A stretch of 64,000 nt of DNA from Prolixibacteraceae bacterium (GTDB lineage: Bacteria > Bacteroidota > Bacteroidia > Bacteroidales > Prolixibacteraceae). The stretch covers positions 186,001 through 250,000 of the forward strand of contig JAQUIJ010000001.1 of NCBI GenBank assembly GCA_028683385.1, written 5' to 3'. Positions 1 through 64,000 of the stretch are shown in pieces. The number at the start of each line of letters is the position of its first letter. Within the stretch, counting starts at the first letter, position 1. The position numbers were made by a program, and so were the translations under genes. The notes beneath the pieces were generated by a model that saw only the letters and a list, made by a program, of their open reading frames with translations, did not search any database and was not told where the DNA came from.

Positions 1-173
1 AAACCATTGTCAATAAAAGTTTTTGCATTCCGTCCGTAACCTACTCCAGGAATCAGGACGCTTTTAAATCCTTTTTCAGCAAAAAGATCACGGGCAAAAA
101 TGGCTGAATCGGCTGGTTCGAACGACCAGAGTAACCCAATTTTTTGAAACTTATCTTCCCAGAAATCGCTCAT
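1..173 (-). CDS. SAM-dependent methyltransferase, N-terminal part (cut by window edge)
   Basis: The gene runs off the left edge; only about 57 N-terminal residues are visible. They begin MSDFWEDKFQ and contain IPGVGYGRNA, which fits motif I (the SAM-binding glycine loop) of class I methyltransferases. The opening with FWEDKF and WSFEPADSA resembles small thiopurine/thiol-type methyltransferases, but that is only a resemblance. Its ATG overlaps the stop codon of the upstream methyltransferase by 4 bases (ATGA at 170-173), so the two are probably translationally coupled. Substrate unknown; the catalytic C-terminal part lies outside the window. Confidence 0.75.
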   Translation of the reverse strand, partial: MSDFWEDKFQKIGLLWSFEPADSAIFARDLFAEKGFKSVLIPGVGYGRNAKTFIDNG

Positions 174-808
174 CGTTTTTCCGCTATAAATATCATATCC
201 GTAGTTACCGAACCATCTGGCTCAATGTAATCCTGAAGCTTGAGTTGCCTGATTTCGAAGCCACTCTGCTCAAAAGCCTGTTCCAAATCGGTTTGCTGAT
301 GGTAGTTGAAATAAACCTCGGCATCACCTGAAAAACTGGTTGTTTCGTATCCGGCACGCTCCTCGTTTCCTTCCATGGTACTGACATACAAAACTCCTCC
401 GGAAACCAACCGATCGGCGCAGTCAGCAATGAGTTGGGCAGCATCCGTTTTCGATAAAAAAGGCAGGCAAAACGAACACATCACCGCATCAAACCGATCT
501 GGTATCGCGGAAATATTGCGAACATCCATCACCCTGAAATCAACTTCAGGAAGTAAATTCTTCGCTATTTCAATCATTTTAGGAGCAAGATCAACAGCCA
601 AAATCCGGCTATTGGGGAAGCGATTTTTGAGAAAGCCAGTCACATTTCCAGGGCCACAGGCCAATTCCAGAATGTGAGGATTATCCGATTTTACCAAACT
701 ACAAAAATGAGTAAGTGGTTCAAGATAACCGCTTACATTATCGAACCGGCTGGCATATTCATCAGCAAACTCATTGAAACGTTGAACCGAGAGTTCGAAA
801 TTCTCCAT
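170..808 (-). CDS. Class I SAM-dependent methyltransferase
   Basis: A 212-residue protein with a Rossmann methyltransferase fold. Motif I is LELACGPGN (residues 47-55) and the acidic residue that binds the SAM ribose is Asp73 in AVDLAP. A typical post-I region (DVRNI) and motif IV-like segment follow. There is no signal peptide or membrane segment, so it should be cytosolic. The stop overlaps the start of the next methyltransferase by 4 bases, and the DUF2007 gene lies immediately upstream, so the three form one minus-strand operon. The substrate cannot be read from sequence; it belongs to the broad ubiE/bioC-like group of small-molecule methyltransferases. Confidence 0.85.
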   Translation of the reverse strand: MENFELSVQRFNEFADEYASRFDNVSGYLEPLTHFCSLVKSDNPHILELACGPGNVTGFLKNRFPNSRILAVDLAPKMIEIAKNLLPEVDFRVMDVRNISAIPDRFDAVMCSFCLPFLSKTDAAQLIADCADRLVSGGVLYVSTMEGNEERAGYETTSFSGDAEVYFNYHQQTDLEQAFEQSGFEIRQLKLQDYIEPDGSVTTDMIFIAEKR

Positions 809-809
809 C

Positions 810-1064
810 TTATTCTGTTATTCCTTCTGCTTTTTCGTACTGATCAATTACCTCTTTGGCCTTTTCGAGATCGACATTCGAGACAAATATTTTTACCGAA
901 CCAGCACCTCCACCAGCCACATTCCATGGCGCCAAAACACCCATCTTTTCATCTTTCACAAAGGCTTCAATTTCAGCATTATCCAAAAGGCTTTTTACCA
1001 TGGAAGCATCCCAATCGTTGCCGTCAAAAACTTCAACCGGATAAATTTCTTGATCTGATTTCAT
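810..1064 (-). CDS. DUF2007-family small protein
   Basis: An 84-residue protein with the layout of DUF2007 (putative prokaryotic signal-transducing protein, ferredoxin-like fold). It has an N-terminal segment ending in DASMVKSLLDNAEIEAFV, a glycine-rich middle (AGGGAGSVKIFV) and a C-terminal helix with DLEKAKEVIDQYE. The phrase pattern 'L-x(2)-A-x-I-x-A-F-V' followed by a strand and a helix is what is usually seen in this family. No function is experimentally defined that I know of. It is 1 base away from the following methyltransferase and is probably co-transcribed with it. Confidence 0.75.
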   Translation of the reverse strand: MKSDQEIYPVEVFDGNDWDASMVKSLLDNAEIEAFVKDEKMGVLAPWNVAGGGAGSVKIFVSNVDLEKAKEVIDQYEKAEGITE

Positions 1065-1095
1065 AATCAGGAGTTTAAGTTGTAATTAATAGAAT

Positions 1096-2202
1096 TTATC
1101 TAACCGTAAAACTTGTTAATCCTTTCAAATAACCGGCATCGATACTTGCTCCCAATCCCGGAGTTTCAGGAACCGTAACCAAACCATTCAAACCATATTG
1201 AATTCCTCCTGAAACCGGATCTTCGCAGAACATCATTGGCGTATCGAAATCGCAAAACCTAACATTATCGCTGGTCAAAGCCAAATGAGCCGATGCGGTA
1301 AACCCAATCCGTGATTCGAGAAACCCACCGATTTGTAACTGCAAGTTAGCCTTTTCAGCCAAATTAATAATCTTTTGCGCCTTGAATATTCCGGATGATT
1401 TTCCCAGTTTGATGTTGAACGATGGCGCTGCATCCAAATCAATCAATCGCTTGGCATCGTGGTGATCGCAGCACGATTCATCGGCCATAACCATTACCGG
1501 GCTTGCTTTGCTGATTCGAGGTAATTCCATGTAGTTCCAACGCGGAATTGGCTCCTCGCAAAACTGGATGTTGTAACCGGCCAATTCGGTCAAAACATAA
1601 ATCGCCGAATCGACGTTCCACCCTTGATTGGCATCAAGCCTCAATGGAATGTCGCTTCCTATTTGTTTCCGAATAGCCTGAATTCGTTGAATATCTTTGT
1701 CCGGATCGTCACCCAGTTTCACCTTAATGACCTGAAACCCTCGCTCTTTAATTTCCAGTGCATCAGCCACCATTTGAGCAGGTTCATTCAAACTCACCGT
1801 ATAATCGGTCTTCAGGATTTTATTGTTTTTACCGCCCAGAAAAGCATACAAAGGCAACCCAGCCTGTTGCGCAGCAATGTCGTATAGTGCAATATCGAAA
1901 GCGCTTTTAATGCTCGAATTGGCAAAAATGGTTCGATCCATTGTTTCAGAACATTCTTCGATGTTAAGCGGATCTTTACCAATCAACGATTTGGCCAGAT
2001 AATTGGCAACAACGTAACAGGTTTCCATGCTTTCGCCGTTGATTGGCATAAATGGGCTACATTCACCAAAACCACTTAATCCTTCATCTGTTCGTACAAC
2101 AACTACCACATTCTCGGCATATTCAAACGATCCTAACGAAATAACAAAAGGCTTTTTAAGCTTGACCGGAAATTGATAAACTTCGATTTGAGTAATCAGC
2201 AT
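1096..2202 (-). CDS. Dipeptide epimerase (enolase superfamily)
   Basis: A 368-residue enzyme of the mandelate racemase/muconate lactonising branch of the enolase superfamily. The dipeptide epimerase signature is visible: catalytic KxK (Lys160, Lys162 in VIKVKLG), metal ligands Asp190 (LRLDANQGW), Glu216 (CEEPIP) and Asp241 (MADESC), the second catalytic Lys265 (NIKLGK), and the C-terminal DxD (Asp318, Asp320 in CDFDTP), which in characterised members binds the dipeptide amino group. The family epimerises L-Ala-D/L-Glu or other dipeptides, often in murein peptide recycling; exact specificity cannot be told here. Cytosolic. It lies 31 bases upstream of the DUF2007 gene on the same strand and may share its transcript. 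Confidence 0.88.
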   Translation of the reverse strand: MLITQIEVYQFPVKLKKPFVISLGSFEYAENVVVVVRTDEGLSGFGECSPFMPINGESMETCYVVANYLAKSLIGKDPLNIEECSETMDRTIFANSSIKSAFDIALYDIAAQQAGLPLYAFLGGKNNKILKTDYTVSLNEPAQMVADALEIKERGFQVIKVKLGDDPDKDIQRIQAIRKQIGSDIPLRLDANQGWNVDSAIYVLTELAGYNIQFCEEPIPRWNYMELPRISKASPVMVMADESCCDHHDAKRLIDLDAAPSFNIKLGKSSGIFKAQKIINLAEKANLQLQIGGFLESRIGFTASAHLALTSDNVRFCDFDTPMMFCEDPVSGGIQYGLNGLVTVPETPGLGASIDAGYLKGLTSFTVR

Positions 2203-2361
2203 TAGACTATTTTTAATAAAAATTGGTAATACAAGTGACCGGTAAATTTAAATTTAATTTCAGTATTGATGTTAAATATAGAAATTAAAATTCCGGCCTC
2301 ATTCTTTATAATGAAATGAAGACCGGAATCTGATTCTTTTGCACTGACAATCAAAAACTTA

Positions 2362-3666
2362 TCATTCCGAATACCAATTAATCTGCTGCGATGCACGCAT
2401 AATAATTGCCAGAATCACAAACAGTCCAATACTTCCGGCCAACAACGCATAATCCTGAAGCTGCAAAATGGTAAACAGGAAAATGTACAGGCCTGTTTGC
2501 AACAAAGTTATCCAAACTACAGAACGCCTGTCCTTCAGAATTGTATAGGAATACCACGAAATCAAGGAAGTAACAGCAACCGCCGAGATCAGATAAGCTA
2601 AATTAAATCCGGCTTGTTCGCTGATTGAAGTCAGCAATGCATAAAAGATGAGCAGCGCAAATGCCACCAATGAATATTGGAAGGGATGAATCCTGTTCTT
2701 GCTTTTCATCTCGATGAAAATAAAAATGATAAAATTGAGGGCTATGAACTGTATTGCATATTTCACCGAGCGCATAGCTTTCTGATAATGGTCAATAGGA
2801 ATCAGCAATTCAACACCTAACAGGGCTTCGTGAGTATTAAATTTTTTGTCGACCCATTGCTGTGGAAAATTGCGATTTAAATGAGTTACCATCCAGTTCG
2901 CAGTAAAGCCATTTGATGTAACATTTCGATCAGAAGGAAGAAAAACTCCGGTAAAACTTGGCTGCGCCCAGTCCGATTTCATTGAAACTTCCGAGGTTTT
3001 CCCTAAAGCCTCAACTGACAGATCTTCTGACCCGTTTAAAACCAGATCGATCTCAAAATTTAGCGACTGTTTCAAATCAATCGAATTGGCTTTAATCGTA
3101 ATTCCAGATTGGAAGATATCGGTATCAGCAACTCCGGGATCAACCTTGTATTTCTGACCATTGACAACCAATTCCGGCAAATTTTTGATCCCCCGCATAT
3201 CCGAAATTCCCAGAGTAAAGTAAGCTGCTTCCCAGTTAAACTGGGCATTTGGAATATCCAGTTGCGATACGTCGGGCTGAAGAAATAAGCCTTTCAGCTT
3301 GATACTTCCTTCATAAACTACCACTTCGTAAATGCCTCTTTTACGCTTTTCGGGAACCAGCGACCCATCTGTTTTTAGCGTTTCAGGCAAAAAATGAGCA
3401 ATTCCTTTTCGCTCTGTCATCCCCTGGTTTGTTCCGTTTTTTTCCTGAATTGTAAATGGCAAATTCAGCACCGGACCTGCGACAACCTGCTTCCCACCCC
3501 ATTGGGCATAGAGTTCGCTTTTAACTTTTTCGCTTAGCACAATCCGTTCGTTTATAATGTTCATAATTAAAAAGGACGGGATCAGAAGCAGAATCGCCAG
3601 GCCCGAAACGATAATCATCTTCACGCTGAAGCTGTTCATGAATTGTTGAATACCTTTTGTTTCCAT
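2362..3666 (-). CDS. creD: CreD-family inner membrane protein
   Basis: A 434-residue membrane protein matching the CreD (cell envelope integrity, colicin E2 tolerance) family. It has one N-terminal membrane helix (about residues 16-36), a large periplasmic region with the family-typical opening (ERIVLSEKVKSELYAQWGG and QVVAGPVLNLPF), and a cluster of hydrophobic helices from about residue 300 to the end. In enterobacteria creD is under CreBC control; in Bacteroidota it is commonly found, as here, next to a small winged-helix regulator (3720-4016, same strand, 53 bases upstream). Molecular role is not established. Confidence 0.88.
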   Translation of the reverse strand: METKGIQQFMNSFSVKMIIVSGLAILLLIPSFLIMNIINERIVLSEKVKSELYAQWGGKQVVAGPVLNLPFTIQEKNGTNQGMTERKGIAHFLPETLKTDGSLVPEKRKRGIYEVVVYEGSIKLKGLFLQPDVSQLDIPNAQFNWEAAYFTLGISDMRGIKNLPELVVNGQKYKVDPGVADTDIFQSGITIKANSIDLKQSLNFEIDLVLNGSEDLSVEALGKTSEVSMKSDWAQPSFTGVFLPSDRNVTSNGFTANWMVTHLNRNFPQQWVDKKFNTHEALLGVELLIPIDHYQKAMRSVKYAIQFIALNFIIFIFIEMKSKNRIHPFQYSLVAFALLIFYALLTSISEQAGFNLAYLISAVAVTSLISWYSYTILKDRRSVVWITLLQTGLYIFLFTILQLQDYALLAGSIGLFVILAIIMRASQQINWYSE

Positions 3667-3719
3667 AGTTTTGAATTTTTTAAAAGCACTTTGTATTTCA
3701 AAGCTTATAAATAAAAAAA

Positions 3720-4016
3720 TTATTGATTGCCTATAAGTTCTTCCAGTGCCACCAAGTGCTGACGAAACAAATCCTTTCCCTGCTCTGTTGCCCGGTAAGT
3801 TGTTCTGGGCTTCCGGCCAATAAATTGCTTCGACACAACAATGATCTCCTGTTGCTCCAGTCCTTTCAGATGACTGGCCAGATTTCCGTCGGTGAGTTCG
3901 AGTAGCTCCTTCAAGGCATTGAAATCGAGTGTCTCGTTCACCATAAGTGCCGACATGATTCCAAGCCTGATGCGGCTTTCAAATACTTTCTGCAGATTCG
4001 ATATCGGATTTTTCAC
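3720..4016 (-). CDS. Small winged-helix transcriptional regulator
   Basis: A 98-residue protein consisting of a single winged helix-turn-helix domain (HTH_34 / ArsR-MarR-like). The first helix region is RIRLGIMSALM, the recognition region is LTDGNLASHLKGLEQQ, and the wing is GRKPRTTYRATEQG. No sensor domain is attached. It precedes creD on the same strand and very likely controls creD and perhaps itself; the pair regulator-creD recurs in Bacteroidota (family knowledge). Signal unknown. Confidence 0.85.
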   Translation of the reverse strand: MKNPISNLQKVFESRIRLGIMSALMVNETLDFNALKELLELTDGNLASHLKGLEQQEIIVVSKQFIGRKPRTTYRATEQGKDLFRQHLVALEELIGNQ

Positions 4017-4056
4017 CAGATATTAATATTTACAATTTGTCTTTTTACTATTTACT

Positions 4057-4113
4057 GTTGCGGGTTACGGGATTCGGGTTGCGGGTTTGTCTGCGCAACC
4101 CGTAACACGCAAC
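4057..4113. repeat. Intergenic foldback (inverted repeat)
   Basis: Left arm GTTGCGGGTTACGGG (4057-4071) pairs with CCCGTAACACGCAAC (4099-4113) with one mismatch, and an inner pair CGGGTTGCG/CGCAACCCG (4075-4083, 4094-4102) nests inside. It lies between the membrane-protein gene and the winged-helix gene, both on the minus strand. It looks like a REP-type intergenic element; it could also act as a transcription barrier. Confidence 0.6.
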
Positions 4114-4156
4114 TCGAAACGCTTTGCCAACTGCGACTGACCACTGCGACTATTTG

Positions 4157-4795
4157 CTACCTTTCATGCCTGTAATACATCACGGTACCATAAACGATGT
4201 GCATCGCTCCAAAACCCCCAATCCAAAACAACAGTCCTTGACCAACGAAAATTCCAGCCAGAATACCAAGTAAAATTTCAGTCAGTCCCAAATAATGAAC
4301 CTCACCAAAAGTAAATTTTCCGGCGTTGACTAATGCCAATCCATAAAAGATAAGTGTTACCGAAGCGACCAACTCTACGTTATTTCTGAAGGCTAGAATA
4401 ATTGCAAAAATTCCACCTGAGACCAGAGGAATTAAAAGATGTCCAAGCAACCGGCGGGTCGAACTGGTCCAAAGTCTCTGATTGCTCTTTTGTGCCTTTC
4501 GGTATGAAAAATAAAAGGCTCCCAGGATTGCAGCAACTAACACAATCATCGCAACAATTCCCAAGCTAATACTTACCTGATTGAATGGTGAAGCGCCAAC
4601 ACTACACAGATATTCGTCGTAATGCACACTTCCCGATTCGAGAACAACAAACCAGGCAACTGCAGCACCTATTAAAGCGCATACTCCGGCAAAAATACCG
4701 GACAAACCGCTAAGCGACAAAAATTTGGATGACCGTTCCATGATTTCGCGGATGGCCTGAAGATCTTCTGTTGGATTAACTGAATTTGTTTTCAT
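4157..4795 (-). CDS. Multi-pass membrane protein, function unknown
   Basis: A 212-residue protein with a soluble N-terminus (about 25 residues, NPTEDLQAIREIMERSS) and six likely membrane helices: two early ones around GIFAGVCALIGAAVAWFVVL, one around ISLGIVAMIVLVAAILGAFY, and three in the C-terminal half. I do not recognise a named function. It is upstream of the winged-helix regulator and creD on the same strand, which suggests a common envelope-related operon. Confidence 0.7.
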   Translation of the reverse strand: MKTNSVNPTEDLQAIREIMERSSKFLSLSGLSGIFAGVCALIGAAVAWFVVLESGSVHYDEYLCSVGASPFNQVSISLGIVAMIVLVAAILGAFYFSYRKAQKSNQRLWTSSTRRLLGHLLIPLVSGGIFAIILAFRNNVELVASVTLIFYGLALVNAGKFTFGEVHYLGLTEILLGILAGIFVGQGLLFWIGGFGAMHIVYGTVMYYRHER

Positions 4796-4959
4796 TTAAA
4801 AGTACTTTGAAATACAAAGTTAAAAATACAAATTCAAAAAGCAAGTAACAAAACAAAAAAATTCCGGTACCATCTTTTCAAAGACGATAGCCGGAATTCG
4901 ATGAATCTATTATTAACCCTTTAAAATTTCTGTATTGTGACAGATCTAAACGTTCAATG

Positions 4960-4998
4960 ATTCCTCATCCGATGACTTAGAGTCATCGGATGAGGAAT
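4960..4998 (-). terminator. Perfect 18-bp hairpin after the Trx-TrxR gene
   Basis: ATTCCTCATCCGATGACT (4960-4977), loop TAG, then its exact reverse complement (4981-4998). It begins 12 bases beyond the stop codon of the Trx-TrxR fusion, where a transcript end is expected. There is no uridine run, so it is either a Rho-independent-like mRNA end stabiliser or a repeat element; terminator function is inferred. Confidence 0.55.
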
Positions 4999-5010
4999 TA
5001 CTTGTAGCAA

Positions 5011-6279
5011 TTACCCAATTTCTCTTGTAATCGCAATGGCAGCAATGGTTCCATCAGCAATAGCCGTGGTGATTTGCCTGTATTTTTTGCTGCCTACATC
5101 CCCAACAGCAAATACCCCTTCAATGTTTGTGCGCATGTCTTCATCTGTCTGAATATAACCCCACTTGTCAAGATTAAGCGCATCACCAAACATTTCCAGG
5201 TTTGGTTTCTGGCCGATAAAAACAAAGATTCCATCCGAAGTCAGCGTTTTCATTTCTTTGGTTTTCAGGTCTTCTACCTCAACAACCATTTTGTCTCCAA
5301 CCTTCTTAAAAGCGCGTGGTTCGTGCGAAAGCATAAACGAGATTTTTGGATTCTCAAACGCCTTTTCCTGGGCAGTTTTGTTTGCCTGCAGTTGGTCGAA
5401 CTGGTGAACGATCGTAATTTTCGAAGCAAATTTTGAGATGAAATCTGCCTCCTCAATGGCTGAATTTCCACCTCCAATAACTACCACTTCCTTATCGACA
5501 AAATATTTGGCATCGCAGGTAGCACAATACGAAATGCCATTCCCTTTAAATTCCAATTCACCCGGAATTCCGATCCGGTTAGGCGAAGTTCCGGTAGCGA
5601 TAATGATCCGTTTGGCACGAATGGTTTCCTGCCCATCAATTATAATTTCTTTCTTTTGCAAGTCGACATGAGTCACATCAACTGCCACTTTATATGTTGT
5701 TCCGCAGCGTTTGGTTTGCTCCGACATGTTGTGCGAAAGCATATATCCGGGCTGAGGGTCAATAAATCCGGGATAATTCGAAACCATGTGCGTGGTCGAA
5801 ACATTTCCTCCTGGCAAGGCAATATCTACCAAAACCGTATTGATTCTGGCCTGACACAGGTACAAGCCGGCTGTCAGTCCGCCAGGGCCAGCGCCCAGAA
5901 TGGCCACATCAACATTGGTGATTGTTGGTTCCTGCGTTTTCATAATTTCTGAAACGCGCTCTTTACCAAGCACATGTTTCAATTCGCGAACAATTTCGGA
6001 ACGTTTTACGCCCCCAGTCAATCGTGCGCTCACTTCTTCACCGTCCTGATAAAAAAGTAAAGTCGGCGATGATTTTACGGCCAACTGATCGGCCAGGTCG
6101 CGGTTTCCCTGACGGAAAATTTTCACAAACTTAATTTCTTTCCCGAAGAGTTTTTCCAGACTATGTAATTTGGGAGCAACGGCCTCACAGGGAGGACATT
6201 CGGTGGAATAAAAATCAACCAGCACATTTCCGCCAGCCAACACTTCTTTTTCAAAATCTGATGCGATTATTTCTTTCAT
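5011..6279 (-). CDS. Thioredoxin-thioredoxin reductase fusion
   Basis: A 422-residue two-domain redox protein. Residues 1-about 108 are a thioredoxin domain with active site CPPC (Cys28-Cys31). Residues about 120-422 are a low-molecular-weight NADPH:disulfide oxidoreductase with FAD loop GAGPGGLTAG (129-138), redox CATC (Cys252-Cys255), NADPH loop GGGNSA (269-274) and the C-terminal FAD motif VFAVGDVG. The reductase should therefore reduce its own tethered thioredoxin. Domain order is Trx first, TrxR second, the reverse of the TrxR-Trx fusion described in Mycobacterium leprae. It is the last gene of a minus-strand set with a radical SAM enzyme and a Cys-containing mini-peptide, so it may supply reducing power for that set. 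Confidence 0.9.
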   Translation of the reverse strand: MKEIIASDFEKEVLAGGNVLVDFYSTECPPCEAVAPKLHSLEKLFGKEIKFVKIFRQGNRDLADQLAVKSSPTLLFYQDGEEVSARLTGGVKRSEIVRELKHVLGKERVSEIMKTQEPTITNVDVAILGAGPGGLTAGLYLCQARINTVLVDIALPGGNVSTTHMVSNYPGFIDPQPGYMLSHNMSEQTKRCGTTYKVAVDVTHVDLQKKEIIIDGQETIRAKRIIIATGTSPNRIGIPGELEFKGNGISYCATCDAKYFVDKEVVVIGGGNSAIEEADFISKFASKITIVHQFDQLQANKTAQEKAFENPKISFMLSHEPRAFKKVGDKMVVEVEDLKTKEMKTLTSDGIFVFIGQKPNLEMFGDALNLDKWGYIQTDEDMRTNIEGVFAVGDVGSKKYRQITTAIADGTIAAIAITREIG

Positions 6280-6352
6280 GACTTATGGTTTTATTTTGAA
6301 TCTATTACGAAAAGGAAATCATTTGGGTTGAAATCCTGTCGTCTATTTTAGC

Positions 6353-6913
6353 TTAATTTTTCTGACTATCAGTAATTTCACGCAACGGAGCATGGTTGAA
6401 AACCCGATCTTTCACCACTAAAGTGGTACAATCGGCTTTCACCTCACGCTGAAACAAAATATCGTGTCCCAAACAAAGCCCGATCATCACCACCAAATCA
6501 ACATTTTCGTTGTTCAATTGCCGAGCCTGACCAATCGGGTTGCATGACACCGTACAAAAGGCACTTTCAGGATTAATTTCGTTTTGCGGAATTCCGCCAA
6601 CAGTGCACGAAACAGCACGAACATTCAACTTGCTTTCTCTTAAAATTTCAACAATTTGTGTTACCTGTTTTTCCATTCCGTAGCAATAAGCCAAACCTAT
6701 TCGCTTGTAGTTCATTTTTTGTGCAAAAGCAATGGTTTCCTGAAGCCGCGACAATGTTCCGGCTCGTCCAAAATCGACTAAATCGGCTGCTGCCTGAACG
6801 ATTGCAGATTCTTCGCCATATTTCTGAATCACCTCATCGCGCCCGAAAGAAGTCGCCGGGCAAGTCTCTGCATTCCGGCATTTTTTATCGTAGGTGCAAT
6901 TGGTGCAGTCCAT
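6353..6913 (-). CDS. DUF1847 cysteine-rich, probably metal-binding protein
   Basis: A 186-residue protein with an N-terminal Cys cluster (Cys3, Cys6, Cys12, Cys18 in MDCTNCTYDKKC...ETCP) and further conserved cysteines later (YCYG, VSCTVGG, CTVSCNP, GLCLGHD). This matches DUF1847, described as a metal-binding family. Function is not known. Its start lies 3 bases after the radical SAM stop codon, so the two are tightly coupled, and the Trx-TrxR gene follows 73 bases on. The abundance of cysteines fits a metal- or thiol-centred pathway, but the actual ligand is unknown. Confidence 0.82.
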   Translation of the reverse strand: MDCTNCTYDKKCRNAETCPATSFGRDEVIQKYGEESAIVQAAADLVDFGRAGTLSRLQETIAFAQKMNYKRIGLAYCYGMEKQVTQIVEILRESKLNVRAVSCTVGGIPQNEINPESAFCTVSCNPIGQARQLNNENVDLVVMIGLCLGHDILFQREVKADCTTLVVKDRVFNHAPLREITDSQKN

Positions 6914-6916
6914 GGT

Positions 6917-8218
6917 TTAATCGTTAAAATAATGACCAATTCCCAGTTCCAGCAATTCAGTTACCGGGCGACAATCGTGGCTGTTCAGCAATCCGTTGTA
7001 GTTTTTAGCCATCGATGCACAACCGCCTCCACAAATCAAACTCATGTTGCAACTTTGGCATTTCGGGATCGATAAAATATCGCGTTCCTGCCATTCTTCA
7101 ACAGTTTCCGTATTTTTCCTGACTTCAGGATAAAAAGTACCGAGACTTTCACCCTGCTTTCCAACAGTGGCGGTGCATGCATATACATTTCCGGTGAAAT
7201 CGAACGCCCATTCGGTTTTGGTGCCGGTGCAGGCATCAAAAAGAGGAGCTGGCATTTCGCCCTGTTCGAACAAAAATTTTGAGACCGAAAAGGCAGGTTT
7301 GTGAAACTCGCTGATGTGGGGGAATTCCTTCAGCAAATTGTACAAATCCTGATACAATTCGAGCCTCGAATAAAGTTTCTTCTGGTTGGCCTGACATTCG
7401 TGCAGTTCATAGTTTCTTCCCAATTGCGTTTTAAACAATGGAGACGCCGTCCAACCTTTATCGATAGCAAACTGAGCCAAATCAGGTAGATTATTGATAT
7501 TTTGTTTGTCAACCACCATACGTAGATTGACCGCAATATTATTCTCAATCAAAAGGTCGACTCCACGAACAATACGATCGAAAGTCGGATCTCCACCTTT
7601 CAGATAACGGCGCTTGTTATGAATTTCGCTGGTTCCGTCGAGTGTTACCTGAATTTCGCGGATAATTCCCTTTTTCAAGATTGGAATGTATTCTTCCAAA
7701 TGATATCCATTCGTCACCGCTGCAATTTCAAGCTGGTGTTCGGCAGCTTTTTGAATAATATATTCGATGTTTTCCTTGTGGCGCGGAGCATTCATGAATG
7801 GTTCGCCACCAAAAATGGTGATGTATTTTCGTCTTCCTGAAAACTCTTTCAGGATGTAGTCAAAAAACGAATCGGTAACTTCTTTCGACAGTGCAACCGG
7901 CAAGGCTTCGTAGCCAGCCTGATAGCAGTACGAACAATCGAAATTGCACGAGTAGTTGGTCACAAAAAAGATCTGAACTTCGTCCTTTTCGCGATCATCC
8001 AAAAATTTCAGGTATTTTTCGCGAAACAATCTTTTTTCCTGAATCGGATCAACAAGGTAGCCGTTTTCGATCAATTCAGGATTGTCTTCGGAAGCACTAT
8101 TAAGTTGCTCGAAAGTTGGCTGATCTAAAATATCGGCCTGACCTGACAAAGCATTTACGACAAACCAATCGTCAGAATCATTAATTTTTGAAGTTATGTT
8201 GTATTTGGAAAGCTGCAT
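6917..8218 (-). CDS. Radical SAM/SPASM enzyme, putative peptide maturase
   Basis: A 433-residue protein. The radical SAM 4Fe-4S motif CxxxCxxC is Cys91-Cys95-Cys98 (CNFDCSYC), followed by GGEP (137-140). The C-terminal SPASM region holds Cys330, Cys348, Cys387, Cys390, Cys396, Cys400 and Cys416, enough for two auxiliary clusters as in anaerobic sulfatase maturases and RiPP-modifying enzymes. The first 80 residues (opening MQLSKYN, then WFVVNALSG) look like the N-terminal domain seen in many peptide maturases. A 31-residue Cys-containing ORF lies 112 bases upstream on the same strand, a good candidate substrate. Downstream DUF1847 is 3 bases away. The modification chemistry cannot be deduced. 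Confidence 0.87.
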   Translation of the reverse strand: MQLSKYNITSKINDSDDWFVVNALSGQADILDQPTFEQLNSASEDNPELIENGYLVDPIQEKRLFREKYLKFLDDREKDEVQIFFVTNYSCNFDCSYCYQAGYEALPVALSKEVTDSFFDYILKEFSGRRKYITIFGGEPFMNAPRHKENIEYIIQKAAEHQLEIAAVTNGYHLEEYIPILKKGIIREIQVTLDGTSEIHNKRRYLKGGDPTFDRIVRGVDLLIENNIAVNLRMVVDKQNINNLPDLAQFAIDKGWTASPLFKTQLGRNYELHECQANQKKLYSRLELYQDLYNLLKEFPHISEFHKPAFSVSKFLFEQGEMPAPLFDACTGTKTEWAFDFTGNVYACTATVGKQGESLGTFYPEVRKNTETVEEWQERDILSIPKCQSCNMSLICGGGCASMAKNYNGLLNSHDCRPVTELLELGIGHYFND

Positions 8219-8330
8219 GGAAATGAGATTTTGGATTAACGATTTCAGATTAACGATTATTGATTTTCAGACTTCCGATACTTCGTTAATCATCAATCTC
8301 TAATCGTTAATCGTCAATCGAAGACGCCGC

Positions 8331-8426
8331 CTAATCGTGGCATCCGGCAATAATCTGAGATTGTTTAGCACAACATTGTGCCTGTTTAATCTGACCTTTT
8401 TTTACTTTTTTTACTAAACTCTTCAT
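8331..8426 (-). CDS. 31-residue Cys-containing peptide, candidate RiPP precursor
   Basis: This short ORF starts ATG at 8426 and ends TAG at 8331. The N-terminal half is basic (MKSLVKKVKKGQIKQ) and the C-terminal half holds the cysteines: Cys18-Cys19 (AQCCAK) and Cys29 near the end (AGCHD). A basic leader followed by a short Cys-containing core is the layout expected for a precursor of a radical SAM-modified peptide. It sits directly between an ArsM-like methyltransferase and a radical SAM/SPASM gene on the same strand. A promoter-like box lies 35 bases upstream. I do not recognise a named precursor family. It could be a chance ORF, but the context makes that less likely. Confidence 0.6.
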   Translation of the reverse strand: MKSLVKKVKKGQIKQAQCCAKQSQIIAGCHD

Positions 8427-8460
8427 AAAACTGATTTTGGTGTTGATTAAACTATCGGAA

Positions 8461-8468
8461 TAAAGGTA
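8461..8468 (-). promoter_or_regulatory. Possible -7 box for the mini-peptide/radical SAM transcript
   Basis: On the minus strand the sequence reads TACCTTTA, one mismatch from the Bacteroidota -7 consensus TAnnTTTG, with a TTG 22 bases upstream as a possible -33 element. It would give a leader of roughly 25-30 bases before the mini-peptide ATG. Weak match; geometry is the main support. Confidence 0.3.
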
Positions 8469-8557
8469 TTCAAAACGAACGAAACTTCATCAATTAAACT
8501 TCAACATAATGACTACCTTCAAACTTTCATTGAAAAAATTGCGATCCGGACGACTCC

Positions 8558-8577
8558 AGACGCAAGATCGTGCGTCT
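8558..8577. repeat. Small inverted repeat after the methyltransferase gene
   Basis: AGACGCA (8558-8564) and TGCGTCT (8571-8577) flank a 6-base loop, 8 bases beyond the stop of the ArsM-like gene on the minus strand. The motif resembles the dispersed 'GTAGAGACGCA...TGCGTCTCTAC' repeat type often seen between genes in Bacteroidota and may also weaken read-through into the mini-peptide gene. Confidence 0.45.
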
Positions 8578-8584
8578 CTACCAG

Positions 8585-9229
8585 TTACCCGCAACAGCTA
8601 AACTCGTCTTTTTCGGCGGTAATGGTAAAACTGGATACGTGTATTTTCCCTTTCGGATAAGGCTGACTCTCTTCCAATACTTTCACATAACGAAATCCGG
8701 CACCCTTGATAATATTCAGGTATTCTGAGCGGGTAACAGACCCAGCCCAGCATTCAGCTACAGCTTCAGGATCGTTGGCGTATTCTTCAGGAACAGGTTC
8801 GCTCGAATAAATATCGCTGATTACAAAGCGCCCGCCATTTTTTAGCAATCGGTAAATTTCTGCCCATACTTTGGCCTTATTGCTGACATGGTTAAGGGTG
8901 CAGTTCGAAATAATCAGGTGAGCAGTTTCATCTTCCAGCGGAATTTGCTCCAAATCTGCCTGAATAAATTTCACATTCTCAACGCCCATTTTAGCAGCAG
9001 TTGAAGTCGCCTTGCGGATCATCTCCTCCGTAACGTCAATCCCATAAACGAAGCCACCTTCTCCAACCTCTTCGGCCAGGCGCAAAACATCGGTTCCGCG
9101 CCCACTTCCCAAATCGATGCAAATCTCGTTCAATTTTGCATCACTTTTATCGACTGCTCCTCCACACGATAAGCAACAGGTATCGTTCGCCAGTGCAGTA
9201 TATCTTCCAGTTATTTCAATTGTATTCAT
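8585..9229 (-). CDS. ArsM-like SAM-dependent methyltransferase
   Basis: A 214-residue methyltransferase from the ATG at 9229 (MNTIEITG). An upstream in-frame ATG at 9262 would add 11 residues, but a strong -7 box (9249-9256) lies inside that extension, so the shorter start is preferred. Motif I is DLGSGRGTDVLRLA, the acidic residue is in GIDVTEEM, and motif IV is ISNCTLNH. The overall pattern follows arsenite methyltransferase (ArsM). Thiols are prominent: CCLSCGG near the N-terminus and a C-terminal FSCCG tail. Known ArsM proteins bind As(III) through conserved cysteines, so a metalloid or thiol substrate is plausible; methylation of the neighbouring peptide is an alternative. It is the first gene of a minus-strand set ending at 5011. 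Confidence 0.8.
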   Translation of the reverse strand: MNTIEITGRYTALANDTCCLSCGGAVDKSDAKLNEICIDLGSGRGTDVLRLAEEVGEGGFVYGIDVTEEMIRKATSTAAKMGVENVKFIQADLEQIPLEDETAHLIISNCTLNHVSNKAKVWAEIYRLLKNGGRFVISDIYSSEPVPEEYANDPEAVAECWAGSVTRSEYLNIIKGAGFRYVKVLEESQPYPKGKIHVSSFTITAEKDEFSCCG

Positions 9230-9248
9230 TGTACTCAAATTTGTGCGG

Positions 9249-9256
9249 CAAATATA
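9249..9256 (-). promoter_or_regulatory. Bacteroidota -7 promoter box upstream of the ArsM-like gene
   Basis: The minus strand reads TATATTTG, an exact match to TAnnTTTG, with a TTTTG about 15-16 bases upstream (9272-9276) as a possible -33 element. Predicted transcription start is near 9242, giving a leader of about 13 bases to the ATG at 9229 and ruling against the longer ORF start at 9262. Confidence 0.5.
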
Positions 9257-9651
9257 AAACAATAATCAGATCAAAACAACATATGTAGATTATTTGATAT
9301 GTTTCCAGATTAAGTAATAAAAATCTGCAGTGACATTTTGCTTCTTAATATACGGAAAACATTTTTAAAAACCAATACAAAATAATCCAAATTAGAGGGT
9401 AACCATCGCATCAATTTTGGGATCTATTTACTGAAAGCTAGCGCGTTACAAGCGTACTCCGCGAACAACAACACTTAAATTGTTGAAATAGAAGAGTTTA
9501 ATGTCTTTTATTTTGTATTGTTAATTGATCTTCCATAACACTGTTTCTGCGGTACCCAAAACCACAAACAGTGTCTGTCGCTCTCAAAAAACCAAAACTC
9601 AGGTAAGCATTTATTGAACGATTGCCCATAAGCAACAAATAATAAATTACC
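9257..9651. other. Divergent intergenic region before the eCIS operon
   Basis: About 395 bases between the divergent ArsM-like gene and the first injection-system gene. Apart from the ArsM promoter parts at its left end, I see only a weak plus-strand -7-like TTATTTTG at 9508-9515 (one mismatch) that could drive the eCIS operon with a leader of about 130 bases. A minus-strand ORF at 9498-9695 has no recognisable features and is not called. No operator or repeat is obvious. Confidence 0.4.
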
Positions 9652-10248
9652 ATGATATACGAAGCGCTACAGATTATCAGCGAACAATTGGACAATTACC
9701 TTTCTTCTCAAGGCCTGAGCAATCTGGTTAAACTTGAAAATATTGCCCTTCTGGATTCATCTTCAGAAAATGCAGCTAATGTGAATGGGAAAGTTGTTCT
9801 TACCCTTTTAAATCTGGAAGAAGATTCAACACAAAAAAACCTTCCCAATTTCAAGGTTAGAAATGGAGTAACCGAATATAAAAATCCTCCGGTTCACCTG
9901 AATCTTTTCCTGTTAATCAGCGCAAATTGCGACACCTACGACAAATCGCTTCGCTGTATTTCGAAAACCATCCAGTTTTTTCAAGGAAAAAAGGTATTTA
10001 CCTCAACCAATACGGTTTACAACCGCACGAACGTCGCTTTTGATGTCGTGGACCAATTCAGATTTAATCTGGAATTGTATACGCTCAGCCTTGAACAGCT
10101 AAACTATGTATGGGGAACTCTGGGCGGAAGGCAACTTCCTTCTGTCATATATAAGATTCAACTTATCGAAATTGAGCAAGACATTAAATTGGCCACATCA
10201 GGTGTAATTACGCATATCGGCGGGGACTTAAACGACATAAACCAATGA
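9652..10248 (+). CDS. eCIS cap-type protein, DUF4255 (Pvc16/Afp16-like)
   Basis: A 198-residue protein of the DUF4255 (Pvc16 N-terminal domain) family. Recognisable parts are the opening IYEALQIISEQLDNYL, a middle segment with HLNLFLLISANCDTYDKSLRCIS, and a hydrophobic-aromatic C-terminal half ending YKIQLIEIEQD. In Photorhabdus PVC and Serratia Afp, the homologue terminates the tube and sheath at the distal end. It is the first gene of the plus-strand operon and overlaps the next gene by 4 bases (10245-10248), indicating coupling. Subcellular role: assembly factor in the cytosol, then particle component. Confidence 0.85.
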   Translation: MIYEALQIISEQLDNYLSSQGLSNLVKLENIALLDSSSENAANVNGKVVLTLLNLEEDSTQKNLPNFKVRNGVTEYKNPPVHLNLFLLISANCDTYDKSLRCISKTIQFFQGKKVFTSTNTVYNRTNVAFDVVDQFRFNLELYTLSLEQLNYVWGTLGGRQLPSVIYKIQLIEIEQDIKLATSGVITHIGGDLNDINQ

Positions 10249-11120
10249 GCTTTTCCATTCAATATAAACCGCTTTATAAGGTGGATGTGCTTCACCTGTT
10301 TTTCCTGAACAACGGGCTGAAGACCTTTTTTTCGATGAATGCTGATGAAGCCACCAAACAATTGGAGGGCTACGACCTGAAATCACTTTTAAGCATCTCC
10401 CCTACTCTTGAAACTCAGCAAAAGTTAAAAGGACACCATTTGGTTTTCAGAACGCTGAATACCGGTTTTGTAGTCTGGGCAAAAGTGAGCAACGAAAACA
10501 ACACCGTACCATTTATTCCTCTTCCCGACGAGTTGAGTTTAACTTTTCTCATGCAGATCAACGATGCCTATTTCTACAACTATACGAACCTCGCTTTCAG
10601 CAACCTTGGCAAAACCAATTATTTTTCAAACCGAAGGCTATCGACCGAAAGTCCGGCATTTCCGCTGATCAACAAGTCGGGAGACCATTTTAACATCAAT
10701 GAAACTTTTGCCCTAACTCCTGAAAGTGCATCCGCTGAAATGAAAAACCTCAGTACCCCGGAAAAAGCCAACCTGTCTGGACTGATCCGCTTGTACATGA
10801 AAGCTGACAATACTTCGCTCAACATCGTAAATCCAGATGGAACAATTGCCAATCCGGCGAAAAATTTTGAACTGGTTTTTGACAACCGGAAAACAATTTG
10901 GCGATACATTTTCAGGAAAGACCCCAAGGTAAAAAACAAGGATGATGTTAAAATGGAAGGAGCCGACCCCACGATTCTGATTTCCAAATCGGAGCAGCCA
11001 CTCACTCAAAAAGGATTTATTTCAATTGAACTTGGAGGAAAAGATCTTCCCAATCCGGGCTCTCAGCAACTAAAACCTGATACTATCAATTCAAAATACT
11101 ATTCTGAAATATACATGTAA
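10245..11120 (+). CDS. eCIS-associated protein of unknown function, possible cap partner
   Basis: A 291-residue protein I cannot place in a named family. It has no signal peptide or membrane helix. The N-terminal 130 residues (opening MSFSIQYKPLYKVDVLHLFF) look like a folded beta-rich domain, followed by a linker with AEMKNLSTPEKANL and a C-terminal part with the motif RYIFRKDP. Its ATG overlaps the stop of the DUF4255 cap gene and it is followed 18 bases later by the sheath, so a role at the cap or tube end is a reasonable guess. The structure of the Algoriphagus AlgoCIS showed a cap adaptor that simpler systems lack; this could be an equivalent (inference only). Confidence 0.65.
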   Translation: MSFSIQYKPLYKVDVLHLFFLNNGLKTFFSMNADEATKQLEGYDLKSLLSISPTLETQQKLKGHHLVFRTLNTGFVVWAKVSNENNTVPFIPLPDELSLTFLMQINDAYFYNYTNLAFSNLGKTNYFSNRRLSTESPAFPLINKSGDHFNINETFALTPESASAEMKNLSTPEKANLSGLIRLYMKADNTSLNIVNPDGTIANPAKNFELVFDNRKTIWRYIFRKDPKVKNKDDVKMEGADPTILISKSEQPLTQKGFISIELGGKDLPNPGSQQLKPDTINSKYYSEIYM

Positions 11121-11138
11121 AACTAAAAACACAAGATT

Positions 11139-13229
11139 ATGGCAACAGCTTACAAGACACCGGGTGTTTACGTCGAGGAAATCGCAAAATTCCCCCCTTC
11201 CGTAGCACAAGTTGAGACTGCTATACCTGCTTTTATTGGTTATACCGAAAAGGCAACCAATAAGATCAAGGGAGACCTAAAAGGCGTCCCGACACGGATT
11301 ACGTCCATGTTGGAATACGAAACATGGTTTGGTTTTGCCAAGCCCGAAAAAACGATAAGCGTTACGATCAACGACACATTGGTGAACGGAACCACCAACC
11401 GCGCCATTGTGGTCGATCAGCCGTCGGCACGTGAGCCTTTCCTGATGTATTATTCCATGCAAATGTACTTTGCCAACGGAGGCGGGCCTTGCTACATTGT
11501 TTCAGTTGGCCGCTACGGTTCTGATCTTGACGCTGCTGATACACCGGTTACCTCAATCAACAATTTCGACGATTTCAAAAAAGGACTTACCGCAGTTGAA
11601 AAAGTGGACGAAGTGACCTTGATTGTTTTTCCGGATGCCACTGCCTTGTCAACGGCTTCGGAGTTTTACGGATTATACAATGATGCGCTGAACCAATGTG
11701 CCAAACTGCAGGACCGGTTCACCATTATCGATACGTTGAGTTACGATTCAACGAGTCCGACAGATACAAATATTGAAGATCTGAGAAACTTCGTTCTTTC
11801 CGATAAAGACATCATAAAATATGGTGCGGCTTACTATCCATTCCTGAACACCATTCTCGATTACCAGTATAATCCGAAAGAAATTACCATTGAACATTAT
11901 TCGTACAGCGCGGACGCCTACGAAACCATCAAGAAAAATCTGGAAGCCATTGAAAACCTGGGAACCGGAATGCCTGCCACGGTGAAAAAACTGGTCGATC
12001 TCACAACCACACCTGGAAATATTGCCGGTGACGTCAGTAATGTGCTGTTTAAAATGTACGACAGCGCCGCCGGATTCGACCTCGGAGGTGTTTTTGCAAC
12101 CGATGATGCCAAGAAAACAGCTTTTCTCGGGTTGGTTGAAACATTGCTTGCATCTCTGGATAAACTGGCCGACTTTAAAGCCAAGCTAAATGCCGAAGCA
12201 AACGCAGCAGCTACGACTATTCAGGATGAAAATCCGGTAATCGCAACCAGTATCAATGCCGCTCTGGCCATCTTCAATGCCGATTTTACGGGCGCTGGAA
12301 AAATTGATGAAGTAACCGCCAACCTGCACGATTTGTATTCCAAAATGCAGGCTGCCAATACCGACGTCAAGGTTAAAAATCTCCTGAATGTGAATGCCGT
12401 AAACTTCGATGCAGAACTGAAGAAGCTTGAAACCTACACTCCGCTGAATACACAGGCCGGAATTGTTTCTACTGTTGATGCGTTTGCAAACGTTGGCGCC
12501 AACTTAACTGCCGTTGGTATTGAAATTAAGAAAGTCGAAGGCAAAGACAAAAACAACGGTGCGCTGAACGGACGAAATTTGAGTGATGTGGCCGCCGTCG
12601 ATAATTCTACCTACAACAAAATATTAACTGCAATCGGAAATCTTCCGCTTGAGTTGCCACCTAGTTCGGCAATTGCCGGAGTTTATGCGAGGGTCGATAA
12701 AGACAGAGGTGTGTGGAAAGCTCCGGCAAATGTCGGACTGAACTATGTGACCAACCTTTCAGTAAAAATTACCAACGAAAGCCAGGAAAGCCTGAATGTG
12801 GATACCACCGCCGGAAAGTCGATCAATGCCATTCGGGCATTTACCGGCAAGGGAATTCTGGTCTGGGGTGCTCGTACTCTCGCCGGAAACGACAACGAAT
12901 GGCGATATGTTCCGGTTCGCAGGTTCTTTAATATGGTAGAAGAATCGGTAAAAAAAGCGACCTCCCAGTTTGTGTTCGAACCAAACGATGCCAATACCTG
13001 GGTGAAAGTGCGGGCTATGATTGAAAATTTCCTGATCCTTCAGTGGAGAGCTGGAGCATTGGCAGGCGCCAAACCCGAACAGGCATTCTATGTCAGGGTT
13101 GGATTAGGCCAAACCATGACCGCCGAAGACATCCTCAACGGATACATGCACATCGAAATCGGAATGGCAGTTGTTCGTCCGGCTGAATTCATTGTGCTGA
13201 AGTTCTCACATAAATTACAGGAAGCATAA
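11139..13229 (+). CDS. Contractile sheath protein with large insertion
   Basis: A 696-residue tail sheath protein. The N-terminal YKTPGVYVEEI and the C-terminal core (PPSSAIAGVYARVD at 507-520, RGVWKAPANVG, then FNMVEESVKKA) are canonical for phage, T6SS-like and eCIS sheaths. Between AAYYPFL (230-236) and PPSSA (507) canonical sheaths have a short link; here about 260 residues are inserted, rich in Ala/Lys/Asp and probably helical. The insertion should face the particle surface. It is the only sheath gene in the locus, unlike PVC and Afp which have three. Contraction of the sheath drives tube expulsion. Confidence 0.95.
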   Translation: MATAYKTPGVYVEEIAKFPPSVAQVETAIPAFIGYTEKATNKIKGDLKGVPTRITSMLEYETWFGFAKPEKTISVTINDTLVNGTTNRAIVVDQPSAREPFLMYYSMQMYFANGGGPCYIVSVGRYGSDLDAADTPVTSINNFDDFKKGLTAVEKVDEVTLIVFPDATALSTASEFYGLYNDALNQCAKLQDRFTIIDTLSYDSTSPTDTNIEDLRNFVLSDKDIIKYGAAYYPFLNTILDYQYNPKEITIEHYSYSADAYETIKKNLEAIENLGTGMPATVKKLVDLTTTPGNIAGDVSNVLFKMYDSAAGFDLGGVFATDDAKKTAFLGLVETLLASLDKLADFKAKLNAEANAAATTIQDENPVIATSINAALAIFNADFTGAGKIDEVTANLHDLYSKMQAANTDVKVKNLLNVNAVNFDAELKKLETYTPLNTQAGIVSTVDAFANVGANLTAVGIEIKKVEGKDKNNGALNGRNLSDVAAVDNSTYNKILTAIGNLPLELPPSSAIAGVYARVDKDRGVWKAPANVGLNYVTNLSVKITNESQESLNVDTTAGKSINAIRAFTGKGILVWGARTLAGNDNEWRYVPVRRFFNMVEESVKKATSQFVFEPNDANTWVKVRAMIENFLILQWRAGALAGAKPEQAFYVRVGLGQTMTAEDILNGYMHIEIGMAVVRPAEFIVLKFSHKLQEA

Positions 13230-13256
13230 TCAGTATAAATCTTAAAAAATATAATC

Positions 13257-13691
13257 ATGGCTACAAATTACCCATTGGTCAAGTTCCATTTTCAGGTTGA
13301 ATGGGGTGGAACAAAAATAGGATTTACCGAGGTTTCCGGATTGGATGTGGAAACTGAAATCGTTGAATACCGCGACGGAGCAAGTCCGGAGTATTCGAAA
13401 ATAAAAATGCCGGGCATGCAGAAATTCAGCAACATTACGCTGAAACGCGGCACATTCAAGAGTGACAATGAATATTTCAAATGGTGGAATACTGTTAAAC
13501 TCAACACCATCGAGCGCCGCGACATTACCATCAGTCTGCTCAACGAAGAGCATGCACCGGTGATTACCTGGAAGGTTAAAAATGCCTGGCCAAGCAAGGT
13601 CCAGTCCACCGACCTGAAAGCTGAAGGCAACGAAGTGGCAATCGAATCGATGGAAATTGTGCACGAAGGCTTAACCATTCAAAATGAATAA
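13257..13691 (+). CDS. Inner tube protein (gp19/Pvc1-like)
   Basis: A 144-residue tail tube protein of the T4 gp19/Hcp superfamily. The usual pattern is present: NYPLVKFHFQVEW at the start, GFTEVSGLDVETEIVEYR, KFSNITLKRGTF and a C-terminal IESMEIVHEGL. It should form the hexameric rings of the tube. It lies 27 bases after the sheath and 2 bases before a second, divergent tube gene, the standard eCIS order. The good separation in sequence between the two suggests one bulk tube protein and one initiator at the baseplate. Confidence 0.93.
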   Translation: MATNYPLVKFHFQVEWGGTKIGFTEVSGLDVETEIVEYRDGASPEYSKIKMPGMQKFSNITLKRGTFKSDNEYFKWWNTVKLNTIERRDITISLLNEEHAPVITWKVKNAWPSKVQSTDLKAEGNEVAIESMEIVHEGLTIQNE

Positions 13692-13693
13692 CG

Positions 13694-14125
13694 ATGAGCA
13701 ATTACTATCCTCCTTTGGGATTTCACTTTAAAGTTGAATTTGACAATCTGAGCGGTGAATACCAGTTTCAGTCGGTAACGGGCTTAAGCGTTGAGCTCGA
13801 AACTGAGCAAATTGCCGAAGGAGGAGAAAATCGGTTCAAGCACAAATTACCTGTTTCAACCCGCTATCCGAACCTGGTTTTAAAACGCGGAATCAGGGTT
13901 GATTCGGCACTGACCAAATGGTGCCGGGAGGCTCTCGAAGATTTCGACATCAAGCCAACCAACATCACCATCAGTCTGCTGAACGAGGATCACGAGCCGC
14001 TGATGACCTGGAATGTGGTACACGCCTACCCGATTAAATGGTCGGTTTCAGAGTTTAATGCCGAGAAAAGTCAACTGGCAATAGAATCGATTGAACTAGC
14101 TTACAACTATTATAACATTCAGTAA
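13694..14125 (+). CDS. Second tube protein (tube initiator-like, gp19 family)
   Basis: A 143-residue paralogue of the preceding tube protein, with the same architecture: NYYPPLGFHFKVEF, QSVTGLSVELETEQ, NLVLKRGI and AIESIELAYN. Differences from the first copy are concentrated in loops. In PVC, Afp and AlgoCIS, one gp19-like paralogue (Pvc5/Afp5-like) connects tube to baseplate. Start is 2 bases after the previous stop and the mini-gene for DUF5908 follows 1 base after its own stop. Confidence 0.9.
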   Translation: MSNYYPPLGFHFKVEFDNLSGEYQFQSVTGLSVELETEQIAEGGENRFKHKLPVSTRYPNLVLKRGIRVDSALTKWCREALEDFDIKPTNITISLLNEDHEPLMTWNVVHAYPIKWSVSEFNAEKSQLAIESIELAYNYYNIQ

Positions 14126-14126
14126 T

Positions 14127-14285
14127 ATGCCTGTCGAGATCAAAGAATTGATTGTCAAAATTACGGTGTCCGACAAACCGCAATCTTCCAGTTCTGAAAC
14201 AAATAGTCAGGAAGGGAAAGAAGTAATCATCGCGGCTTGCGTGGAACAGGTTCTGGAAATTTTATCGAAAAAACAGGAACGGTAA
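14127..14285 (+). CDS. DUF5908-like eCIS mini-protein
   Basis: A 52-residue ORF that starts MPVEIKELIVKITVSD and ends LEILSKKQER. The opening M-P-V/I-E-I-K/R-E-L is the hallmark of DUF5908, small proteins found in eCIS loci of Bacteroidota and others at the same place (Pvc6/Afp6 position). It fills exactly the space between the second tube gene (stop ends 14125) and the LysM adaptor (start 14287), with 1-base gaps on both sides, which is strong context support. Its molecular role is not known; it is probably a small tube or baseplate assembly factor. Confidence 0.8.
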   Translation: MPVEIKELIVKITVSDKPQSSSSETNSQEGKEVIIAACVEQVLEILSKKQER

Positions 14286-14286
14286 T

Positions 14287-15003
14287 ATGAGCGGCGAACT
14301 GATTAAACTTAGGATAAAAGCCTATAAGGATGCGCAATTTTCGGATGAAGTTGCCGACGGTGAATTCAAATCGTTGCTGAACCCTGAAAAATATTCATTC
14401 AAATACAAAATTGAATCGAACGATAATCAGGCGTCAGGAACAAGCAGGTCTGCACCAAAATTCAATAAGATTCTGCCTGAAGACCTGAACCTTGAATTTG
14501 TGTTCGACCGCACCGGAGTGATTACCGATTACAGTGCGCCCGGGGCTTCAGCCGATAATACATTCAGGGACGAAGGCGGCGGAATCATCGATGACATCGA
14601 CAAATTCAAAAAAGTAGTTTTCGACTACAACGGCGACGAGCATAAGCCTAATTACCTTGTCATTTCGTGGGGAACGCTCCTTTTTAAAGGAACACTCACC
14701 GAAATGGATATCACGTACAAGCTTTTCAAGTCTGACGGAACTCCGTTGCGTGCAACGGCCAATGCCAAGTTCAAGGGATTTGTGGAAGAAAATCTTCGGG
14801 TTGCGCTGGAAAACAACAGTTCTCCTGATTTAACGCACATCCGGACGGTGAAAGAAGGCGACAAACTGCCGCTGATGACGTTCCGAATTTACGGCGATTC
14901 GAGGTATTACCTTGAAGTTGCAAAGGTCAACAACATTACCAATTTCAGAAAGTTAACGGTGGGTCAGAAAATTTTCTTTCCGCCCATCCAAAAAACATCG
15001 TAG
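14287..15003 (+). CDS. eCIS baseplate adaptor with LysM-like domain (Pvc7/Afp7-like)
   Basis: A 238-residue protein. The N-terminal about 170 residues form the CIS tube-adaptor domain (LKIKAYKD-type opening, LNPEKYSFKYKIES, then LNLEFVFDRTG, a frequent pattern in gp53/T4-like hub adaptors). The C-terminal about 55 residues form a LysM-like fold (HIRTVKEGDKLPLMTFRIYG then ITNFRKLTVGQKIFFPP). In the family this protein links the tube to the VgrG-like hub. It is followed 3 bases later by the hub gene. Confidence 0.88.
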   Translation: MSGELIKLRIKAYKDAQFSDEVADGEFKSLLNPEKYSFKYKIESNDNQASGTSRSAPKFNKILPEDLNLEFVFDRTGVITDYSAPGASADNTFRDEGGGIIDDIDKFKKVVFDYNGDEHKPNYLVISWGTLLFKGTLTEMDITYKLFKSDGTPLRATANAKFKGFVEENLRVALENNSSPDLTHIRTVKEGDKLPLMTFRIYGDSRYYLEVAKVNNITNFRKLTVGQKIFFPPIQKTS

Positions 15004-15006
15004 CTC

Positions 15007-16749
15007 ATGCCTCAACGAGTAATACAGACCTCGCGGTCGTCGGATTTGGTAACCCAAAAGATTTTGGTCGGTGGTTCCGAACTTTCGCGCGCTTATTCAG
15101 TCATGAATATCGTGGTGGAAAAGGAAATCAACCGCATACCAACGGCGCGAATCATATTGCTCGATGGCAACCCTTCGTCACAGGAGTTTGAACTCAGTAA
15201 TCAGGATTTATTTTTACCCGGAAAGGAAATCGAAATCAAGGCCGGTTACCATTCCGACGAGGAAACAATTTTTAAAGGCATTGTAATTAAGCACAGCCTG
15301 AAAATCAGGACTAGTCAATCGTTCCTGATTGTGGAGTGCAAGGACAAAGCCGTTAAAATGACCATTGGCCGGAAAAGCAAATATTTCTACGACAGCAAAG
15401 ACAGTGATATTCTGGGCGAAATCATTGGAACGTATGGTTTGCAAAATGATGTTGAAGCGACTACGGTGCAGCAAAAAGAGTTGGTTCAGTACAACGTTTC
15501 CGACTGGGATTTTTGTGTAACCCGGGCACAAGCCAACGGAAAAGTTTTGGTGGTTGACGATGGAAAAATTTCTGTAAAAAAACCGGATGCCAGTCAGGCC
15601 GAAGTGGAAACCGTTTCGTTTGGTGCCACCATGCTCGATTTCGATGCCGAGATGGATGCCCGTAATCAGTTTCAGAAAGTGACTTCGTATGGCTGGAATG
15701 CGGCTGATCAGGAATTGCTGCAAATGGAAGCCAACGATCCGTCCGTCAATCTCAATGGGAATGTTTCCTACAACGATCTGGCTTCAGTCATTGGCCTTTC
15801 GAACCTCGAACTGAAAAACGGCGGTTCCACTCCTGATGTTGCTTTACAGGCCTGGGCCGATGCCAAAGCGCTTTTCAACCAGTTCTCGAAAACGCTCGGA
15901 CGAGTCAAATTTCAGGGTATACCGGCAGTAAAACCAAACACTACTCTGAAGCTTGAAGGAGTTGGCGACCGGTTTAACGGCAAAGTATATGTCTCAGCCA
16001 TTCGCCATCAGGTAACCGAAGGCGACTGGACCGTTGATGCACAATTTGGAATCGACCCGAACTGGTTCTCCGAAACGGTTGAAATCAATGATGCTCCGGC
16101 GGCCGGGTTGCTGGCTGCCGTGCAAGGCCTGCAAATTGGCGTTGTGACGCAGCTTGAAAATGATCCGGACGGTGAAAACCGGATTTTGGTTCGCATGCCT
16201 ATCATTTCGGGCGATGAACAGGGAATCTGGGCCAGAGTGTCCACCCTCGATGCCGGCAAAGAACGCGGTTCATTTTTCCTTCCTGAAATTGGTGATGAGG
16301 TGATCGTCGGATTCATCAATGGCGATCCGGATCATCCGGTGGTTTTGGGAATGATGAACAGCAGCGCCAAAGCTGCCCCGTTAACCGCCGCCGATGCCAA
16401 CAACGAAAAGGGTTTCACCACCAGAAGCAAGATGAAATTTATTTTCAACGACGATAAAAAGTCTGTCATTCTGGAAACTCCTGCAGGTAAAAAAATTACA
16501 GTGGACGAAAATGCAGGAATCATTCAGATTGAAGACGAAAACTCGAACAAGATGACTATGGATTCCGGAGGAATAAAGATTGAGAGCCAAGGCGATATTT
16601 CAATAAAAGCCACCGGCGATGTAAAAATTGAAGGCACCAATGTGACGGTTTCAGCCAATGCACAATTGAAAGCATCCGGAAGCGGCGGCGCCGAATTATC
16701 AACCAGCGCCATTGCCAAAATACAGGGCTCAATGGTGCAGATAAATTGA
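15007..16749 (+). CDS. VgrG-like hub/spike protein (Pvc8/Afp8-like)
   Basis: A 580-residue fused gp27-gp5-type protein. Residues 1-about 370 form the hub (gp27-like; RAYSVMNIVVEKEINRIPTA, later GRVKFQGIPAVKPNTTLKLEG). Residues about 376-450 form the OB-fold typical of VgrG (GVVTQLENDPDGENRILVRM, EIGDEVIVGFINGDPDHPVV). The rest is a repetitive beta-helix spike with short imperfect repeats (DISIKATGDVKIEGTNVTV). There is no extra C-terminal effector domain. The PAAR tip gene follows after a 144-base non-coding spacer. Confidence 0.93.
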   Translation: MPQRVIQTSRSSDLVTQKILVGGSELSRAYSVMNIVVEKEINRIPTARIILLDGNPSSQEFELSNQDLFLPGKEIEIKAGYHSDEETIFKGIVIKHSLKIRTSQSFLIVECKDKAVKMTIGRKSKYFYDSKDSDILGEIIGTYGLQNDVEATTVQQKELVQYNVSDWDFCVTRAQANGKVLVVDDGKISVKKPDASQAEVETVSFGATMLDFDAEMDARNQFQKVTSYGWNAADQELLQMEANDPSVNLNGNVSYNDLASVIGLSNLELKNGGSTPDVALQAWADAKALFNQFSKTLGRVKFQGIPAVKPNTTLKLEGVGDRFNGKVYVSAIRHQVTEGDWTVDAQFGIDPNWFSETVEINDAPAAGLLAAVQGLQIGVVTQLENDPDGENRILVRMPIISGDEQGIWARVSTLDAGKERGSFFLPEIGDEVIVGFINGDPDHPVVLGMMNSSAKAAPLTAADANNEKGFTTRSKMKFIFNDDKKSVILETPAGKKITVDENAGIIQIEDENSNKMTMDSGGIKIESQGDISIKATGDVKIEGTNVTVSANAQLKASGSGGAELSTSAIAKIQGSMVQIN

Positions 16750-16893
16750 AGAAGTCGGAAGACAGGAGACCGAAGTCCGAAGGAAAATAGTCGCAGTGTT
16801 CAGTCTCAATTTACAAAGCGACAACTTGGAATTTGGAACCCGGAACCTGAAACTCAAATTGTAAATCGTCAATAATAAATAGCAAATCAAAAG
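16750..16893. other. Non-coding spacer inside the eCIS operon
   Basis: 144 bases between the hub and PAAR genes, in an operon whose other gaps are mostly 1-35 bases. The sequence has short repeated words (GAAGTCGGAAGACAGGAGAC then CGAAGTCCGAAGG; TTGGAATTTGGAACCCGGAA) typical of low-complexity intergenic insertions in this genome type. No ORF, terminator or promoter was recognised. Confidence 0.5.
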
Positions 16894-17187
16894 ATGCCAC
16901 CAGCAGCACGAATAACCGATTTTCACACGTGTCCGATGGTAAATCCGGGACCGGTACCTCATGTGGGAGGGCCGATTTTACCGCCGGGAGCGCCCACTGT
17001 TTTTATTGGTGGATTACCCGCTGCAAGGGTTGGCGATATGGCTGTTTGCGTCGGGCCGCCTGATACCATTGCTATGGGATCGGCAACAGTAACCATTGGC
17101 GGAATGCCCGCGGCGCGAATGGGTGACTCAACGGCGCATGGCGGGGTAATCGTGGCAGGATGCCCCACAGTAATGATTGGAGGTTAA
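16894..17187 (+). CDS. PAAR-domain spike tip protein
   Basis: A 97-residue PAAR protein. The opening MPPAARITDFHTCP, the repeated G-(L/M)-PAAR-(V/M)-GD motifs (GGLPAARVGD, GGMPAARMGD) and the C-terminal HGGVIVAGCPTVMIGG are typical. His and Cys residues (HTCP, HGG, GCP) can bind the metal ion that sharpens the tip. It sits on the VgrG-like spike. No toxin extension is fused. The gp25 gene follows 4 bases later. Confidence 0.95.
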   Translation: MPPAARITDFHTCPMVNPGPVPHVGGPILPPGAPTVFIGGLPAARVGDMAVCVGPPDTIAMGSATVTIGGMPAARMGDSTAHGGVIVAGCPTVMIGG

Positions 17188-17191
17188 AACT

Positions 17192-17602
17192 ATGGATACA
17201 AGCAAATCATTTTTAGGACGTGGCTGGGGATTTCCTCCGGAATTTAACCGGGCAACCAAAGCCGTGAACATGCTGGAAGACGAAGCTGACATCAAAAGCA
17301 GCCTCGAAATTCTCTTGTCAACAAGGCTGGGTGAGCGGGTAATGGTTCCGGATTACGGTTGCAACCTCGACGAACTGCTCTTCAAACCGCTCACATTGAC
17401 CCTGAAAACATTTGTGATCGACCTGATAAAAACGGCCATTCTGTATTACGAACCGAGGATCGATCTCAACAAAATAAACATTGACCCGACTGACGAACTG
17501 GAAGGTGTATTGCTCATCAATCTGGATTACACCGTTCGTGCAACCAATTCAAGAAAAAACATGGTTTACCCTTTCTATAAAGCAGAAGGAAACGAATTGT
17601 AA
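17192..17602 (+). CDS. Baseplate wedge protein, gp25/GPW family (Pvc9/Afp9-like)
   Basis: A 136-residue protein of the T4 gp25 family, with the conserved pattern FLGRGWGFPPEF, SLEILLSTRLGERVMVPDYGC (trimmed: LLSTRLGERV then PDYGCN) and a C-terminal VDYTVRATNSRKN-like strand. The gp25 family starts sheath polymerisation on the baseplate. An in-frame TTG at 17177 would add 5 residues, but it overlaps the PAAR stop; the ATG at 17192 has a GGAGG 7-8 bases upstream and is preferred. Confidence 0.92.
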   Translation: MDTSKSFLGRGWGFPPEFNRATKAVNMLEDEADIKSSLEILLSTRLGERVMVPDYGCNLDELLFKPLTLTLKTFVIDLIKTAILYYEPRIDLNKINIDPTDELEGVLLINLDYTVRATNSRKNMVYPFYKAEGNEL

Positions 17603-17613
17603 GCTAAAAAACT

Positions 17614-20600
17614 ATGGCTAACTGTGGCAAAGACATATTAATCAAAAGAGAAGGAACCGAACAGCAGCAACGATATATCGATGCGCTCGATCCCGAATAC
17701 TTCAAACTGAACGAATTCAGTTTAAACGACTGGATGCAGTTTGCTTACCAGTTCGCCGAACATGTCAATTATTTCGAAACCACCGATTTTCAAAACCGCT
17801 CCGGAAACTGGCAGGACTTTTTTGCTCCGGAAAAAGGACTGGAAGATTTCCTAAAGGCTTTCGATTTGGACGAAAACGTAATCCTTCCGGAAAGTAAAAA
17901 TATCACACCGCACCTGGCGCTGTTCATTAGTTTCCTCAAATTGCTTAAAAACAGCCAGAATCGGTTTAACCAACTGACTAAAAAGCACCTCGATTTTTAT
18001 TACAGCCAGATTCTGGACATTCAGAAATTACCGGCTACTCCGGATCAGGTTCACCTCATTTTCGAGCTGGCCAAAAACGTTTTGGATGCCAGAATTGCAG
18101 AAGGTACCGAACTCGACGGCGGCAAAGATGCGGTTGGCAAAAAACTGATTTACCAGACTTCGGAAGAACTGATTGCAAACCAGATCAAAATCAGTCAGCT
18201 CAAAAGTGTTTACAACGACCATGACCACAGTAAAATAAAAGCAGCCGATGTGGCTAATTCGTACGATGGCGCTGGAACTACATTTCCTGATGGCGAAGTA
18301 AAATGGTGGCCTTTCGGATATTACGAAGATCCGCTGGAGTTGAAAGCTTCAGGAAAGGAAGCCACTTTTCCGGTGTTTCAGGATGCCCGTTTGGGATTTG
18401 CTTTGTCAGGTGAGATTCTGGAACTTCAGGAAGGCGAACGTAACATTCAACTAACAGTTGAATTTTCGTCAGCCCTGAATGCCATCTCATTTAACCAGCT
18501 TCGCGACAATATCGAAATTTATTGCAGCGGAGAAAAGAAATGGCTCGGGCCGTTCCAGTTGCAGCAGCAAATTACTGATCCGGACGGAAAAACCATTTTC
18601 ACAACCGGGCTTGACTCCACCAATAAACTACTGAAGTTTGCATTTCAGGTACCCAAAGAAGAAAAGGCGGTTGTGGGTTACAATGGCGCTGTTTTGGGCG
18701 AACATTTTGCAACCACCTACCCGGTTTGCCGGATGCTGATCAAAACCGGAAACCCGGACGGGCATACACTTTACCGAAATATCGTCGAAAAACCAGTTAA
18801 AAACATTACCGTAAACATCGACGTCAGAGGTGTAAAAAGTCTTCTGCTTGAAAGCGACATCGGCACATTAAACGCCAAAAAGCCATTCTATCCATTTAGC
18901 ACGATACCGGTTAAGAAATCGAATTTCTACATCAATTATCCGGAGCTATTCAAAAAAGACTGGAAAAATCTGGCCGTTTCCATCGACTGGAAAAACACGC
19001 CGGACAGTTTCAGGGAATTGTATTATGCCTACCGCGAAAGCTACCGCTACAAAGTGACGCCATCGGTTTTCCTCGAAAAAATGGGTGACTTTACAGCCAT
19101 TCAGGCCGCAGTCCAAAATACAGTTCAGAAAATAGCTGCCATCGACCTAATTTCCAATCAGGCCAGCCTTTTTACTGTGAACGATTTGGGATTGATTGTT
19201 CCCAACGACAGCTATTTCATGGCTGATGTGGAAGTTCTGAACCGGGAAGAATGGGAACTGGCGATCAATAATCTGACCTTGTTTACCAAAAACGGCGAAC
19301 TTTATCAGACCAATTTTTCGGTGACCAATTCTAGTTATGAATCCGATAAAAACGGTCCGGTTCGATTGTCGCTGAGCCAATCGTTTTTGCACGAGCTTTT
19401 CCCACGAATTTATGCACTAGCTTTCAGTAGTCAGGAAAAAGGCACACTGATTCCGAATGAACCATATACGCCGATGGCGGAAAACGTCACTCTGGACTAT
19501 ACCGCGCAAACCAGCGCCATTATTGGAAATACCTCACAAAACTACAGCGAAAATCAGATACAGATTTTCCACGAACATCCGTTTGGGCAGTCGGAAGAAC
19601 ATCCGTATTTAAAGGCAAAAGTTGGATTTTTGGCAGCTGAAAATCAAAATCTGAATCTGGTTCCAACCTACTGTAAAGGCGGCGAATTGTATATCGGTTT
19701 GGAAAATGTCAAAAATCTGCAACAGCTTTCCATGCTGGTTCAGGTTCTGGAAGGAAGCGAAAATCCGCAGGCCGATTCGTTTACCGGGAAACAAAAAGTG
19801 GAATGGTCGGTGCTTTGCCAAAACGAATGGAAAAGCCTCGATTCGAACTACATGATTTCGAACGAAACCGATAACTTCCTGAAATCAGGAATCGTCCGTT
19901 TTTCAGTACCCAACGAAGCCACAACCGACAACACCCGCCTTCCTGAAAGTTTGGTTTGGGTGAAAGCCAAAATCCACAAAACATACGATGCTGTTTGCAA
20001 AACCATCGCCATTCTGGCGCAGGCTGTTCAGGCTGAATTTTCGGATAACGGTAACGAATTGTCGCATCTCGAAAACGGATTGCAGGCCAAAACCATATCG
20101 AAAATGGTTCAGCGGCTGGCCACGGTAAAGAGCGTTTCGCAACCGTTCAGTTCGTTTGGCGGGCAACCAATTGAATCAGACGAAGCTTATTACCGAAGGG
20201 TAAGCGAGCGACTTCGGCATAAAAACCGCGCCATCACGCTTTGGGATTACGAGAACATTATTCTTCAGGAATTTCCGGCCATTCATAAGGTAAAATGCCT
20301 GAATCACAGCTCCGAGACATCGTTCCTTGCACCCGGTAATGTGCTGCTTGTGGTTATTCCGGATATTGTCAATAAAAATGTATTCGACATTTATCAGCCG
20401 CGGGTGAGCAAAGCCACGCTGAATACCGTTCAAAATCACATCAGCCTATTGAATTCGCTGCATGTTAAAGCTAAAGTGATTAATCCCGACTACGAAGAAG
20501 TAACCGTCAGCCTGAAAGTGAAGTTTTACCAGGGGTTCGACGAGAATTTCTACCTGCGGGTTTTGAACGAAGATATTACCCGCTTCCTTTCGCCATGGGC

Positions 20601-20853
20601 TTTTGAAAACACCGCCGAAATTCAGTTTGGCGTGACTTTGCACCGCAGTTTACTCATCAATTACATCGAAAAGCTGAACTATGTCGATTACGTTGAAGAT
20701 GTGAAACTCATTAAATACGGCGAAATCAGTTTAACCAGTATCGCGCCTTCAAGCCCAAAAGCCATTTTGGTTTCGGCCAAACAGCACCAGTTGGGCACGG
20801 CCACAAAAAGTTGTACAGTCATCACTGAAACAGTAGAAAAATGTCAGACTTAG
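17614..20853 (+). CDS. Large baseplate protein with baseplate-J domain (Pvc11/Afp11-like)
   Basis: A 1079-residue baseplate protein. The family signature is in the C-terminal third: FSSFGGQPIESDEAYYRRVS, ERLRHKNRAITLWDYENIIL and the following FPAIHKVKCL, as in gp47/baseplate-J proteins. The N-terminal part begins GKDILIKREGTEQQQRYIDA. It is long for the family; large extensions of baseplate proteins form the cage in AlgoCIS, so these may do the same (inference). Its end overlaps the next gene by 13 bases. Confidence 0.9.
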   Translation: MANCGKDILIKREGTEQQQRYIDALDPEYFKLNEFSLNDWMQFAYQFAEHVNYFETTDFQNRSGNWQDFFAPEKGLEDFLKAFDLDENVILPESKNITPHLALFISFLKLLKNSQNRFNQLTKKHLDFYYSQILDIQKLPATPDQVHLIFELAKNVLDARIAEGTELDGGKDAVGKKLIYQTSEELIANQIKISQLKSVYNDHDHSKIKAADVANSYDGAGTTFPDGEVKWWPFGYYEDPLELKASGKEATFPVFQDARLGFALSGEILELQEGERNIQLTVEFSSALNAISFNQLRDNIEIYCSGEKKWLGPFQLQQQITDPDGKTIFTTGLDSTNKLLKFAFQVPKEEKAVVGYNGAVLGEHFATTYPVCRMLIKTGNPDGHTLYRNIVEKPVKNITVNIDVRGVKSLLLESDIGTLNAKKPFYPFSTIPVKKSNFYINYPELFKKDWKNLAVSIDWKNTPDSFRELYYAYRESYRYKVTPSVFLEKMGDFTAIQAAVQNTVQKIAAIDLISNQASLFTVNDLGLIVPNDSYFMADVEVLNREEWELAINNLTLFTKNGELYQTNFSVTNSSYESDKNGPVRLSLSQSFLHELFPRIYALAFSSQEKGTLIPNEPYTPMAENVTLDYTAQTSAIIGNTSQNYSENQIQIFHEHPFGQSEEHPYLKAKVGFLAAENQNLNLVPTYCKGGELYIGLENVKNLQQLSMLVQVLEGSENPQADSFTGKQKVEWSVLCQNEWKSLDSNYMISNETDNFLKSGIVRFSVPNEATTDNTRLPESLVWVKAKIHKTYDAVCKTIAILAQAVQAEFSDNGNELSHLENGLQAKTISKMVQRLATVKSVSQPFSSFGGQPIESDEAYYRRVSERLRHKNRAITLWDYENIILQEFPAIHKVKCLNHSSETSFLAPGNVLLVVIPDIVNKNVFDIYQPRVSKATLNTVQNHISLLNSLHVKAKVINPDYEEVTVSLKVKFYQGFDENFYLRVLNEDITRFLSPWAFENTAEIQFGVTLHRSLLINYIEKLNYVDYVEDVKLIKYGEISLTSIAPSSPKAILVSAKQHQLGTATKSCTVITETVEKCQT

Positions 20854-23558
20854 GCACAAATACCAGCATTCCGAAGAATGTAGAAACGAAAGACGGTCTC
20901 GACTATTCGTTCCTGCGTGGGAAAGGTCTGGAATACATCGAAAAGCTTTCGGGAAACCTGTGGACCGATTACAATACGCACGACCCGGGCATCACCATGC
21001 TCGAAGTGTTGTGCTATGCCATCACCGATCTTGGCATGCGCATGGAAATGCCTATCGAAAATATTTTGGCTCCGGAAGATAAAACGGCTCAAAAAATTTC
21101 GGATCAGTTCTTCAGGGCAACACAGATTTTGCCTTCGAAACCGGTTACTAAAAACGATTACCGCAAACTTTTCATCGACATTGAAGGGGTGAAAAACTGT
21201 TGGTTAAAACCGTTTGAAAAAACCGTTTACCTGGATTGCAAAAACGACAAACTGGCTTACAATCCCAAGCTGTTGGCTAAACCCACCGGAAATTTCAATC
21301 TTCAGGGTTTATATTCCATTACGGTAGATTTTGATGCGCTGGATGAAGATCTGTTTCCGACCGATGTGCTGAAAGAGAAAGAATACAACCGGATTAAAGC
21401 GCTGATTACCGAACGCTTCCATGCCAACCGGAACCTGTGCGAAGATCTGGCTGAAATTAACAAAGTGGAAGTTCACCCGATTTCGGTTTGTGCCAGCATC
21501 GATGTACTTCCTGAAGCCGACGAGGAACTGGTTCACGCCAAGGTGCTGCGCGCCATCGACAACTATTTCTCGCCGTCGCTCCGGTTTTTTTCCCTGAAAC
21601 AAATGTTCGACAAAGGTTATACTTCAGACCAGATTTTTGAAGGACCACTGCTGGCGAATGGCTTCATCGACCCGAAAGAACTTGAAGCGGCAGGTTTGCG
21701 CACCGAAGTCCGCCTTTCCGACATCATGCAACTGATTATGAACGTCGAAGGCGTCAATTTCATCAAAGATATTTCAATTAACAATTGTAAAAATCCAACC
21801 GACGAAACCGATAGCTGGCTGATTTGCGTTGAACCGGGTAAAAAACCGGTTCGATGCACCGACAGCGCCTACAGTTACTACAAAGGAGTTTTGCCGGTCA
21901 ATGTAAATCAGCAGAAAGTCGAAAAATACCTCGACGAGATGGAGCAGGCAGAAAAAGCAGAACAAGCGCTGGCAAGTCTCGACATGGAAATTGCCATTCC
22001 GTCAGGAACCTATTTGAACACGCGTGAAACAACCACCGTTCAAAATGATTTTCCAGATACCTACGGAATCGGACCAAACGGCTTGCCATCTTCGGTTGGA
22101 ACCATCCGCAAATCGCAGGCCCGGCAGTTGAAAGGCTATTTGCTGTTTTTCGACCAGATTCTGGCCAGCTATTTTGCACACCTAGAAAAAGTGAAAGATC
22201 TGCTTTCGGTGGATAACCGCCTGAAGAAAACCTATTTCACACAGGCCGTCAGCGATATTGCCGATTTTGGTGACCTGATTTCGAATTATCCGAAAGACAG
22301 TCCCGGTGATTTGACCGATTTGCTTTTTGCTGAACTCGATCACAACATCGAACGCAAAAACCGTTTGCTCGATCATTTGATTGCCCGCTTTGCCGAGCGT
22401 TTCAGCGATTATACCTTCCTGATGAAGCAGCTTTACGGCGATTATGCCAGCGAAGCCATCCTTCATTCGAAGGAAAATTTCCTGAAAGATTACGATGTAA
22501 CCAGCCGTCAGCGTGGAAGCGCATTCAACTATTACGAGCAACCGGATTCTGAAATCTGGGATACCGGGAATGTAGCCGGAGTGCAAAAACGAATCTCGCG
22601 ACTTTCAGGAATGAAAAACTATTTCCGCCGGAATTTATCCCCTTCGTTCGTCGAAATTTACGATTTGACCGACTCGGAAGGCAATAAAGTGTACCGCTGG
22701 CGAATCAGGAATACGAAAGGCGATATCATTTTGTCAGCAACTGAAAATTATGTGCATCCGTCGCTGGCCGAAGATGAAATGTATCTGGCAGTCGTCAAAA
22801 TCATTGAGACTTCTCCGGAAACGATTAAAAACGCATTCAAAAAATTCATTCCGGATGAATCCGAAACCGGCAATTTTGAAATTCAATTGTCTGATTCAGG
22901 AAAATATTCGTTCGACATCATCAATCTGGAAGCCCCAGCCAACAGCTCTAAACGAATTATTGCCCGACAGTTTACCTATTACGACACGCAGGAGGAACTG
23001 AAAAAAGCCATTATGGAAATCATCGAATTTATGACCAAAGATTTCTCGGAGGAGGGCATGTTTCTGGTTGAACACATTTTGCTGCGCCCGGATATTTCCA
23101 ACAACGATGCGCCATTGGATGAGTTTATGCCCATTTGCACCGACAACTGCACGAGTTGCCAGCCGGTCGACCCGTATTCGTACCGAATTTCAGTGGTGCT
23201 TCCGGGCTGGACGTATCGCTTTGCCAATCCCGATTTCAGGAATTTTATGGAAGAACTGATCCGTAAAGAACTTCCGGCGCACATTTTGGCACTCATCTGC
23301 TGGATTGGCTACCGCAAAAATGATGTTCCGGACACCGAAAACGAAATGCTTCAGTTTGAAAAAGCCTGGAAGGAATTTTTACTGGCCAAAACCAAAGCAG
23401 ATCCTGATTTGATATCAACCAAACTGAAAAGTTTGAACAGCATACTGAGTGAATTAAATTCAATATATCCTACCGGTAGATTAATTGATTGCGACGATGA
23501 AACTGATTCTTTGAAAGGCAGAATCATTCTTGGCAGAACCTACATTGGAAACCTTTAA
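20841..23558 (+). CDS. Large baseplate protein (Pvc12/Afp12-like)
   Basis: A 905-residue protein. The motif LWTDYNTHDPGITMLEVLCY (residues about 41-60) is the recognisable signature of Afp12/Pvc12-type baseplate wedge proteins, here immediately followed by AITDLGMRMEMPI. Several Cys are clustered near the C-terminus (CTDNCTSCQP), possibly a metal or disulfide site, unusual in a particle assembled in cytosol. The ATG lies inside the end of the baseplate-J gene, so the two are coupled and probably form the wedge together. Confidence 0.87.
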   Translation: MSDLGTNTSIPKNVETKDGLDYSFLRGKGLEYIEKLSGNLWTDYNTHDPGITMLEVLCYAITDLGMRMEMPIENILAPEDKTAQKISDQFFRATQILPSKPVTKNDYRKLFIDIEGVKNCWLKPFEKTVYLDCKNDKLAYNPKLLAKPTGNFNLQGLYSITVDFDALDEDLFPTDVLKEKEYNRIKALITERFHANRNLCEDLAEINKVEVHPISVCASIDVLPEADEELVHAKVLRAIDNYFSPSLRFFSLKQMFDKGYTSDQIFEGPLLANGFIDPKELEAAGLRTEVRLSDIMQLIMNVEGVNFIKDISINNCKNPTDETDSWLICVEPGKKPVRCTDSAYSYYKGVLPVNVNQQKVEKYLDEMEQAEKAEQALASLDMEIAIPSGTYLNTRETTTVQNDFPDTYGIGPNGLPSSVGTIRKSQARQLKGYLLFFDQILASYFAHLEKVKDLLSVDNRLKKTYFTQAVSDIADFGDLISNYPKDSPGDLTDLLFAELDHNIERKNRLLDHLIARFAERFSDYTFLMKQLYGDYASEAILHSKENFLKDYDVTSRQRGSAFNYYEQPDSEIWDTGNVAGVQKRISRLSGMKNYFRRNLSPSFVEIYDLTDSEGNKVYRWRIRNTKGDIILSATENYVHPSLAEDEMYLAVVKIIETSPETIKNAFKKFIPDESETGNFEIQLSDSGKYSFDIINLEAPANSSKRIIARQFTYYDTQEELKKAIMEIIEFMTKDFSEEGMFLVEHILLRPDISNNDAPLDEFMPICTDNCTSCQPVDPYSYRISVVLPGWTYRFANPDFRNFMEELIRKELPAHILALICWIGYRKNDVPDTENEMLQFEKAWKEFLLAKTKADPDLISTKLKSLNSILSELNSIYPTGRLIDCDDETDSLKGRIILGRTYIGNL

Positions 23559-23569
23559 TTAGCAACGTT

Positions 23570-26500
23570 ATGGCAACAAAATTAGCAGAGATCACAACCC
23601 AATATCATACGTTTGAAGACAATCAGGTTTTAACCAAAGACCAGCTCAACGAATTCATCAATTATTTCGAAGATCAGGACCGAATGTCGCGCATTTTCCT
23701 AAGCGGCGTAGGCATTGCCTGTGGGTTCGAACTGAGTTACGATCCGGCAAAGCCTTCAATTACCATCAGTCAGGGCGTGGGAGTGACCACTGACGGCGAC
23801 CTGATTAAGCTCCGGAAAAACATCGATGGTTCAGGCCTGAAATCGATCGATCTTTCGTCGGTTGAATACACGCATTACAAACCGTTCGAGGACAGTTTTG
23901 CCAATTACAAATTCTTCAAAAAGCTGGTTACCGTCGATGGGAAAGTGAAGGAAATGCCCATTGAAATGTTGGAACTTCTGACAGCAGACGCCGAGGGAGC
24001 GATACCACTGGCTTCGCTTTCAGGATTAAATATCGGCGCGGGTTCAAGATTTAAAAATACTGCGCTTGCTGACTTAAAAGATACCACACTTTCAGAATTT
24101 AAAGACCCGACGTTCTCCCGATTTACGGATCGTTTGCTTTCAGGATTGACCGACAAAGTGGTTTTGCTTTACCTCGAAGCCTACGAGAAAAAGGCCGATT
24201 TGTGTACCTCGATTGATTGCGACAACCAGGGCGTTGAGCAGGTTGCCCGCCTCCGGGTTTTGCTGGTTTCGAAGGCTGACGCCGATTACATTGCCGGTCT
24301 CGATTCTATTTACTCGAAACACAATGTAGTCCAGTCATTATTCGATTTGCCTGAAGTGGCCGTTCGCCGCGTGGTCCTGAACAAAAGCAATACAGCCAAT
24401 TACAACGAACTGAAGCGCGCCTATTTCACGGCTTTGACGACTGACCCTCTGATAACCGATCTTTCGGCTGGAATATCAAAAATTGCTGGTGATTTCAATT
24501 TGTTGTTGAAGCTGAACACTACCGACGAAGACCTGAAAACAGCCCTAGAAAAACTCAAAAGTCTGGTTGCGTTCAGTGCCTACAATATTCCGTTCAATGT
24601 GCAATACCGTTACGATTGTGTGAAAGACATCGTGGACACCTACAACGAACTGAAATGCCATTTAACCGAACTAAAGGACGAGTGTTGCCCGGATATTAAT
24701 GCATTTCCGAAGCACCTGATGATTGGCAATCTGGATGAAATTGATGTTGCAGTAAAACACCATCGCCACAGCTTTTACAAATCGCCGATCCTGAATGGCG
24801 GAACCAGCAAAATTAAGCTATGCAGAAGCCTTTTCCTCCGGATTCTGGAGTTGATCAACCGGTTTCAGACCTCAGTTGGCGACGTCAAAATCACGCCTTC
24901 CAATAAACTGCCCGAACTGAGCTTACGAAGTATTCCGTTTTATTTTACCGTCGATGATGCGCTGCTTTCGTCGTGGAATTATTTGAAAACTGAAAAGAAC
25001 AGGCAGAATACCAATTTGAGCTACCATACCGAAAATCTATCGAAAGCGCTACATATCCAAAATCCGCTCAGTTACAACCTCGATAAGTTTGATTTTTACC
25101 GGATTGAAGGTCACCAGGGCAAAGTTTATCAGGATGTGCTTGAGGATATTGATGCGCTGAAAACCCAAAACGGACTGGCATTCGATGTCAAAGCTCTATC
25201 GGTTAACATCAACACCGAGAATCTGAATATCGACGATTACCAGTGCGAATTCGAAGACCTGAATGTATTGCTCCGCGCCTGGACTGCCGAGCAGGATTGT
25301 GTTCTGGGCGAAGTGGCCAGTTTCTTCTCCGGATTCAGTACCAAAGTTCCCGGAACAAATTTAAAAGACATTGGCCTAAGCCGAAGCGCCCTTACCAACC
25401 TCGATGTGGCCACCAATCTAAACAGATTCGCGATAAACACAAACCTGAATATTAAAACAGCCGAAACCACAAAAGAGACGGCCTCGGCATCGACTACCTA
25501 TACCAAAAGCAATGTGATTGCTGATAACCTGACGATTAAAGAAAATGCGCTGGGCAATGTGATGAAAGTGGCTCTTGACCAATCGGTGGGCGGCTCGGTA
25601 AACGATATAATTGCCAAGGCCAATTACCTGGTTTCCGATATGGTGAATACCGATGCCTGGAAAGCAGAACCCGATGTAAAAGCTTTTGTTATTGACCAGT
25701 CGATTGAATTAATGGCTTATACCCATATTCTTTCACAACGGATGCCATTGACTTTGGTCGATGTAAATTCCATCCGTATTTCGGCCTACAAATTAACTAT
25801 GGATGACTTGTGCACCCGGGTTAAACGAATGAAAGCCACCTACCAAACGACCAAGTTATCCACTGAACTGAAAGCATTTATGGGATTGCTGATCAACCAA
25901 CTTTCGAATGTTTGCTGTTCGGGGAAAAAACTGCAGATTTTGCTGGAAGAAGTGGACAAGCGGAAACAGGATATTTTGGTCCGTTTGCAGCTTTCGAGTT
26001 TCATTGAAACCAATCCGGGACTGGAACATCTGGCAGGCGTTCAACCGGGCGGAACTTTCGTATTGGTTTACCTGAACAAGGCGGTAACCACACTGCCACC
26101 CGTAATTGGAATTCGCGATGTGGCCGCTGCCAAAGATGTATTGACGGCTTCAACAGCATTCAACCGCGATGTGGCGGTAAATAAGTTGGCAGTAGCCGAC
26201 CGGGCGACTAATCTTCTTGATATTAACACAAACCTGAGCAATTTAAACCTGTTGGACTTTATCCGCAGACAGCCTGAATTGCCCAATTATACCGTGGTGG
26301 CCGATTTCTCGCTGCCGTACATGTGCTGCTCCGACTGTGCTCCGGTAAATTTCATCATCCAGAAACCACCGGTTACCCTAAGGCTCGATAAAGATGAGTT
26401 CTGCCTCGGCAACGATACCAGTCCGCTGTTGTTTGATGTTTCTCCCGCAGACGGTGTAATCAAAGCCAATCCGGTTGTTGCAGGAGTAACCATTGACGGC

Positions 26501-27889
26501 GTCAAACTGAATATTGATCCTGAATTGTTCCCGGATGACATGATTGGAAAACCGATACATTTCACCGTGAATGAACAGGTAACTTTAACACAACTGACCG
26601 TTTACCGCGGCGTACAGTTCGATTTTGAAGTACCCGAATCGCCAACCGCACAAACTAAGATCACCTTTATTCCGAGTGGGACCCTCGACGGATGCACCTT
26701 CCTGTGGAGCTTTGGCGATGACAGCCTGTCTACCGAACGGAACCCGACACACGTTTATAAATTGCCGGTAAATAAGGAGAATAAAGTAACCGTTTCCCTC
26801 ACCGTCACAGCTTCAAACGGAGTTTGCCATAGCACGGTGGGACACGAAATTGCATTCAAAATTGAAGATACCAAAATCAATCTCGATAAGCTGACCTATT
26901 GCTCAAACGACCGGAACAGTTACCCGTTTATCGTCACACCAGCAGGTGCCTCGGCGAAAATTGAAGGAGCAGGAGTTGAGCAGAATGCAGCGGGAACCTT
27001 TGTGTTTATTCCGGCAAAAGCAGGGATTGGAGAAATCGCATTTAACCTGAACGGGGCTTCTTCAGGATTGAAAGCCACAGTGAACCAGGCACCGGTAGCC
27101 AGTTTCACGCCAAAACAGGTGGGAACCCAACTGATTTTGACCAACACTTCGACCAACGCTGTTTCATTCATCTGGTCGGTGAATGGTGCAAAATTCGAAT
27201 CCGCCGATAATTCGCCGCTGGTTATTGACCTGACGCCAAACAGCCCGACCATCTGGAACCTGATTCTTCAGGCAATCAGTAAGGACTGCGGAAGTAATAC
27301 TACCAAAGAAACACAGTTTGAAACCAAGGTTGATGTTCCAGTGAATAGCTGCATCGACGACGCCAAAGCAGCGATGATTCAGGACAGGAATCTGCTCGTT
27401 AAACTGCAGATGCCCAATTCCGATATTGTGAATCGAATTTGGACGCAGACCAGCGCTTTGTATGGTGGAACAACAGAATTTAAAGATGGAGTACTGAACG
27501 ATGTGGACAATTACCTCAGCGGGAAAAACAATGCCAATTTAGAAACCTTGTTTGTCAGTTTGCTGAAAACCACTGCTAAAGTGATTTCAGGAACCGACCG
27601 CGTTAAATTGCCAAATGAATTCAATACGCTGGTTCAGTTATTTGCGTTGCAACTACGATTGTTCTATAACATTCTTGGTTGCCAAAATCCAAAAGTGATT
27701 GAAGAATTTAACAGCATCATTCAGGGCATTCTGAATTTAATTCTGGAACTGTTACAAATGTTAAAGCAAATTGATGTAACGATGCCCGATTCACTGAAAG
27801 CATTCATGAAAGCCTACGCTGTGCGCGTTGAAAAGATCGCTTTGCTGATGGGGCATCTGGCCAAAATAAAAGATGGAAATCTGATATAA
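23570..27889 (+). CDS. Giant eCIS-associated protein with PKD-like domains
   Basis: A 1439-residue protein without signal peptide. The first 90 residues (YHTFEDNQVLTKDQLNEFIN, then FLSGVGIACGFEL) are a conserved opening of this Bacteroidota eCIS protein type. Residues 161-195 show four imperfect 8-residue repeats (FKNTALAD, LKDTTLSE, FKDPTFSR, FTDRLLSG). Residues about 1017-1100 form a PKD domain (FLWSFGDDS motif) and about 1173-1255 a second immunoglobulin-like domain (FTPKQ...FIWSVNG). The C-terminus is helical. Position after Afp12-like suggests a fibre, cage or receptor-contact role, but this is inference; Pvc13-type fibres are the usual item here. Confidence 0.7.
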   Translation: MATKLAEITTQYHTFEDNQVLTKDQLNEFINYFEDQDRMSRIFLSGVGIACGFELSYDPAKPSITISQGVGVTTDGDLIKLRKNIDGSGLKSIDLSSVEYTHYKPFEDSFANYKFFKKLVTVDGKVKEMPIEMLELLTADAEGAIPLASLSGLNIGAGSRFKNTALADLKDTTLSEFKDPTFSRFTDRLLSGLTDKVVLLYLEAYEKKADLCTSIDCDNQGVEQVARLRVLLVSKADADYIAGLDSIYSKHNVVQSLFDLPEVAVRRVVLNKSNTANYNELKRAYFTALTTDPLITDLSAGISKIAGDFNLLLKLNTTDEDLKTALEKLKSLVAFSAYNIPFNVQYRYDCVKDIVDTYNELKCHLTELKDECCPDINAFPKHLMIGNLDEIDVAVKHHRHSFYKSPILNGGTSKIKLCRSLFLRILELINRFQTSVGDVKITPSNKLPELSLRSIPFYFTVDDALLSSWNYLKTEKNRQNTNLSYHTENLSKALHIQNPLSYNLDKFDFYRIEGHQGKVYQDVLEDIDALKTQNGLAFDVKALSVNINTENLNIDDYQCEFEDLNVLLRAWTAEQDCVLGEVASFFSGFSTKVPGTNLKDIGLSRSALTNLDVATNLNRFAINTNLNIKTAETTKETASASTTYTKSNVIADNLTIKENALGNVMKVALDQSVGGSVNDIIAKANYLVSDMVNTDAWKAEPDVKAFVIDQSIELMAYTHILSQRMPLTLVDVNSIRISAYKLTMDDLCTRVKRMKATYQTTKLSTELKAFMGLLINQLSNVCCSGKKLQILLEEVDKRKQDILVRLQLSSFIETNPGLEHLAGVQPGGTFVLVYLNKAVTTLPPVIGIRDVAAAKDVLTASTAFNRDVAVNKLAVADRATNLLDINTNLSNLNLLDFIRRQPELPNYTVVADFSLPYMCCSDCAPVNFIIQKPPVTLRLDKDEFCLGNDTSPLLFDVSPADGVIKANPVVAGVTIDGVKLNIDPELFPDDMIGKPIHFTVNEQVTLTQLTVYRGVQFDFEVPESPTAQTKITFIPSGTLDGCTFLWSFGDDSLSTERNPTHVYKLPVNKENKVTVSLTVTASNGVCHSTVGHEIAFKIEDTKINLDKLTYCSNDRNSYPFIVTPAGASAKIEGAGVEQNAAGTFVFIPAKAGIGEIAFNLNGASSGLKATVNQAPVASFTPKQVGTQLILTNTSTNAVSFIWSVNGAKFESADNSPLVIDLTPNSPTIWNLILQAISKDCGSNTTKETQFETKVDVPVNSCIDDAKAAMIQDRNLLVKLQMPNSDIVNRIWTQTSALYGGTTEFKDGVLNDVDNYLSGKNNANLETLFVSLLKTTAKVISGTDRVKLPNEFNTLVQLFALQLRLFYNILGCQNPKVIEEFNSIIQGILNLILELLQMLKQIDVTMPDSLKAFMKAYAVRVEKIALLMGHLAKIKDGNLI

Positions 27890-28023
27890 GTTATCGGAAG
27901 TCACCCCTAGATCCCCTAAAGGGGACTTAGGTCTTGGCAAATCGGTTGCGTTATTCACAGCCCAAACCCCTTCAGTGGTTTGGGGTAAAAAATTCAACAT
28001 TAACGGTTAGAATTATTTTAATC
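27890..28023. repeat. Repeat-bearing spacer inside the eCIS operon
   Basis: 134 bases separating the PKD protein from the tape-measure gene. It holds ACCCCTAGATCCCCTAAAGG and following GGACTT (27903-27928), which matches, in reverse orientation, 43388-43413 at about 23 of 25 positions. A second foldback, CCCAAACC...GGTTTGGG, lies at about 27961-27984. It looks like an inserted dispersed element. No ORF is supported, and it leaves the next gene without an ATG start. Confidence 0.6.
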
Positions 28024-29475
28024 TTGAAAAAATCAAACCATATCATCGAAAAAGTTCTCGTGGAAGTAAATACTCCCGACCTTGAAACAGCGCATTCAAT
28101 TCGAAATAACATCGATGCATTTTTGAAGGATGAGTTGTTTCCCAGGATTGAAACGCTTTTCGATGAATATGAATTTCAAGGCGAGACAATCCGGTTGGAT
28201 GAACTGACACTTGATCTTTCGGTCCGGAATGAACTTGATTTTAGCAATCTCCCAATTGAAATTTACAGGCAAATAAAAGAGAAAATCGATCGTCAGATTC
28301 CTTTCCAAACAGAACCAAAAGGTGATCCTGCTGAAAACATAGAAGTGGAAAAGCAAAATATCCGTAGAATTTCTGCAACACAGAATTTGGGAACTATTTT
28401 TCTGTTTTTCCTTGAAAACGGCAATCTCCCATGGTACGGAAAAGAAGAACAAATCAACAGCATAACTCAGCCTGAAACCTGGGAAAAGGCGCTGGACGAC
28501 CGGGCATTTTTCAGAAAGCTGGATCAAATGCTGGGAACCAGCGAAACTGCTGCCGACCGTTTTGTTATCCAATTCCCAGATGAACTGATAGCTGCCTACC
28601 TGCGCCGAAAAAATCTCAGGATTCACGCCGAAACCACCGCCATATTAAAGATTAGTCAGAATCTGGACACGAATGGAAGGCGAATTTTCCTGAAACTCCT
28701 AATCAGACTGGCACACGATGATTTTCCCGGAGTATCGGAAATCGTTGACCGGTTAATATTCGGAGTGATGATGGAAGAAAAAAGATTATCGGGAATAACG
28801 AAAATTCCGGGAATAGAAGAACTTAAAAATTTATTTCAGCGCATTCTGCCTGAAACAGCGCTTCAGGATTCTGTACTCGAGAAAATTGATTTACTGATTG
28901 AAGGCAAACCCGTCATCCCGAATGAGGTTTATCAACTTCAGGAGACAAAACCTGAACCGTTTCTTGACGAAGAAGACAATCCTATATGGGTTCAAAATGC
29001 TGGATTAATCTTGCTTCACCCATTTTTGAAACAGTTTTTTACAACAACCGGAATCGTCGGAAAGCAAGGGATCCTGACACCTGAAAACTTTGATCTGGCA
29101 GTTCATTCACTGCATTTTCTGGCCACGGGAGATGAAGATGTATTTGAAGGAAACCTCATCATGGAAAAGTTCCTGTGCGGCATGCCATTGAAAACGCCCA
29201 TCCAAAAACAGAGCCTGCTGACCGAACAGATCAGAAATGAAGCCCATGATTTACTCCGCGAAGTGGTCAGAAACTGGCCTGCCCTTAAAAATACTTCGCC
29301 TGATGGGTTGCGTCAAATGTTCATTCAACGTGATGGGAAACTTATTCAGGAAGATTCAAAATATAAACTGATCGTGGAACGTAAAGCCCAGGATGTTCTG
29401 TTGGAACGAATTAACTGGAATATTGCAGTGATTAAATTGCCTTGGATTGAGAAGATTTTATTCACCGAATGGTAA
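28024..29475 (+). CDS. eCIS tape-measure protein
   Basis: 483 residues from the TTG at 28024. The opening HIIEKVLVEVNTPDLETAHS, then FLKDELFPRIETLFDEY, is the signature of the contractile injection system tape measure family, which is thought to set tube length. There is no ATG near this point; an earlier in-frame TTG at 27934 would translate the repeat spacer. The TTG at 28024 (preceding AAAAAATCAAAC) puts the conserved core at residue 4 and is preferred. A later conserved block is NPIWVQNAGLILLHPFLKQF. Cytosolic until assembled in the tube lumen. Confidence 0.85.
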   Translation: MKKSNHIIEKVLVEVNTPDLETAHSIRNNIDAFLKDELFPRIETLFDEYEFQGETIRLDELTLDLSVRNELDFSNLPIEIYRQIKEKIDRQIPFQTEPKGDPAENIEVEKQNIRRISATQNLGTIFLFFLENGNLPWYGKEEQINSITQPETWEKALDDRAFFRKLDQMLGTSETAADRFVIQFPDELIAAYLRRKNLRIHAETTAILKISQNLDTNGRRIFLKLLIRLAHDDFPGVSEIVDRLIFGVMMEEKRLSGITKIPGIEELKNLFQRILPETALQDSVLEKIDLLIEGKPVIPNEVYQLQETKPEPFLDEEDNPIWVQNAGLILLHPFLKQFFTTTGIVGKQGILTPENFDLAVHSLHFLATGDEDVFEGNLIMEKFLCGMPLKTPIQKQSLLTEQIRNEAHDLLREVVRNWPALKNTSPDGLRQMFIQRDGKLIQEDSKYKLIVERKAQDVLLERINWNIAVIKLPWIEKILFTEW

Positions 29476-29481
29476 TGAGAT

Positions 29482-31533
29482 ATGAAGACGAAAACAAATA
29501 AACCGGAAGCAAAAAATCAAAATTCCACTCCATTTTTTCCTGCAAAAAACAAGGGTGGTTTTATCCCGATTCAGGCCAAATTTGTGGTTAGTGAACCTGG
29601 TGATCCGCTTGAAACTGAAGCTGACCGGGTGGCTGATCAGGTGGTTAGTCAGTCACCTGCAGAAAGCAAGAGTTTCTTCGATCCATCCGGTTCATCACTT
29701 GTTCAGCGGAGTCAGGAGGAAAACATTCAGAAAAAGCCTCTGGCAGAAAGCATTACACCGGTTATGCTGAAAGAAAAAGATGAAAAAAATGGTCCTGATC
29801 CGGAAACGGAAAATCAGATTTCTACGCTTTCAGGAAACGGAAATCCTTTGGATCCGAAAATCAGATCGGGCATGGAACAACGGTTTGGTGTTGATTTTGG
29901 CAGAGTCAAAATTCATTCCGACGGTTCTGCCGAGGCGCTTAGCAACCGGTTAGGTGCACACGCATTCACAACCGGAAACGATATTTTCTTTAATTCCGGA
30001 AAATACAGTCCAGAAACTTTATCGGGCAAGCATTTACTGGCACACGAACTAACGCACACTATTCAGCAGGGCGCTAATTCCAAAACCATTGGGAAACAAG
30101 CCATCCAACGGTGGCCATGGGATACCCTGAGTCCGGAAGAAACCCTGGCCAATGAAAAAAGAGAGTTCCGGAGCCGGAATTACGGTCCGATAACCTATAC
30201 GCAGGCAGCCGTTTCAGGGTCTGGATTTGAAGCCAGTTATTCTCCGGCTACAAGTATTCTGAATGTAACCGTTCGTGGAAAAGTAAGTTTTGTCGATACG
30301 CTGAGTGGAGGCGCCGGAGGATATTCCTCATCGAACAGTTTTATGAACAGCGCTGGTTTTATGCCCATCATGAATGCTTTGCCGCCTGAAGTTCAGGCAC
30401 GTATTTTACCTTATTTTCAATGGACAGAGGACCAAAAGCAAATTCATTTGATCCGCTTCAGGCAAAATCTGGAAGCGGCAACTTCCTTGTGGCAAAACAC
30501 AGGAATGTCGCTTCAGGTTGACGAAACCGGATGGGAAGACGTGACAGCCACCCCCTCCATTCATCTGGATATTACCGAAGGCGCTGCGGTTCACAATACT
30601 CAGGCAGCTGGCCCGTTCGGTATTTTTACTGAAACAAATGAATCTACAAGCGACCACCTTCAGGTAGAAATTGTAAAACAGCCCTCAGCCGACGATGTGG
30701 CCAACATAACCCGGATTATTACTGAGTATAATGCCGGGGTTGGCGCTTCAGTCAATGGTGGTATGATTCAAGGAGTAAGATCCTATCTTGGGAATGATCC
30801 GGGTACAAGAAATTCTGCTCCTGAAGGATTTAACAACCTGATGTCGCTCGAAAGTGACCGCAGCGATGACCCAAATTCCAGCTTTTCTTTTACCAGCGTC
30901 AATTTTGCCAACAACGAAAGTCAGCTTTCAGATGAAGCAAGAGCCAGTTTAGACAGTTTCTTCAGCGATCCATCCATTTTAATGAACAATGCCGAACGCG
31001 GCGTTGAAATCGACTTGCATGGATATGCTTCTGCACCCGGATCTACGGATTATAACCGAACTTTAGTTGACAACAGGATCAATGCCGTGCAAACTTATAT
31101 TGACTCTAAAATTGATAGCTCCAACATTAATTTCGGCGTTTACACCACATCGCCGCACAACGATTCGGACGTCAGCGCTGAAGCAGACCTGGCTGCAAAC
31201 CCGACACTGCATGATCCGGCAGATTTTCGCCGGGTGGATATCATGGTAACCCGTCAGGGACGTGGTGGACAAAATGTATTTGCTCACGAACTTGGACATG
31301 TGTTTGGTCTTGGTGACGAATATGCGGAAACCGCCAACGGATACAACCGGCCAGCCGGCGCATTGGCATCACACGATCAACTGGCGAAGAATGCAGGTGT
31401 TACCGGTGGAGCAGTTGTAGGCAACGACAACAGGATTATGTCGACAGGAAATGTGGTTGGGGCCGAGCATTATTCCACGTTTGCAGACGCATTGAACCGA
31501 TTGACCTCGAAAACATGGAGAATCAATAATTAG
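29482..31533 (+). CDS. DUF4157 (eCIS_core) protein with two HExxH motifs, candidate cargo
   Basis: A 683-residue protein. The N-terminal part contains DPLETEADRVADQVV (about 41-55), then the DUF4157/eCIS_core domain (residues about 122-200): FGVDFGRVKIHSDGSAEALS, and the metal motif HELTH (188-192). The rest is different: residues about 470-590 look like an OmpA-type fold (VNFANNESQLSDEARASL, HGYASAPGSTDYNRTLVDNR), and a second motif HELGH (602-606) followed by VFGLGDE resembles metzincin-like HExxHxxGxxD. DUF4157 domains are strongly associated with eCIS effectors (family knowledge). It lies 6 bases after the tape-measure gene. Best present guess: loaded payload with a C-terminal metallopeptidase; not proven. 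Confidence 0.85.
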   Translation: MKTKTNKPEAKNQNSTPFFPAKNKGGFIPIQAKFVVSEPGDPLETEADRVADQVVSQSPAESKSFFDPSGSSLVQRSQEENIQKKPLAESITPVMLKEKDEKNGPDPETENQISTLSGNGNPLDPKIRSGMEQRFGVDFGRVKIHSDGSAEALSNRLGAHAFTTGNDIFFNSGKYSPETLSGKHLLAHELTHTIQQGANSKTIGKQAIQRWPWDTLSPEETLANEKREFRSRNYGPITYTQAAVSGSGFEASYSPATSILNVTVRGKVSFVDTLSGGAGGYSSSNSFMNSAGFMPIMNALPPEVQARILPYFQWTEDQKQIHLIRFRQNLEAATSLWQNTGMSLQVDETGWEDVTATPSIHLDITEGAAVHNTQAAGPFGIFTETNESTSDHLQVEIVKQPSADDVANITRIITEYNAGVGASVNGGMIQGVRSYLGNDPGTRNSAPEGFNNLMSLESDRSDDPNSSFSFTSVNFANNESQLSDEARASLDSFFSDPSILMNNAERGVEIDLHGYASAPGSTDYNRTLVDNRINAVQTYIDSKIDSSNINFGVYTTSPHNDSDVSAEADLAANPTLHDPADFRRVDIMVTRQGRGGQNVFAHELGHVFGLGDEYAETANGYNRPAGALASHDQLAKNAGVTGGAVVGNDNRIMSTGNVVGAEHYSTFADALNRLTSKTWRINN

Positions 31534-31566
31534 TCGTAATTTTAGGTACGTCACAACGAATTTATT

Positions 31567-32004
31567 ATGCCACAATTCATTAAAAACATCAAAGGATTAA
31601 AGCCTCAACATCAGGAGGAAATCCCGCTTTTCGAAAAGACTTATATTCCACCAAGCATTGGTAATCATTTAGTTTCGAGAGTATATGCCGATGGAAGTTT
31701 GTACTATTTATCTCATTCCGGAGAGAGTAGCTGTTTGAATGATGCTGATGAGAAATGGAATTACATTTCATCGGTTTCAGAAAAGGGAGTTCTGGGAATC
31801 CGTGACATTCTAAAGAAATGCTACAACCTTCCTCTGGCAGTATCAGCTGTTGCAAATGCATCGGGAGCCACCATCTGGAAAATTCCACGTGATGGCCGAA
31901 TTCTGAGAATCGAAATATTTGGTGTACCTGAAGGAGATTTAAAAATTTTCAATGAAATTGACTTTCTAATTAATACGAACATTCAACTCATTCCACACGG
32001 ATAG
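31567..32004 (+). CDS. Unknown protein between candidate cargo and ATPase
   Basis: A 145-residue protein (opening MPQFIKNIKGLKPQHQEEIP) without signal peptide or membrane helices. I do not recognise a family. A short C-terminal beta-rich part reads GRILRIEIFGVPEGDLKIF. It is 33 bases after the DUF4157 gene and its stop abuts the ATPase gene, so it is clearly part of the operon. Options are an effector chaperone, a cognate immunity protein against the DUF4157 protein, or an assembly factor; nothing visible chooses among them. Confidence 0.6.
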   Translation: MPQFIKNIKGLKPQHQEEIPLFEKTYIPPSIGNHLVSRVYADGSLYYLSHSGESSCLNDADEKWNYISSVSEKGVLGIRDILKKCYNLPLAVSAVANASGATIWKIPRDGRILRIEIFGVPEGDLKIFNEIDFLINTNIQLIPHG

Positions 32005-32021
32005 TGATTAAAAATTCAGCC

Positions 32022-33341
32022 ATGGTCAAGCAACGAGAATTTGAATTTCTGAAAGCTGTACTTAAGTCGCGCCTTGAAATTGAGCTGAAAGGTTCGGAAA
32101 TAGAAATTCCGGTGTATCAACCTGAGGAACCCAATTCATCGGAACTTACCAATTTTATCCATGAAAATAAGCTTTCAAATCCTGAAGTGATTACCTTACT
32201 TTTGGCTTTGGCGCCACACATTTCACCTGAATTTTACAATTCCATTATATTCAGTTTTTTGCCCAATGGCGGCGACTTCCCTGAATTTGGAGGTGCAAAA
32301 GGGAAGAATCACCGGGGTATTTTGCCTACCGGAGAAACGGTTCTGTTTGTTCTCGCCGGAAGTGATATTGAAAAGCGTTCGACACTTCTGGAATTATTTT
32401 CGGCAAATCATCTTTTTGCCCGAAAGGGAGTTTTGTACCTCGAAGAGGTTCCCGTTGGTGAACCCCGACTAAGTGGCCGACTCATCCTGGAGCATGAATT
32501 TGTCGATTTGTTTACTACGGGATCGATTTCAAAACCCCGACTAAGCAGTGATTTTCCGGCACAATTGATCGAAACTGATCTGGAATGGGAGGACCTGATT
32601 TTAAACGAGAAAACCACTACACAGATTGCCGAAATTGAAACCTGGTTAAAGCACAATCAGGATTTGATGAATAAATGGGGCATGAAAAACCGGATAAAAC
32701 CCGGATTCCGCATTCTGTTTGCTGGTCCTCCCGGAACTGGGAAGACCCTCACAGCAAGCCTTCTGGGAAAATACACCAATCGTGATGTTTACCGGATCGA
32801 CCTCTCACTAGTCATTTCGAAGTACATTGGCGAAACCGAAAAAAACCTTTCCAAGTTATTCGACAGGGCCGAAAATAAGGATTGGATTCTCTTTTTCGAC
32901 GAGGCCGATGCCTTATTTGGCAAACGAACAGGTGTACGTGATGCCCACGACAAATATGCCAATCAGGAAGTTTCGTACTTACTCCAGCGCATCGAATCGC
33001 ATGCAGGACTGGTCATTCTGGCTTCCAATATGAAAAGCAATATCGATTCAGCTTTTACCCGGCGGTTCAATGCCATCATCGAATTCGAAATTCCATCGGC
33101 GCAAGAACGGCTAATCCTTTGGCAAAAGAACATTCCAAAAAATGTCAGATTGGATGATGAAATTAAGTTAGAAGAAATTTCACGCAAATACGAGGTCAAC
33201 GGCGCCAACATTGTCAACATTATTCATTATGCCTGCCTGAAAACCATCGAGCAAAAGTCAAATACAATCAGCTATTCCGACCTTCTGAAAGGCATTCAGA
33301 AAGAATATTTGAAGGAAGGGAAGATGATTAATCTGAACTAG
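32022..33341 (+). CDS. eCIS AAA+ ATPase (Pvc15/Afp15-like)
   Basis: 439 residues from ATG 32022; an in-frame GTG at 32004 would overlap the previous stop and is less likely. The C-terminal half is a AAA+ module with Walker A GPPGTGKT (235-242), Walker B ILFFDEADA (289-297), sensor-type SNMKSNID and a conserved ARRF-like arginine FTRRFN. The N-terminal 200 residues are specific to the eCIS ATPase type. Pvc15/Afp15 homologues are needed for particle maturation or effector loading. It is the last gene of the operon, as in other loci. Confidence 0.92.
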   Translation: MVKQREFEFLKAVLKSRLEIELKGSEIEIPVYQPEEPNSSELTNFIHENKLSNPEVITLLLALAPHISPEFYNSIIFSFLPNGGDFPEFGGAKGKNHRGILPTGETVLFVLAGSDIEKRSTLLELFSANHLFARKGVLYLEEVPVGEPRLSGRLILEHEFVDLFTTGSISKPRLSSDFPAQLIETDLEWEDLILNEKTTTQIAEIETWLKHNQDLMNKWGMKNRIKPGFRILFAGPPGTGKTLTASLLGKYTNRDVYRIDLSLVISKYIGETEKNLSKLFDRAENKDWILFFDEADALFGKRTGVRDAHDKYANQEVSYLLQRIESHAGLVILASNMKSNIDSAFTRRFNAIIEFEIPSAQERLILWQKNIPKNVRLDDEIKLEEISRKYEVNGANIVNIIHYACLKTIEQKSNTISYSDLLKGIQKEYLKEGKMINLN

Positions 33342-33411
33342 CCTTAAAGTTAAAAAACAACTCAAATGTAAAATCGAAACTTCTCCAAGAGGGAAGCAAT
33401 CTCAAATCGGT

Positions 33412-33419
33412 TATATTTG
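33412..33419 (+). promoter_or_regulatory. Bacteroidota -7 promoter box upstream of the acyltransferase
   Basis: TATATTTG, exact match to TAnnTTTG, 32 bases before the ATG at 33452. No clear -33 element was seen. It suggests the acyltransferase has its own promoter and is not part of the eCIS operon. Confidence 0.5.
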
Positions 33420-33451
33420 TTCGACTAACTAACGAATTTAAACTATAATCG

Positions 33452-34537
33452 ATGGAAACTATACTCCCAAAGCCCTCTGTACGAAATGTGGGACTTGACA
33501 TCTTACGCGTTCTGGCGTGTTATATGGTTGTTCAGATTCATACTGGCGAGTTCTTTTACATTACTCCCGAAGGTGGAGTTCTAAATGGTCCGGGAGCCTT
33601 CTGGGTAGCTATTTTCAATTCACTCTTCAGATGCGCCGTACTATTGTTTGTCATGATTTCCGGCTATTTTCTGTTTCCGGTAAAAGACGAAATTCAAACA
33701 TTCTTTCGCAAAAAATTTACCCGCGTATTGTTCCCATTTTTGATTTGGTGCGTTATCTATGCCATTTACCAATTTATGAGAGGTAATGCCGATTTATCTG
33801 CCACCCTAATCAATATCCTTCACATTCCAGTTAATTACGGAACACAGGTTGGTCATTTGTGGTATGTGTACATGCTTCTGGGCATATATTTGTTTGCACC
33901 AGTTATTTCGCCTTGGCTTCAAACTGCACCAAAACAACAAATTCGATTTTACCTGATCATTTGGGCAATCACAATGACGATTCCTTACATTCACCTGGTG
34001 TTTCCTGAAATTTGGGGCGAATGCTTCTGGAATAAAACCCCAATGCTTTATTATTTCTCCGGATTCCTTGGATTTGCCGTCTTAGGGTTTTACATCAAAC
34101 GTTTTCATGCTCAAAAAAACAAAGGAGATAATTTGCTCGGTTTCATTCTGATTCTAATAGGATACATTGTCACAGCTTATTTGTTTGCAACCAGACTAAA
34201 CACGGCAAAATCAATTCCTGAACTGGAACTGTCATGGGGCTATGACACCATCAATGTAGCCATGCTGGCACTTGGTTTTTTCATGCTGATTAAAAACCTA
34301 ACTTTCCGAAATCCAAACTCATTGTTTGCCAAACTTATTGAGGACATTTCGCTAAAAAGTTATGGAATTTACTTACTTCACATTATTATCCTGAATACGA
34401 CTTACAGTCTGATGATCTCGTGGATTAACGGTCAGGAATATTTATTCCCGCTGATCAGTTTGGTCACATTTATTAGTTCGTATCTGGTCATTAAATTGAT
34501 CTCTTATTTGCCCGGGAGTAAATACATTACAGGATAA
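33452..34537 (+). CDS. Membrane acyltransferase (acyltransferase_3/OafA type)
   Basis: A 361-residue membrane protein with about ten hydrophobic segments. The opening VGLDILRVLACYMVVQIHTG contains the conserved R and H region of acyltransferase_3 proteins (R/H-x10-H). Further typical features are LFVMISGYFLF, HLWYVYMLLGIYLFAP and a C-terminal SLKSYGIYLLHIIILN. These enzymes O-acylate cell-surface sugars from the cytoplasmic membrane. It has a promoter-like box of its own and lies between the eCIS and the carbohydrate locus; which polymer it modifies is unknown. Confidence 0.85.
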   Translation: METILPKPSVRNVGLDILRVLACYMVVQIHTGEFFYITPEGGVLNGPGAFWVAIFNSLFRCAVLLFVMISGYFLFPVKDEIQTFFRKKFTRVLFPFLIWCVIYAIYQFMRGNADLSATLINILHIPVNYGTQVGHLWYVYMLLGIYLFAPVISPWLQTAPKQQIRFYLIIWAITMTIPYIHLVFPEIWGECFWNKTPMLYYFSGFLGFAVLGFYIKRFHAQKNKGDNLLGFILILIGYIVTAYLFATRLNTAKSIPELELSWGYDTINVAMLALGFFMLIKNLTFRNPNSLFAKLIEDISLKSYGIYLLHIIILNTTYSLMISWINGQEYLFPLISLVTFISSYLVIKLISYLPGSKYITG

Positions 34538-34687
34538 AATGATTTTAATGGATACCACAACGGAAACCTTATAAACCTAATTTTTGAGCGTTTTATTTTA
34601 AAGTGACATCCAGACACTTTTTAATTTGTCTTTTCCACTGAAGCTTTTAACTTTACGTTTCAATTTGAAACCCTGAACCAAACCCAA

Positions 34688-35842
34688 ATGATCCGTAAAT
34701 TTCAATTCTTCTTTCTTGCCTTTTTCTGTGCCCTTTTCCTAAATGCACAAACGAGTAAGCAATTCGCTCCCGGAGAAATCTGGAATGACAACAACGGCAA
34801 ACACATCAACGCGCACGGTGGTGGAATTCTCTACTATAACGGAACCTATTACTGGTATGGTGAGCATAAAATAGCCGGTAAAATCGGCAACTCTGCGCAA
34901 GTTGGAGTAAGTTGTTATTCGTCGAAAGATTTATACAACTGGAAAGACGAAAGCATTGCCCTGAAAGTAGAGGAAGATCAAGCCAGCGACATTACCAAAG
35001 GCTGCACCCTCGAACGACCCAAAGTAATTTACAATGCCAAGACCAAAAAGTTTGTCATGTGGTTTCACCTCGAACTGAAAGGCAAGGGCTATTTTGCCGC
35101 CCGAAGTGGAGTTGCTGTGAGCGACAAACCTGAAGGTCCGTTTACCTTCCTGAAAAGCTTCCGCCCGAATGCCGGATATTGGCCTGTTAATGTTCAGCCT
35201 TGTCATAAAAAGCCGGTTTCGCCCGATGTAAAAGATTCGTATTGCGGAGGAAAAGGTTGTTTGCCCGCTCCCGTTGATTCCGTGAATCTGTTGGGACGCG
35301 ATTTCAAAGGCGGACAAATGGCCCGCGACATGAACCTGTTTGTTGACGATGATGGAACTGCTTACCACATTTATTCTTCCGAAGAAAACAGCACGTTGCA
35401 TATCTCGAAACTCTCTGACGATTACCTTTCTTACTCCGGAGAATATTTTCGTGTATTTGTTGGTCGTTACATGGAAGGTGCGGCACTTTTTAAACGCAAC
35501 GGTAAATATTACATCATTGCTTCTGACTGTACCGGATGGGCTCCAAACGCTGCCCGTTCTGCCGTTGCCGACGAGATTTTTGGAAACTGGACTGAACTTG
35601 GAAATCCAGCGATTGGAAAAGAATCGGAAACCACTTTTCGCTCGCAAAGCACCTACGTTTTGCAGGTTCAGGGTAAAAAAGACAGCTTCATTTATCTAGG
35701 TGACCGCTGGACTCCGGACAACCCGATTGATGGACGATACATCTGGCTGCCAATTATCTTCGAAAACGATGCACCAAAGTTATACTGGAAAGATGAATGG
35801 AGCCTGAAAAACGATGAACGAAGGAGAGAGCGTGAAGAATAA
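34688..35842 (+). CDS. Secreted GH43 enzyme, likely exo-beta-1,3-galactanase type
   Basis: A 384-residue protein with a signal peptide (MIRKFQFFFLAFFCALFLNA, then QTS). The five-bladed propeller opening IWNDNNGKHINAHGGGILYY and YYWYGEHK is characteristic of GH43 subfamily 24, which includes exo-beta-1,3-galactanases acting on arabinogalactan; in those, the usual GH43 catalytic Asp base is missing. A Cys-rich loop (VQPCHKK...YCGGKGCLP) lies mid-protein. The C-terminus ends in an odd basic/acidic tail (NDERRREREE). It begins a group of carbohydrate genes reaching 42278. Subfamily assignment is from motif memory and should be treated as probable. Confidence 0.82.
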   Translation: MIRKFQFFFLAFFCALFLNAQTSKQFAPGEIWNDNNGKHINAHGGGILYYNGTYYWYGEHKIAGKIGNSAQVGVSCYSSKDLYNWKDESIALKVEEDQASDITKGCTLERPKVIYNAKTKKFVMWFHLELKGKGYFAARSGVAVSDKPEGPFTFLKSFRPNAGYWPVNVQPCHKKPVSPDVKDSYCGGKGCLPAPVDSVNLLGRDFKGGQMARDMNLFVDDDGTAYHIYSSEENSTLHISKLSDDYLSYSGEYFRVFVGRYMEGAALFKRNGKYYIIASDCTGWAPNAARSAVADEIFGNWTELGNPAIGKESETTFRSQSTYVLQVQGKKDSFIYLGDRWTPDNPIDGRYIWLPIIFENDAPKLYWKDEWSLKNDERRREREE

Positions 35843-35994
35843 AAGCATCTTCAATATCTTTCATCCTTGAACAAATAATATCTTTCAAATAACTGAAATA
35901 CAATGAAACGAGCATGTAAAATACTTACATCAATGAGCGTGAGAATGTTCACATGCGAGTTCCATACGACCATTAAAAAACAAATTAATCACGT

Positions 35995-37383
35995 ATGAAA
36001 AAAATCTTACTCGCGCTGACAATCATGTTCATTTTCAGCACAAACATGTTCGCAAAAATAATTCTCCCATCGGTATTTGCCGACAACATGGTATTGCAAC
36101 AAAATTCAGATGTGGCCATCTGGGGCTGGTCCGATCCGGGCGAAACCGTTAAAATTGTGACCAGTTGGAACAGCAAAGACACCGTAAAAGTGAAGGCCGA
36201 TAATGCAGCAGCATGGAAGACAACAATTCGTACCATCGGAGCCGGTGGCCCCCACTCCATCCAAATCTTAGGAAATAATGGAGTAACATTAAACAATGTG
36301 ATGCTGGGCGAAGTGTGGGTTTGCAGCGGACAATCGAACATGGAAATGAGTGTCAACTGGAAACTGATTAATGGCGAAGAGGAAGCCGCCAAAGCGAATA
36401 ACCCCAATATCCGGATTTTTCATGTTCAGAAAATTGGCGCCGATTATCCACAACAAACCTGCAATGCCACCTGGACATTATGCACTCCTGAAACCATGCG
36501 CGCAACAAGCGCCGCAGGTTACTTTTTTGCCCGTGAATTGCAGCAAAAGCTGAATGTTCCGGTCGGGATTATTGTTTCAGCATGGGGCGGTACTCCCGCC
36601 GAAGTCTGGATCGAAAAAAGCCGCATCGAAAACAATTCGGAGTTGTATAAGAACAAACACACTGATGATTCACAATGGTGGCCGGGCAGCCCTGGAAAGT
36701 TATACAATTCGATGATCGCACCGTTTGTTCCTTACGGAATTGCAGGAGCCATCTGGTATCAGGGCGAATCGAACTGCGAAAACTACCCGATTTATTCGCA
36801 CTTGATGAAAACCCTGATCGAAAATTGGCGGGCCGATTTCAAAAAAGATTTCCCATTCTATTTGGTGCAAATTGCTCCGTTTGATTACGGTGAAAAAGGT
36901 ACATCTCAATACATCCGCGAGCAAGAAGATATTGTAGCCAAAACAGTTCCGAACACTGGAATGGTTGTTATTACCGATTTAGTCGACAACATCAAGGATA
37001 TTCACCCGAAGGACAAACTGAATGTGGGTAAACGCCTGGCCAATTACGCTTTGACCGAAACCTACAAACAAAATGTGGGCGCTTACAAATCACCATCCTA
37101 CCAATCCATGCAGGTCGAAAAAGGCAAAGTTCGCCTGACATTCAGCGATGTTTTAACCAGCTTGAAATGTACCGGCAAGACTCCTGAACGGTTTTTGATT
37201 GCTGGTGACGATCAAAAATTTGTTCCTGCTACAGCAAAAATGGATGGAAATACAATTGTTCTATCCTCTAAGCTAGTGAAAACTCCGGTTGCCGTCCGTT
37301 TCTGTTTCGACAACACCACCATGCCCGATGTATTCAGCAACGAAGGATTGCCATTAGCGCCTTTCCGAACTGATAAATGGTAA
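35995..37383 (+). CDS. Secreted sialate O-acetylesterase-like carbohydrate esterase
   Basis: A 462-residue SGNH-type esterase with signal peptide (about residues 1-20, ending MFA). The family signature is CSGQSNMEM (110-118; the Ser of GQSN is the usual nucleophile), with AWGGTPAEVW, WYQGESNC and the catalytic Asp-His region DIHPKDKLNVG. In polysaccharide loci such enzymes generally remove acetyl groups from xylan or pectin-type backbones and not only from sialic acid, so 'sialate' is a family name. Between esterase, GH43 and GH2 genes it probably strips acetyl decorations. Confidence 0.87.
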   Translation: MKKILLALTIMFIFSTNMFAKIILPSVFADNMVLQQNSDVAIWGWSDPGETVKIVTSWNSKDTVKVKADNAAAWKTTIRTIGAGGPHSIQILGNNGVTLNNVMLGEVWVCSGQSNMEMSVNWKLINGEEEAAKANNPNIRIFHVQKIGADYPQQTCNATWTLCTPETMRATSAAGYFFARELQQKLNVPVGIIVSAWGGTPAEVWIEKSRIENNSELYKNKHTDDSQWWPGSPGKLYNSMIAPFVPYGIAGAIWYQGESNCENYPIYSHLMKTLIENWRADFKKDFPFYLVQIAPFDYGEKGTSQYIREQEDIVAKTVPNTGMVVITDLVDNIKDIHPKDKLNVGKRLANYALTETYKQNVGAYKSPSYQSMQVEKGKVRLTFSDVLTSLKCTGKTPERFLIAGDDQKFVPATAKMDGNTIVLSSKLVKTPVAVRFCFDNTTMPDVFSNEGLPLAPFRTDKW

Positions 37384-37399
37384 TTTCAACTTATAAGAA

Positions 37400-37452
37400 A
37401 ACCACATAGAGCACAATAGAAAATTCAAAAAAGCTATGTGCCCTATGTGGTT
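37400..37452. repeat. Intergenic foldback between two esterase genes
   Basis: AACCACATAG (37400-37409) pairs exactly with CTATGTGGTT (37443-37452), and inner words GCACA/TGTGC extend the stem. It could weaken read-through from the esterase gene or be a dispersed repeat; both adjoining genes are on the plus strand. Confidence 0.5.
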
Positions 37453-37479
37453 CAGTAAACTTTTTACCTGAATGAAAAA

Positions 37480-38367
37480 ATGAAAAACTTTTTCGTCATT
37501 CTTCTGATTTTGATCTCCGGGGCTCTCTCTGCCGCAACACCTTTTTCTCCTGAAAAACCCGATTCGGCAACGTCATTATCAGAAGTTAAAGAAAGCTACA
37601 AACTCTCCGGGCACCACCTTGCGGCTTTGGCCGAGAAAGTTTTGTACAAAAAAACACCGCAGGAAGACATGTACCTGTACATTTTACGTCCACAGGCGAA
37701 ATCAGTAAAAGCGTTGCCTGCCATTGTTTATTTCACTGGCGGCGGATGGGTTAATGGCGATGTTTACGGGCAAATACCGAACCCTGCATGGTTTCGCGAC
37801 CACGGAATTATTGGCATTGAAGCCGATTACCGCGTCAAATCGCGCCACGGAACCACGCCCATCGAATGCATTCAGGATGCCAAATCAGCCATTCGATTTG
37901 TAAGAGCTCATGCCAAAGAATTGGGAATTGACCCCAACAAAATCATTGCAGCCGGTGGTTCTGCCGGTGGACATCTGGCAGCCTGTACTTTTCTGGATGG
38001 CGGCGATACTCCGGGTGAAGATCTGAGAATCAGTTCGAAACCCAATGCAATGGTGCTGCACAATCCGGTGCTTGGCGAAGGTTTTGGAAAAGAGTTCTTC
38101 GATGCTCATCCCGAATTTTCACCTATTCTGCATATCAAAAAAGGCTGGCCACCCACCATTTTGTCGAACGGAACCAAAGACAATACTACGCCATTTCAAT
38201 ACGCTGAAAAATTTACCCGATTAATGAAAGAAGCTGGGAATGTTTGCGAACTGATACCAGTTAAAGATGCAGATCACTCCTGCGACTGGCCGGTAAGCAA
38301 TCCCAACTTTTTGCCTACCTTGCAACGAATGACCGATTTTCTGAAAGAACAGAAGTTGATCAACTAA
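37480..38367 (+). CDS. Secreted alpha/beta-hydrolase esterase
   Basis: A 295-residue alpha/beta hydrolase with signal peptide (MKNFFVILLILISGALSAAT). The oxyanion strand is YFTGGGWVNGD, the nucleophile elbow is GGSAGG with Ser161, and Asp234 (GTKDNTTPFQ) and His266 (DADHSC) complete a plausible triad. It resembles carbohydrate esterases of the BD-FAE/acetylxylan type. Located between another esterase and a beta-helix lipoprotein, it probably acts in the periplasm on ester-decorated oligosaccharides. Ester specificity is not readable. Confidence 0.83.
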   Translation: MKNFFVILLILISGALSAATPFSPEKPDSATSLSEVKESYKLSGHHLAALAEKVLYKKTPQEDMYLYILRPQAKSVKALPAIVYFTGGGWVNGDVYGQIPNPAWFRDHGIIGIEADYRVKSRHGTTPIECIQDAKSAIRFVRAHAKELGIDPNKIIAAGGSAGGHLAACTFLDGGDTPGEDLRISSKPNAMVLHNPVLGEGFGKEFFDAHPEFSPILHIKKGWPPTILSNGTKDNTTPFQYAEKFTRLMKEAGNVCELIPVKDADHSCDWPVSNPNFLPTLQRMTDFLKEQKLIN

Positions 38368-38383
38368 TTTAAACTTCTGTACC

Positions 38384-39787
38384 ATGAAACGAATTCACTT
38401 TTTAGCAAGTATCCTTTTGCTCGTAATTGGCTGTTCATCACCCACATCAACTTATTATGTTGACGGACAACTGGGCAACGACACAAATCCGGGTACACTG
38501 GAAAAACCGTTTAAAACCATCGGACGGGTCAATTCGCTTCAGCTTCAGGCAGGAAATTCGGTATTTTTCGCCGGAGGACAAACTTTCGCCGGAACACTTC
38601 AATTCAAAGGACTGCAAGGAACAAACGAACAACCCATTACTATCGGATCGTGCGGAAATGGACGCGCCATTCTCAATGGTGAAAATGAAAGTTCGATTCA
38701 AGCCTCTGACTGTTCATGGCTTCAGGTCAAAAACCTTGTCGTCACCGGGAATGGCCGGTTGAAAGGCAACACTGGTAGCGGAGTCGAATTTCGCAGAACA
38801 CAAAATTGCTCAATCGACAGTGTTGAAGCCAGTGGATTTTTGTGGTCGGGAGTGAAAGCTGTGGGTGGAAAAAACTTGCGAATTACCAATGTCTATGCAC
38901 ACGACAATGGCTTTTCGGGTATCAATGTCGAATCTGATGGGCAGAATGCAGGTGGTTTGGAAGGTTCGGGGGCGAAATCGTTCAGGAATTTATACATTGC
39001 CAATTGCGTGGCTGATAACAACCCGGGATGTCCTGAAGTCAAGAGTAACCACTCCGGAAACGGCATCCTGATTGGCGGCGTAACCAATGGAACGATAGAA
39101 TATTGCGAGGCCATGAACAACGGCTGGGACATGCCGCGCGAAGGAAACGGTCCGGTTGGAATATGGGCTTACCAAAGCGACAGCATTACCATTCAACATT
39201 GCTACTCGCACGACAACAAAACATCTGAAAATGGTAAAGACGGCGGAGGGTTCGACTTCGATGGAGGAATGACCAACTCGGTTATGCAATACAATTTGTC
39301 GGCCAATAATGAAGGGGCTGGATACGGTTTGTTCCAATATTACGGCGCTTCGGTATGGAAAAACAACATCGTCCGGAACAACATCAGTTACAACGATGGC
39401 CGTAAAAACGGGCAAGCCGGTATCCTGATGTGGATTGCAAAAGATTCACCGGAACCGATTTCGAGCTGTCAGATTTACGAAAACACGGTGGTGAATTGTT
39501 ATGGACATGCCGTAAGTTTCGAGCCCGGTGCTTATCCTGAATTCCACTTCACGAACAACATTTTTGTGATTACCGGTCATTCCATTTCATTCGTCAACGG
39601 AGATTATACCGGAACCACCTTTGCGAAAAATCAGGCCTGGTCAACCGACCGAAAAGTCCCGCTTGCTTTTCCTGAAGACAAACAGGCTCAGTTGGCCGAC
39701 CCAAAAATGAAGCTTCCGCTTGACGAAACTGAATTACCAAAGAATGTTGCAGAAATGAAAGAAACGAAACTCTTTAAAACGGAATAA
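38384..39787 (+). CDS. Right-handed parallel beta-helix lipoprotein
   Basis: A 467-residue lipoprotein: signal sequence with lipobox LLVIGCSS, lipidated Cys17. The body begins YYVDGQLGNDTNPGTLEKPF, the common opening of right-handed parallel beta-helix proteins (DUF1565/Pel9-like), and contains many repeated short strands (e.g. NLVVTGNG, VYAHDNGFSG, NIVRNNISYN). It is likely surface or periplasm attached. The fold fits a polysaccharide lyase or glycosidase, but no catalytic set is evident, so the substrate and even enzymatic activity are uncertain. Confidence 0.78.
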   Translation: MKRIHFLASILLLVIGCSSPTSTYYVDGQLGNDTNPGTLEKPFKTIGRVNSLQLQAGNSVFFAGGQTFAGTLQFKGLQGTNEQPITIGSCGNGRAILNGENESSIQASDCSWLQVKNLVVTGNGRLKGNTGSGVEFRRTQNCSIDSVEASGFLWSGVKAVGGKNLRITNVYAHDNGFSGINVESDGQNAGGLEGSGAKSFRNLYIANCVADNNPGCPEVKSNHSGNGILIGGVTNGTIEYCEAMNNGWDMPREGNGPVGIWAYQSDSITIQHCYSHDNKTSENGKDGGGFDFDGGMTNSVMQYNLSANNEGAGYGLFQYYGASVWKNNIVRNNISYNDGRKNGQAGILMWIAKDSPEPISSCQIYENTVVNCYGHAVSFEPGAYPEFHFTNNIFVITGHSISFVNGDYTGTTFAKNQAWSTDRKVPLAFPEDKQAQLADPKMKLPLDETELPKNVAEMKETKLFKTE

Positions 39788-39815
39788 AATACCATAACCC
39801 AAACTAACCTAACCA

Positions 39816-42278
39816 ATGAATACCAAACAACTTACCCAAAAACTTAAACGACTTTTAATGTTGTTTGCAGCAATACTAATTGTTTCTTGCAACACGCAAA
39901 AACCCGATTTCAGCAACCGCGATCAGGATTTTGACTCCGGATGGAAATTCAACCGGGGAGATGTTCCCGAAGCAGAAATGGCATCGTTCAACGACTCGAA
40001 ATGGAGATCGATTGATCTTCCGCACGACTGGAGCATCGAAGATTTACCTGCCGTTGCAGGCAAAAAGCAGATCGGTCCATTTTCGGAAGACAGCCCGGGC
40101 AAAGGAGCTACAGGCCATGTTTTAGGTGGAATTGGCTGGTACCGAAAAACATTCGCCCTCGACAAATCGGCCGAAGGCAAAAAAGTACAAATCCTGTTCG
40201 ATGGTGTTTACATGAACTCGGAAGTCTGGATCAACGGTCAGTCGCTAGGCCGTCACCCATACGGTTACACTCCTTTCTATTACGATCTGACTCCCTATTT
40301 AAACCCTTCAGGCGAAAAAAACACGTTGGCTGTAAAAGTAAAAAACACCGGTAAGAACAGCCGTTGGTACAGCGGATCGGGCATTTATCGCCATGTGGTT
40401 TTACAGGTTACTGACAAAGTTCACATCCCGATATGGGGAATTTCGGTTACAACTCCTGAAGTAAATAAAGAGAAAGCGACCGTTAAGCTCAACATTAAAA
40501 TTGCCAACGAAGAAAATAAATCAGGAAAGCTCCAGATTACTACCCGACTTATTTCACCAATAGATCAGGAAAATATTGAAGCAAAAACCACGACAGATAA
40601 ATTTTCAGGTGAAATGGCTGATGCTGAACAAATTTTCGAACTGAAGAATCCGGCACTTTGGTCAATCGACACACCTCAATTGTACCAGGCCATTACCGAG
40701 GTGAGTTTCGATGGCAAGATTGTCGATCAGCAAACCACCACTTTCGGAATTCGTTCCATTGAATTCAGCTCCGAAAAAGGCTTACTTCTGAATGGCGAAA
40801 GCATATTGCTGAAAGGCGGTTGCATGCACCACGACAATGGCCCGCTGGGATCGGCAACCATCGACCGGGCCGAAGAACGCCGCGTTGAACTGATGAAAAA
40901 ATTCGGCTTCAATGCCATACGTACCAGCCACAACCCTCCATCGCGTCAGTTTTTGGATGCCTGCGACAGGCTTGGCGTGTTAGTGATCGACGAAGCATTT
41001 GATCAATGGCAGCGACCTAAAAATCCAGAAGATTACAACCTGTATTTCGACAAATGGCATCAACAAGATTTGGAATCGATGGTGCTTCGCGACCGCAACC
41101 ATCCGTCTGTTATTTTCTGGAGCATCGGCAACGAAATCAACGAACGAGTCGATCCTTCCGGTCTGGAAATCATGAAAAACCTAATAGCCATCGTTAAAAA
41201 TATTGATACGACCCGCCCAATAACCGAAGCCATTTGCTTTTTCTGGGATCACCCGGGCTACAAATGGGAATCAACCATTCCGGCTTTTGCCCAACTTGAT
41301 GTTGGCGGCTACAATTACAAGCTGGATGAATATGAAAACGATCACAAAACGGCTCCGGAACGTGTGATGATGGGAACCGAATCGTTTCCACTTCAGGCAT
41401 TTGAAAACTGGCAAATGGTTGAGAAACACCCTTATGTTATTGGCGATTTCGTTTGGACTGCCATGGATTATCTGGGCGAATCGGGGATCGGACATTCATC
41501 GGTAAAAAGTGATAGCAAAGACACATTCTCGATGGATTGGCCCTGGTACAATGCCTATTGCGGCGACATCGACATCTGCGGATTCAAAAAACCACAATCG
41601 TATTACCGCGATGTAGTTTGGAAAGTAAGCAATCTGGAAATGGCTGTTCATTCACCAATCCCTTCAGGAATGAAGGAAGTGGTAAGTATGTGGGGCTGGC
41701 CCGACGAGCAACAAAACTGGAACTGGGCTGGTAACGAAGGCCAAAAACTTCAGGTAAATGTTTATTCAAATTATCCGGAAGTAAGACTGGAACTCAACGG
41801 GAAAGTGATTGGCTCCAAGCAGGTTTCAACCGAAACCAAGCTGACCGCCGCATTTGAAGTTCCTTTTGAAGCAGGCGAATTGAAGGCCGTTGCATTGAAA
41901 GATGGTAAAGAAGTAGAAACCAAAATTTTGAAAACTACCGGGAAGCCAGCAAATATAAGACTTACAGCCGATCGGACTGCACTGAAAGCCAGTCGCAACG
42001 ATCTTTCGTACGTGACCGTTGAAGTGGTGGACGAAAACGGTGTACTGATTCCAAATGCAAATCTGCCTATCCAGTTTAAAATTGAAGGTGCAGGTGAACT
42101 AGCCGCAGTCGAAAACGGAAATCCTGCCGATATGAAAAGCTTCCGTGCGCCAGAAGTAAGCAGTTTCAATGGCCGCTGTCTGGTGATTTTAAGGCCAACA
42201 GGAGCTTCCGGAGAAATTAAACTGAAAGCCGAATCTGCCGGATTGGAAGGAAGTGAAATTGTTGTGAGCACCAAATAG
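39816..42278 (+). CDS. GH2 beta-galactosidase-type lipoprotein
   Basis: An 820-residue GH2 enzyme. Lipobox at LIVSCNT (Cys25). Order: sugar-binding jelly roll (DFDSGWKFNRGD, VPEAEM, WRSIDLPHDWS), Ig-like domain, TIM barrel with GGCMHHDNGPLG and RTSHNPPS, acid/base Glu440 in SIGNEIN and nucleophile Glu522 in MGTESFP, then DUF4982-type and Ig-like C-terminal domains. Family members here are beta-galactosidases, but beta-glucuronidases and beta-mannosidases share the fold. With a GH43_24-like neighbour, a galactan target is plausible (inference). The last gene of the SusCD-less locus. Confidence 0.9.
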   Translation: MNTKQLTQKLKRLLMLFAAILIVSCNTQKPDFSNRDQDFDSGWKFNRGDVPEAEMASFNDSKWRSIDLPHDWSIEDLPAVAGKKQIGPFSEDSPGKGATGHVLGGIGWYRKTFALDKSAEGKKVQILFDGVYMNSEVWINGQSLGRHPYGYTPFYYDLTPYLNPSGEKNTLAVKVKNTGKNSRWYSGSGIYRHVVLQVTDKVHIPIWGISVTTPEVNKEKATVKLNIKIANEENKSGKLQITTRLISPIDQENIEAKTTTDKFSGEMADAEQIFELKNPALWSIDTPQLYQAITEVSFDGKIVDQQTTTFGIRSIEFSSEKGLLLNGESILLKGGCMHHDNGPLGSATIDRAEERRVELMKKFGFNAIRTSHNPPSRQFLDACDRLGVLVIDEAFDQWQRPKNPEDYNLYFDKWHQQDLESMVLRDRNHPSVIFWSIGNEINERVDPSGLEIMKNLIAIVKNIDTTRPITEAICFFWDHPGYKWESTIPAFAQLDVGGYNYKLDEYENDHKTAPERVMMGTESFPLQAFENWQMVEKHPYVIGDFVWTAMDYLGESGIGHSSVKSDSKDTFSMDWPWYNAYCGDIDICGFKKPQSYYRDVVWKVSNLEMAVHSPIPSGMKEVVSMWGWPDEQQNWNWAGNEGQKLQVNVYSNYPEVRLELNGKVIGSKQVSTETKLTAAFEVPFEAGELKAVALKDGKEVETKILKTTGKPANIRLTADRTALKASRNDLSYVTVEVVDENGVLIPNANLPIQFKIEGAGELAAVENGNPADMKSFRAPEVSSFNGRCLVILRPTGASGEIKLKAESAGLEGSEIVVSTK

Positions 42279-42300
42279 AAATAAGTTAATGGAATGAAAT

Positions 42301-42394
42301 AATGTCGTATATATTATTGGTCAAAATCTTGACTCACCCCGAGCCCTCCTTGCGGAGTGCTCGGGGTGAGTGAATTCAAAATGCGACATTATAT
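42301..42394. repeat. Foldback repeat, copy A
   Basis: A 94-base element with ends AATGTCGTAT and ATGCGACATTATAT, and an inner inverted repeat TCACCCCGAG/CTCGGGGTGA. A second copy with the same ends and a different, longer core lies at 57338-57480; the 29-base right ends match at 27 positions. Both lie just after a glycosidase gene (22 bases after GH2 here). It is likely a non-autonomous dispersed element. Confidence 0.7.
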
Positions 42395-42410
42395 TGGTCT
42401 AATTACTTAA

Positions 42411-42460
42411 ACAAATTAAAGCGGGAACTCTGAATTAACAGAGTTCCCGCTTTAATTTGT
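42411..42460. terminator. Perfect 22-bp hairpin between convergent genes
   Basis: Arms 42411-42432 and 42439-42460 are exact reverse complements (core AAAGCGGGAACTCTG), loop AATTAA. It is AT-flanked on both sides (AAATTAAA, TTTAATTTG), lies between convergent GH2 and rubrerythrin genes and probably serves as a two-way terminator. Confidence 0.65.
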
Positions 42461-42485
42461 GCTATGATGAATTCCCAAAACAAAT

Positions 42486-42511
42486 AAAGCCCCGGATTTC
42501 TCCGAGGCTTT
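42486..42511 (-). terminator. Intrinsic terminator of the rubrerythrin gene
   Basis: On the minus strand a hairpin AAAGCCTCGGA-GAAA-TCCGGGGCTTT is followed by ATTTGTTTTG, a T-rich tract. It starts 26 bases after the rubrerythrin stop codon. Confidence 0.6.
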
Positions 42512-42536
42512 CAGCCTTAACACTTAACATACTCAA

Positions 42537-43229
42537 CTAACTATTTAGCTTATCAATCTTAACAAATTTTTCGGATCCGGTCATTGAAATTCCGCAACGG
42601 CTCGGAGGAGTGGTATCGTATGTGTTTCCACAAGTTGGGCAAACGTAATATACTGTTGGTAATGATTTCACGGTTTTGCCTTCCAATGCGGCTAACGCTT
42701 TTTCGTAAAAAACTTTGTGTTTTTGCTCTGTTTTGTAGGCATAATTCAAGCTTACCAACGCAAGCTGATTTCCGGCTGTATTGGCATTGGTCATAAATTC
42801 AGGATACATGGTTTTAACCTCGTAACCTTCGCCAGCAATGGCATCCTGCAAGTTTTCTTTGGTTGATTTTACTGTAAATTCAGGTTTAATTTCCGGAACT
42901 TTTTGTCCTGATTCGCCCAATACCGCTTTGTGATTGGTTGCATGTATTTTTTCGGATTTTGATGCTGCCATAAACAACATGGCAATTTCGTGGTAGCCTT
43001 CCTCTTCGGCTTTTTTGCTGTAAGCAGCATATTTGGCACTGGCAGTTGTTTCGCCTTTAAAGGCATCCTGCATGTTTTGGAAGTTAACCGTTTTTGCATC
43101 ACCAACTACCGATTGTGATACTGAATTTTTCTGTGTTTCACCTTTTGAACTTGTATTTGTGGTGAACGATTGGAATACAACAACTGATGCAGTTGCTATG
43201 AAAACCATTACGATTGATGACTTTTTCAT
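42537..43229 (-). CDS. Exported rubrerythrin-family protein with altered rubredoxin site
   Basis: A 230-residue protein from ATG 43229 (MKKSSIVMV); an in-frame ATG at 43271 lies upstream of a -7-like box and is rejected. An N-terminal export signal (SIVMVFIATASVVVFQSFT) is followed by a ferritin-like rubrerythrin domain with conserved Glu-bearing helices (AFKGETTASAKY, KAEEEGYHEIA, ASKSEKIHA). The C-terminal rubredoxin-like site reads CPTCG ... RCGIS: the fourth ligand of CxxC-CxxC is Ser, so Fe binding there may be lost or altered. Rubrerythrins are peroxide reductases; export to the periplasm is unusual for the family but occurs in Bacteroidota. Confidence 0.85.
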   Translation of the reverse strand: MKKSSIVMVFIATASVVVFQSFTTNTSSKGETQKNSVSQSVVGDAKTVNFQNMQDAFKGETTASAKYAAYSKKAEEEGYHEIAMLFMAASKSEKIHATNHKAVLGESGQKVPEIKPEFTVKSTKENLQDAIAGEGYEVKTMYPEFMTNANTAGNQLALVSLNYAYKTEQKHKVFYEKALAALEGKTVKSLPTVYYVCPTCGNTYDTTPPSRCGISMTGSEKFVKIDKLNS

Positions 43230-43260
43230 TTTCTGTTTTTTTTGAAGTTTTTTAATGATA

Positions 43261-43268
43261 CAAATATG
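43261..43268 (-). promoter_or_regulatory. Possible -7 box of the rubrerythrin gene
   Basis: Minus strand CATATTTG, one mismatch to TAnnTTTG, 32 bases upstream of the ATG at 43229. It lies inside the longer ORF start (43271), which supports the shorter protein. Confidence 0.4.
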
Positions 43269-43690
43269 CACTCCTGCACATTTAAACTTCCTTCAGCAAT
43301 TCTTAAAATCAGCTTAATTCGACTTTAACGGATTCCTGATCTGAAAAAATTTCACCCCTCCAAACCTCCCCTGAAGGGGCGGCTTTGAAGTCCCCTTCAG
43401 GGGATTTAGGGGTTTTAACAGTGTCATTACTTTCAAATTGTAAGTTTTTGAAAACGCATAATCACTTTTGATACAGCCACCAATGGATAATGTTCTAATT
43501 AGCTAAACTACTCATTTGTAATGCTATTCTTAACCGTTGGCTTCAGCCAACGGTTAGAGTGTTGATAATGAAACCCGCCCGCGTGAAAGAGTTTTTCAAG
43601 CCAAAAACCACATTTCGGACGCCTGCCAGCCGCAGGCAGGGAATAGTATCGACTTGCAATAAAGTAATTACATAAGTAGAATTAATAAAT
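43269..43690. other. Repeat-filled gap upstream of the rubrerythrin gene
   Basis: A 422-base gap without a credible gene. It contains CCCCTGAAGGGG (about 43367-43378) paired with CCCCTTCAGGGG (43392-43403), part of the same dispersed element as 27903-27928; a perfect 12-bp foldback TAACCGTTGGCT/AGCCAACGGTTA (43531-43556); and a smaller CCTGCcagccGCAGG hairpin near 43623-43637. The foldbacks lie 3' of the minus-strand kinase gene and could end its transcript. Confidence 0.6.
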
Positions 43691-45064
43691 TCAGGCAGAA
43701 AATTGCAGCATAAAAGTGCTGCCTTTGCCGGGTTGGCTTTCTGCTCGTAGGTTGATGAGCTGCAAATCGGCCAGCTTTTTCACGATGGAGAGTCCAAGTC
43801 CATTCCCTTTAACTGCGGAACTTCTGGATTTATCTGCACGATAAAACCGGTTAAAAATATTGGGGAGATCTTTCTCCGAGATTCCAATGCCATCGTCTTT
43901 CACTGAAAGTGTTTTCGAGGCCTCATTCCAGCTTGCGACAACATTCCCATTTTCGTTACCATACTTAATGGCATTACTTAATAAATTGTCGATTATCAAT
44001 TCCAGATAAAGCTGATCGCCCATCACGGTAACATCTTCAGGAATATTAAGCTGCAGATTAATGTTCTTTTCGGCAGCCTGTTTTTTCCATTTTTCTCCGG
44101 AAAGCGAAATAAGCTCAGCAAGACAGATTGTTTCAGTACGGGCAGCCTTACTGGAATCGAGCCGGGCCAGTTGAAGCAATTGTTCCAACAGCGAATCGAG
44201 ACGGTCGACTTCTTTAATTGTTGCAGCGATTTTTTCTTCGTAAACCTGCGGCTCTCGCTGTTTGCGTATCAAAACCTCCAATGTTCCCCTGATTCCGGAA
44301 AGAGGCGTGCGAATTTCATGCGAGGCGTCGCTGGTGAATTGTTTTTGTTGCAGCATACTGGTTTCTATTCGTGCAAGCAATTCGTTAATGGTTTGAGTCA
44401 ACTGGTACAATTCATCCTGATGTTCGGGCAACGGCAAACGGGTACTGATGTTTGAATCGCCAATTTTAGATGCTGAAGCTATGAGCTGATTAACCGGCGC
44501 AATGGCTTTTGAAGCTGCCAGCGAAGAAACCACAAACTGAACGATCAATACAAGCGGAAATGTGATTAGCAAAACCCAGATCAGATTGTTGAGAATGGTG
44601 TACGATTCCTGCTGCGAAATAGCAATCGTTAACTGTCCTATTTTTACACCCGACTCATTATTTATTGGGAAATGTCCAAGCCGTATGCGTTGCCGGTTAA
44701 TTTCACCATTGTAAAAAGTTTCCTGACTTTTATTCGGATTACTTAGAATCTGATCTTCCAACAAATTAGTGGAGCGAAAAATGACTTTGTCGTTTATATC
44801 TGCAACTTGCAGGAATGTTGGATTAACCTCAACCTGACTGTGTTCGGCCTCATCCCATTCGGGCATTTTATTAATGATGATGGAATCGCGATGCCAGTCG
44901 AGGTTGCTGAAGACCTCTTCTTTTTCGAGTAAAATGTCATCGTCTAAATGACTATAAGCAGTTTTGTACACCACCAAATAAATGGCAAGAAAAACCAATG
45001 CAGTAGTAAAAGCTACGGCTAGCGTATTGAAAAGCGCGATCCTGTTTTTAAATTTTAAAGTCAT
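43691..45064 (-). CDS. Sensor histidine kinase
   Basis: A 457-residue membrane kinase. Membrane helices at about 11-33 and 160-184 frame a periplasmic sensor region of about 125 residues. A HAMP segment (184-236), the HisKA domain with phosphorylated His249 (DASHEIRTPL) and the HATPase domain (N-box DNLLSNAIKYGNENG, G-boxes DDGIGI and GLGLSIV) follow. Its ATG overlaps the response-regulator stop by 4 bases (45061-45064), so the order is regulator then kinase. The signal is unknown; neighbours are an exported rubrerythrin and DUF2231 protein. Confidence 0.92.
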   Translation of the reverse strand: MTLKFKNRIALFNTLAVAFTTALVFLAIYLVVYKTAYSHLDDDILLEKEEVFSNLDWHRDSIIINKMPEWDEAEHSQVEVNPTFLQVADINDKVIFRSTNLLEDQILSNPNKSQETFYNGEINRQRIRLGHFPINNESGVKIGQLTIAISQQESYTILNNLIWVLLITFPLVLIVQFVVSSLAASKAIAPVNQLIASASKIGDSNISTRLPLPEHQDELYQLTQTINELLARIETSMLQQKQFTSDASHEIRTPLSGIRGTLEVLIRKQREPQVYEEKIAATIKEVDRLDSLLEQLLQLARLDSSKAARTETICLAELISLSGEKWKKQAAEKNINLQLNIPEDVTVMGDQLYLELIIDNLLSNAIKYGNENGNVVASWNEASKTLSVKDDGIGISEKDLPNIFNRFYRADKSRSSAVKGNGLGLSIVKKLADLQLINLRAESQPGKGSTFMLQFSA

Positions 45065-45738
45065 TCGTCGGTATCAATTTTATAACCCACGCCCCGCACA
45101 GTGGTGATGAGCGATGGGTTCCCGGGTTCATCCAGTTTCTTGCGCAATGAATTGATGTACACATCAATCACCGAATTATCGTAATCGAAATGAATATCCC
45201 AAACCTTTTCGATGATTCGCGTCCGCCGGCAAACCTTTCCTTTATTCCGGAGAAAATATTCGAGCAACGAAAATTCCTTTTGGGTAAGTTCAATCTGATT
45301 CCCTCTCCTGGTTACCGTATGCTTTTCAATGTTCAACACAATGTCTCCGGCTGAAAAAACAGTCGACTGAGTTTCATTTTTGCGCATCAAAACGCGGATG
45401 CGGGCAAGCAACTCTTCAAACGAAAAAGGTTTGCGGATGTAATCGTTGGCTCCGGTTTCAAGTCCAAAAACAACATCGTCGACAGTATCTTTTGCGGTCA
45501 GGAAAATAATGGGAACAACTTTGTTTTCGAGCCGGATATTGCGGCAGATTTCAATTCCACTCATCCCGGGTAGCATCCAGTCGAGCAGAATAACATCATA
45601 CTCATCCAGATTATCCAGGGCGAGTTGCAAACCTTTTTTACCGCTGTCGGCCACATCAACGGCGAAGCCTTCTTCTTCCAATCCATCCCTGATGAAGTTA
45701 GAAATAGAAGGCTCGTCCTCTACAGTTAAAATTCGCAT
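45061..45738 (-). CDS. OmpR/PhoB-family response regulator
   Basis: A 225-residue regulator from ATG 45738 (MRILTVEDEP). A longer in-frame start at 45768 lies inside an exact -7 promoter box and is rejected. Receiver domain: acidic pocket EDE, phosphoacceptor Asp53 (LLDWMLPG), Thr/Lys switch residues (FLTAKD, RKPFSFEEL). C-terminal winged helix: LTQKEFSLLEYFLRNKG, VIDVYINSLRKKLD and TVRGVGYKI. It is the partner of the kinase whose start it overlaps. Confidence 0.93.
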   Translation of the reverse strand: MRILTVEDEPSISNFIRDGLEEEGFAVDVADSGKKGLQLALDNLDEYDVILLDWMLPGMSGIEICRNIRLENKVVPIIFLTAKDTVDDVVFGLETGANDYIRKPFSFEELLARIRVLMRKNETQSTVFSAGDIVLNIEKHTVTRRGNQIELTQKEFSLLEYFLRNKGKVCRRTRIIEKVWDIHFDYDNSVIDVYINSLRKKLDEPGNPSLITTVRGVGYKIDTDE

Positions 45739-45765
45739 CGTTGAAATTACTTTATGATATTGACT

Positions 45766-45773
45766 CAAAGATA
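45766..45773 (-). promoter_or_regulatory. -7 promoter box of the two-component operon
   Basis: Minus strand TATCTTTG, exact match to TAnnTTTG, about 28 bases upstream of the ATG at 45738. It fixes the start of the response regulator and implies a leader of about 20 bases. Confidence 0.5.
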
Positions 45774-45783
45774 CAGAAAGCTT

Positions 45784-46254
45784 TTAATCATCGCCATCCG
45801 TATTGCCAAAATCGGGAAGCGCCAGTTGAACTCCGGCTCCGTGGCTATACACCAATTGGCCACCCAGATAACCTGTTCGGGCAACCGACCCAACCAAAGC
45901 GGTAAATAAAATGATGCCAACCCACTTTGTCCAACTGCGATTGTACTTGAAATAGTAAATTACAACCCGAAACAATGCGGTAACTATAGCCAGAATAAGC
46001 GTAAAAGTTGCAGCCTGTTCGTGCAGTTCCATTGGGTTCTTCAGGGGGCCTTCTTCAATTCCTTCGCCAGCATAGCTGCCGGTAAGGTAGGCCGCGCTGG
46101 CTCCCAAAGCGCCAAGCAATAAAAGATAAAATGCGACATTACTGAAAAACTCTTTTTTACTGAATAGTGCGATTACTTCCGAAAGAAACCCTGCCATCAG
46201 AAGGGCAATCGGGAAATGAATAATCATTGCGTGAAGGTGTGTTGCTGAAATCAT
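45784..46254 (-). CDS. DUF2231 membrane protein
   Basis: A 156-residue protein with four membrane helices. The opening ATHLHAMIIHFPIALLMAGF and the C-terminal GGQLVYSHGAGVQL are the two conserved His-bearing signatures of DUF2231; a further His lies in MELHEQAATF. The family is often encoded near haem or redox proteins (function not established). It lies upstream of the two-component genes on the same strand; a one-mismatch -7 box (AATCTTTG on the minus strand, 46274-46281) precedes it. Confidence 0.85.
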   Translation of the reverse strand: MISATHLHAMIIHFPIALLMAGFLSEVIALFSKKEFFSNVAFYLLLLGALGASAAYLTGSYAGEGIEEGPLKNPMELHEQAATFTLILAIVTALFRVVIYYFKYNRSWTKWVGIILFTALVGSVARTGYLGGQLVYSHGAGVQLALPDFGNTDGDD

Positions 46255-46454
46255 AGTCTTTGTTTTTTATTTACAAAGATTGCACAACCCTGATTCAGGA
46301 ATGATTAGGCTATTCTTAAGATTGGCTTAAATCGTGATTTTCACGATCCACAATGGACTAGTCGTTCTCTATTTCTTTCGATGGAATTCAACCGAATTCC
46401 AAAATTTTGTTAATTGTGTGAATTAAATAAAAATTTCATATTCCTTTGTATCCC

Positions 46455-47048
46455 GTGGGAAATATCCAGTTAAATATTAGGTTAAAAGAAGGCAATCCCT
46501 CGGCTTTCGAAGAACTGTTTAAACAAACATTTCCACGAATGCTCAGCTATTGTAATCTTTTTATTCATGATCAGGCTCAGGCAAACGACTTGGTTCAGGA
46601 ATGCTTTGTGAAGCTATGGGAAAAACGAACCACCATCAAATTCACACAATCCATTGAAAGTTTGTTGTTTGTAATGCTCCGGAATAAATGCCTGAATTAT
46701 TTGCGCGATCAAAAGTTGCACGACTTCGAGAAAAACATTGAATTGCTAAAGGAAAATGAACTTCAGCACCTTTACCAATTGGATTTTATCGGGAAAGAAG
46801 AGAAAACACTCGAAGAAAGTCTGATCGAAGCCATTCGCGAATCAGTCGAAACACTTCCGGAAAAACGGAAACAGGTTTTTATAAAGGCTAAAATTGAAGG
46901 GAAAAAGAATAAAGATGTAGCCGATGAATTAGGCATCTCGTTAAAAGCTGTTGAAAAACATCTTCATAAGGCCAAAGAACAAATCAGGACTGAAGTGTTG
47001 GAAAAATATCCACTGCTCTATGTAGTCATTGTACTGATGTTAAAATAG
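46455..47048 (+). CDS. ECF-type RNA polymerase sigma-70 factor
   Basis: About 197 residues. Region 2 is SAFEELFKQTFPRMLSYCNLF and DLVQECFVKLWEKR; region 4 is LPEKRKQVFIKAKIEGKKNKD and VADELGISLKAVEKHLHKAK, the pattern of the Bacteroidota PUL-linked ECF family. No ATG precedes region 2; candidates are TTG 46446 and GTG 46455. A -7-like TTCCTTTG covers 46441-46448, so GTG 46455 is preferred, leaving a very short or no leader. It is followed by a FecR anti-sigma gene and should direct transcription of susC and its partners. Confidence 0.87.
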   Translation: MGNIQLNIRLKEGNPSAFEELFKQTFPRMLSYCNLFIHDQAQANDLVQECFVKLWEKRTTIKFTQSIESLLFVMLRNKCLNYLRDQKLHDFEKNIELLKENELQHLYQLDFIGKEEKTLEESLIEAIRESVETLPEKRKQVFIKAKIEGKKNKDVADELGISLKAVEKHLHKAKEQIRTEVLEKYPLLYVVIVLMLK

Positions 47049-47218
47049 ATATACCTTCTCGAGTCAAATAAAATTCGCCAATTAGCTTTTATTAAAAACT
47101 ACTTACTCTCTATTTGAAATCTATAAATTGAATCATGCTTTGTCAAGGTTAAAAAAATTATTTTTTCAGAGGTAGGGTTTTTCAAAATGATGGGTACTCA
47201 TCACGAAACACATATAGA

Positions 47219-48202
47219 ATGAGATCAATTATCACCAAATATTTAAGAGGAAAATGTTCGAATGACGAGCAAAACGAATTGCTTCACTGGATCAGAAAAG
47301 ACGAACATCTGAGTGAATTTCAGCAAATAAAAGAAGACTGGAATGATGAAGTTGTGAAAGAGACTGTTCCTTCTGAATTTATTGATGATTGGAGAACAAT
47401 TCAAAACCGAATGATGGAAGAATTGCAAGAGTCTGTTCAACGTAAACAGCGAGCACTGAACTTCTTCAGGTATGCGGCAGTTTTCCTGGTCTTAATAGCT
47501 GTTCCTGCATTCCTTTATTTTCAGACATTTAACCAACAAACCAATCCGCTTGTTTACACCACCGTGGCTGCTGATTATGGACAAATTTCAAAAGTCGTAC
47601 TACCCGACAGCACAGTTATCTGGGTCAATTCCGGATCAACGATCAAATACAACAATGAATTTTCGGCTACAAACCGAGACATTGAGTTGATTGGCGAGGC
47701 CTATTTCAAGGTTCATAAGAATAAAGATTTGCCTTTGGTGGTGGCAAGCGAAGATTTACGGGTAAAGGTTCTGGGAACCGAGTTTAGTGTATCAGCTTAT
47801 CCTGAAGAAAAAGACATTCAGGTAATCCTGGAAAAAGGAAAAATTGAACTTGCATCTGCTTCAGTAGCTAACCTCAAACAAGAGATGAATCCAGGCGAAT
47901 TGGTAGATTATACCAAAGCGAATAACGAAATGATCCTTTCAACAGTTAATACCGAATTATTTACTTCATGGAAAGATGGAATCATTAACATATATAACCT
48001 TCCGCTCAGCGAGTTGGTTATCAGGCTTGAGAAACGATATAACCAAAAATTTATAGTTGATGAAGATATTAAAAATCTTCCGTACACTTTCACCATTAAA
48101 AATGAAGACCTGAGCAGCATTTTAAGCCTGATGGAAAAAATCACTCCGGTTGATGTAATTCAGAACAAAAACGAAATTGAATTAAAATACAGAAAAAGAT
48201 AA
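47219..48202 (+). CDS. FecR-family anti-sigma factor
   Basis: A 327-residue membrane regulator. A cytosolic N-terminal anti-sigma region (ITKYLRGKCSNDEQNELLHW) is followed by one membrane helix (about 83-101, FFRYAAVFLVLIAVPAFLYF), then a periplasmic FecR domain (GQISKVVLPDSTVIWVNSGS, YFKVHKN, VKVLGTEFSV) and a C-terminal DUF4974 segment (LPLSELVIRLEKRYNQKF). It should hold the sigma factor until the STN domain of the SusC receptor signals across the envelope. The 170-base gap to the sigma gene has no other gene. Confidence 0.92.
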   Translation: MRSIITKYLRGKCSNDEQNELLHWIRKDEHLSEFQQIKEDWNDEVVKETVPSEFIDDWRTIQNRMMEELQESVQRKQRALNFFRYAAVFLVLIAVPAFLYFQTFNQQTNPLVYTTVAADYGQISKVVLPDSTVIWVNSGSTIKYNNEFSATNRDIELIGEAYFKVHKNKDLPLVVASEDLRVKVLGTEFSVSAYPEEKDIQVILEKGKIELASASVANLKQEMNPGELVDYTKANNEMILSTVNTELFTSWKDGIINIYNLPLSELVIRLEKRYNQKFIVDEDIKNLPYTFTIKNEDLSSILSLMEKITPVDVIQNKNEIELKYRKR

Positions 48203-48250
48203 GAAAAACTAAAAGAACTAAACTCGTAAGCATAAACACATTAAAATAAA

Positions 48251-48280
48251 AACCGGAAAGCGCGGCAACGCTTCCCGGTT
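48251..48280 (+). terminator. Hairpin between FecR and SusC genes
   Basis: AACCGGAAAGCG (48251-48262) pairs with CGCTTCCCGGTT (48269-48280), one mismatch (G-U in RNA), loop of six bases. No T-run follows. Such GC hairpins before susC are frequent in Bacteroidota; it could limit read-through or be an mRNA processing end. Confidence 0.5.
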
Positions 48281-48335
48281 AACTAACCCCATCTGATAAT
48301 GATGGAATTTATTAATAACAAAATCATTCAAAACT

Positions 48336-51300
48336 ATGAAAAAAAAATCGGGATTCCGAGGTCTGATTCCTCCGATCTGGAACAAAAAATGTTATCGGAT
48401 TATGAAACTAACTATTCTATTCCTTTTTGCAGGCTTGATGCAGGTTTCGGCCAGCTTATACAGCCAAAACACCAAACTCAGTCTAGACTTCCGAAACACA
48501 CGTGTGGTAGATGTGCTGGAAGCTATTGAGAACCAAAGCGAATTTCGGTTTGCTTATAGTGCCGAATATATCGACATGAATCGTAAAGTAAGTGTTGATG
48601 TAAAAAGTCAGAGCATCGAAAAAACATTGGCTATTCTTTTTAACGGAACCGATGTTAAGTATTCCATCAACGACCGGCACATCTTGTTATTCCGAGAAGG
48701 CACTGAATCTGGTGTTTCGCAACAACAGAAATCGGTTTCCGGGAAAGTTACCGATTCAACCGGAGGCTCCCTGCCTGGTGTTTCGGTAATTATTAAAGGC
48801 ACTACCAACGGAACCATAACTGATGTAAATGGAAAATACAACCTGCCAAATGTTGCGACGAATGCAACTTTGCAATTTTCGTTCGTGGGCATGAAGTCAC
48901 AGGAAGTTGCTGTTGGTACAAAAACAACTGTAAATGTTGTACTTGCAGAAGAAGCCATTGGCATTGAAGAGGTTGTTGCTGTTGGTTACGGCACACAGAA
49001 AAAGGCAAACCTGACTGGTTCTGTTGGGAATGTCAAGATGGATGACTTGGCAAGCAGGCCATTAACAAACGCGAGTTTGGCTTTGCAGGGTACTGTTGCA
49101 GGAGTATATGCGTTGCAAAGTTCCGGAAAGCCGGGCGATGACAATGCGGTTATCGATATTCGTGGTGTTGGGACATTTGGCAGCAACATGCCATTGATTA
49201 TAATCGATGGATTCCCTGGCAGTATGTCAGATGTAAATGCCAACGACATCAAATCAATTTCAGTATTGAAAGATGCCGCTTCTTCGTCCATTTATGGAAA
49301 CAGGGCAGCCAATGGTGTCATTTTGATTACCACCAAGAAAGGAGCGTCGGGAGAGATGAAAATTAGCTATAATGGTTACTATGGTGTACAGAACGCGACC
49401 CGCTTGCCAAGCACTTTAAACTCGGTTGAATATACCACCCTCCGTAATGAGGCATCGGCAAATTCAGGAAGTATTCCAAATTACACAGATGCCGACATTC
49501 AAAAATATGCTGCACACAATGATCCGATGTATCCCGACATTGATTATTTTGATGTGTATTATGACCAGGCAAATACGCAGAACCATCGTCTAAGTATGAC
49601 TGGAGGTACCGAAAATTTGCAGTACGCATTTATGCTTGGGCATTTAGATCAGGATGGTATTATGGTTGCTACAAACTATAAAAAAACAGATTTCAGGTCT
49701 AACATTGATGCGTATTTTTTAAAAGACAAAAAGTTAAGATTGTCAGCTAAATTGGCGGGCAACCTTGGTATTAAAGGCGAACCTGTTAGCTTATGGAATG
49801 CCACATGGTACGCTACGCTTGCACCAATATATCCGCTTCAAAATGCCGATGGACAATACATGACGGTTAATGGTGAATTAAACCCCTATGCAAGCATTGT
49901 TACAGGTAGCACTACAAAAACAAAACGATATAATTTTAGTGGGCAGGCTGAAGCTGAATATAAAATAACCAAGGATTTAAGCGCTCAGGTTACTTATGGG
50001 TATAACGTAGTAACATCAAACAAAAACGCGTTCAATGCAAATGTCGTTTTAGCAAATAAGGATGGAAGTAAAAAAATAGAGACATCTGATTTGAGGGTTA
50101 CAGATGGAACAGACATTCAAACGATGTTGACCTCTTTGCTTAAATACAATAAAACATTTGGGAAACATGATCTTAACTTATTGGCTGGTTATTCTGAAGA
50201 AGAGTTTACTTATGACTGGCAGGATGGCTATCGTAAAAATTTCGTAAACAATACCCAACGGGTGCTCTCTCTTGGAGATGCTGCCACTCAGACCAATAAT
50301 GCAGGAAGCTACGATTTAGGTTTGCGGTCGTATTTCGGGCGCATCAATTATGCGTTCGACGGAAAATATTTGTTTGAAGCCAACATCAGGCGAGATGGCT
50401 CTTCCCGATTTGCTGAAGGGAAACAATGGGGTACATTTCCATCATTTTCAGGTGGCTGGGTCGTTTCGAAGGAAAGATTTATGCAAAACCTTCCCTGGGT
50501 GAATTCGCTTAAACTTCGGGCATCCTGGGGACAGCTTGGCAGCCAGAATATCAGCAATTATTACAACGGAAGCGACATCTTAGCATCAGGTCAGAACTAT
50601 TCACTTGGTGGTAAATTGTATTCCGGTGTGGCTATAAAGGATATGACAAATAAAGAATTAACATGGGAAACCGCACAACAATTGAATTTTGGTGTTGATT
50701 TACTCTTAGAGCATGGCTTTGAATTTACTGCCGATTATTTTGATAAAAGGACAAAAGATTTATTGTTGAGAGGACAAGTTCCTGGGACTATGGCATTGAA
50801 TGCACCTTACGTAAATGCAGGTGAAGTTCAGAATAAAGGGATTGAGACTTCCTTAACGTACCGGAAAACGTTTTCGAATGGGTTGAAATTACGTACCACA
50901 CTTAATGCAACTCACATTGTAAATAAAATTACCAAAATGGATGTTGCGGAACAACTTAATTCACCCAAAGCTATAAAGGTAGGAGCCGCCATTAATTCAT
51001 TCTATGGCTATAAGATGGATGGAATTTATCAGCTCTCCGATTTTGATCTGGCCAATGGTAAATATACATTAAAACCGGGAGTGGTAACAGTTTCGAATTA
51101 CAAAGCACAACCAGGAGATATTAAGTTTAAAGACCTTAACGGTGATGGGAATGTGGATCCAAATAACGACAGGACCATACTCGGTAAACAATTTCCGGAC
51201 CTTACTTATTCATTGAACGTAAATTTGGAATGGAAAGGCTTTGATTTTAGCGCATTCTTCCAAGGAGTACAGGGCATTGAAGGATATTTCTATTATGAGA

Positions 51301-51668
51301 TTGCTACTCCATTTAGTGGTGTTGCCAATTTAGGATCGTGGTGGTTAGACAGATGGACCCCAACAAATCCATCGAACACAATGCCTAGGGTAACTTTAGA
51401 TGAGTATCGTACAAATGTTCATTCGTCTTTCTATATGGAGGATGCATCATACCTTCGTTTGAAGAACATTGAGTTGGGTTATACCATCGATCCAAAAATC
51501 ATTTCAAAAATAGGTATCGGCTCTATCCGAGTTTATGGAAATATTCAGAATGCCTTTACCTTTACGAAGTTTAAAGGTTTTGATCCAGAACAAACTGTTG
51601 ATCAAACCAGGGCTGAATCTTTTCCTCAGGTGCGTGTAATGACAATGGGTGTAAATGTTAACTTTTAA
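48336..51668 (+). CDS. SusC-family TonB-dependent receptor with STN domain
   Basis: A 1110-residue outer-membrane receptor. A 22-residue basic N-terminal stretch precedes the signal sequence (MKLTILFLFAGLMQVSASLY). Order: STN sensor domain (about 47-118; FRNTRVVDVLEAIENQ), carboxypeptidase-D-like domain (about 133-205; VSGKVTDSTGGSLPGVSV), plug (VVAVGYGTQKKANLTGSV, later SSIYGNRAANGVILITTKKG) and a 22-strand barrel ending in RVMTMGVNVNF. It imports glycans bound by SusD and, through STN, can signal to the FecR/sigma pair just upstream. Confidence 0.95.
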   Translation: MKKKSGFRGLIPPIWNKKCYRIMKLTILFLFAGLMQVSASLYSQNTKLSLDFRNTRVVDVLEAIENQSEFRFAYSAEYIDMNRKVSVDVKSQSIEKTLAILFNGTDVKYSINDRHILLFREGTESGVSQQQKSVSGKVTDSTGGSLPGVSVIIKGTTNGTITDVNGKYNLPNVATNATLQFSFVGMKSQEVAVGTKTTVNVVLAEEAIGIEEVVAVGYGTQKKANLTGSVGNVKMDDLASRPLTNASLALQGTVAGVYALQSSGKPGDDNAVIDIRGVGTFGSNMPLIIIDGFPGSMSDVNANDIKSISVLKDAASSSIYGNRAANGVILITTKKGASGEMKISYNGYYGVQNATRLPSTLNSVEYTTLRNEASANSGSIPNYTDADIQKYAAHNDPMYPDIDYFDVYYDQANTQNHRLSMTGGTENLQYAFMLGHLDQDGIMVATNYKKTDFRSNIDAYFLKDKKLRLSAKLAGNLGIKGEPVSLWNATWYATLAPIYPLQNADGQYMTVNGELNPYASIVTGSTTKTKRYNFSGQAEAEYKITKDLSAQVTYGYNVVTSNKNAFNANVVLANKDGSKKIETSDLRVTDGTDIQTMLTSLLKYNKTFGKHDLNLLAGYSEEEFTYDWQDGYRKNFVNNTQRVLSLGDAATQTNNAGSYDLGLRSYFGRINYAFDGKYLFEANIRRDGSSRFAEGKQWGTFPSFSGGWVVSKERFMQNLPWVNSLKLRASWGQLGSQNISNYYNGSDILASGQNYSLGGKLYSGVAIKDMTNKELTWETAQQLNFGVDLLLEHGFEFTADYFDKRTKDLLLRGQVPGTMALNAPYVNAGEVQNKGIETSLTYRKTFSNGLKLRTTLNATHIVNKITKMDVAEQLNSPKAIKVGAAINSFYGYKMDGIYQLSDFDLANGKYTLKPGVVTVSNYKAQPGDIKFKDLNGDGNVDPNNDRTILGKQFPDLTYSLNVNLEWKGFDFSAFFQGVQGIEGYFYYEIATPFSGVANLGSWWLDRWTPTNPSNTMPRVTLDEYRTNVHSSFYMEDASYLRLKNIELGYTIDPKIISKIGIGSIRVYGNIQNAFTFTKFKGFDPEQTVDQTRAESFPQVRVMTMGVNVNF

Positions 51669-51680
51669 AAGATCAGGGTT

Positions 51681-53237
51681 ATGAAAAATCAATATAAAAT
51701 TATCACTTCGTTTCTTCTTTTAACGATTTTATTTAGCTGTTCGGAAGATCTTCTGGATAAAACGCCAAAAGACAGACTGTCTCCTTCAACTTTCTTTCAG
51801 GATGAAACACAATGTAAGATGGCGTTGATGGGTATATATAATGCCATTCAACCAAATGCCACACCTACTCATTTCTATCAGTTCGAATTTATGTCGGATA
51901 ATGGTTATTGCCAGGCAGCCTGGCAAGGTTCAAATGAGGTTGGCTCATGGAACACCAACTCAAACAGCTGGGCTCCAGGCGCCAAATGGTCAATGGATTA
52001 TGCAATTATAGCCAGAGCAAACGAGTTCATGCAGGATATAGCTGCTGCCTCAGTAAGCGATGCAGTTAAAGCTCCGATGGTGGCAGAAGCCAAATTTTTA
52101 AGGGCTTATGCTTATGCCGATTTGATTACTTATTTCGGTGATGTGCCACTTATTACAAAAGTTTTACCCTTGGCCGATGCATATGTAAAAAGAACCCCAA
52201 AAAGTGAGGTGCTTACTCAAATTCTGGCCGACTATACCGAAGCCGCTAATGCTCTTCCGACCTCTTATTCAGGATCAAATGTAGGGCGTGTCACAAAAGG
52301 GGCTGTGCTGGCCTATAAGGCAAAGATTTTACTCCACAACCAAAAATGGGCAGAAGCAGCGCAAGCAGCCAAAGAGGTTCTGGATTTAAAACTTTACGGG
52401 TTTTTCCCAAACTATGCCGATCTTTTCACTGAAGCCCGTGAAAATAATGTTGAAGTTATTTTTGATATTCAGTACACTGTATCGCAAAGTCAACCATGGC
52501 CAGCCGAACCATTTGTTTTGGGAACCTGGCAAACATCGAACATTACTGCCGATATGATTAATTCATATTACATGACCAATGGTAAACCCATTACTGACCC
52601 TACATCGGGCTATAACGACCAGGATCCATATACGAACAGAGACCCAAGGTTAGCAGCCACTGTGGTATTGCCTGGGTCAAAATTTGGCACATCCACTTTT
52701 ATACCTGCCAGCTATGCTGAATATCCCTGCGGGGCCAAACCGCGCAAGTATGCAGAGTATGGAGTTGCTGACGTAAACATTAGTACACTGAATACCATTC
52801 TGATGCGCTATGCCGACATCTGCCTGATGCGTGCGGAAGCGCTTATTGAATCCGGCAGCACAGCTCAGGAAATTTATGACCTGATTAATTTGGTGCGTGC
52901 CCGTGTAGGTATGCCAACCGTGGAATCCGTTGAAGGTACCGGACTTAATCAAGCTCAACTTCGTCAAATATTGAGACATGAAAGAAGGGTTGAATTTTGT
53001 ATGGAAGGAACTCGCTATGCTGATATGCTGAGATGGAAAGATACATCGCTGGTACATGATGTGTATGGTTATGACAAATCAAAATTGTCGGATCCGACAA
53101 ACCCGGCTAAATGGGTGTTCTCACAAATAAAAATAGCTACAACGACATTTAATGCAACCAAGGGTTGGCTATGGCCAATTCCACAAGGCGACATCAACAT
53201 CAATAAGAATTTACTTCCAAATAATCCGGGATATTAA
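51681..53237 (+). CDS. SusD/RagB-family glycan-binding lipoprotein
   Basis: A 518-residue lipoprotein: lipobox LLTILFSCS (Cys21), then SEDLLDKTPKDRLSPSTFFQ, the typical SusD opening. A TPR-like helical region (VAEAKFLRAYAYADLITYFG, then VLAYKAKILLHNQKWAEAAQ) and the C-terminal LLRHERRVEFCMEG-like RQILRHERRVEF, followed by RYADMLRW, are standard. It caps the SusC barrel and binds the glycan. It begins 12 bases after susC. No PKD or extra domain is fused. Confidence 0.94.
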   Translation: MKNQYKIITSFLLLTILFSCSEDLLDKTPKDRLSPSTFFQDETQCKMALMGIYNAIQPNATPTHFYQFEFMSDNGYCQAAWQGSNEVGSWNTNSNSWAPGAKWSMDYAIIARANEFMQDIAAASVSDAVKAPMVAEAKFLRAYAYADLITYFGDVPLITKVLPLADAYVKRTPKSEVLTQILADYTEAANALPTSYSGSNVGRVTKGAVLAYKAKILLHNQKWAEAAQAAKEVLDLKLYGFFPNYADLFTEARENNVEVIFDIQYTVSQSQPWPAEPFVLGTWQTSNITADMINSYYMTNGKPITDPTSGYNDQDPYTNRDPRLAATVVLPGSKFGTSTFIPASYAEYPCGAKPRKYAEYGVADVNISTLNTILMRYADICLMRAEALIESGSTAQEIYDLINLVRARVGMPTVESVEGTGLNQAQLRQILRHERRVEFCMEGTRYADMLRWKDTSLVHDVYGYDKSKLSDPTNPAKWVFSQIKIATTTFNATKGWLWPIPQGDININKNLLPNNPGY

Positions 53238-53259
53238 TTCTTGTTTTAATGCTTAAATC

Positions 53260-53296
53260 CAATGTTGTTTAGTTAACTCCAGAAATAACAACATTG
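53260..53296. repeat. Short foldback after susD
   Basis: CAATGTTGTT (53260-53269) pairs exactly with AACAACATTG (53287-53296). It lies just before the stronger terminator at 53314 and could help end the susCD transcript. Confidence 0.4.
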
Positions 53297-53313
53297 ACTC
53301 TAACTCATGCTTT

Positions 53314-53354
53314 ACTACCCGAAAATACTAATCTGTTTTCGGGTAGTTTTTTTC
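53314..53354 (+). terminator. Intrinsic terminator after susD
   Basis: ACTACCCGAAAA (53314-53325) pairs exactly with TTTTCGGGTAGT (53336-53347) and is followed by a run of about seven T. It should end the susCD transcript, so GH43 and GH92 downstream probably need their own promoters. Confidence 0.8.
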
Positions 53355-53357
53355 CGT

Positions 53358-53374
53358 TATATTGCAGCAATATA
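53358..53374. promoter_or_regulatory. 17-bp palindrome upstream of GH43, possible operator
   Basis: TATATTGC-A-GCAATATA is a perfect palindrome with a single central base, 11 bases before the GH43 ATG at 53386. Position and symmetry suit a dimeric repressor or activator site or part of the promoter, but no regulator is known; AT-rich chance symmetry is possible. Confidence 0.35.
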
Positions 53375-53385
53375 ATCTTTAGCTA

Positions 53386-54804
53386 ATGCTTGTTATGAAT
53401 AGAATTATCCTTGTCATTATAATGTTCGCCGGAAGTATGTATGCATCGGCACAACAATCCAAATATAACCCGATTATACCGGATAATCTGGCCGACCCAA
53501 CTGTTGTACAATTTGGCGATACCTTTTATATGTACGCCACTAGCGATGTAGGCGACCTGAAAACAGACCTGAGCTTTTCAGGGAATCCGGTGGTATGGAA
53601 ATCGAAAGATTTTGTCAATTGGAGCTTCGAAGGAATTTGTTTCCCGGGGATCGATTGGCACAAATACAAATACTGGGCTCCGGGTCGGGTTGTCGAAAAA
53701 AACGGCAAATACTATCTTTATGTAACGGTTGAAGGGTTAACCCATTTAGCTGTAGGGCCATCACCTGAAGGACCATTTCAATTTATGAATGGTCCGGAAA
53801 ATTATACAGGAATTGAACGAAACTCGATGGTTGTTGACGACATTGACGGCTGCCCGTTTATCGACGACGACGGAAAAGCCTATATTTTCTGGCGCAAGCG
53901 GAAAGCTGCTCAATTAACGAACGATCTTCAGAAAACGCAGGGCGAAACAATCACCATTCCAACCAACAGACAAGGATATTCCGAAGGGCCTTTTATGTTT
54001 AAGCGCAAAGGAATCTACTATTATTTTTACACATTAAGTGGTTATTCCGACTACCAGTATGCCTATACCATGAGCAAAAATTCGCCGCTGGGCCCGTTCG
54101 AAGCACCCAAAGAAGATGTGGTTTTGTTTACCAACCTTCAGGAAAATATATGGGGCCCCGGCCATGGTTTTGCCTTCAACCCCCAAAATACCGACGACTG
54201 GATATTCGTTTATCTGGAGTATGGAATAGGAGGAACTTCCCGTCAGATTTACGCCAACCATATGGAATTTAACGCTGACGGAACAATTAAACCGTTGAAC
54301 CTCGACAGGAAAGGCGTTGGCTCACTTGCAAAAGTAAGCCTTCCAAAACCAATTGATTTGAGTAAAACGATAGTAACTGCCTCATCAGCGCGCGAACCGT
54401 TGCTTGTTGAAGCTCGCCGGGGAGGCGATCCAAAACATTTGTTTGTTCATTTGCCCGATAAGCTGCCTACCCGCACGCATACTTTTGGGGCTCAAAATGC
54501 AACCGATAATTCTAATTATACCGAATGGTGGGCAGCCCCGGAGGATACTCAAAATTGGTGGCAGGTCGATTTGGGGAAAGTAAAGAAACTGAACAGATGT
54601 GAGTTGTTTTTTGCACATCCAACCCTGGGGCATTCGTTCATTGTTGAAAAATCGTTGGATGGTATAAAATGGCAAACTGCCCTGGAAGAGAAAGAACGAA
54701 CCATCCGGTCACCCCATATCGCAAAAGAAATTGGGAAAACCCGCTTCCTGCGCGTCCGAATACAGGAAGGAACACCAGCGATTTGGGAAGTAAAACTGTA
54801 TTAG
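53386..54804 (+). CDS. Secreted GH43 enzyme with C-terminal F5/8 type C (discoidin) domain
   Basis: A 472-residue protein with signal peptide (MNRIILVIIMFAGSMYASA; the second ATG at 53395 is an equally possible start). GH43 propeller: NLADPTVVQFGDTFYMYATS with the base Asp in ADPTVV, DGCPFIDDDGKAYIFW, and acid Glu in YSEGPFMFKR. Residues about 340-472 form a discoidin/CBM32-like domain (NYTEWWAAPEDTQNWWQVDL, KKLNRCELFFAHPTLG). Family activities include arabinofuranosidase and xylosidase. It follows the terminator after susD and belongs with the GH92 genes by position. Confidence 0.87.
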   Translation: MLVMNRIILVIIMFAGSMYASAQQSKYNPIIPDNLADPTVVQFGDTFYMYATSDVGDLKTDLSFSGNPVVWKSKDFVNWSFEGICFPGIDWHKYKYWAPGRVVEKNGKYYLYVTVEGLTHLAVGPSPEGPFQFMNGPENYTGIERNSMVVDDIDGCPFIDDDGKAYIFWRKRKAAQLTNDLQKTQGETITIPTNRQGYSEGPFMFKRKGIYYYFYTLSGYSDYQYAYTMSKNSPLGPFEAPKEDVVLFTNLQENIWGPGHGFAFNPQNTDDWIFVYLEYGIGGTSRQIYANHMEFNADGTIKPLNLDRKGVGSLAKVSLPKPIDLSKTIVTASSAREPLLVEARRGGDPKHLFVHLPDKLPTRTHTFGAQNATDNSNYTEWWAAPEDTQNWWQVDLGKVKKLNRCELFFAHPTLGHSFIVEKSLDGIKWQTALEEKERTIRSPHIAKEIGKTRFLRVRIQEGTPAIWEVKLY

Positions 54805-54928
54805 ACCGAATGCTCAAAATGAAAATTTATGTGAAGGATTGTGTCTGCTCCGAAAGCTTAAAAAACTTAGTAGATTTGGAGGTTTTTGACTTTTCGGGGT
54901 GGACTCAGGATTGAAATCCAAAAAGTAT

Positions 54929-54936
54929 TACTTTTG
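54929..54936 (+). promoter_or_regulatory. -7 promoter box upstream of the first GH92 gene
   Basis: TACTTTTG, exact TAnnTTTG match, with TTG at 54911-54913 as a possible -33. A small inverted repeat GGAACATA/TATGTTCC (54941-54948, 54960-54967) lies in the predicted leader. Confidence 0.45.
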
Positions 54937-54995
54937 GGCTGGAACATACAAAGGCTTATTATGTTCCACATAACTTAAACCCAAATAAAACTTCA

Positions 54996-57284
54996 ATGAT
55001 GAAGACCAACTTCCAATCCTTTTTATTGATTCTTTTCATTTACCTATCAGTCAATTCATTTGCCCAGAATTCGCCTGTCGATCAGGTCAACACCCTCATG
55101 GGTTCCGATTCGGAATATAAACTTTCGAACGGAAACACCTACCCAGCCATTGCGCTGCCCTGGGGAATGAATTTCTGGACCCCGCAGACGGCCAAAATGG
55201 GCGACGGTTGGGTTTATGCCTATGATGCCTACAAAATTCAGGGGTTCAAACAAACACATCAACCCAGCCCATGGATAAACGATTACGGCCAATTTTCACT
55301 TTTCCCAATGACTGGCGAACTAAAGATTGCCGGGGAAGAACGTGCCAGCTGGTTCTCGCACAAGGCCGAAACTGCCCGCCCTCATTATTACAGCGTTTAT
55401 TTGGCTGATTACGATGTAACCACCGAAATCACCCCAACAGAACGGGCAGCGATGTTCCGTTTTACTTTTCCTGAAAACGAAAAATCGTGGGTAGTTGTCG
55501 ATGCTTTCGACAAAGGTTCGTACATCAAAGTAATTCCTTCTGAAAATAAAATTATTGGATACACTACCCGCAACAGTGGCGGTGTTCCTGCGAATTTCAA
55601 GAATTATTTTGTCATCCGGTTCGATAAGGCATTTGCTGAAAGTTCGGCTTGGAGCGACAATAAAATCGTTTCAGGAAAATCGGAATTGACCGATAACCAC
55701 GTGGGCGCCGCCATACGGTTCACTACCAGAAAAGGCGAGCAGGTTCATGCACGCATCGCTTCGTCGTTCATTAGTTTCGATCAGGCTGAGCTAAACCTGA
55801 AAGAATTGGGTAAAGACAATTTCGACCAGGTTTGCCAGAAAGGAAAAGACATCTGGAACAAAGAACTGTCGCGCATTGCCGTTGAAGGCGGAACCTCCGA
55901 TCAGGTTAAAACTTTTTATTCCTGTTTATACCGTGCGATGTTGTTCCCACGCAAGTTTTTTGAGTTCGATAAAGACGGCAAAATGGTTCATTACAGTCCT
56001 TACAACGGACAGGTTTTACCCGGTGCCATGTTTACCGACAATGGTTTTTGGGATACTTTCCGCGCCGTTTTCCCATTCTTCAACCTGATGTACCCAAGCC
56101 TGAATGCACAAATTCAGGAAGGATTGGTAAACGCCTATAAAGAAAGCGGATTCCTTCCGGAGTGGGCCAGTCCGGGCCACCGCGATTGTATGATTGGCTC
56201 CAATTCTGCCACTTTAATTGCCGATGCTTACCTGAAAGGCGCCCGTGGATACGACATCAATACGCTTTACGAAGCAGTTGTAAAAAACAGCAAAACTGAA
56301 GGCCCGCTTGGTTCTGTTGGCCGGGAGGGAGTTGACTATTACAACAAGCTTGGTTACGTTCCGTACGATGTGAAAATCAATGAAAACACCGCCCGTACGC
56401 TTGAATATGCTTTTGCCGACTGGACGATTTGGAAATTGGCAAAAGAACTGAAACGCCCTCAGGCTGAAATTGATTTATTTGCCCAGCGCAGCCAGAATTA
56501 CCGCAATGTGTTCGATCCGGAAACCAAGTTGATGCGCGGTAAAAATCAGGACGGAACATTCCAGAAACCATTCAACCCATTCAAATGGGGCGATGCGTTT
56601 ACCGAAGGAAATAGCTGGCACTACACCTGGTCGGTATTGCACGATGTTCAGGGTTTGATTAACCTGATGGGTGGCAAAAAAGAGTTTGCACACATGCTCG
56701 ATTCGGTTTTTGTGGTTCCGCCAATTTTCGACGATTCGTACTACGGACAGGTGATCCACGAAATCCGCGAAATGCAGATCATGAACATGGGCAACTATGC
56801 ACATGGGAATCAGCCGATTCAGCACATGATTTACCTTTACAATTACGCTGGCCAGCCATGGAAAACGCAGAAATGGGTGCGCGAAGTGATGAACCGGATG
56901 TATGCACCAACACCTGACGGCTATTGCGGCGACGAAGATAACGGACAAACTTCGGCGTGGTATGTGTTCTCGGCTATGGGATTCTACCCGGTTACTCCCG
57001 CAGCCGACCAGTATGTTCTAGGTGCTCCGCTATTCCGGAAAATTACCGTGAAACTCGAAAACGGAAAAGAAGTTATCCTGAACGCTCCTGAAAACAGCGC
57101 CGACAACAAGTACATCCAGGCGGCGAAATTCAACGGGAAAGACTATTCGAAAAACTTCCTGAGTTATCCTGAACTGATGAAAGGTGCAATCCTCAACTTC
57201 AAAATGGGCAACCAACCAAACCTGAAACGTGGAATTGATGATGCCGATTTCCCATATTCATTTACAAACGAATTAAAAAAATAA
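54996..57284 (+). CDS. GH92 family protein with Gln at the general-acid position
   Basis: A 762-residue secreted protein (signal MMKTNFQSFLLILFIYLSVN, ending SFAQN). GH92 features: N-terminal beta-sandwich, then the (alpha/alpha)6 barrel with EGNSWHYTW, AHGNQPIQHMIYLYNYAGQP and DEDNGQTSAWYVFSAMGF. In characterised GH92 alpha-mannosidases the motif is HGNEP and its Glu is the general acid; here it is Gln606. The region that usually reads HLxGTGC is THQPSPWINDYGQF. A Cellulosimicrobium GH92 with Gln at that place hydrolyses mannose-1-phosphate-6-mannose diesters, where no acid is needed. A similar role is possible. Loss of activity is the alternative. Confidence 0.88.
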   Translation: MMKTNFQSFLLILFIYLSVNSFAQNSPVDQVNTLMGSDSEYKLSNGNTYPAIALPWGMNFWTPQTAKMGDGWVYAYDAYKIQGFKQTHQPSPWINDYGQFSLFPMTGELKIAGEERASWFSHKAETARPHYYSVYLADYDVTTEITPTERAAMFRFTFPENEKSWVVVDAFDKGSYIKVIPSENKIIGYTTRNSGGVPANFKNYFVIRFDKAFAESSAWSDNKIVSGKSELTDNHVGAAIRFTTRKGEQVHARIASSFISFDQAELNLKELGKDNFDQVCQKGKDIWNKELSRIAVEGGTSDQVKTFYSCLYRAMLFPRKFFEFDKDGKMVHYSPYNGQVLPGAMFTDNGFWDTFRAVFPFFNLMYPSLNAQIQEGLVNAYKESGFLPEWASPGHRDCMIGSNSATLIADAYLKGARGYDINTLYEAVVKNSKTEGPLGSVGREGVDYYNKLGYVPYDVKINENTARTLEYAFADWTIWKLAKELKRPQAEIDLFAQRSQNYRNVFDPETKLMRGKNQDGTFQKPFNPFKWGDAFTEGNSWHYTWSVLHDVQGLINLMGGKKEFAHMLDSVFVVPPIFDDSYYGQVIHEIREMQIMNMGNYAHGNQPIQHMIYLYNYAGQPWKTQKWVREVMNRMYAPTPDGYCGDEDNGQTSAWYVFSAMGFYPVTPAADQYVLGAPLFRKITVKLENGKEVILNAPENSADNKYIQAAKFNGKDYSKNFLSYPELMKGAILNFKMGNQPNLKRGIDDADFPYSFTNELKK

Positions 57285-57337
57285 GAACTCATTTCAGAAA
57301 CAGTTAATACAAACATCGATAAATTATACGAATGTTA

Positions 57338-57480
57338 AATGTCGCATTTCTAATTCTACCGATATTGTTGACTCACCCCATCGCATCTGCGATACTCTGC
57401 CCCTCTCTACAAGTAGAGAGGGGAAAAGCCTCCGAGTACTCGGAGGCTTGGGTGAGTGAGTTCAAAATACGACATTATAT
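57338..57480. repeat. Foldback repeat, copy B
   Basis: A 143-base element sharing its ends with 42301-42394 (AATGTCGCAT; right end 27/29 identical) and TTGACTCACCCC inside. Its core differs: CCCCTCTCTA/TAGAGAGGGG hairpin (57400-57423) and a 24-bp perfect palindrome at 57426-57449 (half AAGCCTCCGAGT). It sits between the two GH92 genes. Confidence 0.7.
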
Positions 57481-57508
57481 TTTTACCATTACTTAAATTC
57501 TAAAATTC

Positions 57509-59812
57509 ATGAAGAAAACAATATTCTCCTTCATAGGAGCAATAATCATTTTTTCATCAGGCGCCATTGCTCAAAACTCACAAAATATGGACTACACCAA
57601 ATTTGTGAATGTGTTTATTGGCACCGGAGCACTGGATGCCAACAGTTTATCCGGAAGTAATTTTCCGGGAGCCTGCATGCCCTTTGGATTGGTTCAATTG
57701 AGTCCCGACACACGCGAATATCCTGACGACCCTTGCAGCGGATATGATTATAAGGATTCAACAATCCTAGGGTTTAGTCATACTCACTTGAACGGTACAG
57801 GATGTCCCGATCTGTACGATTTTCTGTTTATGCCTTATGGTGGTGCCAAAAAATGGCAGGCTGGCAGCGACGACGGCAAAACGAAGGGCTTCCGCTCCCA
57901 CTTTAGCCATTCAAACGAAAAAGCATATCCGGGTTATTACAGTGTCGTTCTCGATGATTACAACATCCGCGCTGAAATGACTGCTACCGAGCATTGCGGA
58001 ATGCACCGATATACGTTTGCCAATGCAGATCCATATCACCTGATTGTTGATCTGGAACATACGCTGATCAAAGACAGTCCTTACCGTTATTCCAAAATTA
58101 TTTCGGCTCAGGTTCGTGTGGTCGATAACAAAACCATAGAAGGTTACCGGATCGTTTCAGGTTGGGCCAAACTCCGGAAAGTTTATTTCAGGGCCGAATT
58201 TTCACGTCCGTTCGATTCTCAGGTGATAAAAGCAGGTCCAAATGAATACCAGAATATTCCGGTTGCCAATCATGCTGATCTGAAAATCATTCTGAATTTC
58301 GATCAGAATAACCATATGCCTTTACTGGTAAAAGTGGGCATTTCTTCTGTTTCGGCCGAAGGAGCCAAGGAAAACCTGAATGCTGAGATGAAAGACTTTA
58401 ATTTCGACGGCATCTCTGTTCAGGCCAATAAAGCATGGAACAAAGAGCTTTCGTGTATTGATATTTCAGGAACAGCACGTCAAAAAAGTATTTTCTATAC
58501 CGGTTTGTACCACATGTTCATTCAGCCCAACAACATTGCCGATGTTTCGGGCAACTACCTGGCAACAGATAACAGCATTCAGAATGCTTCCGACAAAAAG
58601 CATTACAGTACATTTTCGTTATGGGACACTTATCGCGCTGCACACCCGCTTTATACGCTGGTTCAGGAAGACCGTACCGCCGGGTTCATCAATTCGATGC
58701 TTCGGCAGTATAAAACCTACGGATATTTGCCTATTTGGCAATTGTGGGGAACCGAAAATTACTGCATGATTGGGAACCACGCGATTCCGGTTATTGTGGA
58801 TGCTTTTCTAAAGGGAATTAAAGGATTTGATTATGAAGAGGCGTATCAGGCAGTAAAAGCATCGTCAACAACCTCGCATAAAAATTCGCCGTTCAACGTC
58901 CTCGATAAATTCGGATATTTTCCTGAGGATCTGCAAACACAATCAGTATCACTGACTCTTGAGATCGCTTATGACGATTGGTGTGTAGCCCAGATGGCCA
59001 AAAAGCTGGGTCATGAAGCCGATTATAAATTTTTCCTGAACCGTTCAGGAGACTATAAAAATCTGTTCGACAAAACTTCCGGATTTTTCAGGGCAAAAGA
59101 CAGTCATGGCGAGTGGATCAATCCGTTCAATCCGCTGGAATATGGCGGAAATGGCGGATTTCCGTTTACAGAAGGAAATGCTTGGCAGTACTTGTGGTAC
59201 GTGCCACAAGACGTGCCTTCGTTTATCGATTTGATGGGCAGCGACCAGAAATTTGTAGCAAAGCTTGATGAGTTTTTCACACTCGATGCCAAACCGGGCG
59301 ATGTGAACGGAAATGCTTCCGGATTCATTGGACAATATGCCCATGGAAACGAACCAAGTCACCATGTTGTATATTTGTACGATTTCACCAGCCAGCCTTG
59401 GAAAGCACAATATTACAGTGCCAAAATCATGCGCGAGTTGTATAACGACCAGCAATCGGGTTACTCCGGAAATGAAGATTGTGGACAGATGTCGGCCTGG
59501 TATATTTTCAGCGCCATGGGATTTTACCCGGTCAATCCGGCCAATAGCATTTATTGTTTCGGATCGCCTCAGTTAGAAAATGCTACAATCAATCTGGCAA
59601 ACGGCAAACAGTTTAAGGTTATCACCAACAATATCAGTACTGATAATATTTACATTCAGAAAATTATCCTGAATGGCAAACCTTATCAAAAGAATTACAT
59701 CACGCACAAGGATATTGAAAACGGAGGTGTCATCGAATTTTTCATGGGTAAAACGCCGAATAAAAAGATGGCAACGTATGAAAAACCGCTGATGATCTCG
59801 AGCGAACTTTAA
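57509..59812 (+). CDS. GH92 alpha-mannosidase
   Basis: A 767-residue secreted GH92 enzyme (signal peptide FSFIGAIIIFSSGAIAQ). Canonical motifs: FSHTHLNGTGCPDLYDFL, FTEGNAWQYLWYVPQD, AHGNEPSHHVVYLYDF with the general acid Glu615, and NEDCGQMSAWYIFSAMGFYP. GH92 enzymes are calcium-dependent inverting exo-alpha-mannosidases. This one should be active, in contrast to the Gln-bearing neighbour. Linkage specificity is not readable with confidence. Follows repeat B and is transcribed with or near the first GH92. Confidence 0.92.
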   Translation: MKKTIFSFIGAIIIFSSGAIAQNSQNMDYTKFVNVFIGTGALDANSLSGSNFPGACMPFGLVQLSPDTREYPDDPCSGYDYKDSTILGFSHTHLNGTGCPDLYDFLFMPYGGAKKWQAGSDDGKTKGFRSHFSHSNEKAYPGYYSVVLDDYNIRAEMTATEHCGMHRYTFANADPYHLIVDLEHTLIKDSPYRYSKIISAQVRVVDNKTIEGYRIVSGWAKLRKVYFRAEFSRPFDSQVIKAGPNEYQNIPVANHADLKIILNFDQNNHMPLLVKVGISSVSAEGAKENLNAEMKDFNFDGISVQANKAWNKELSCIDISGTARQKSIFYTGLYHMFIQPNNIADVSGNYLATDNSIQNASDKKHYSTFSLWDTYRAAHPLYTLVQEDRTAGFINSMLRQYKTYGYLPIWQLWGTENYCMIGNHAIPVIVDAFLKGIKGFDYEEAYQAVKASSTTSHKNSPFNVLDKFGYFPEDLQTQSVSLTLEIAYDDWCVAQMAKKLGHEADYKFFLNRSGDYKNLFDKTSGFFRAKDSHGEWINPFNPLEYGGNGGFPFTEGNAWQYLWYVPQDVPSFIDLMGSDQKFVAKLDEFFTLDAKPGDVNGNASGFIGQYAHGNEPSHHVVYLYDFTSQPWKAQYYSAKIMRELYNDQQSGYSGNEDCGQMSAWYIFSAMGFYPVNPANSIYCFGSPQLENATINLANGKQFKVITNNISTDNIYIQKIILNGKPYQKNYITHKDIENGGVIEFFMGKTPNKKMATYEKPLMISSEL

Positions 59813-59835
59813 AAACGCAAATAAAATTTCAAGCC

Positions 59836-59904
59836 AAGTCCCTATGTTTGTAGTTGACTTTTGCTTCTTTAGCATAGCTCAATTACAAACATAGGGACTT
59901 TTTT
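59836..59904 (+). terminator. Intrinsic terminator after the second GH92 gene
   Basis: A 17-bp perfect stem, AAGTCCCTATGTTTGTA (59836-59852) with its complement at 59884-59900, followed by TTTT. The loop is long (31 bases). It ends the mannosidase transcript 24 bases beyond the stop codon. Confidence 0.75.
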
Positions 59905-60020
59905 ATGCCATATTCATTCTCAATCAAAATCTAATTACTTTTTTTTCGATATCTACACTTCTTCGCCAATCTCAAACAGCAAATTTTCTACCTTTAGCCA
60001 AACTACTTAATTGAACTGCT

Positions 60021-61442
60021 ATGCCTCTTCTCATTGTCGGTATCGGAATACTCATTCTACTGCTTCTAATCAGCAAATTCAAGATCAATGCTTTTCTGGC
60101 TTTACTCATTACTTCATTCGCTGTCGGATTGCTCAGCAGTATGAATCCACTTGATATTCTTGACTCAGTATTGAAAGGAGTTGGCGACACCATGGGGAAA
60201 ATCGTTCTGATTCTGGCTTTTGGCGCCATGCTCGGGAAAATACTGGAAGAAAGTGGTGCAGCCCACACCATCACCTTCCGGATGATTGATTTTATGGGAC
60301 TGAAAAACATTCAGTACGCCTTGCTAATCACAGGCTTTCTCGTTGGCTTGCCCATGATGTACAACGCTAGTTTCCTGGTTTTAATTCCACTGATTTTTAC
60401 ATTCGCATCTACAACCAAATTGCCTACCATCTGGTTGGCGCTTCCGTTGTGCTCGGCCCTATCGGTGGCGCATTGTTTTTTACCCCCCCACCCCGCCCCA
60501 ACTTATGTGTCGTTTATTTACGAAGCCGATGTTAACAAAGTACTGTTGTACGGACTGGTTCCGATGATTCCGGCCTGCCTGATTGGCGGGGTATGGTTAT
60601 CGCGCTTCACCAAAAATATTGTAGTTACACCTCCGAAAGACCTTTTTGAGGAACGGAAATTCGAAAAAAGCGAACTGCCCGGATTGGGAATCAGCGTCTT
60701 TTGTGCAGTGACGCCGATTATGCTAATGCTCCTTGGCGCTTTAACAGATGTAATATTTGGCCCACCACCGGCAAAAGCTGAACTCACCCAGATGGGAATC
60801 GATAGTATCTCAGGTTTTTACCAGCACATCTTTACCGGAAAAGGTTTTAGCGCGCAATCATCAAATGTCATTTCAGGTATTCTGACCTTCTTCAAATTTA
60901 TGAGTGATGCCAATATTGCACTTTTCATGGCTGTGATTGTGGCCATCCTCACACTCGGGCTGCGCAAAGGAAGAAAGATGGACGATGTGATGAACATCTC
61001 GGCTAAATCGATTGGCGCCATTTCGATGATCATATTGATTATCGCCGGAGGAGGTGCATTCTCGCAGGTTTTAAAAGACAGTCATGTGATCGAATACATT
61101 CGGTCCATTTCCAGTTCAATGCAAATGAACCCACTGCTGATGGCTTTCCTGATTTCTTCCATTTTCAGATTGGCTACTGGTTCTGCAACGGTAGCATCAC
61201 TGACAACAGCCCCCATTATGCTGCCCATGGCTCAGCAAATGGGTACTTCGCCCGAATTGATGGTTTTAGCTACCGGCGCCGGAAGTGTGATGTGGTCGCA
61301 TTTCAACGACTCCGGATTTTGGATGTTCAAAGAATATTTTGGCCTGAGCATCAAGCAAACCTTCCAAACCTGGACAGTGATGGAATCGACCGTTGGAATC
61401 GTAGGGATTGTTACAGTGATGATTATGAGTGTTTTTATCTAG
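60021..61442 (+). CDS. GntP-family permease
   Basis: A 473-residue membrane transporter with about twelve hydrophobic segments. Family hallmarks are GDTMGKIVLILAFGAMLGKI, the SGAAHTITFRMI segment, LVGLPMMYNASFLVLIPLIF and the proline-rich CFLPPHPAPT typical of gluconate:H+ symporters. GntP-family carriers take up gluconate, fructuronate or other hydroxy acids; the actual substrate is not evident. It lies after a terminator and has a weak -7-like TACCTTTA (59989-59996), so it is probably a separate transcript and only loosely tied to the mannosidases. Confidence 0.88.
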   Translation: MPLLIVGIGILILLLLISKFKINAFLALLITSFAVGLLSSMNPLDILDSVLKGVGDTMGKIVLILAFGAMLGKILEESGAAHTITFRMIDFMGLKNIQYALLITGFLVGLPMMYNASFLVLIPLIFTFASTTKLPTIWLALPLCSALSVAHCFLPPHPAPTYVSFIYEADVNKVLLYGLVPMIPACLIGGVWLSRFTKNIVVTPPKDLFEERKFEKSELPGLGISVFCAVTPIMLMLLGALTDVIFGPPPAKAELTQMGIDSISGFYQHIFTGKGFSAQSSNVISGILTFFKFMSDANIALFMAVIVAILTLGLRKGRKMDDVMNISAKSIGAISMIILIIAGGGAFSQVLKDSHVIEYIRSISSSMQMNPLLMAFLISSIFRLATGSATVASLTTAPIMLPMAQQMGTSPELMVLATGAGSVMWSHFNDSGFWMFKEYFGLSIKQTFQTWTVMESTVGIVGIVTVMIMSVFI

Positions 61443-61463
61443 GATGAAATATAACAAGGACTA

Positions 61464-61471
61464 TATATTTG
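61464..61471 (+). promoter_or_regulatory. -7 promoter box before the AT-rich cassette
   Basis: TATATTTG, exact TAnnTTTG match, 42 bases before the ATG at 61514. It gives the small unknown genes a promoter of their own, separate from the GntP gene. Confidence 0.45.
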
Positions 61472-61513
61472 GTGGTATTAAATAGTTGTAAGGCATTTTA
61501 AAAGGACGCACGA

Positions 61514-61819
61514 ATGACAGATATTAGAACATTATATTTTGATTTTTTAGAGATTCCGTTTCCTGACAATTTGAGTGGTGAGGAGAATAATGGAATCGAC
61601 TTAGTTCTTTTAGACAGTGACTCGGCTGGATTAATTGACAAATTTATTCACCATGACAGTCAACTCGATATAAATGACTTCAATCTTTTGCGACAATGTT
61701 GCAGAGAATTAGAAATAGTTGAGAAAGAACTGCAAGGACAACAAAAAGAATATTTTATGACATTGCTAAATATTGCAAGACAGACAAATCAATATTTGAC
61801 AAATAAAATGAAGAAATAA
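61514..61819 (+). CDS. Small acidic protein of unknown function
   Basis: A 101-residue, acidic, Leu/Asp-rich protein (MTDIRTLYFDFLEIPFPDN) with a helical C-terminal half (NLLRQCCRELEIVEKELQGQ). No family recognised; no signal peptide. Base composition is visibly more AT-rich than the PUL upstream, and an exact -7 box precedes it. Genes of this look, short and without clear relatives, are common in accessory cassettes. Confidence 0.6.
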   Translation: MTDIRTLYFDFLEIPFPDNLSGEENNGIDLVLLDSDSAGLIDKFIHHDSQLDINDFNLLRQCCRELEIVEKELQGQQKEYFMTLLNIARQTNQYLTNKMKK

Positions 61820-61846
61820 AAACGCTGTATTATTATTTGACTCGTT

Positions 61847-62254
61847 ATGAATAAAGAAGATAAGATTAGACAAACAGAAGCTAATACCAAATGGGAAAAG
61901 AGAAAATATAGTTCCTTAATATTAGAGAATTATCCAAATGTGCTGGAAATTTCTTTGGATTTACAACTCGACTATCCCAATGCATTTTCTATTCATAAGA
62001 ATCATTTTACACCTAAATTTAATCCTACAGACAAAGCATATTTTGAAATTAGCTGCATTAATAAAGATTGCTTATTTTCTGACTTAGATTTAGACAACGA
62101 AATTAGAAATACCATAAATCAGAAACTTGATTTTTTTAAAGGACATAAAATTTGTAATGGCTATAATACATTTAGTTGTTATGAGCGGAAACAGGGAACC
62201 TGCATGACAAGACTTGATTATGAAATTAAAATTAAATATAAAAACGCCTTATAA
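61847..62254 (+). CDS. Small protein of unknown function in AT-rich cassette
   Basis: A 135-residue protein (MNKEDKIRQTEANTKWEKRK) rich in Asn, Lys and Ile; Cys residues appear in a C-terminal cluster (INKDCLFSDL, KICNGYNTFSCYERKQGTC) that could bind a metal. No family recognised. Its stop codon TAA overlaps the first bases of the foldback element at 62252, as expected for a gene riding in a cassette. It starts 27 bases after the preceding unknown gene. Confidence 0.65.
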   Translation: MNKEDKIRQTEANTKWEKRKYSSLILENYPNVLEISLDLQLDYPNAFSIHKNHFTPKFNPTDKAYFEISCINKDCLFSDLDLDNEIRNTINQKLDFFKGHKICNGYNTFSCYERKQGTCMTRLDYEIKIKYKNAL

Positions 62255-62383
62255 CATCAGCTACCCGGCAAGTCCGGGGGCAGTGGTTTTCGGTGGGCAT
62301 CTTTCCGCCCAAGCTGTTTTTCGGCTTGACTGGAAATCGCCCGCAGTCCGCCCCTGCGTGTAGCTTCCTACGTTACCTGCAAG
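62252..62383. repeat. Cassette-end foldback element (attC-like in layout)
   Basis: About 130 bases, GC-rich within an AT-rich region. Outer ends TAACatcaGCTAC and GTAGCttcctacGTTA are inverted (TAAC/GTTA, GCTAC/GTAGC). Inner parts are GC-rich and partly complementary (AGTCCGGGGGC, CGCAGTCCGCCCC; AAGC...GCTT). Its 3' end (cctgcgtgtagcttcctacg and following) reappears, degenerate, at 63609-63638 beyond the Fic gene. The core GTTACCT does not fit the integron GTTRRRY, so it is not called an attC site. Confidence 0.55.
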
Positions 62384-62495
62384 CATAAAAAAGACGCTGT
62401 GCAACGAATAAACCATTTAATTGACGCAAATTATGCATCGATAAATTTCCAAATGCGACGAATAAGACGTATTTTCGTTGCAAAATATACGACGA

Positions 62496-63599
62496 ATGGA
62501 AGTTTATATACATCAAAAAGATAACTGGCCAGATTTTACCTGGAGAAGCGAAGAGTTTTTAAACCAATTAAGTGAAGCAAGAAATTTGCAGGGACGATTA
62601 ATTGGAAAGATGGAATCATTAGGCTTTGATTTGAGAAATGAAGCTTTACTTGACACTTTAACATTAGATGTTTTAAAATCAACAGAAATAGAAGGAGAAT
62701 TTCTGAATCCCGACCAGGTTCGTTCATCAATTGCACGGAGATTAGGAATGGAAATCGCTGGCTCAATTGATTCTGACAGGAACGTTGATGGGATGGTAGA
62801 AATGATGATTGACGCAACTCATAATTGCTTCAAACCATTGACGACAGACCGGCTTTTTGATTGGCATGCTGCATTGTTCCCAATGGGCAGAAGCGGTATA
62901 TTCAAAATAACTGTTGCCGATTGGCGAAAAGATGCAACTGGACCGATGCAAGTTGTTTCTGGTGCATCAGGAAAAGAAAAAGTTCATTTTCAAGCTCCCG
63001 ATGCAGATTTAATAGAGTCTGAAATGAATCGTTTTCTGAAATGGTTTAACGAAAATGATCAAATTGATTTAGTAATAAAAGCCGCTGTTGCTCACCTTTG
63101 GTTTGTTACAATTCATCCTTTCCAAGATGGTAATGGACGGATAACAAGAGCATTAACCGATATGTTATTAGCTCGATCCGACAAAAGCACTCAACGATTT
63201 TATAGCTTGTCGGCTCAAATCAGGATAGAAAGAAAACAATACTATGAAATACTTGAGAAAACACAAAAAGGAGAGCTCGATATAACTGAATGGGTAAAAT
63301 GGTTTTTATGCTGTTTAATAAATGCCTTAAAATCAACTGAGATAATATTGACAAACGTCTTGTTCAAAGCAGATTTCTGGAATAAACATTCAAAAACAAA
63401 TCTTAACGAGAGACAGAAAAAGCTAATTAGCAAATTGTTAGATGGATTTGAAGGAAAACTGACCTCGTCAAAATGGGCAAAGATTGCAAAATGCTCAAAA
63501 GACACTGCAATTCGAGATATTAACGATTTGATATATAAAGACGTGTTGCAAAAAGAAACAGCTGGAGGAAGAAGTACAAATTATGAATTGAAAAAGTAA
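62496..63599 (+). CDS. Fic-family AMPylase-type protein with self-inhibitory motif
   Basis: 367 residues from ATG 62496 (a TTG at 62478 is in frame but less likely). Fic motif HPFQDGNGRITR with catalytic His207. The N-terminal inhibitory motif (S/T)xxxE(G/N) is STEIEG (62-67), with Glu66 expected to block ATP binding: a class II, self-inhibited Fic. The C-terminus looks like a winged-helix domain (SSKWAKIAKCSKDTAIRDIN), as in regulator-type Fic proteins. Target unknown. The gene is flanked by the foldback element and its degenerate copy. The upstream region has repeated GACGAAT-like words (e.g. ATTTTCGT...ACGACGAAT around 62471-62497), possibly an autoregulatory site. Confidence 0.9.
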   Translation: MEVYIHQKDNWPDFTWRSEEFLNQLSEARNLQGRLIGKMESLGFDLRNEALLDTLTLDVLKSTEIEGEFLNPDQVRSSIARRLGMEIAGSIDSDRNVDGMVEMMIDATHNCFKPLTTDRLFDWHAALFPMGRSGIFKITVADWRKDATGPMQVVSGASGKEKVHFQAPDADLIESEMNRFLKWFNENDQIDLVIKAAVAHLWFVTIHPFQDGNGRITRALTDMLLARSDKSTQRFYSLSAQIRIERKQYYEILEKTQKGELDITEWVKWFLCCLINALKSTEIILTNVLFKADFWNKHSKTNLNERQKKLISKLLDGFEGKLTSSKWAKIAKCSKDTAIRDINDLIYKDVLQKETAGGRSTNYELKK

Positions 63600-63608
63600 A
63601 GTAAATAC

Positions 63609-63638
63609 CTGCCTGTAACTTCCAACTTTACCGCCAAG
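63609..63638. repeat. Degenerate copy of the foldback element 3' end
   Basis: CCTGCCTGTAACTTCCAACT and the following TTACCGCCAAG align with the end of the element at 62353-62383 at about 25 of 31 positions. With the first copy it brackets the Fic gene. Confidence 0.4.
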
Positions 63639-63682
63639 TATACAGACAATAAATATGAATAGAAGTAAAAAGAACTTAAAAC

Positions 63683-64000
63683 ATGAAAAGACTTTTTATT
63701 ATTCTTTTATTAAGCATAATCGCAACTTTTGCAAATGCGCAATCCAATAAAATAGAAATCGGAATTTTTGACACGATTAATTCAAAAATATTAAATGAAA
63801 AACGTTCAATATGGATATATAAACCTGATAATTTTGATTTGCAGAAGAAATATCCAGTAGTTTACCTATTAGATGGAGATTGGCATTTTATTTCAGTTGT
63901 TGGGATGTTACAACAATTGAGTTATATTAACGGAAATACAATATGTCCGGAGATGATAGTAGTAGGAATACCTGTTAAAGACAGATACAGAGATCTTACT
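63683..64000 (+). CDS. Exported esterase (esterase D/PF00756 type), cut by window edge
   Basis: 106 residues visible of a plus-strand gene continuing past the window. Signal peptide MKRLFIILLLSIIATFANAQ. The body contains RSIWIYKPDNFD, YPVVYLLDGDWHFISVVGML and ICPEMIVVGIP, the opening strands of enterochelin-esterase/esterase D proteins (the catalytic Ser lies further on, unseen). Function is inferred from this opening only. Confidence 0.75.
   Translation, partial: MKRLFIILLLSIIATFANAQSNKIEIGIFDTINSKILNEKRSIWIYKPDNFDLQKKYPVVYLLDGDWHFISVVGMLQQLSYINGNTICPEMIVVGIPVKDRYRDLT

Follow-up and report, generated by a model that had tools for sequence, protein, structure and literature searches.

A conserved bacterial cassette that joins a probable RiPP precursor and its radical SAM/SPASM enzyme to an ArsM-like methyltransferase and a thioredoxin-thioredoxin reductase fusion

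The window, a stretch of 64,000 nucleotides of Prolixibacteraceae DNA, contains a conserved cassette in which an ArsM-like methyltransferase, a 31-residue peptide with three core cysteines, a radical SAM/SPASM enzyme and a thioredoxin-thioredoxin reductase (Trx-TrxR) fusion occur together. The cassette recurs in the named loci and in genomes of phylum samples that took loci of Bacteroidota, Spirochaetota, Myxococcota and Fibrobacterota as their centres, with its peptide core, its catalytic residues and its metalloid-site residues conserved. That it is a RiPP cassette, the peptide being modified by an enzyme, I regard as very probable; that the system is new, works inside the cell and serves thiol/metalloid chemistry is the best explanation and a probable one. 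The sequence-only reading had claimed five genes on the minus strand, and all five are found where it placed them, with domains backed by Pfam and NCBIfam (Table 1).

Table 1. Features of the cassette (positions in the window)
Feature	Positions	Strand	Length	Basis
Methyltransferase, ArsM-like, SAM-dependent, short form	8585-9229	minus	214 aa	Pfam/NCBIfam, alignments
Precursor peptide, MKSLVKKVKKGQIKQAQCCAKQSQIIAGCHD	8331-8426	minus	31 aa	ORF and locus comparison
Conserved peptide core, AQCCAKQSQIIAGCHD	8334-8381	minus		nine positions invariant, 120/120 cores
Stem-loop between peptide and radical SAM genes	8227-8319	minus		-33.5 kcal/mol, z -4.4
Radical SAM/SPASM peptide maturase (putative)	6917-8218	minus	433 aa	Pfam/NCBIfam; CNFDCSYC cluster motif, seven SPASM cysteines
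DUF1847 protein, accessory	6353-6913	minus	186 aa	3 bases behind radical SAM gene
Trx-TrxR fusion	5011-6279	minus	422 aa	thioredoxin (CPPC) and NADPH thioredoxin reductase (CATC)

The peptide has a Lys-rich leader beginning MK[ST][LV]... and ends in AQCCAKxSxxVAGCHD. Within this core Ala, Gln, Cys-Cys, Lys and Gly-Cys-His-Asp are invariant in 120 of 120 cores while the codons differ, the search pattern itself having required part of these residues. The sequence-only reading withstands its own refutation test, which asked for radical SAM homologues without the mini-ORF or for a lack of cysteine conservation: all three core cysteines are invariant in the 120 cores, and the mini-ORF is present in 61 of the 68 named loci, all of which are MAGs. 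Where it is absent, the contig starts within the radical SAM gene (six loci) or other sequence replaces the 5' end of that gene (L051). Among 18 close loci the peptide gene shows 388 synonymous versus 0 nonsynonymous differences and is thus under strong purifying selection, and the core is present in all 112 tabulated loci that have both methyltransferase and radical SAM gene; this presence and the conservation of the core rule out a chance ORF. Four versions of the peptide, the window's and three others, have no match in NCBIfam, and a known Pfam peptide family was rejected as well, DUF7072 being matched by the window's peptide below threshold only (13.2 vs 27 bits).

Of 100 loci, 78 have a stable fold (z < -2) downstream of the peptide gene. 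In most other loci it stands at the same place as the window's stem-loop and differs from it in sequence. As some attenuators have such a fold, the short ORF could be a regulatory leader, or a small metal-sensing protein that merely shares an operon with the enzymes. However, the gene is found at other positions and on other strands with its protein sequence kept, and what is conserved is a C-terminal core of amino acids, not of codons, which makes this explanation extremely improbable. A leader-core layout with a stem-loop after the precursor gene is also common in RiPP operons and would suit an exported antimicrobial or signalling RiPP, but the core is near-invariant across phyla instead of diversifying, and the 27 clusters of non-core neighbours (ten scanned with Pfam, the others judged by eye) yielded nothing recognisable as an ABC transporter, a peptidase or an immunity gene. 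I therefore consider an exported product very improbable.

The radical SAM protein has a conserved CxxxCxxC cluster (C91, C95 and C98; Pfam Radical_SAM, 77.1 bits), and the seven SPASM cysteines counted in the sequence-only reading are indeed present (C330, C348, C387, C390, C396, C400 and C416) and are shared by every homologue aligned at these positions (119/119 or 120/120; L050, with one in-frame stop, was excluded from the alignment). It lies far under all 25 NCBIfam cut-offs listed, and three divergent members are likewise under those for CefB, PapB, SCIFF and Clo7bot. Its best NCBIfam score, 152.8 bits for CefB (NF038107, residues 1-433 aligned), compares with a cut-off of 600, and the Cys-every-fifth spacing is absent from the peptide; PapB (NF047865) gives 118.2 against 340 bits, Clo7bot (TIGR04334) 113.7 against 600 and SCIFF (TIGR03974) 99.3 against 425. 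Among proteins of solved structure it matches 5wgg (CteB) best, with E 3.8e-19. With CteB and the ranthipeptide/SCIFF maturases the enzyme shares the radical SAM and SPASM layout and a short, Cys-bearing precursor next to it, but the ranthipeptide/SCIFF-type systems, PapB and Clo7bot included, are not known to have such a core motif or methyltransferase and reductase partners. Three weaker radical SAM matches from a phylum sample (L110-L112, 27-31% identity) were assigned to different families, since not one of the four partners is nearby.

The methyltransferase resembles ArsM in its fold family and in the three cysteines of the As(III) site: C22, C110 and C160 fall on C72, C174 and C224 of CmArsM, which bind As(III) (4fr0/4kw7 alignment; for the function of the triad, see PMC3877260), and they are kept in 114/114, 118/118 and 117/118 homologues; the one homologue that departs, L046, is read across a frame break. 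The five proteins of solved structure that match the methyltransferase best are all arsenic methyltransferases. A His in the motif SNCxxNH is typical of the cassette, and two other ArsMs have Leu there. Against the ArsM model NF008823 the window's protein scores 183.8 bits for a cut-off of 263 (divergent members 159.5 and 185.4); the cassette methyltransferases, of about 207-214 aa, align to positions 62-234 of the 272 of the model. Unlike ArsM and CmArsM, the enzyme has a peptide gene and a reductase gene as linked partners. A radical SAM enzyme paired with an ArsM is also described for the arsinothricin (arsQML) and arsenosugar (ArsS/ArsM) pathways (PMC8552651). There the conserved cysteines of ArsL number only three and its product is a small amino acid, whereas the radical SAM enzyme of the cassette is a SPASM enzyme accompanied by a ribosomal peptide.

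In the fusion a thioredoxin domain, with CPPC in the window and CxPC in general, stands ahead of the thioredoxin reductase, a likeness to AhpF and thioredoxin reductase. Its scores remain under the cut-offs of both, with 316.5 vs 343.45 bits for thioredoxin reductase (TIGR01292) and 204.6 vs 502.9 bits for AhpF (residues 21-416), and it differs from AhpF in having a single Trx domain and the cassette rather than AhpC as gene partner. The fusion is found in 106 of the 112 loci, and the remaining six reach contig ends. The DUF1847 protein passes the gathering score of PF08901 (127.8 vs 25 bits), has a predicted Rossmann-like fold, and shows Cys 77, 103, 124 and 147 and His150 invariant in 24 aligned homologues (L077, whose range ran across a stop, was excluded); no literature on this family was found in open-licence PMC text. 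The close coupling of the radical SAM and DUF1847 genes, from which a shared pathway had been argued, is real in the window, but DUF1847 is present in only 37 of the 112 loci and so is no core partner. In the host family it is nevertheless associated with the cassette, occurring in 28 of 44 genomes with the radical SAM gene vs 8 of 96 without it.

The four other genes hold together far more closely, and for these the idea of one pathway stands, also after changes of order and linkage. A survey of 140 host-family genomes shows the methyltransferase in 43 and the fusion in 42 of the 44 that have the radical SAM gene; among the 96 genomes without it, the methyltransferase is found in 2 and the fusion in 0. 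The peptide core persists with radical SAM identities as low as 37%. In a divergent, Myxococcota-centred group (L170-L178) the peptide gene directly adjoins the fusion, and in some genomes methyltransferase and peptide are unlinked from radical SAM gene and fusion, yet remain within one genome. Because the partners are kept in these reordered and split loci, the link among the four genes outlasts rearrangement. A plasmid location was ruled out, with one unrelated match of 26.9%.

The table of 130 loci omits L001-L032, L101-L112 and L122-L152, which are short, duplicate or distant, and 18 of its loci fall outside the 112 as they are without methyltransferase or radical SAM gene, either at contig starts or with a lost 5' end (L051, L055, L066, L089, L095, L096 and L098-L100) or through splitting or decay (L191, L192, L195-L199, L201 and L202). 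L055 and L066 have peptide, radical SAM gene and fusion, and no methyltransferase before the contig start. From the 24 and 33 radical SAM genomes of two samples (centre genomes L093 and L061) 36 loci were taken, the radical SAM genomes being sampled in part (13 of the 20 weaker-scoring ones, under 1e-150, and 16 more strong ones, not all being taken). L235-L241 and L247-L250 were examined later and kept apart from the 130-locus counts; here L248 and L249 have methyltransferase, peptide and radical SAM gene, with no fusion in the DNA fetched, and L250 has the radical SAM gene alone within 11 kb. These three loci, like L055 and L066, are counter-examples to the joint occurrence of the four genes, and L250 weighs against the idea of one pathway.

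With respect to arsenic, the surroundings of the cassette vary. At L168 it adjoins arsR-arsM-acr3-arsC, at L057 Acr3 lies 3 kb away, and at L154 an arsinothricin-type ArsM and DUF1847 stand alongside. With ArsR, ArsC and Acr3 of L168 as queries, Acr3 was found near only these first two of the 130 loci and ArsC near L168 alone, which rules out an ars operon as the general context. Within the host family Acr3 is independent of the cassette (40/44 vs 83/96, p 0.58), and in the window's genome it is on another contig. These observations bear on a plain arsenic-resistance module, in which the peptide would be an unmodified, Cys-rich arsenite chelator beside an ArsM and its Trx-TrxR reductant, with the radical SAM enzyme acting elsewhere or making a minor change. 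The As(III) triad, the operon at L168 and the CC...C pattern, which recalls the ArsD metallochaperone site, agree with such a module. Still, I find it improbable, as Acr3 is so rarely near and the radical SAM enzyme, whose closest relatives are peptide maturases, varies in occurrence no more than its partners do; moreover, in the one case where neither radical SAM gene nor fusion was found (G090), a leader-like peptide start is left and the core is lost.

The recurring neighbours of Bacteroidales cassettes point to sulfur and redox chemistry, with thioredoxin, rhodanese, a rhodanese-bearing disulfide reductase and DUF302. Together with the place of the peptide gene next to the fusion in the Myxococcota-centred group, the lack of a recognised exporter among recurring neighbours, and a core conservation above that of bacteriocins, for which less is expected, this would fit a peptide-derived redox cofactor, comparable to mycofactocin or PQQ, that is made by the radical SAM enzyme, S- or N-methylated, in place of a metalloid, by the methyltransferase and cycled by the fusion as a small dithiol/thioether electron carrier. 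On the other hand, the methyltransferase retains the three As(III)-site cysteines and has arsenic methyltransferases as its closest solved relatives, and no single cofactor-using dehydrogenase or oxidase spans the loci in the neighbour clusters. Such a cofactor thus seems rather unlikely.

In the preferred reading, in which an intracellular RiPP takes part in thiol/metalloid chemistry, the radical SAM/SPASM enzyme would bind the Lys-rich leader and put a radical-made bond into the core, most likely a thioether from one of its cysteines. The mature peptide may remain in the cell, because the recurring neighbours include no gene recognised as an exporter or peptidase, and could offer soft ligands in its remaining Cys thiols, His and Asp. 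The ArsM-like enzyme would methylate a trivalent metalloid that the peptide holds or hands on, with arsenite as the likeliest substrate, and the fusion would re-reduce the thiols of peptide and methyltransferase with NADPH, with DUF1847 as an optional metal- or redox-binding helper. An intracellular thiol/metalloid role of some kind is probable, and the metalloid half of the earlier reading is plausible; arsenic as the element can be put forward only tentatively. A bolder version, which I hold to be unlikely, is a ribosomal arsenopeptide, in which the radical SAM enzyme forms a bond between carbon and arsenic or another metalloid, or locks the metalloid into Cys-Cys...Gly-Cys-His-Asp, and the ArsM-like enzyme methylates it. 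If true, bacteria of several phyla would possess a conserved metalloid-containing peptide as cofactor or carrier.

No description of the cassette was found among the open-licence PMC papers listed on arsenic, RiPPs and radical SAM enzymes; a selenoproteome review that turned up there deals, in its relevant passages, with other proteins. Strongly conserved RiPP precursors are few, and the known ones, PQQ and mycofactocin, proved to be cofactors. In the cassette a conserved peptide is accompanied, across phyla and mainly in uncultured bacteria, by a dedicated arsenite-family methyltransferase and a dedicated disulfide reductase. If the preferred reading is true, one peptide, one maturase, one methyltransferase and one reductase would make up a small, defined system, which may form a bridge between RiPP chemistry and metalloid biology.

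All five genes that a sequence-only reading had proposed as a modified-peptide or metalloid cassette are found in the window, namely an ArsM-like methyltransferase (MT), a 31-codon open reading frame, a radical SAM/SPASM protein (rSAM), DUF1847 and a thioredoxin-thioredoxin reductase fusion (TRX), and Pfam and NCBIfam concur with the domains assigned. The genome is 5.9 Mb, and its closest named relatives by rSAM (91-94% identical) are MAGs titled Prolixibacteraceae or Bacteroidota. The DUF1847 gene begins three bases after the rSAM gene. The peptide has zero NCBIfam matches and a single, sub-threshold Pfam hit, while the rSAM is under the cut-off for every one of the 25 NCBIfam families listed (of 78 matched), the top model, CefB, giving 152.8 bits vs. 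a cut-off of 600. Between the peptide and rSAM genes, inverted repeats of GATTAACGATT build a stem-loop, which holds four of the seven matches in the window (at most 1 mismatch). A stable fold 3' of the peptide gene is observed at z < -2 in 78 of 100 loci (median -3.6; 40 shuffles per locus, the stretch extending 60 bases into the rSAM frame), differing in sequence between loci, and may resemble operons that yield more precursor than enzyme. By eye, genes divergent from the cassette encode sheath-, tube-, LysM- and spike-like proteins and resemble an injection system of the contractile phage-tail type, and similar genes flank the cassette in several relatives.

Coordinates of the cassette and of neighbouring features in the window and in loci from other genomes (L-numbers)
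Feature	Sequence	Position	Strand
TRX	window	5011-6279	-
DUF1847	window	6353-6913	-
rSAM	window	6917-8218	-
Stem-loop	window	8227-8319	
Peptide, 31 aa	window	8331-8426	-
MT	window	8585-9229	-
Injection-system-like genes (by eye)	window	9652-16749	+
Second ArsM, with a DUF1847 gene	L154	2447-3696	
MarR-type gene	L161	134-571	
MarR-like gene (by eye)	L250	6231-6641	
arsR-arsM-acr3-arsC	L168	1665-4444	convergent
Second TRX copy	L168	starts near 10459	
Zinc-ribbon protein gene	L077	4280-4717	

When each species was represented by a single genome, a scan for rSAM found 68 named loci, by title mostly Bacteroidota, with six Spirochaetota, one Fibrobacteres and one Myxococcota. The reading was to be refuted if rSAM homologues never had the mini-ORF beside them; the peptide core is present in 61 of the 68, MT in 59 and TRX in 67. 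Six of the seven contigs without a peptide start within the rSAM gene, and in the seventh, L051, the rSAM 5' end is replaced by other sequence. L055 and L066 show no MT up to the contig start. MT and rSAM are both present in 112 of 130 tabulated loci, all 112 with the peptide and 106 with TRX; the other six (L097, L165, L169, L180, L200, L204) extend to the contig end.

The cysteines of the mini-ORF are likewise conserved, all three being identical in 120/120 cores, as are Ala-16, Gln-15, Lys-11, Gly-4, His-2 and Asp-1 beside Cys-14, Cys-13 and Cys-3 (C-terminal numbering), part of this invariance arising by construction because the extraction pattern required AQCC[AST]K and GCHD. Looser patterns added only scattered chance ORFs. 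The 120 cores are encoded by 112 DNA forms, and pairwise codon differences among the 18 closest loci are 388 synonymous and 0 nonsynonymous. The N-terminus is conserved (91/120 start MKSL or MKSV), and the leader stretch before the core is Lys/Arg-rich and variable. Judged on sequence, the 31-codon ORF is a genuine peptide gene.

In 140 profiled Prolixibacteraceae genomes, rSAM occurs in 44, MT in 45 and TRX in 42. MT is present in 43/44 rSAM genomes vs. 2/96 without rSAM (Fisher p 2e-32), and TRX in 42/44 vs. 0/96 (p 9e-34), p values that overstate the significance because the genomes are related. In the rSAM genomes missing a partner (G007, G023, G094) the rSAM match itself is partial. MT without rSAM is confined to G086, 64% complete and with an intact peptide, and G090, 92% complete, where neither rSAM nor TRX was found; downstream of its MT (locus L202) a leader-like MNSLIKKK... 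is followed by no core, making G090 one natural case of a core lost jointly with its maturase. One genus of the family has MT and peptide apart from rSAM and TRX (on another contig, or at 5-18 kb), still co-occurring, and in L170-L178, a divergent, Myxococcota-centred group with rSAM at 38-40% identity, the peptide adjoins TRX irrespective of rSAM orientation. The rSAM homologues of L050 and L022, from Prolixibacteraceae-type genomes, contain one in-frame stop codon.

In a Spirochaetota-centred sample of 247 genomes, the MT profile matches 32 of 33 rSAM genomes, on the same contig, and also 17 of 214 rSAM-less ones. Six of these 17 were fetched: G951 and G916 have the peptide plus the rSAM start at a contig edge, the contig of G934 stops within MT with TRX adjoining, G765 has a truncated TRX and neither peptide nor rSAM in the fetched DNA, and G854 and G762 have a solitary MT-like gene. 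The matches of the remaining 11 start between positions 7 and 19 of the profile, mostly within longer frames; these are probably ordinary ArsM. Evidence against comes, besides L055 and L066, from a Fibrobacterota-centred sample with rSAM in 5/167 genomes: L063 (the sample centre) and L247 carry the complete four-gene set, L248 and L249 have MT (read only partly in L249), peptide and rSAM with no TRX in the fetched DNA, and the 11 kb of L250 contain rSAM but no cassette partner, its neighbours by eye being a MarR-like gene and one resembling a small membrane protein near other cassettes. The proposal of one pathway holds for MT, peptide, rSAM and TRX, which co-occur also where unlinked or rearranged and, on this genomic distribution, form one system.

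For DUF1847 the proposal stands in part: it adjoins rSAM in the window and is associated with the cassette in the host family (28/44 cassette genomes vs. 8/96 others), but is present in only 37/112 MT+rSAM loci, and I read it as an accessory. It has four invariant Cys in 24 aligned sequences and a predicted Rossmann-like fold; away from the cassette it adjoins, by eye, flavin reductase-like and thioredoxin-like genes. Immediately before the cassette of L154 lies a second, arsinothricin-type ArsM (NF040538, 328 bits, under the cut-off of 500), accompanied by DUF1847, which is encoded on the other strand.

The nearest solved relative of rSAM is 5wgg (E 3.8e-19), which I take to be CteB. CteB is termed a ranthisynthase in PMC8326336. 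An RRE domain would be expected at the N-terminus of rSAM. The MT profile matches CmArsM (4fr0) at E 4.6e-30, and C22, C110 and C160 align with C72, C174 and C224, reported as arsenic-binding in PMC3877260. They are retained in 114/114, 118/118 and 117/118 of 118 sequences, the exception, L046, running through a frame break. The terminal Cys pairs of MT are not conserved (N-terminal pair 96/114 each), and a His after the second site (SNCxxNH) in 115/117 is Leu in two other ArsM-type proteins. MT fails NF008823 (183.8 vs. 263), covering positions 62-234 of 272 only. Both TRX Cys pairs, CxPC and CATC, are conserved in 106/106.

None of 27 non-core neighbour clusters (in at least 4 of 130 loci) is common to the whole set, and none was recognisable as an ABC transporter or peptidase (ten representatives by Pfam, the rest by eye). 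A winged-helix regulator gene lies near 12 Prolixibacteraceae-type cassettes and a MarR-type gene near five others, in L161 before the cassette. Frequent in Bacteroidales loci are DUF302, thioredoxins, rhodaneses and a disulfide reductase that contains three rhodanese domains; a small protein with an IS1595-type zinc ribbon is encoded near 30 cassettes, many in Bacteroidales (one representative scanned). An ars-type context is found in 2/130 loci: L168 (G743) adjoins an ars cluster with a canonical arsM and an Acr3 of 437 bits (cut-off 283), its TRX beside rSAM being truncated, and L057 has Acr3 3 kb away. In host-family genomes Acr3 is equally common with and without the cassette.

What is observed here is that four genes form a conserved cassette and co-occur, that the Cys/His/Asp core is conserved, that the catalytic and metalloid-site residues are intact, and that core and maturase were lost together in one case. 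The rSAM would introduce a thioether, or a bond like it, into the peptide core, MT would methylate a metalloid that the peptide holds or delivers, TRX would maintain thiols in the reduced state, and the mature product would remain intracellular. As organoarsenicals are known products of rSAM-ArsM pairs (arsinothricin, and arsenosugars via ArsS/ArsM; PMC8552651), a ribosomal arsenopeptide is thinkable as the product. The cassette is a real RiPP cassette, undescribed in the open-licence PMC text searched; its enzyme kinds are already known, and what is new is the peptide, the gene combination and the likely function.
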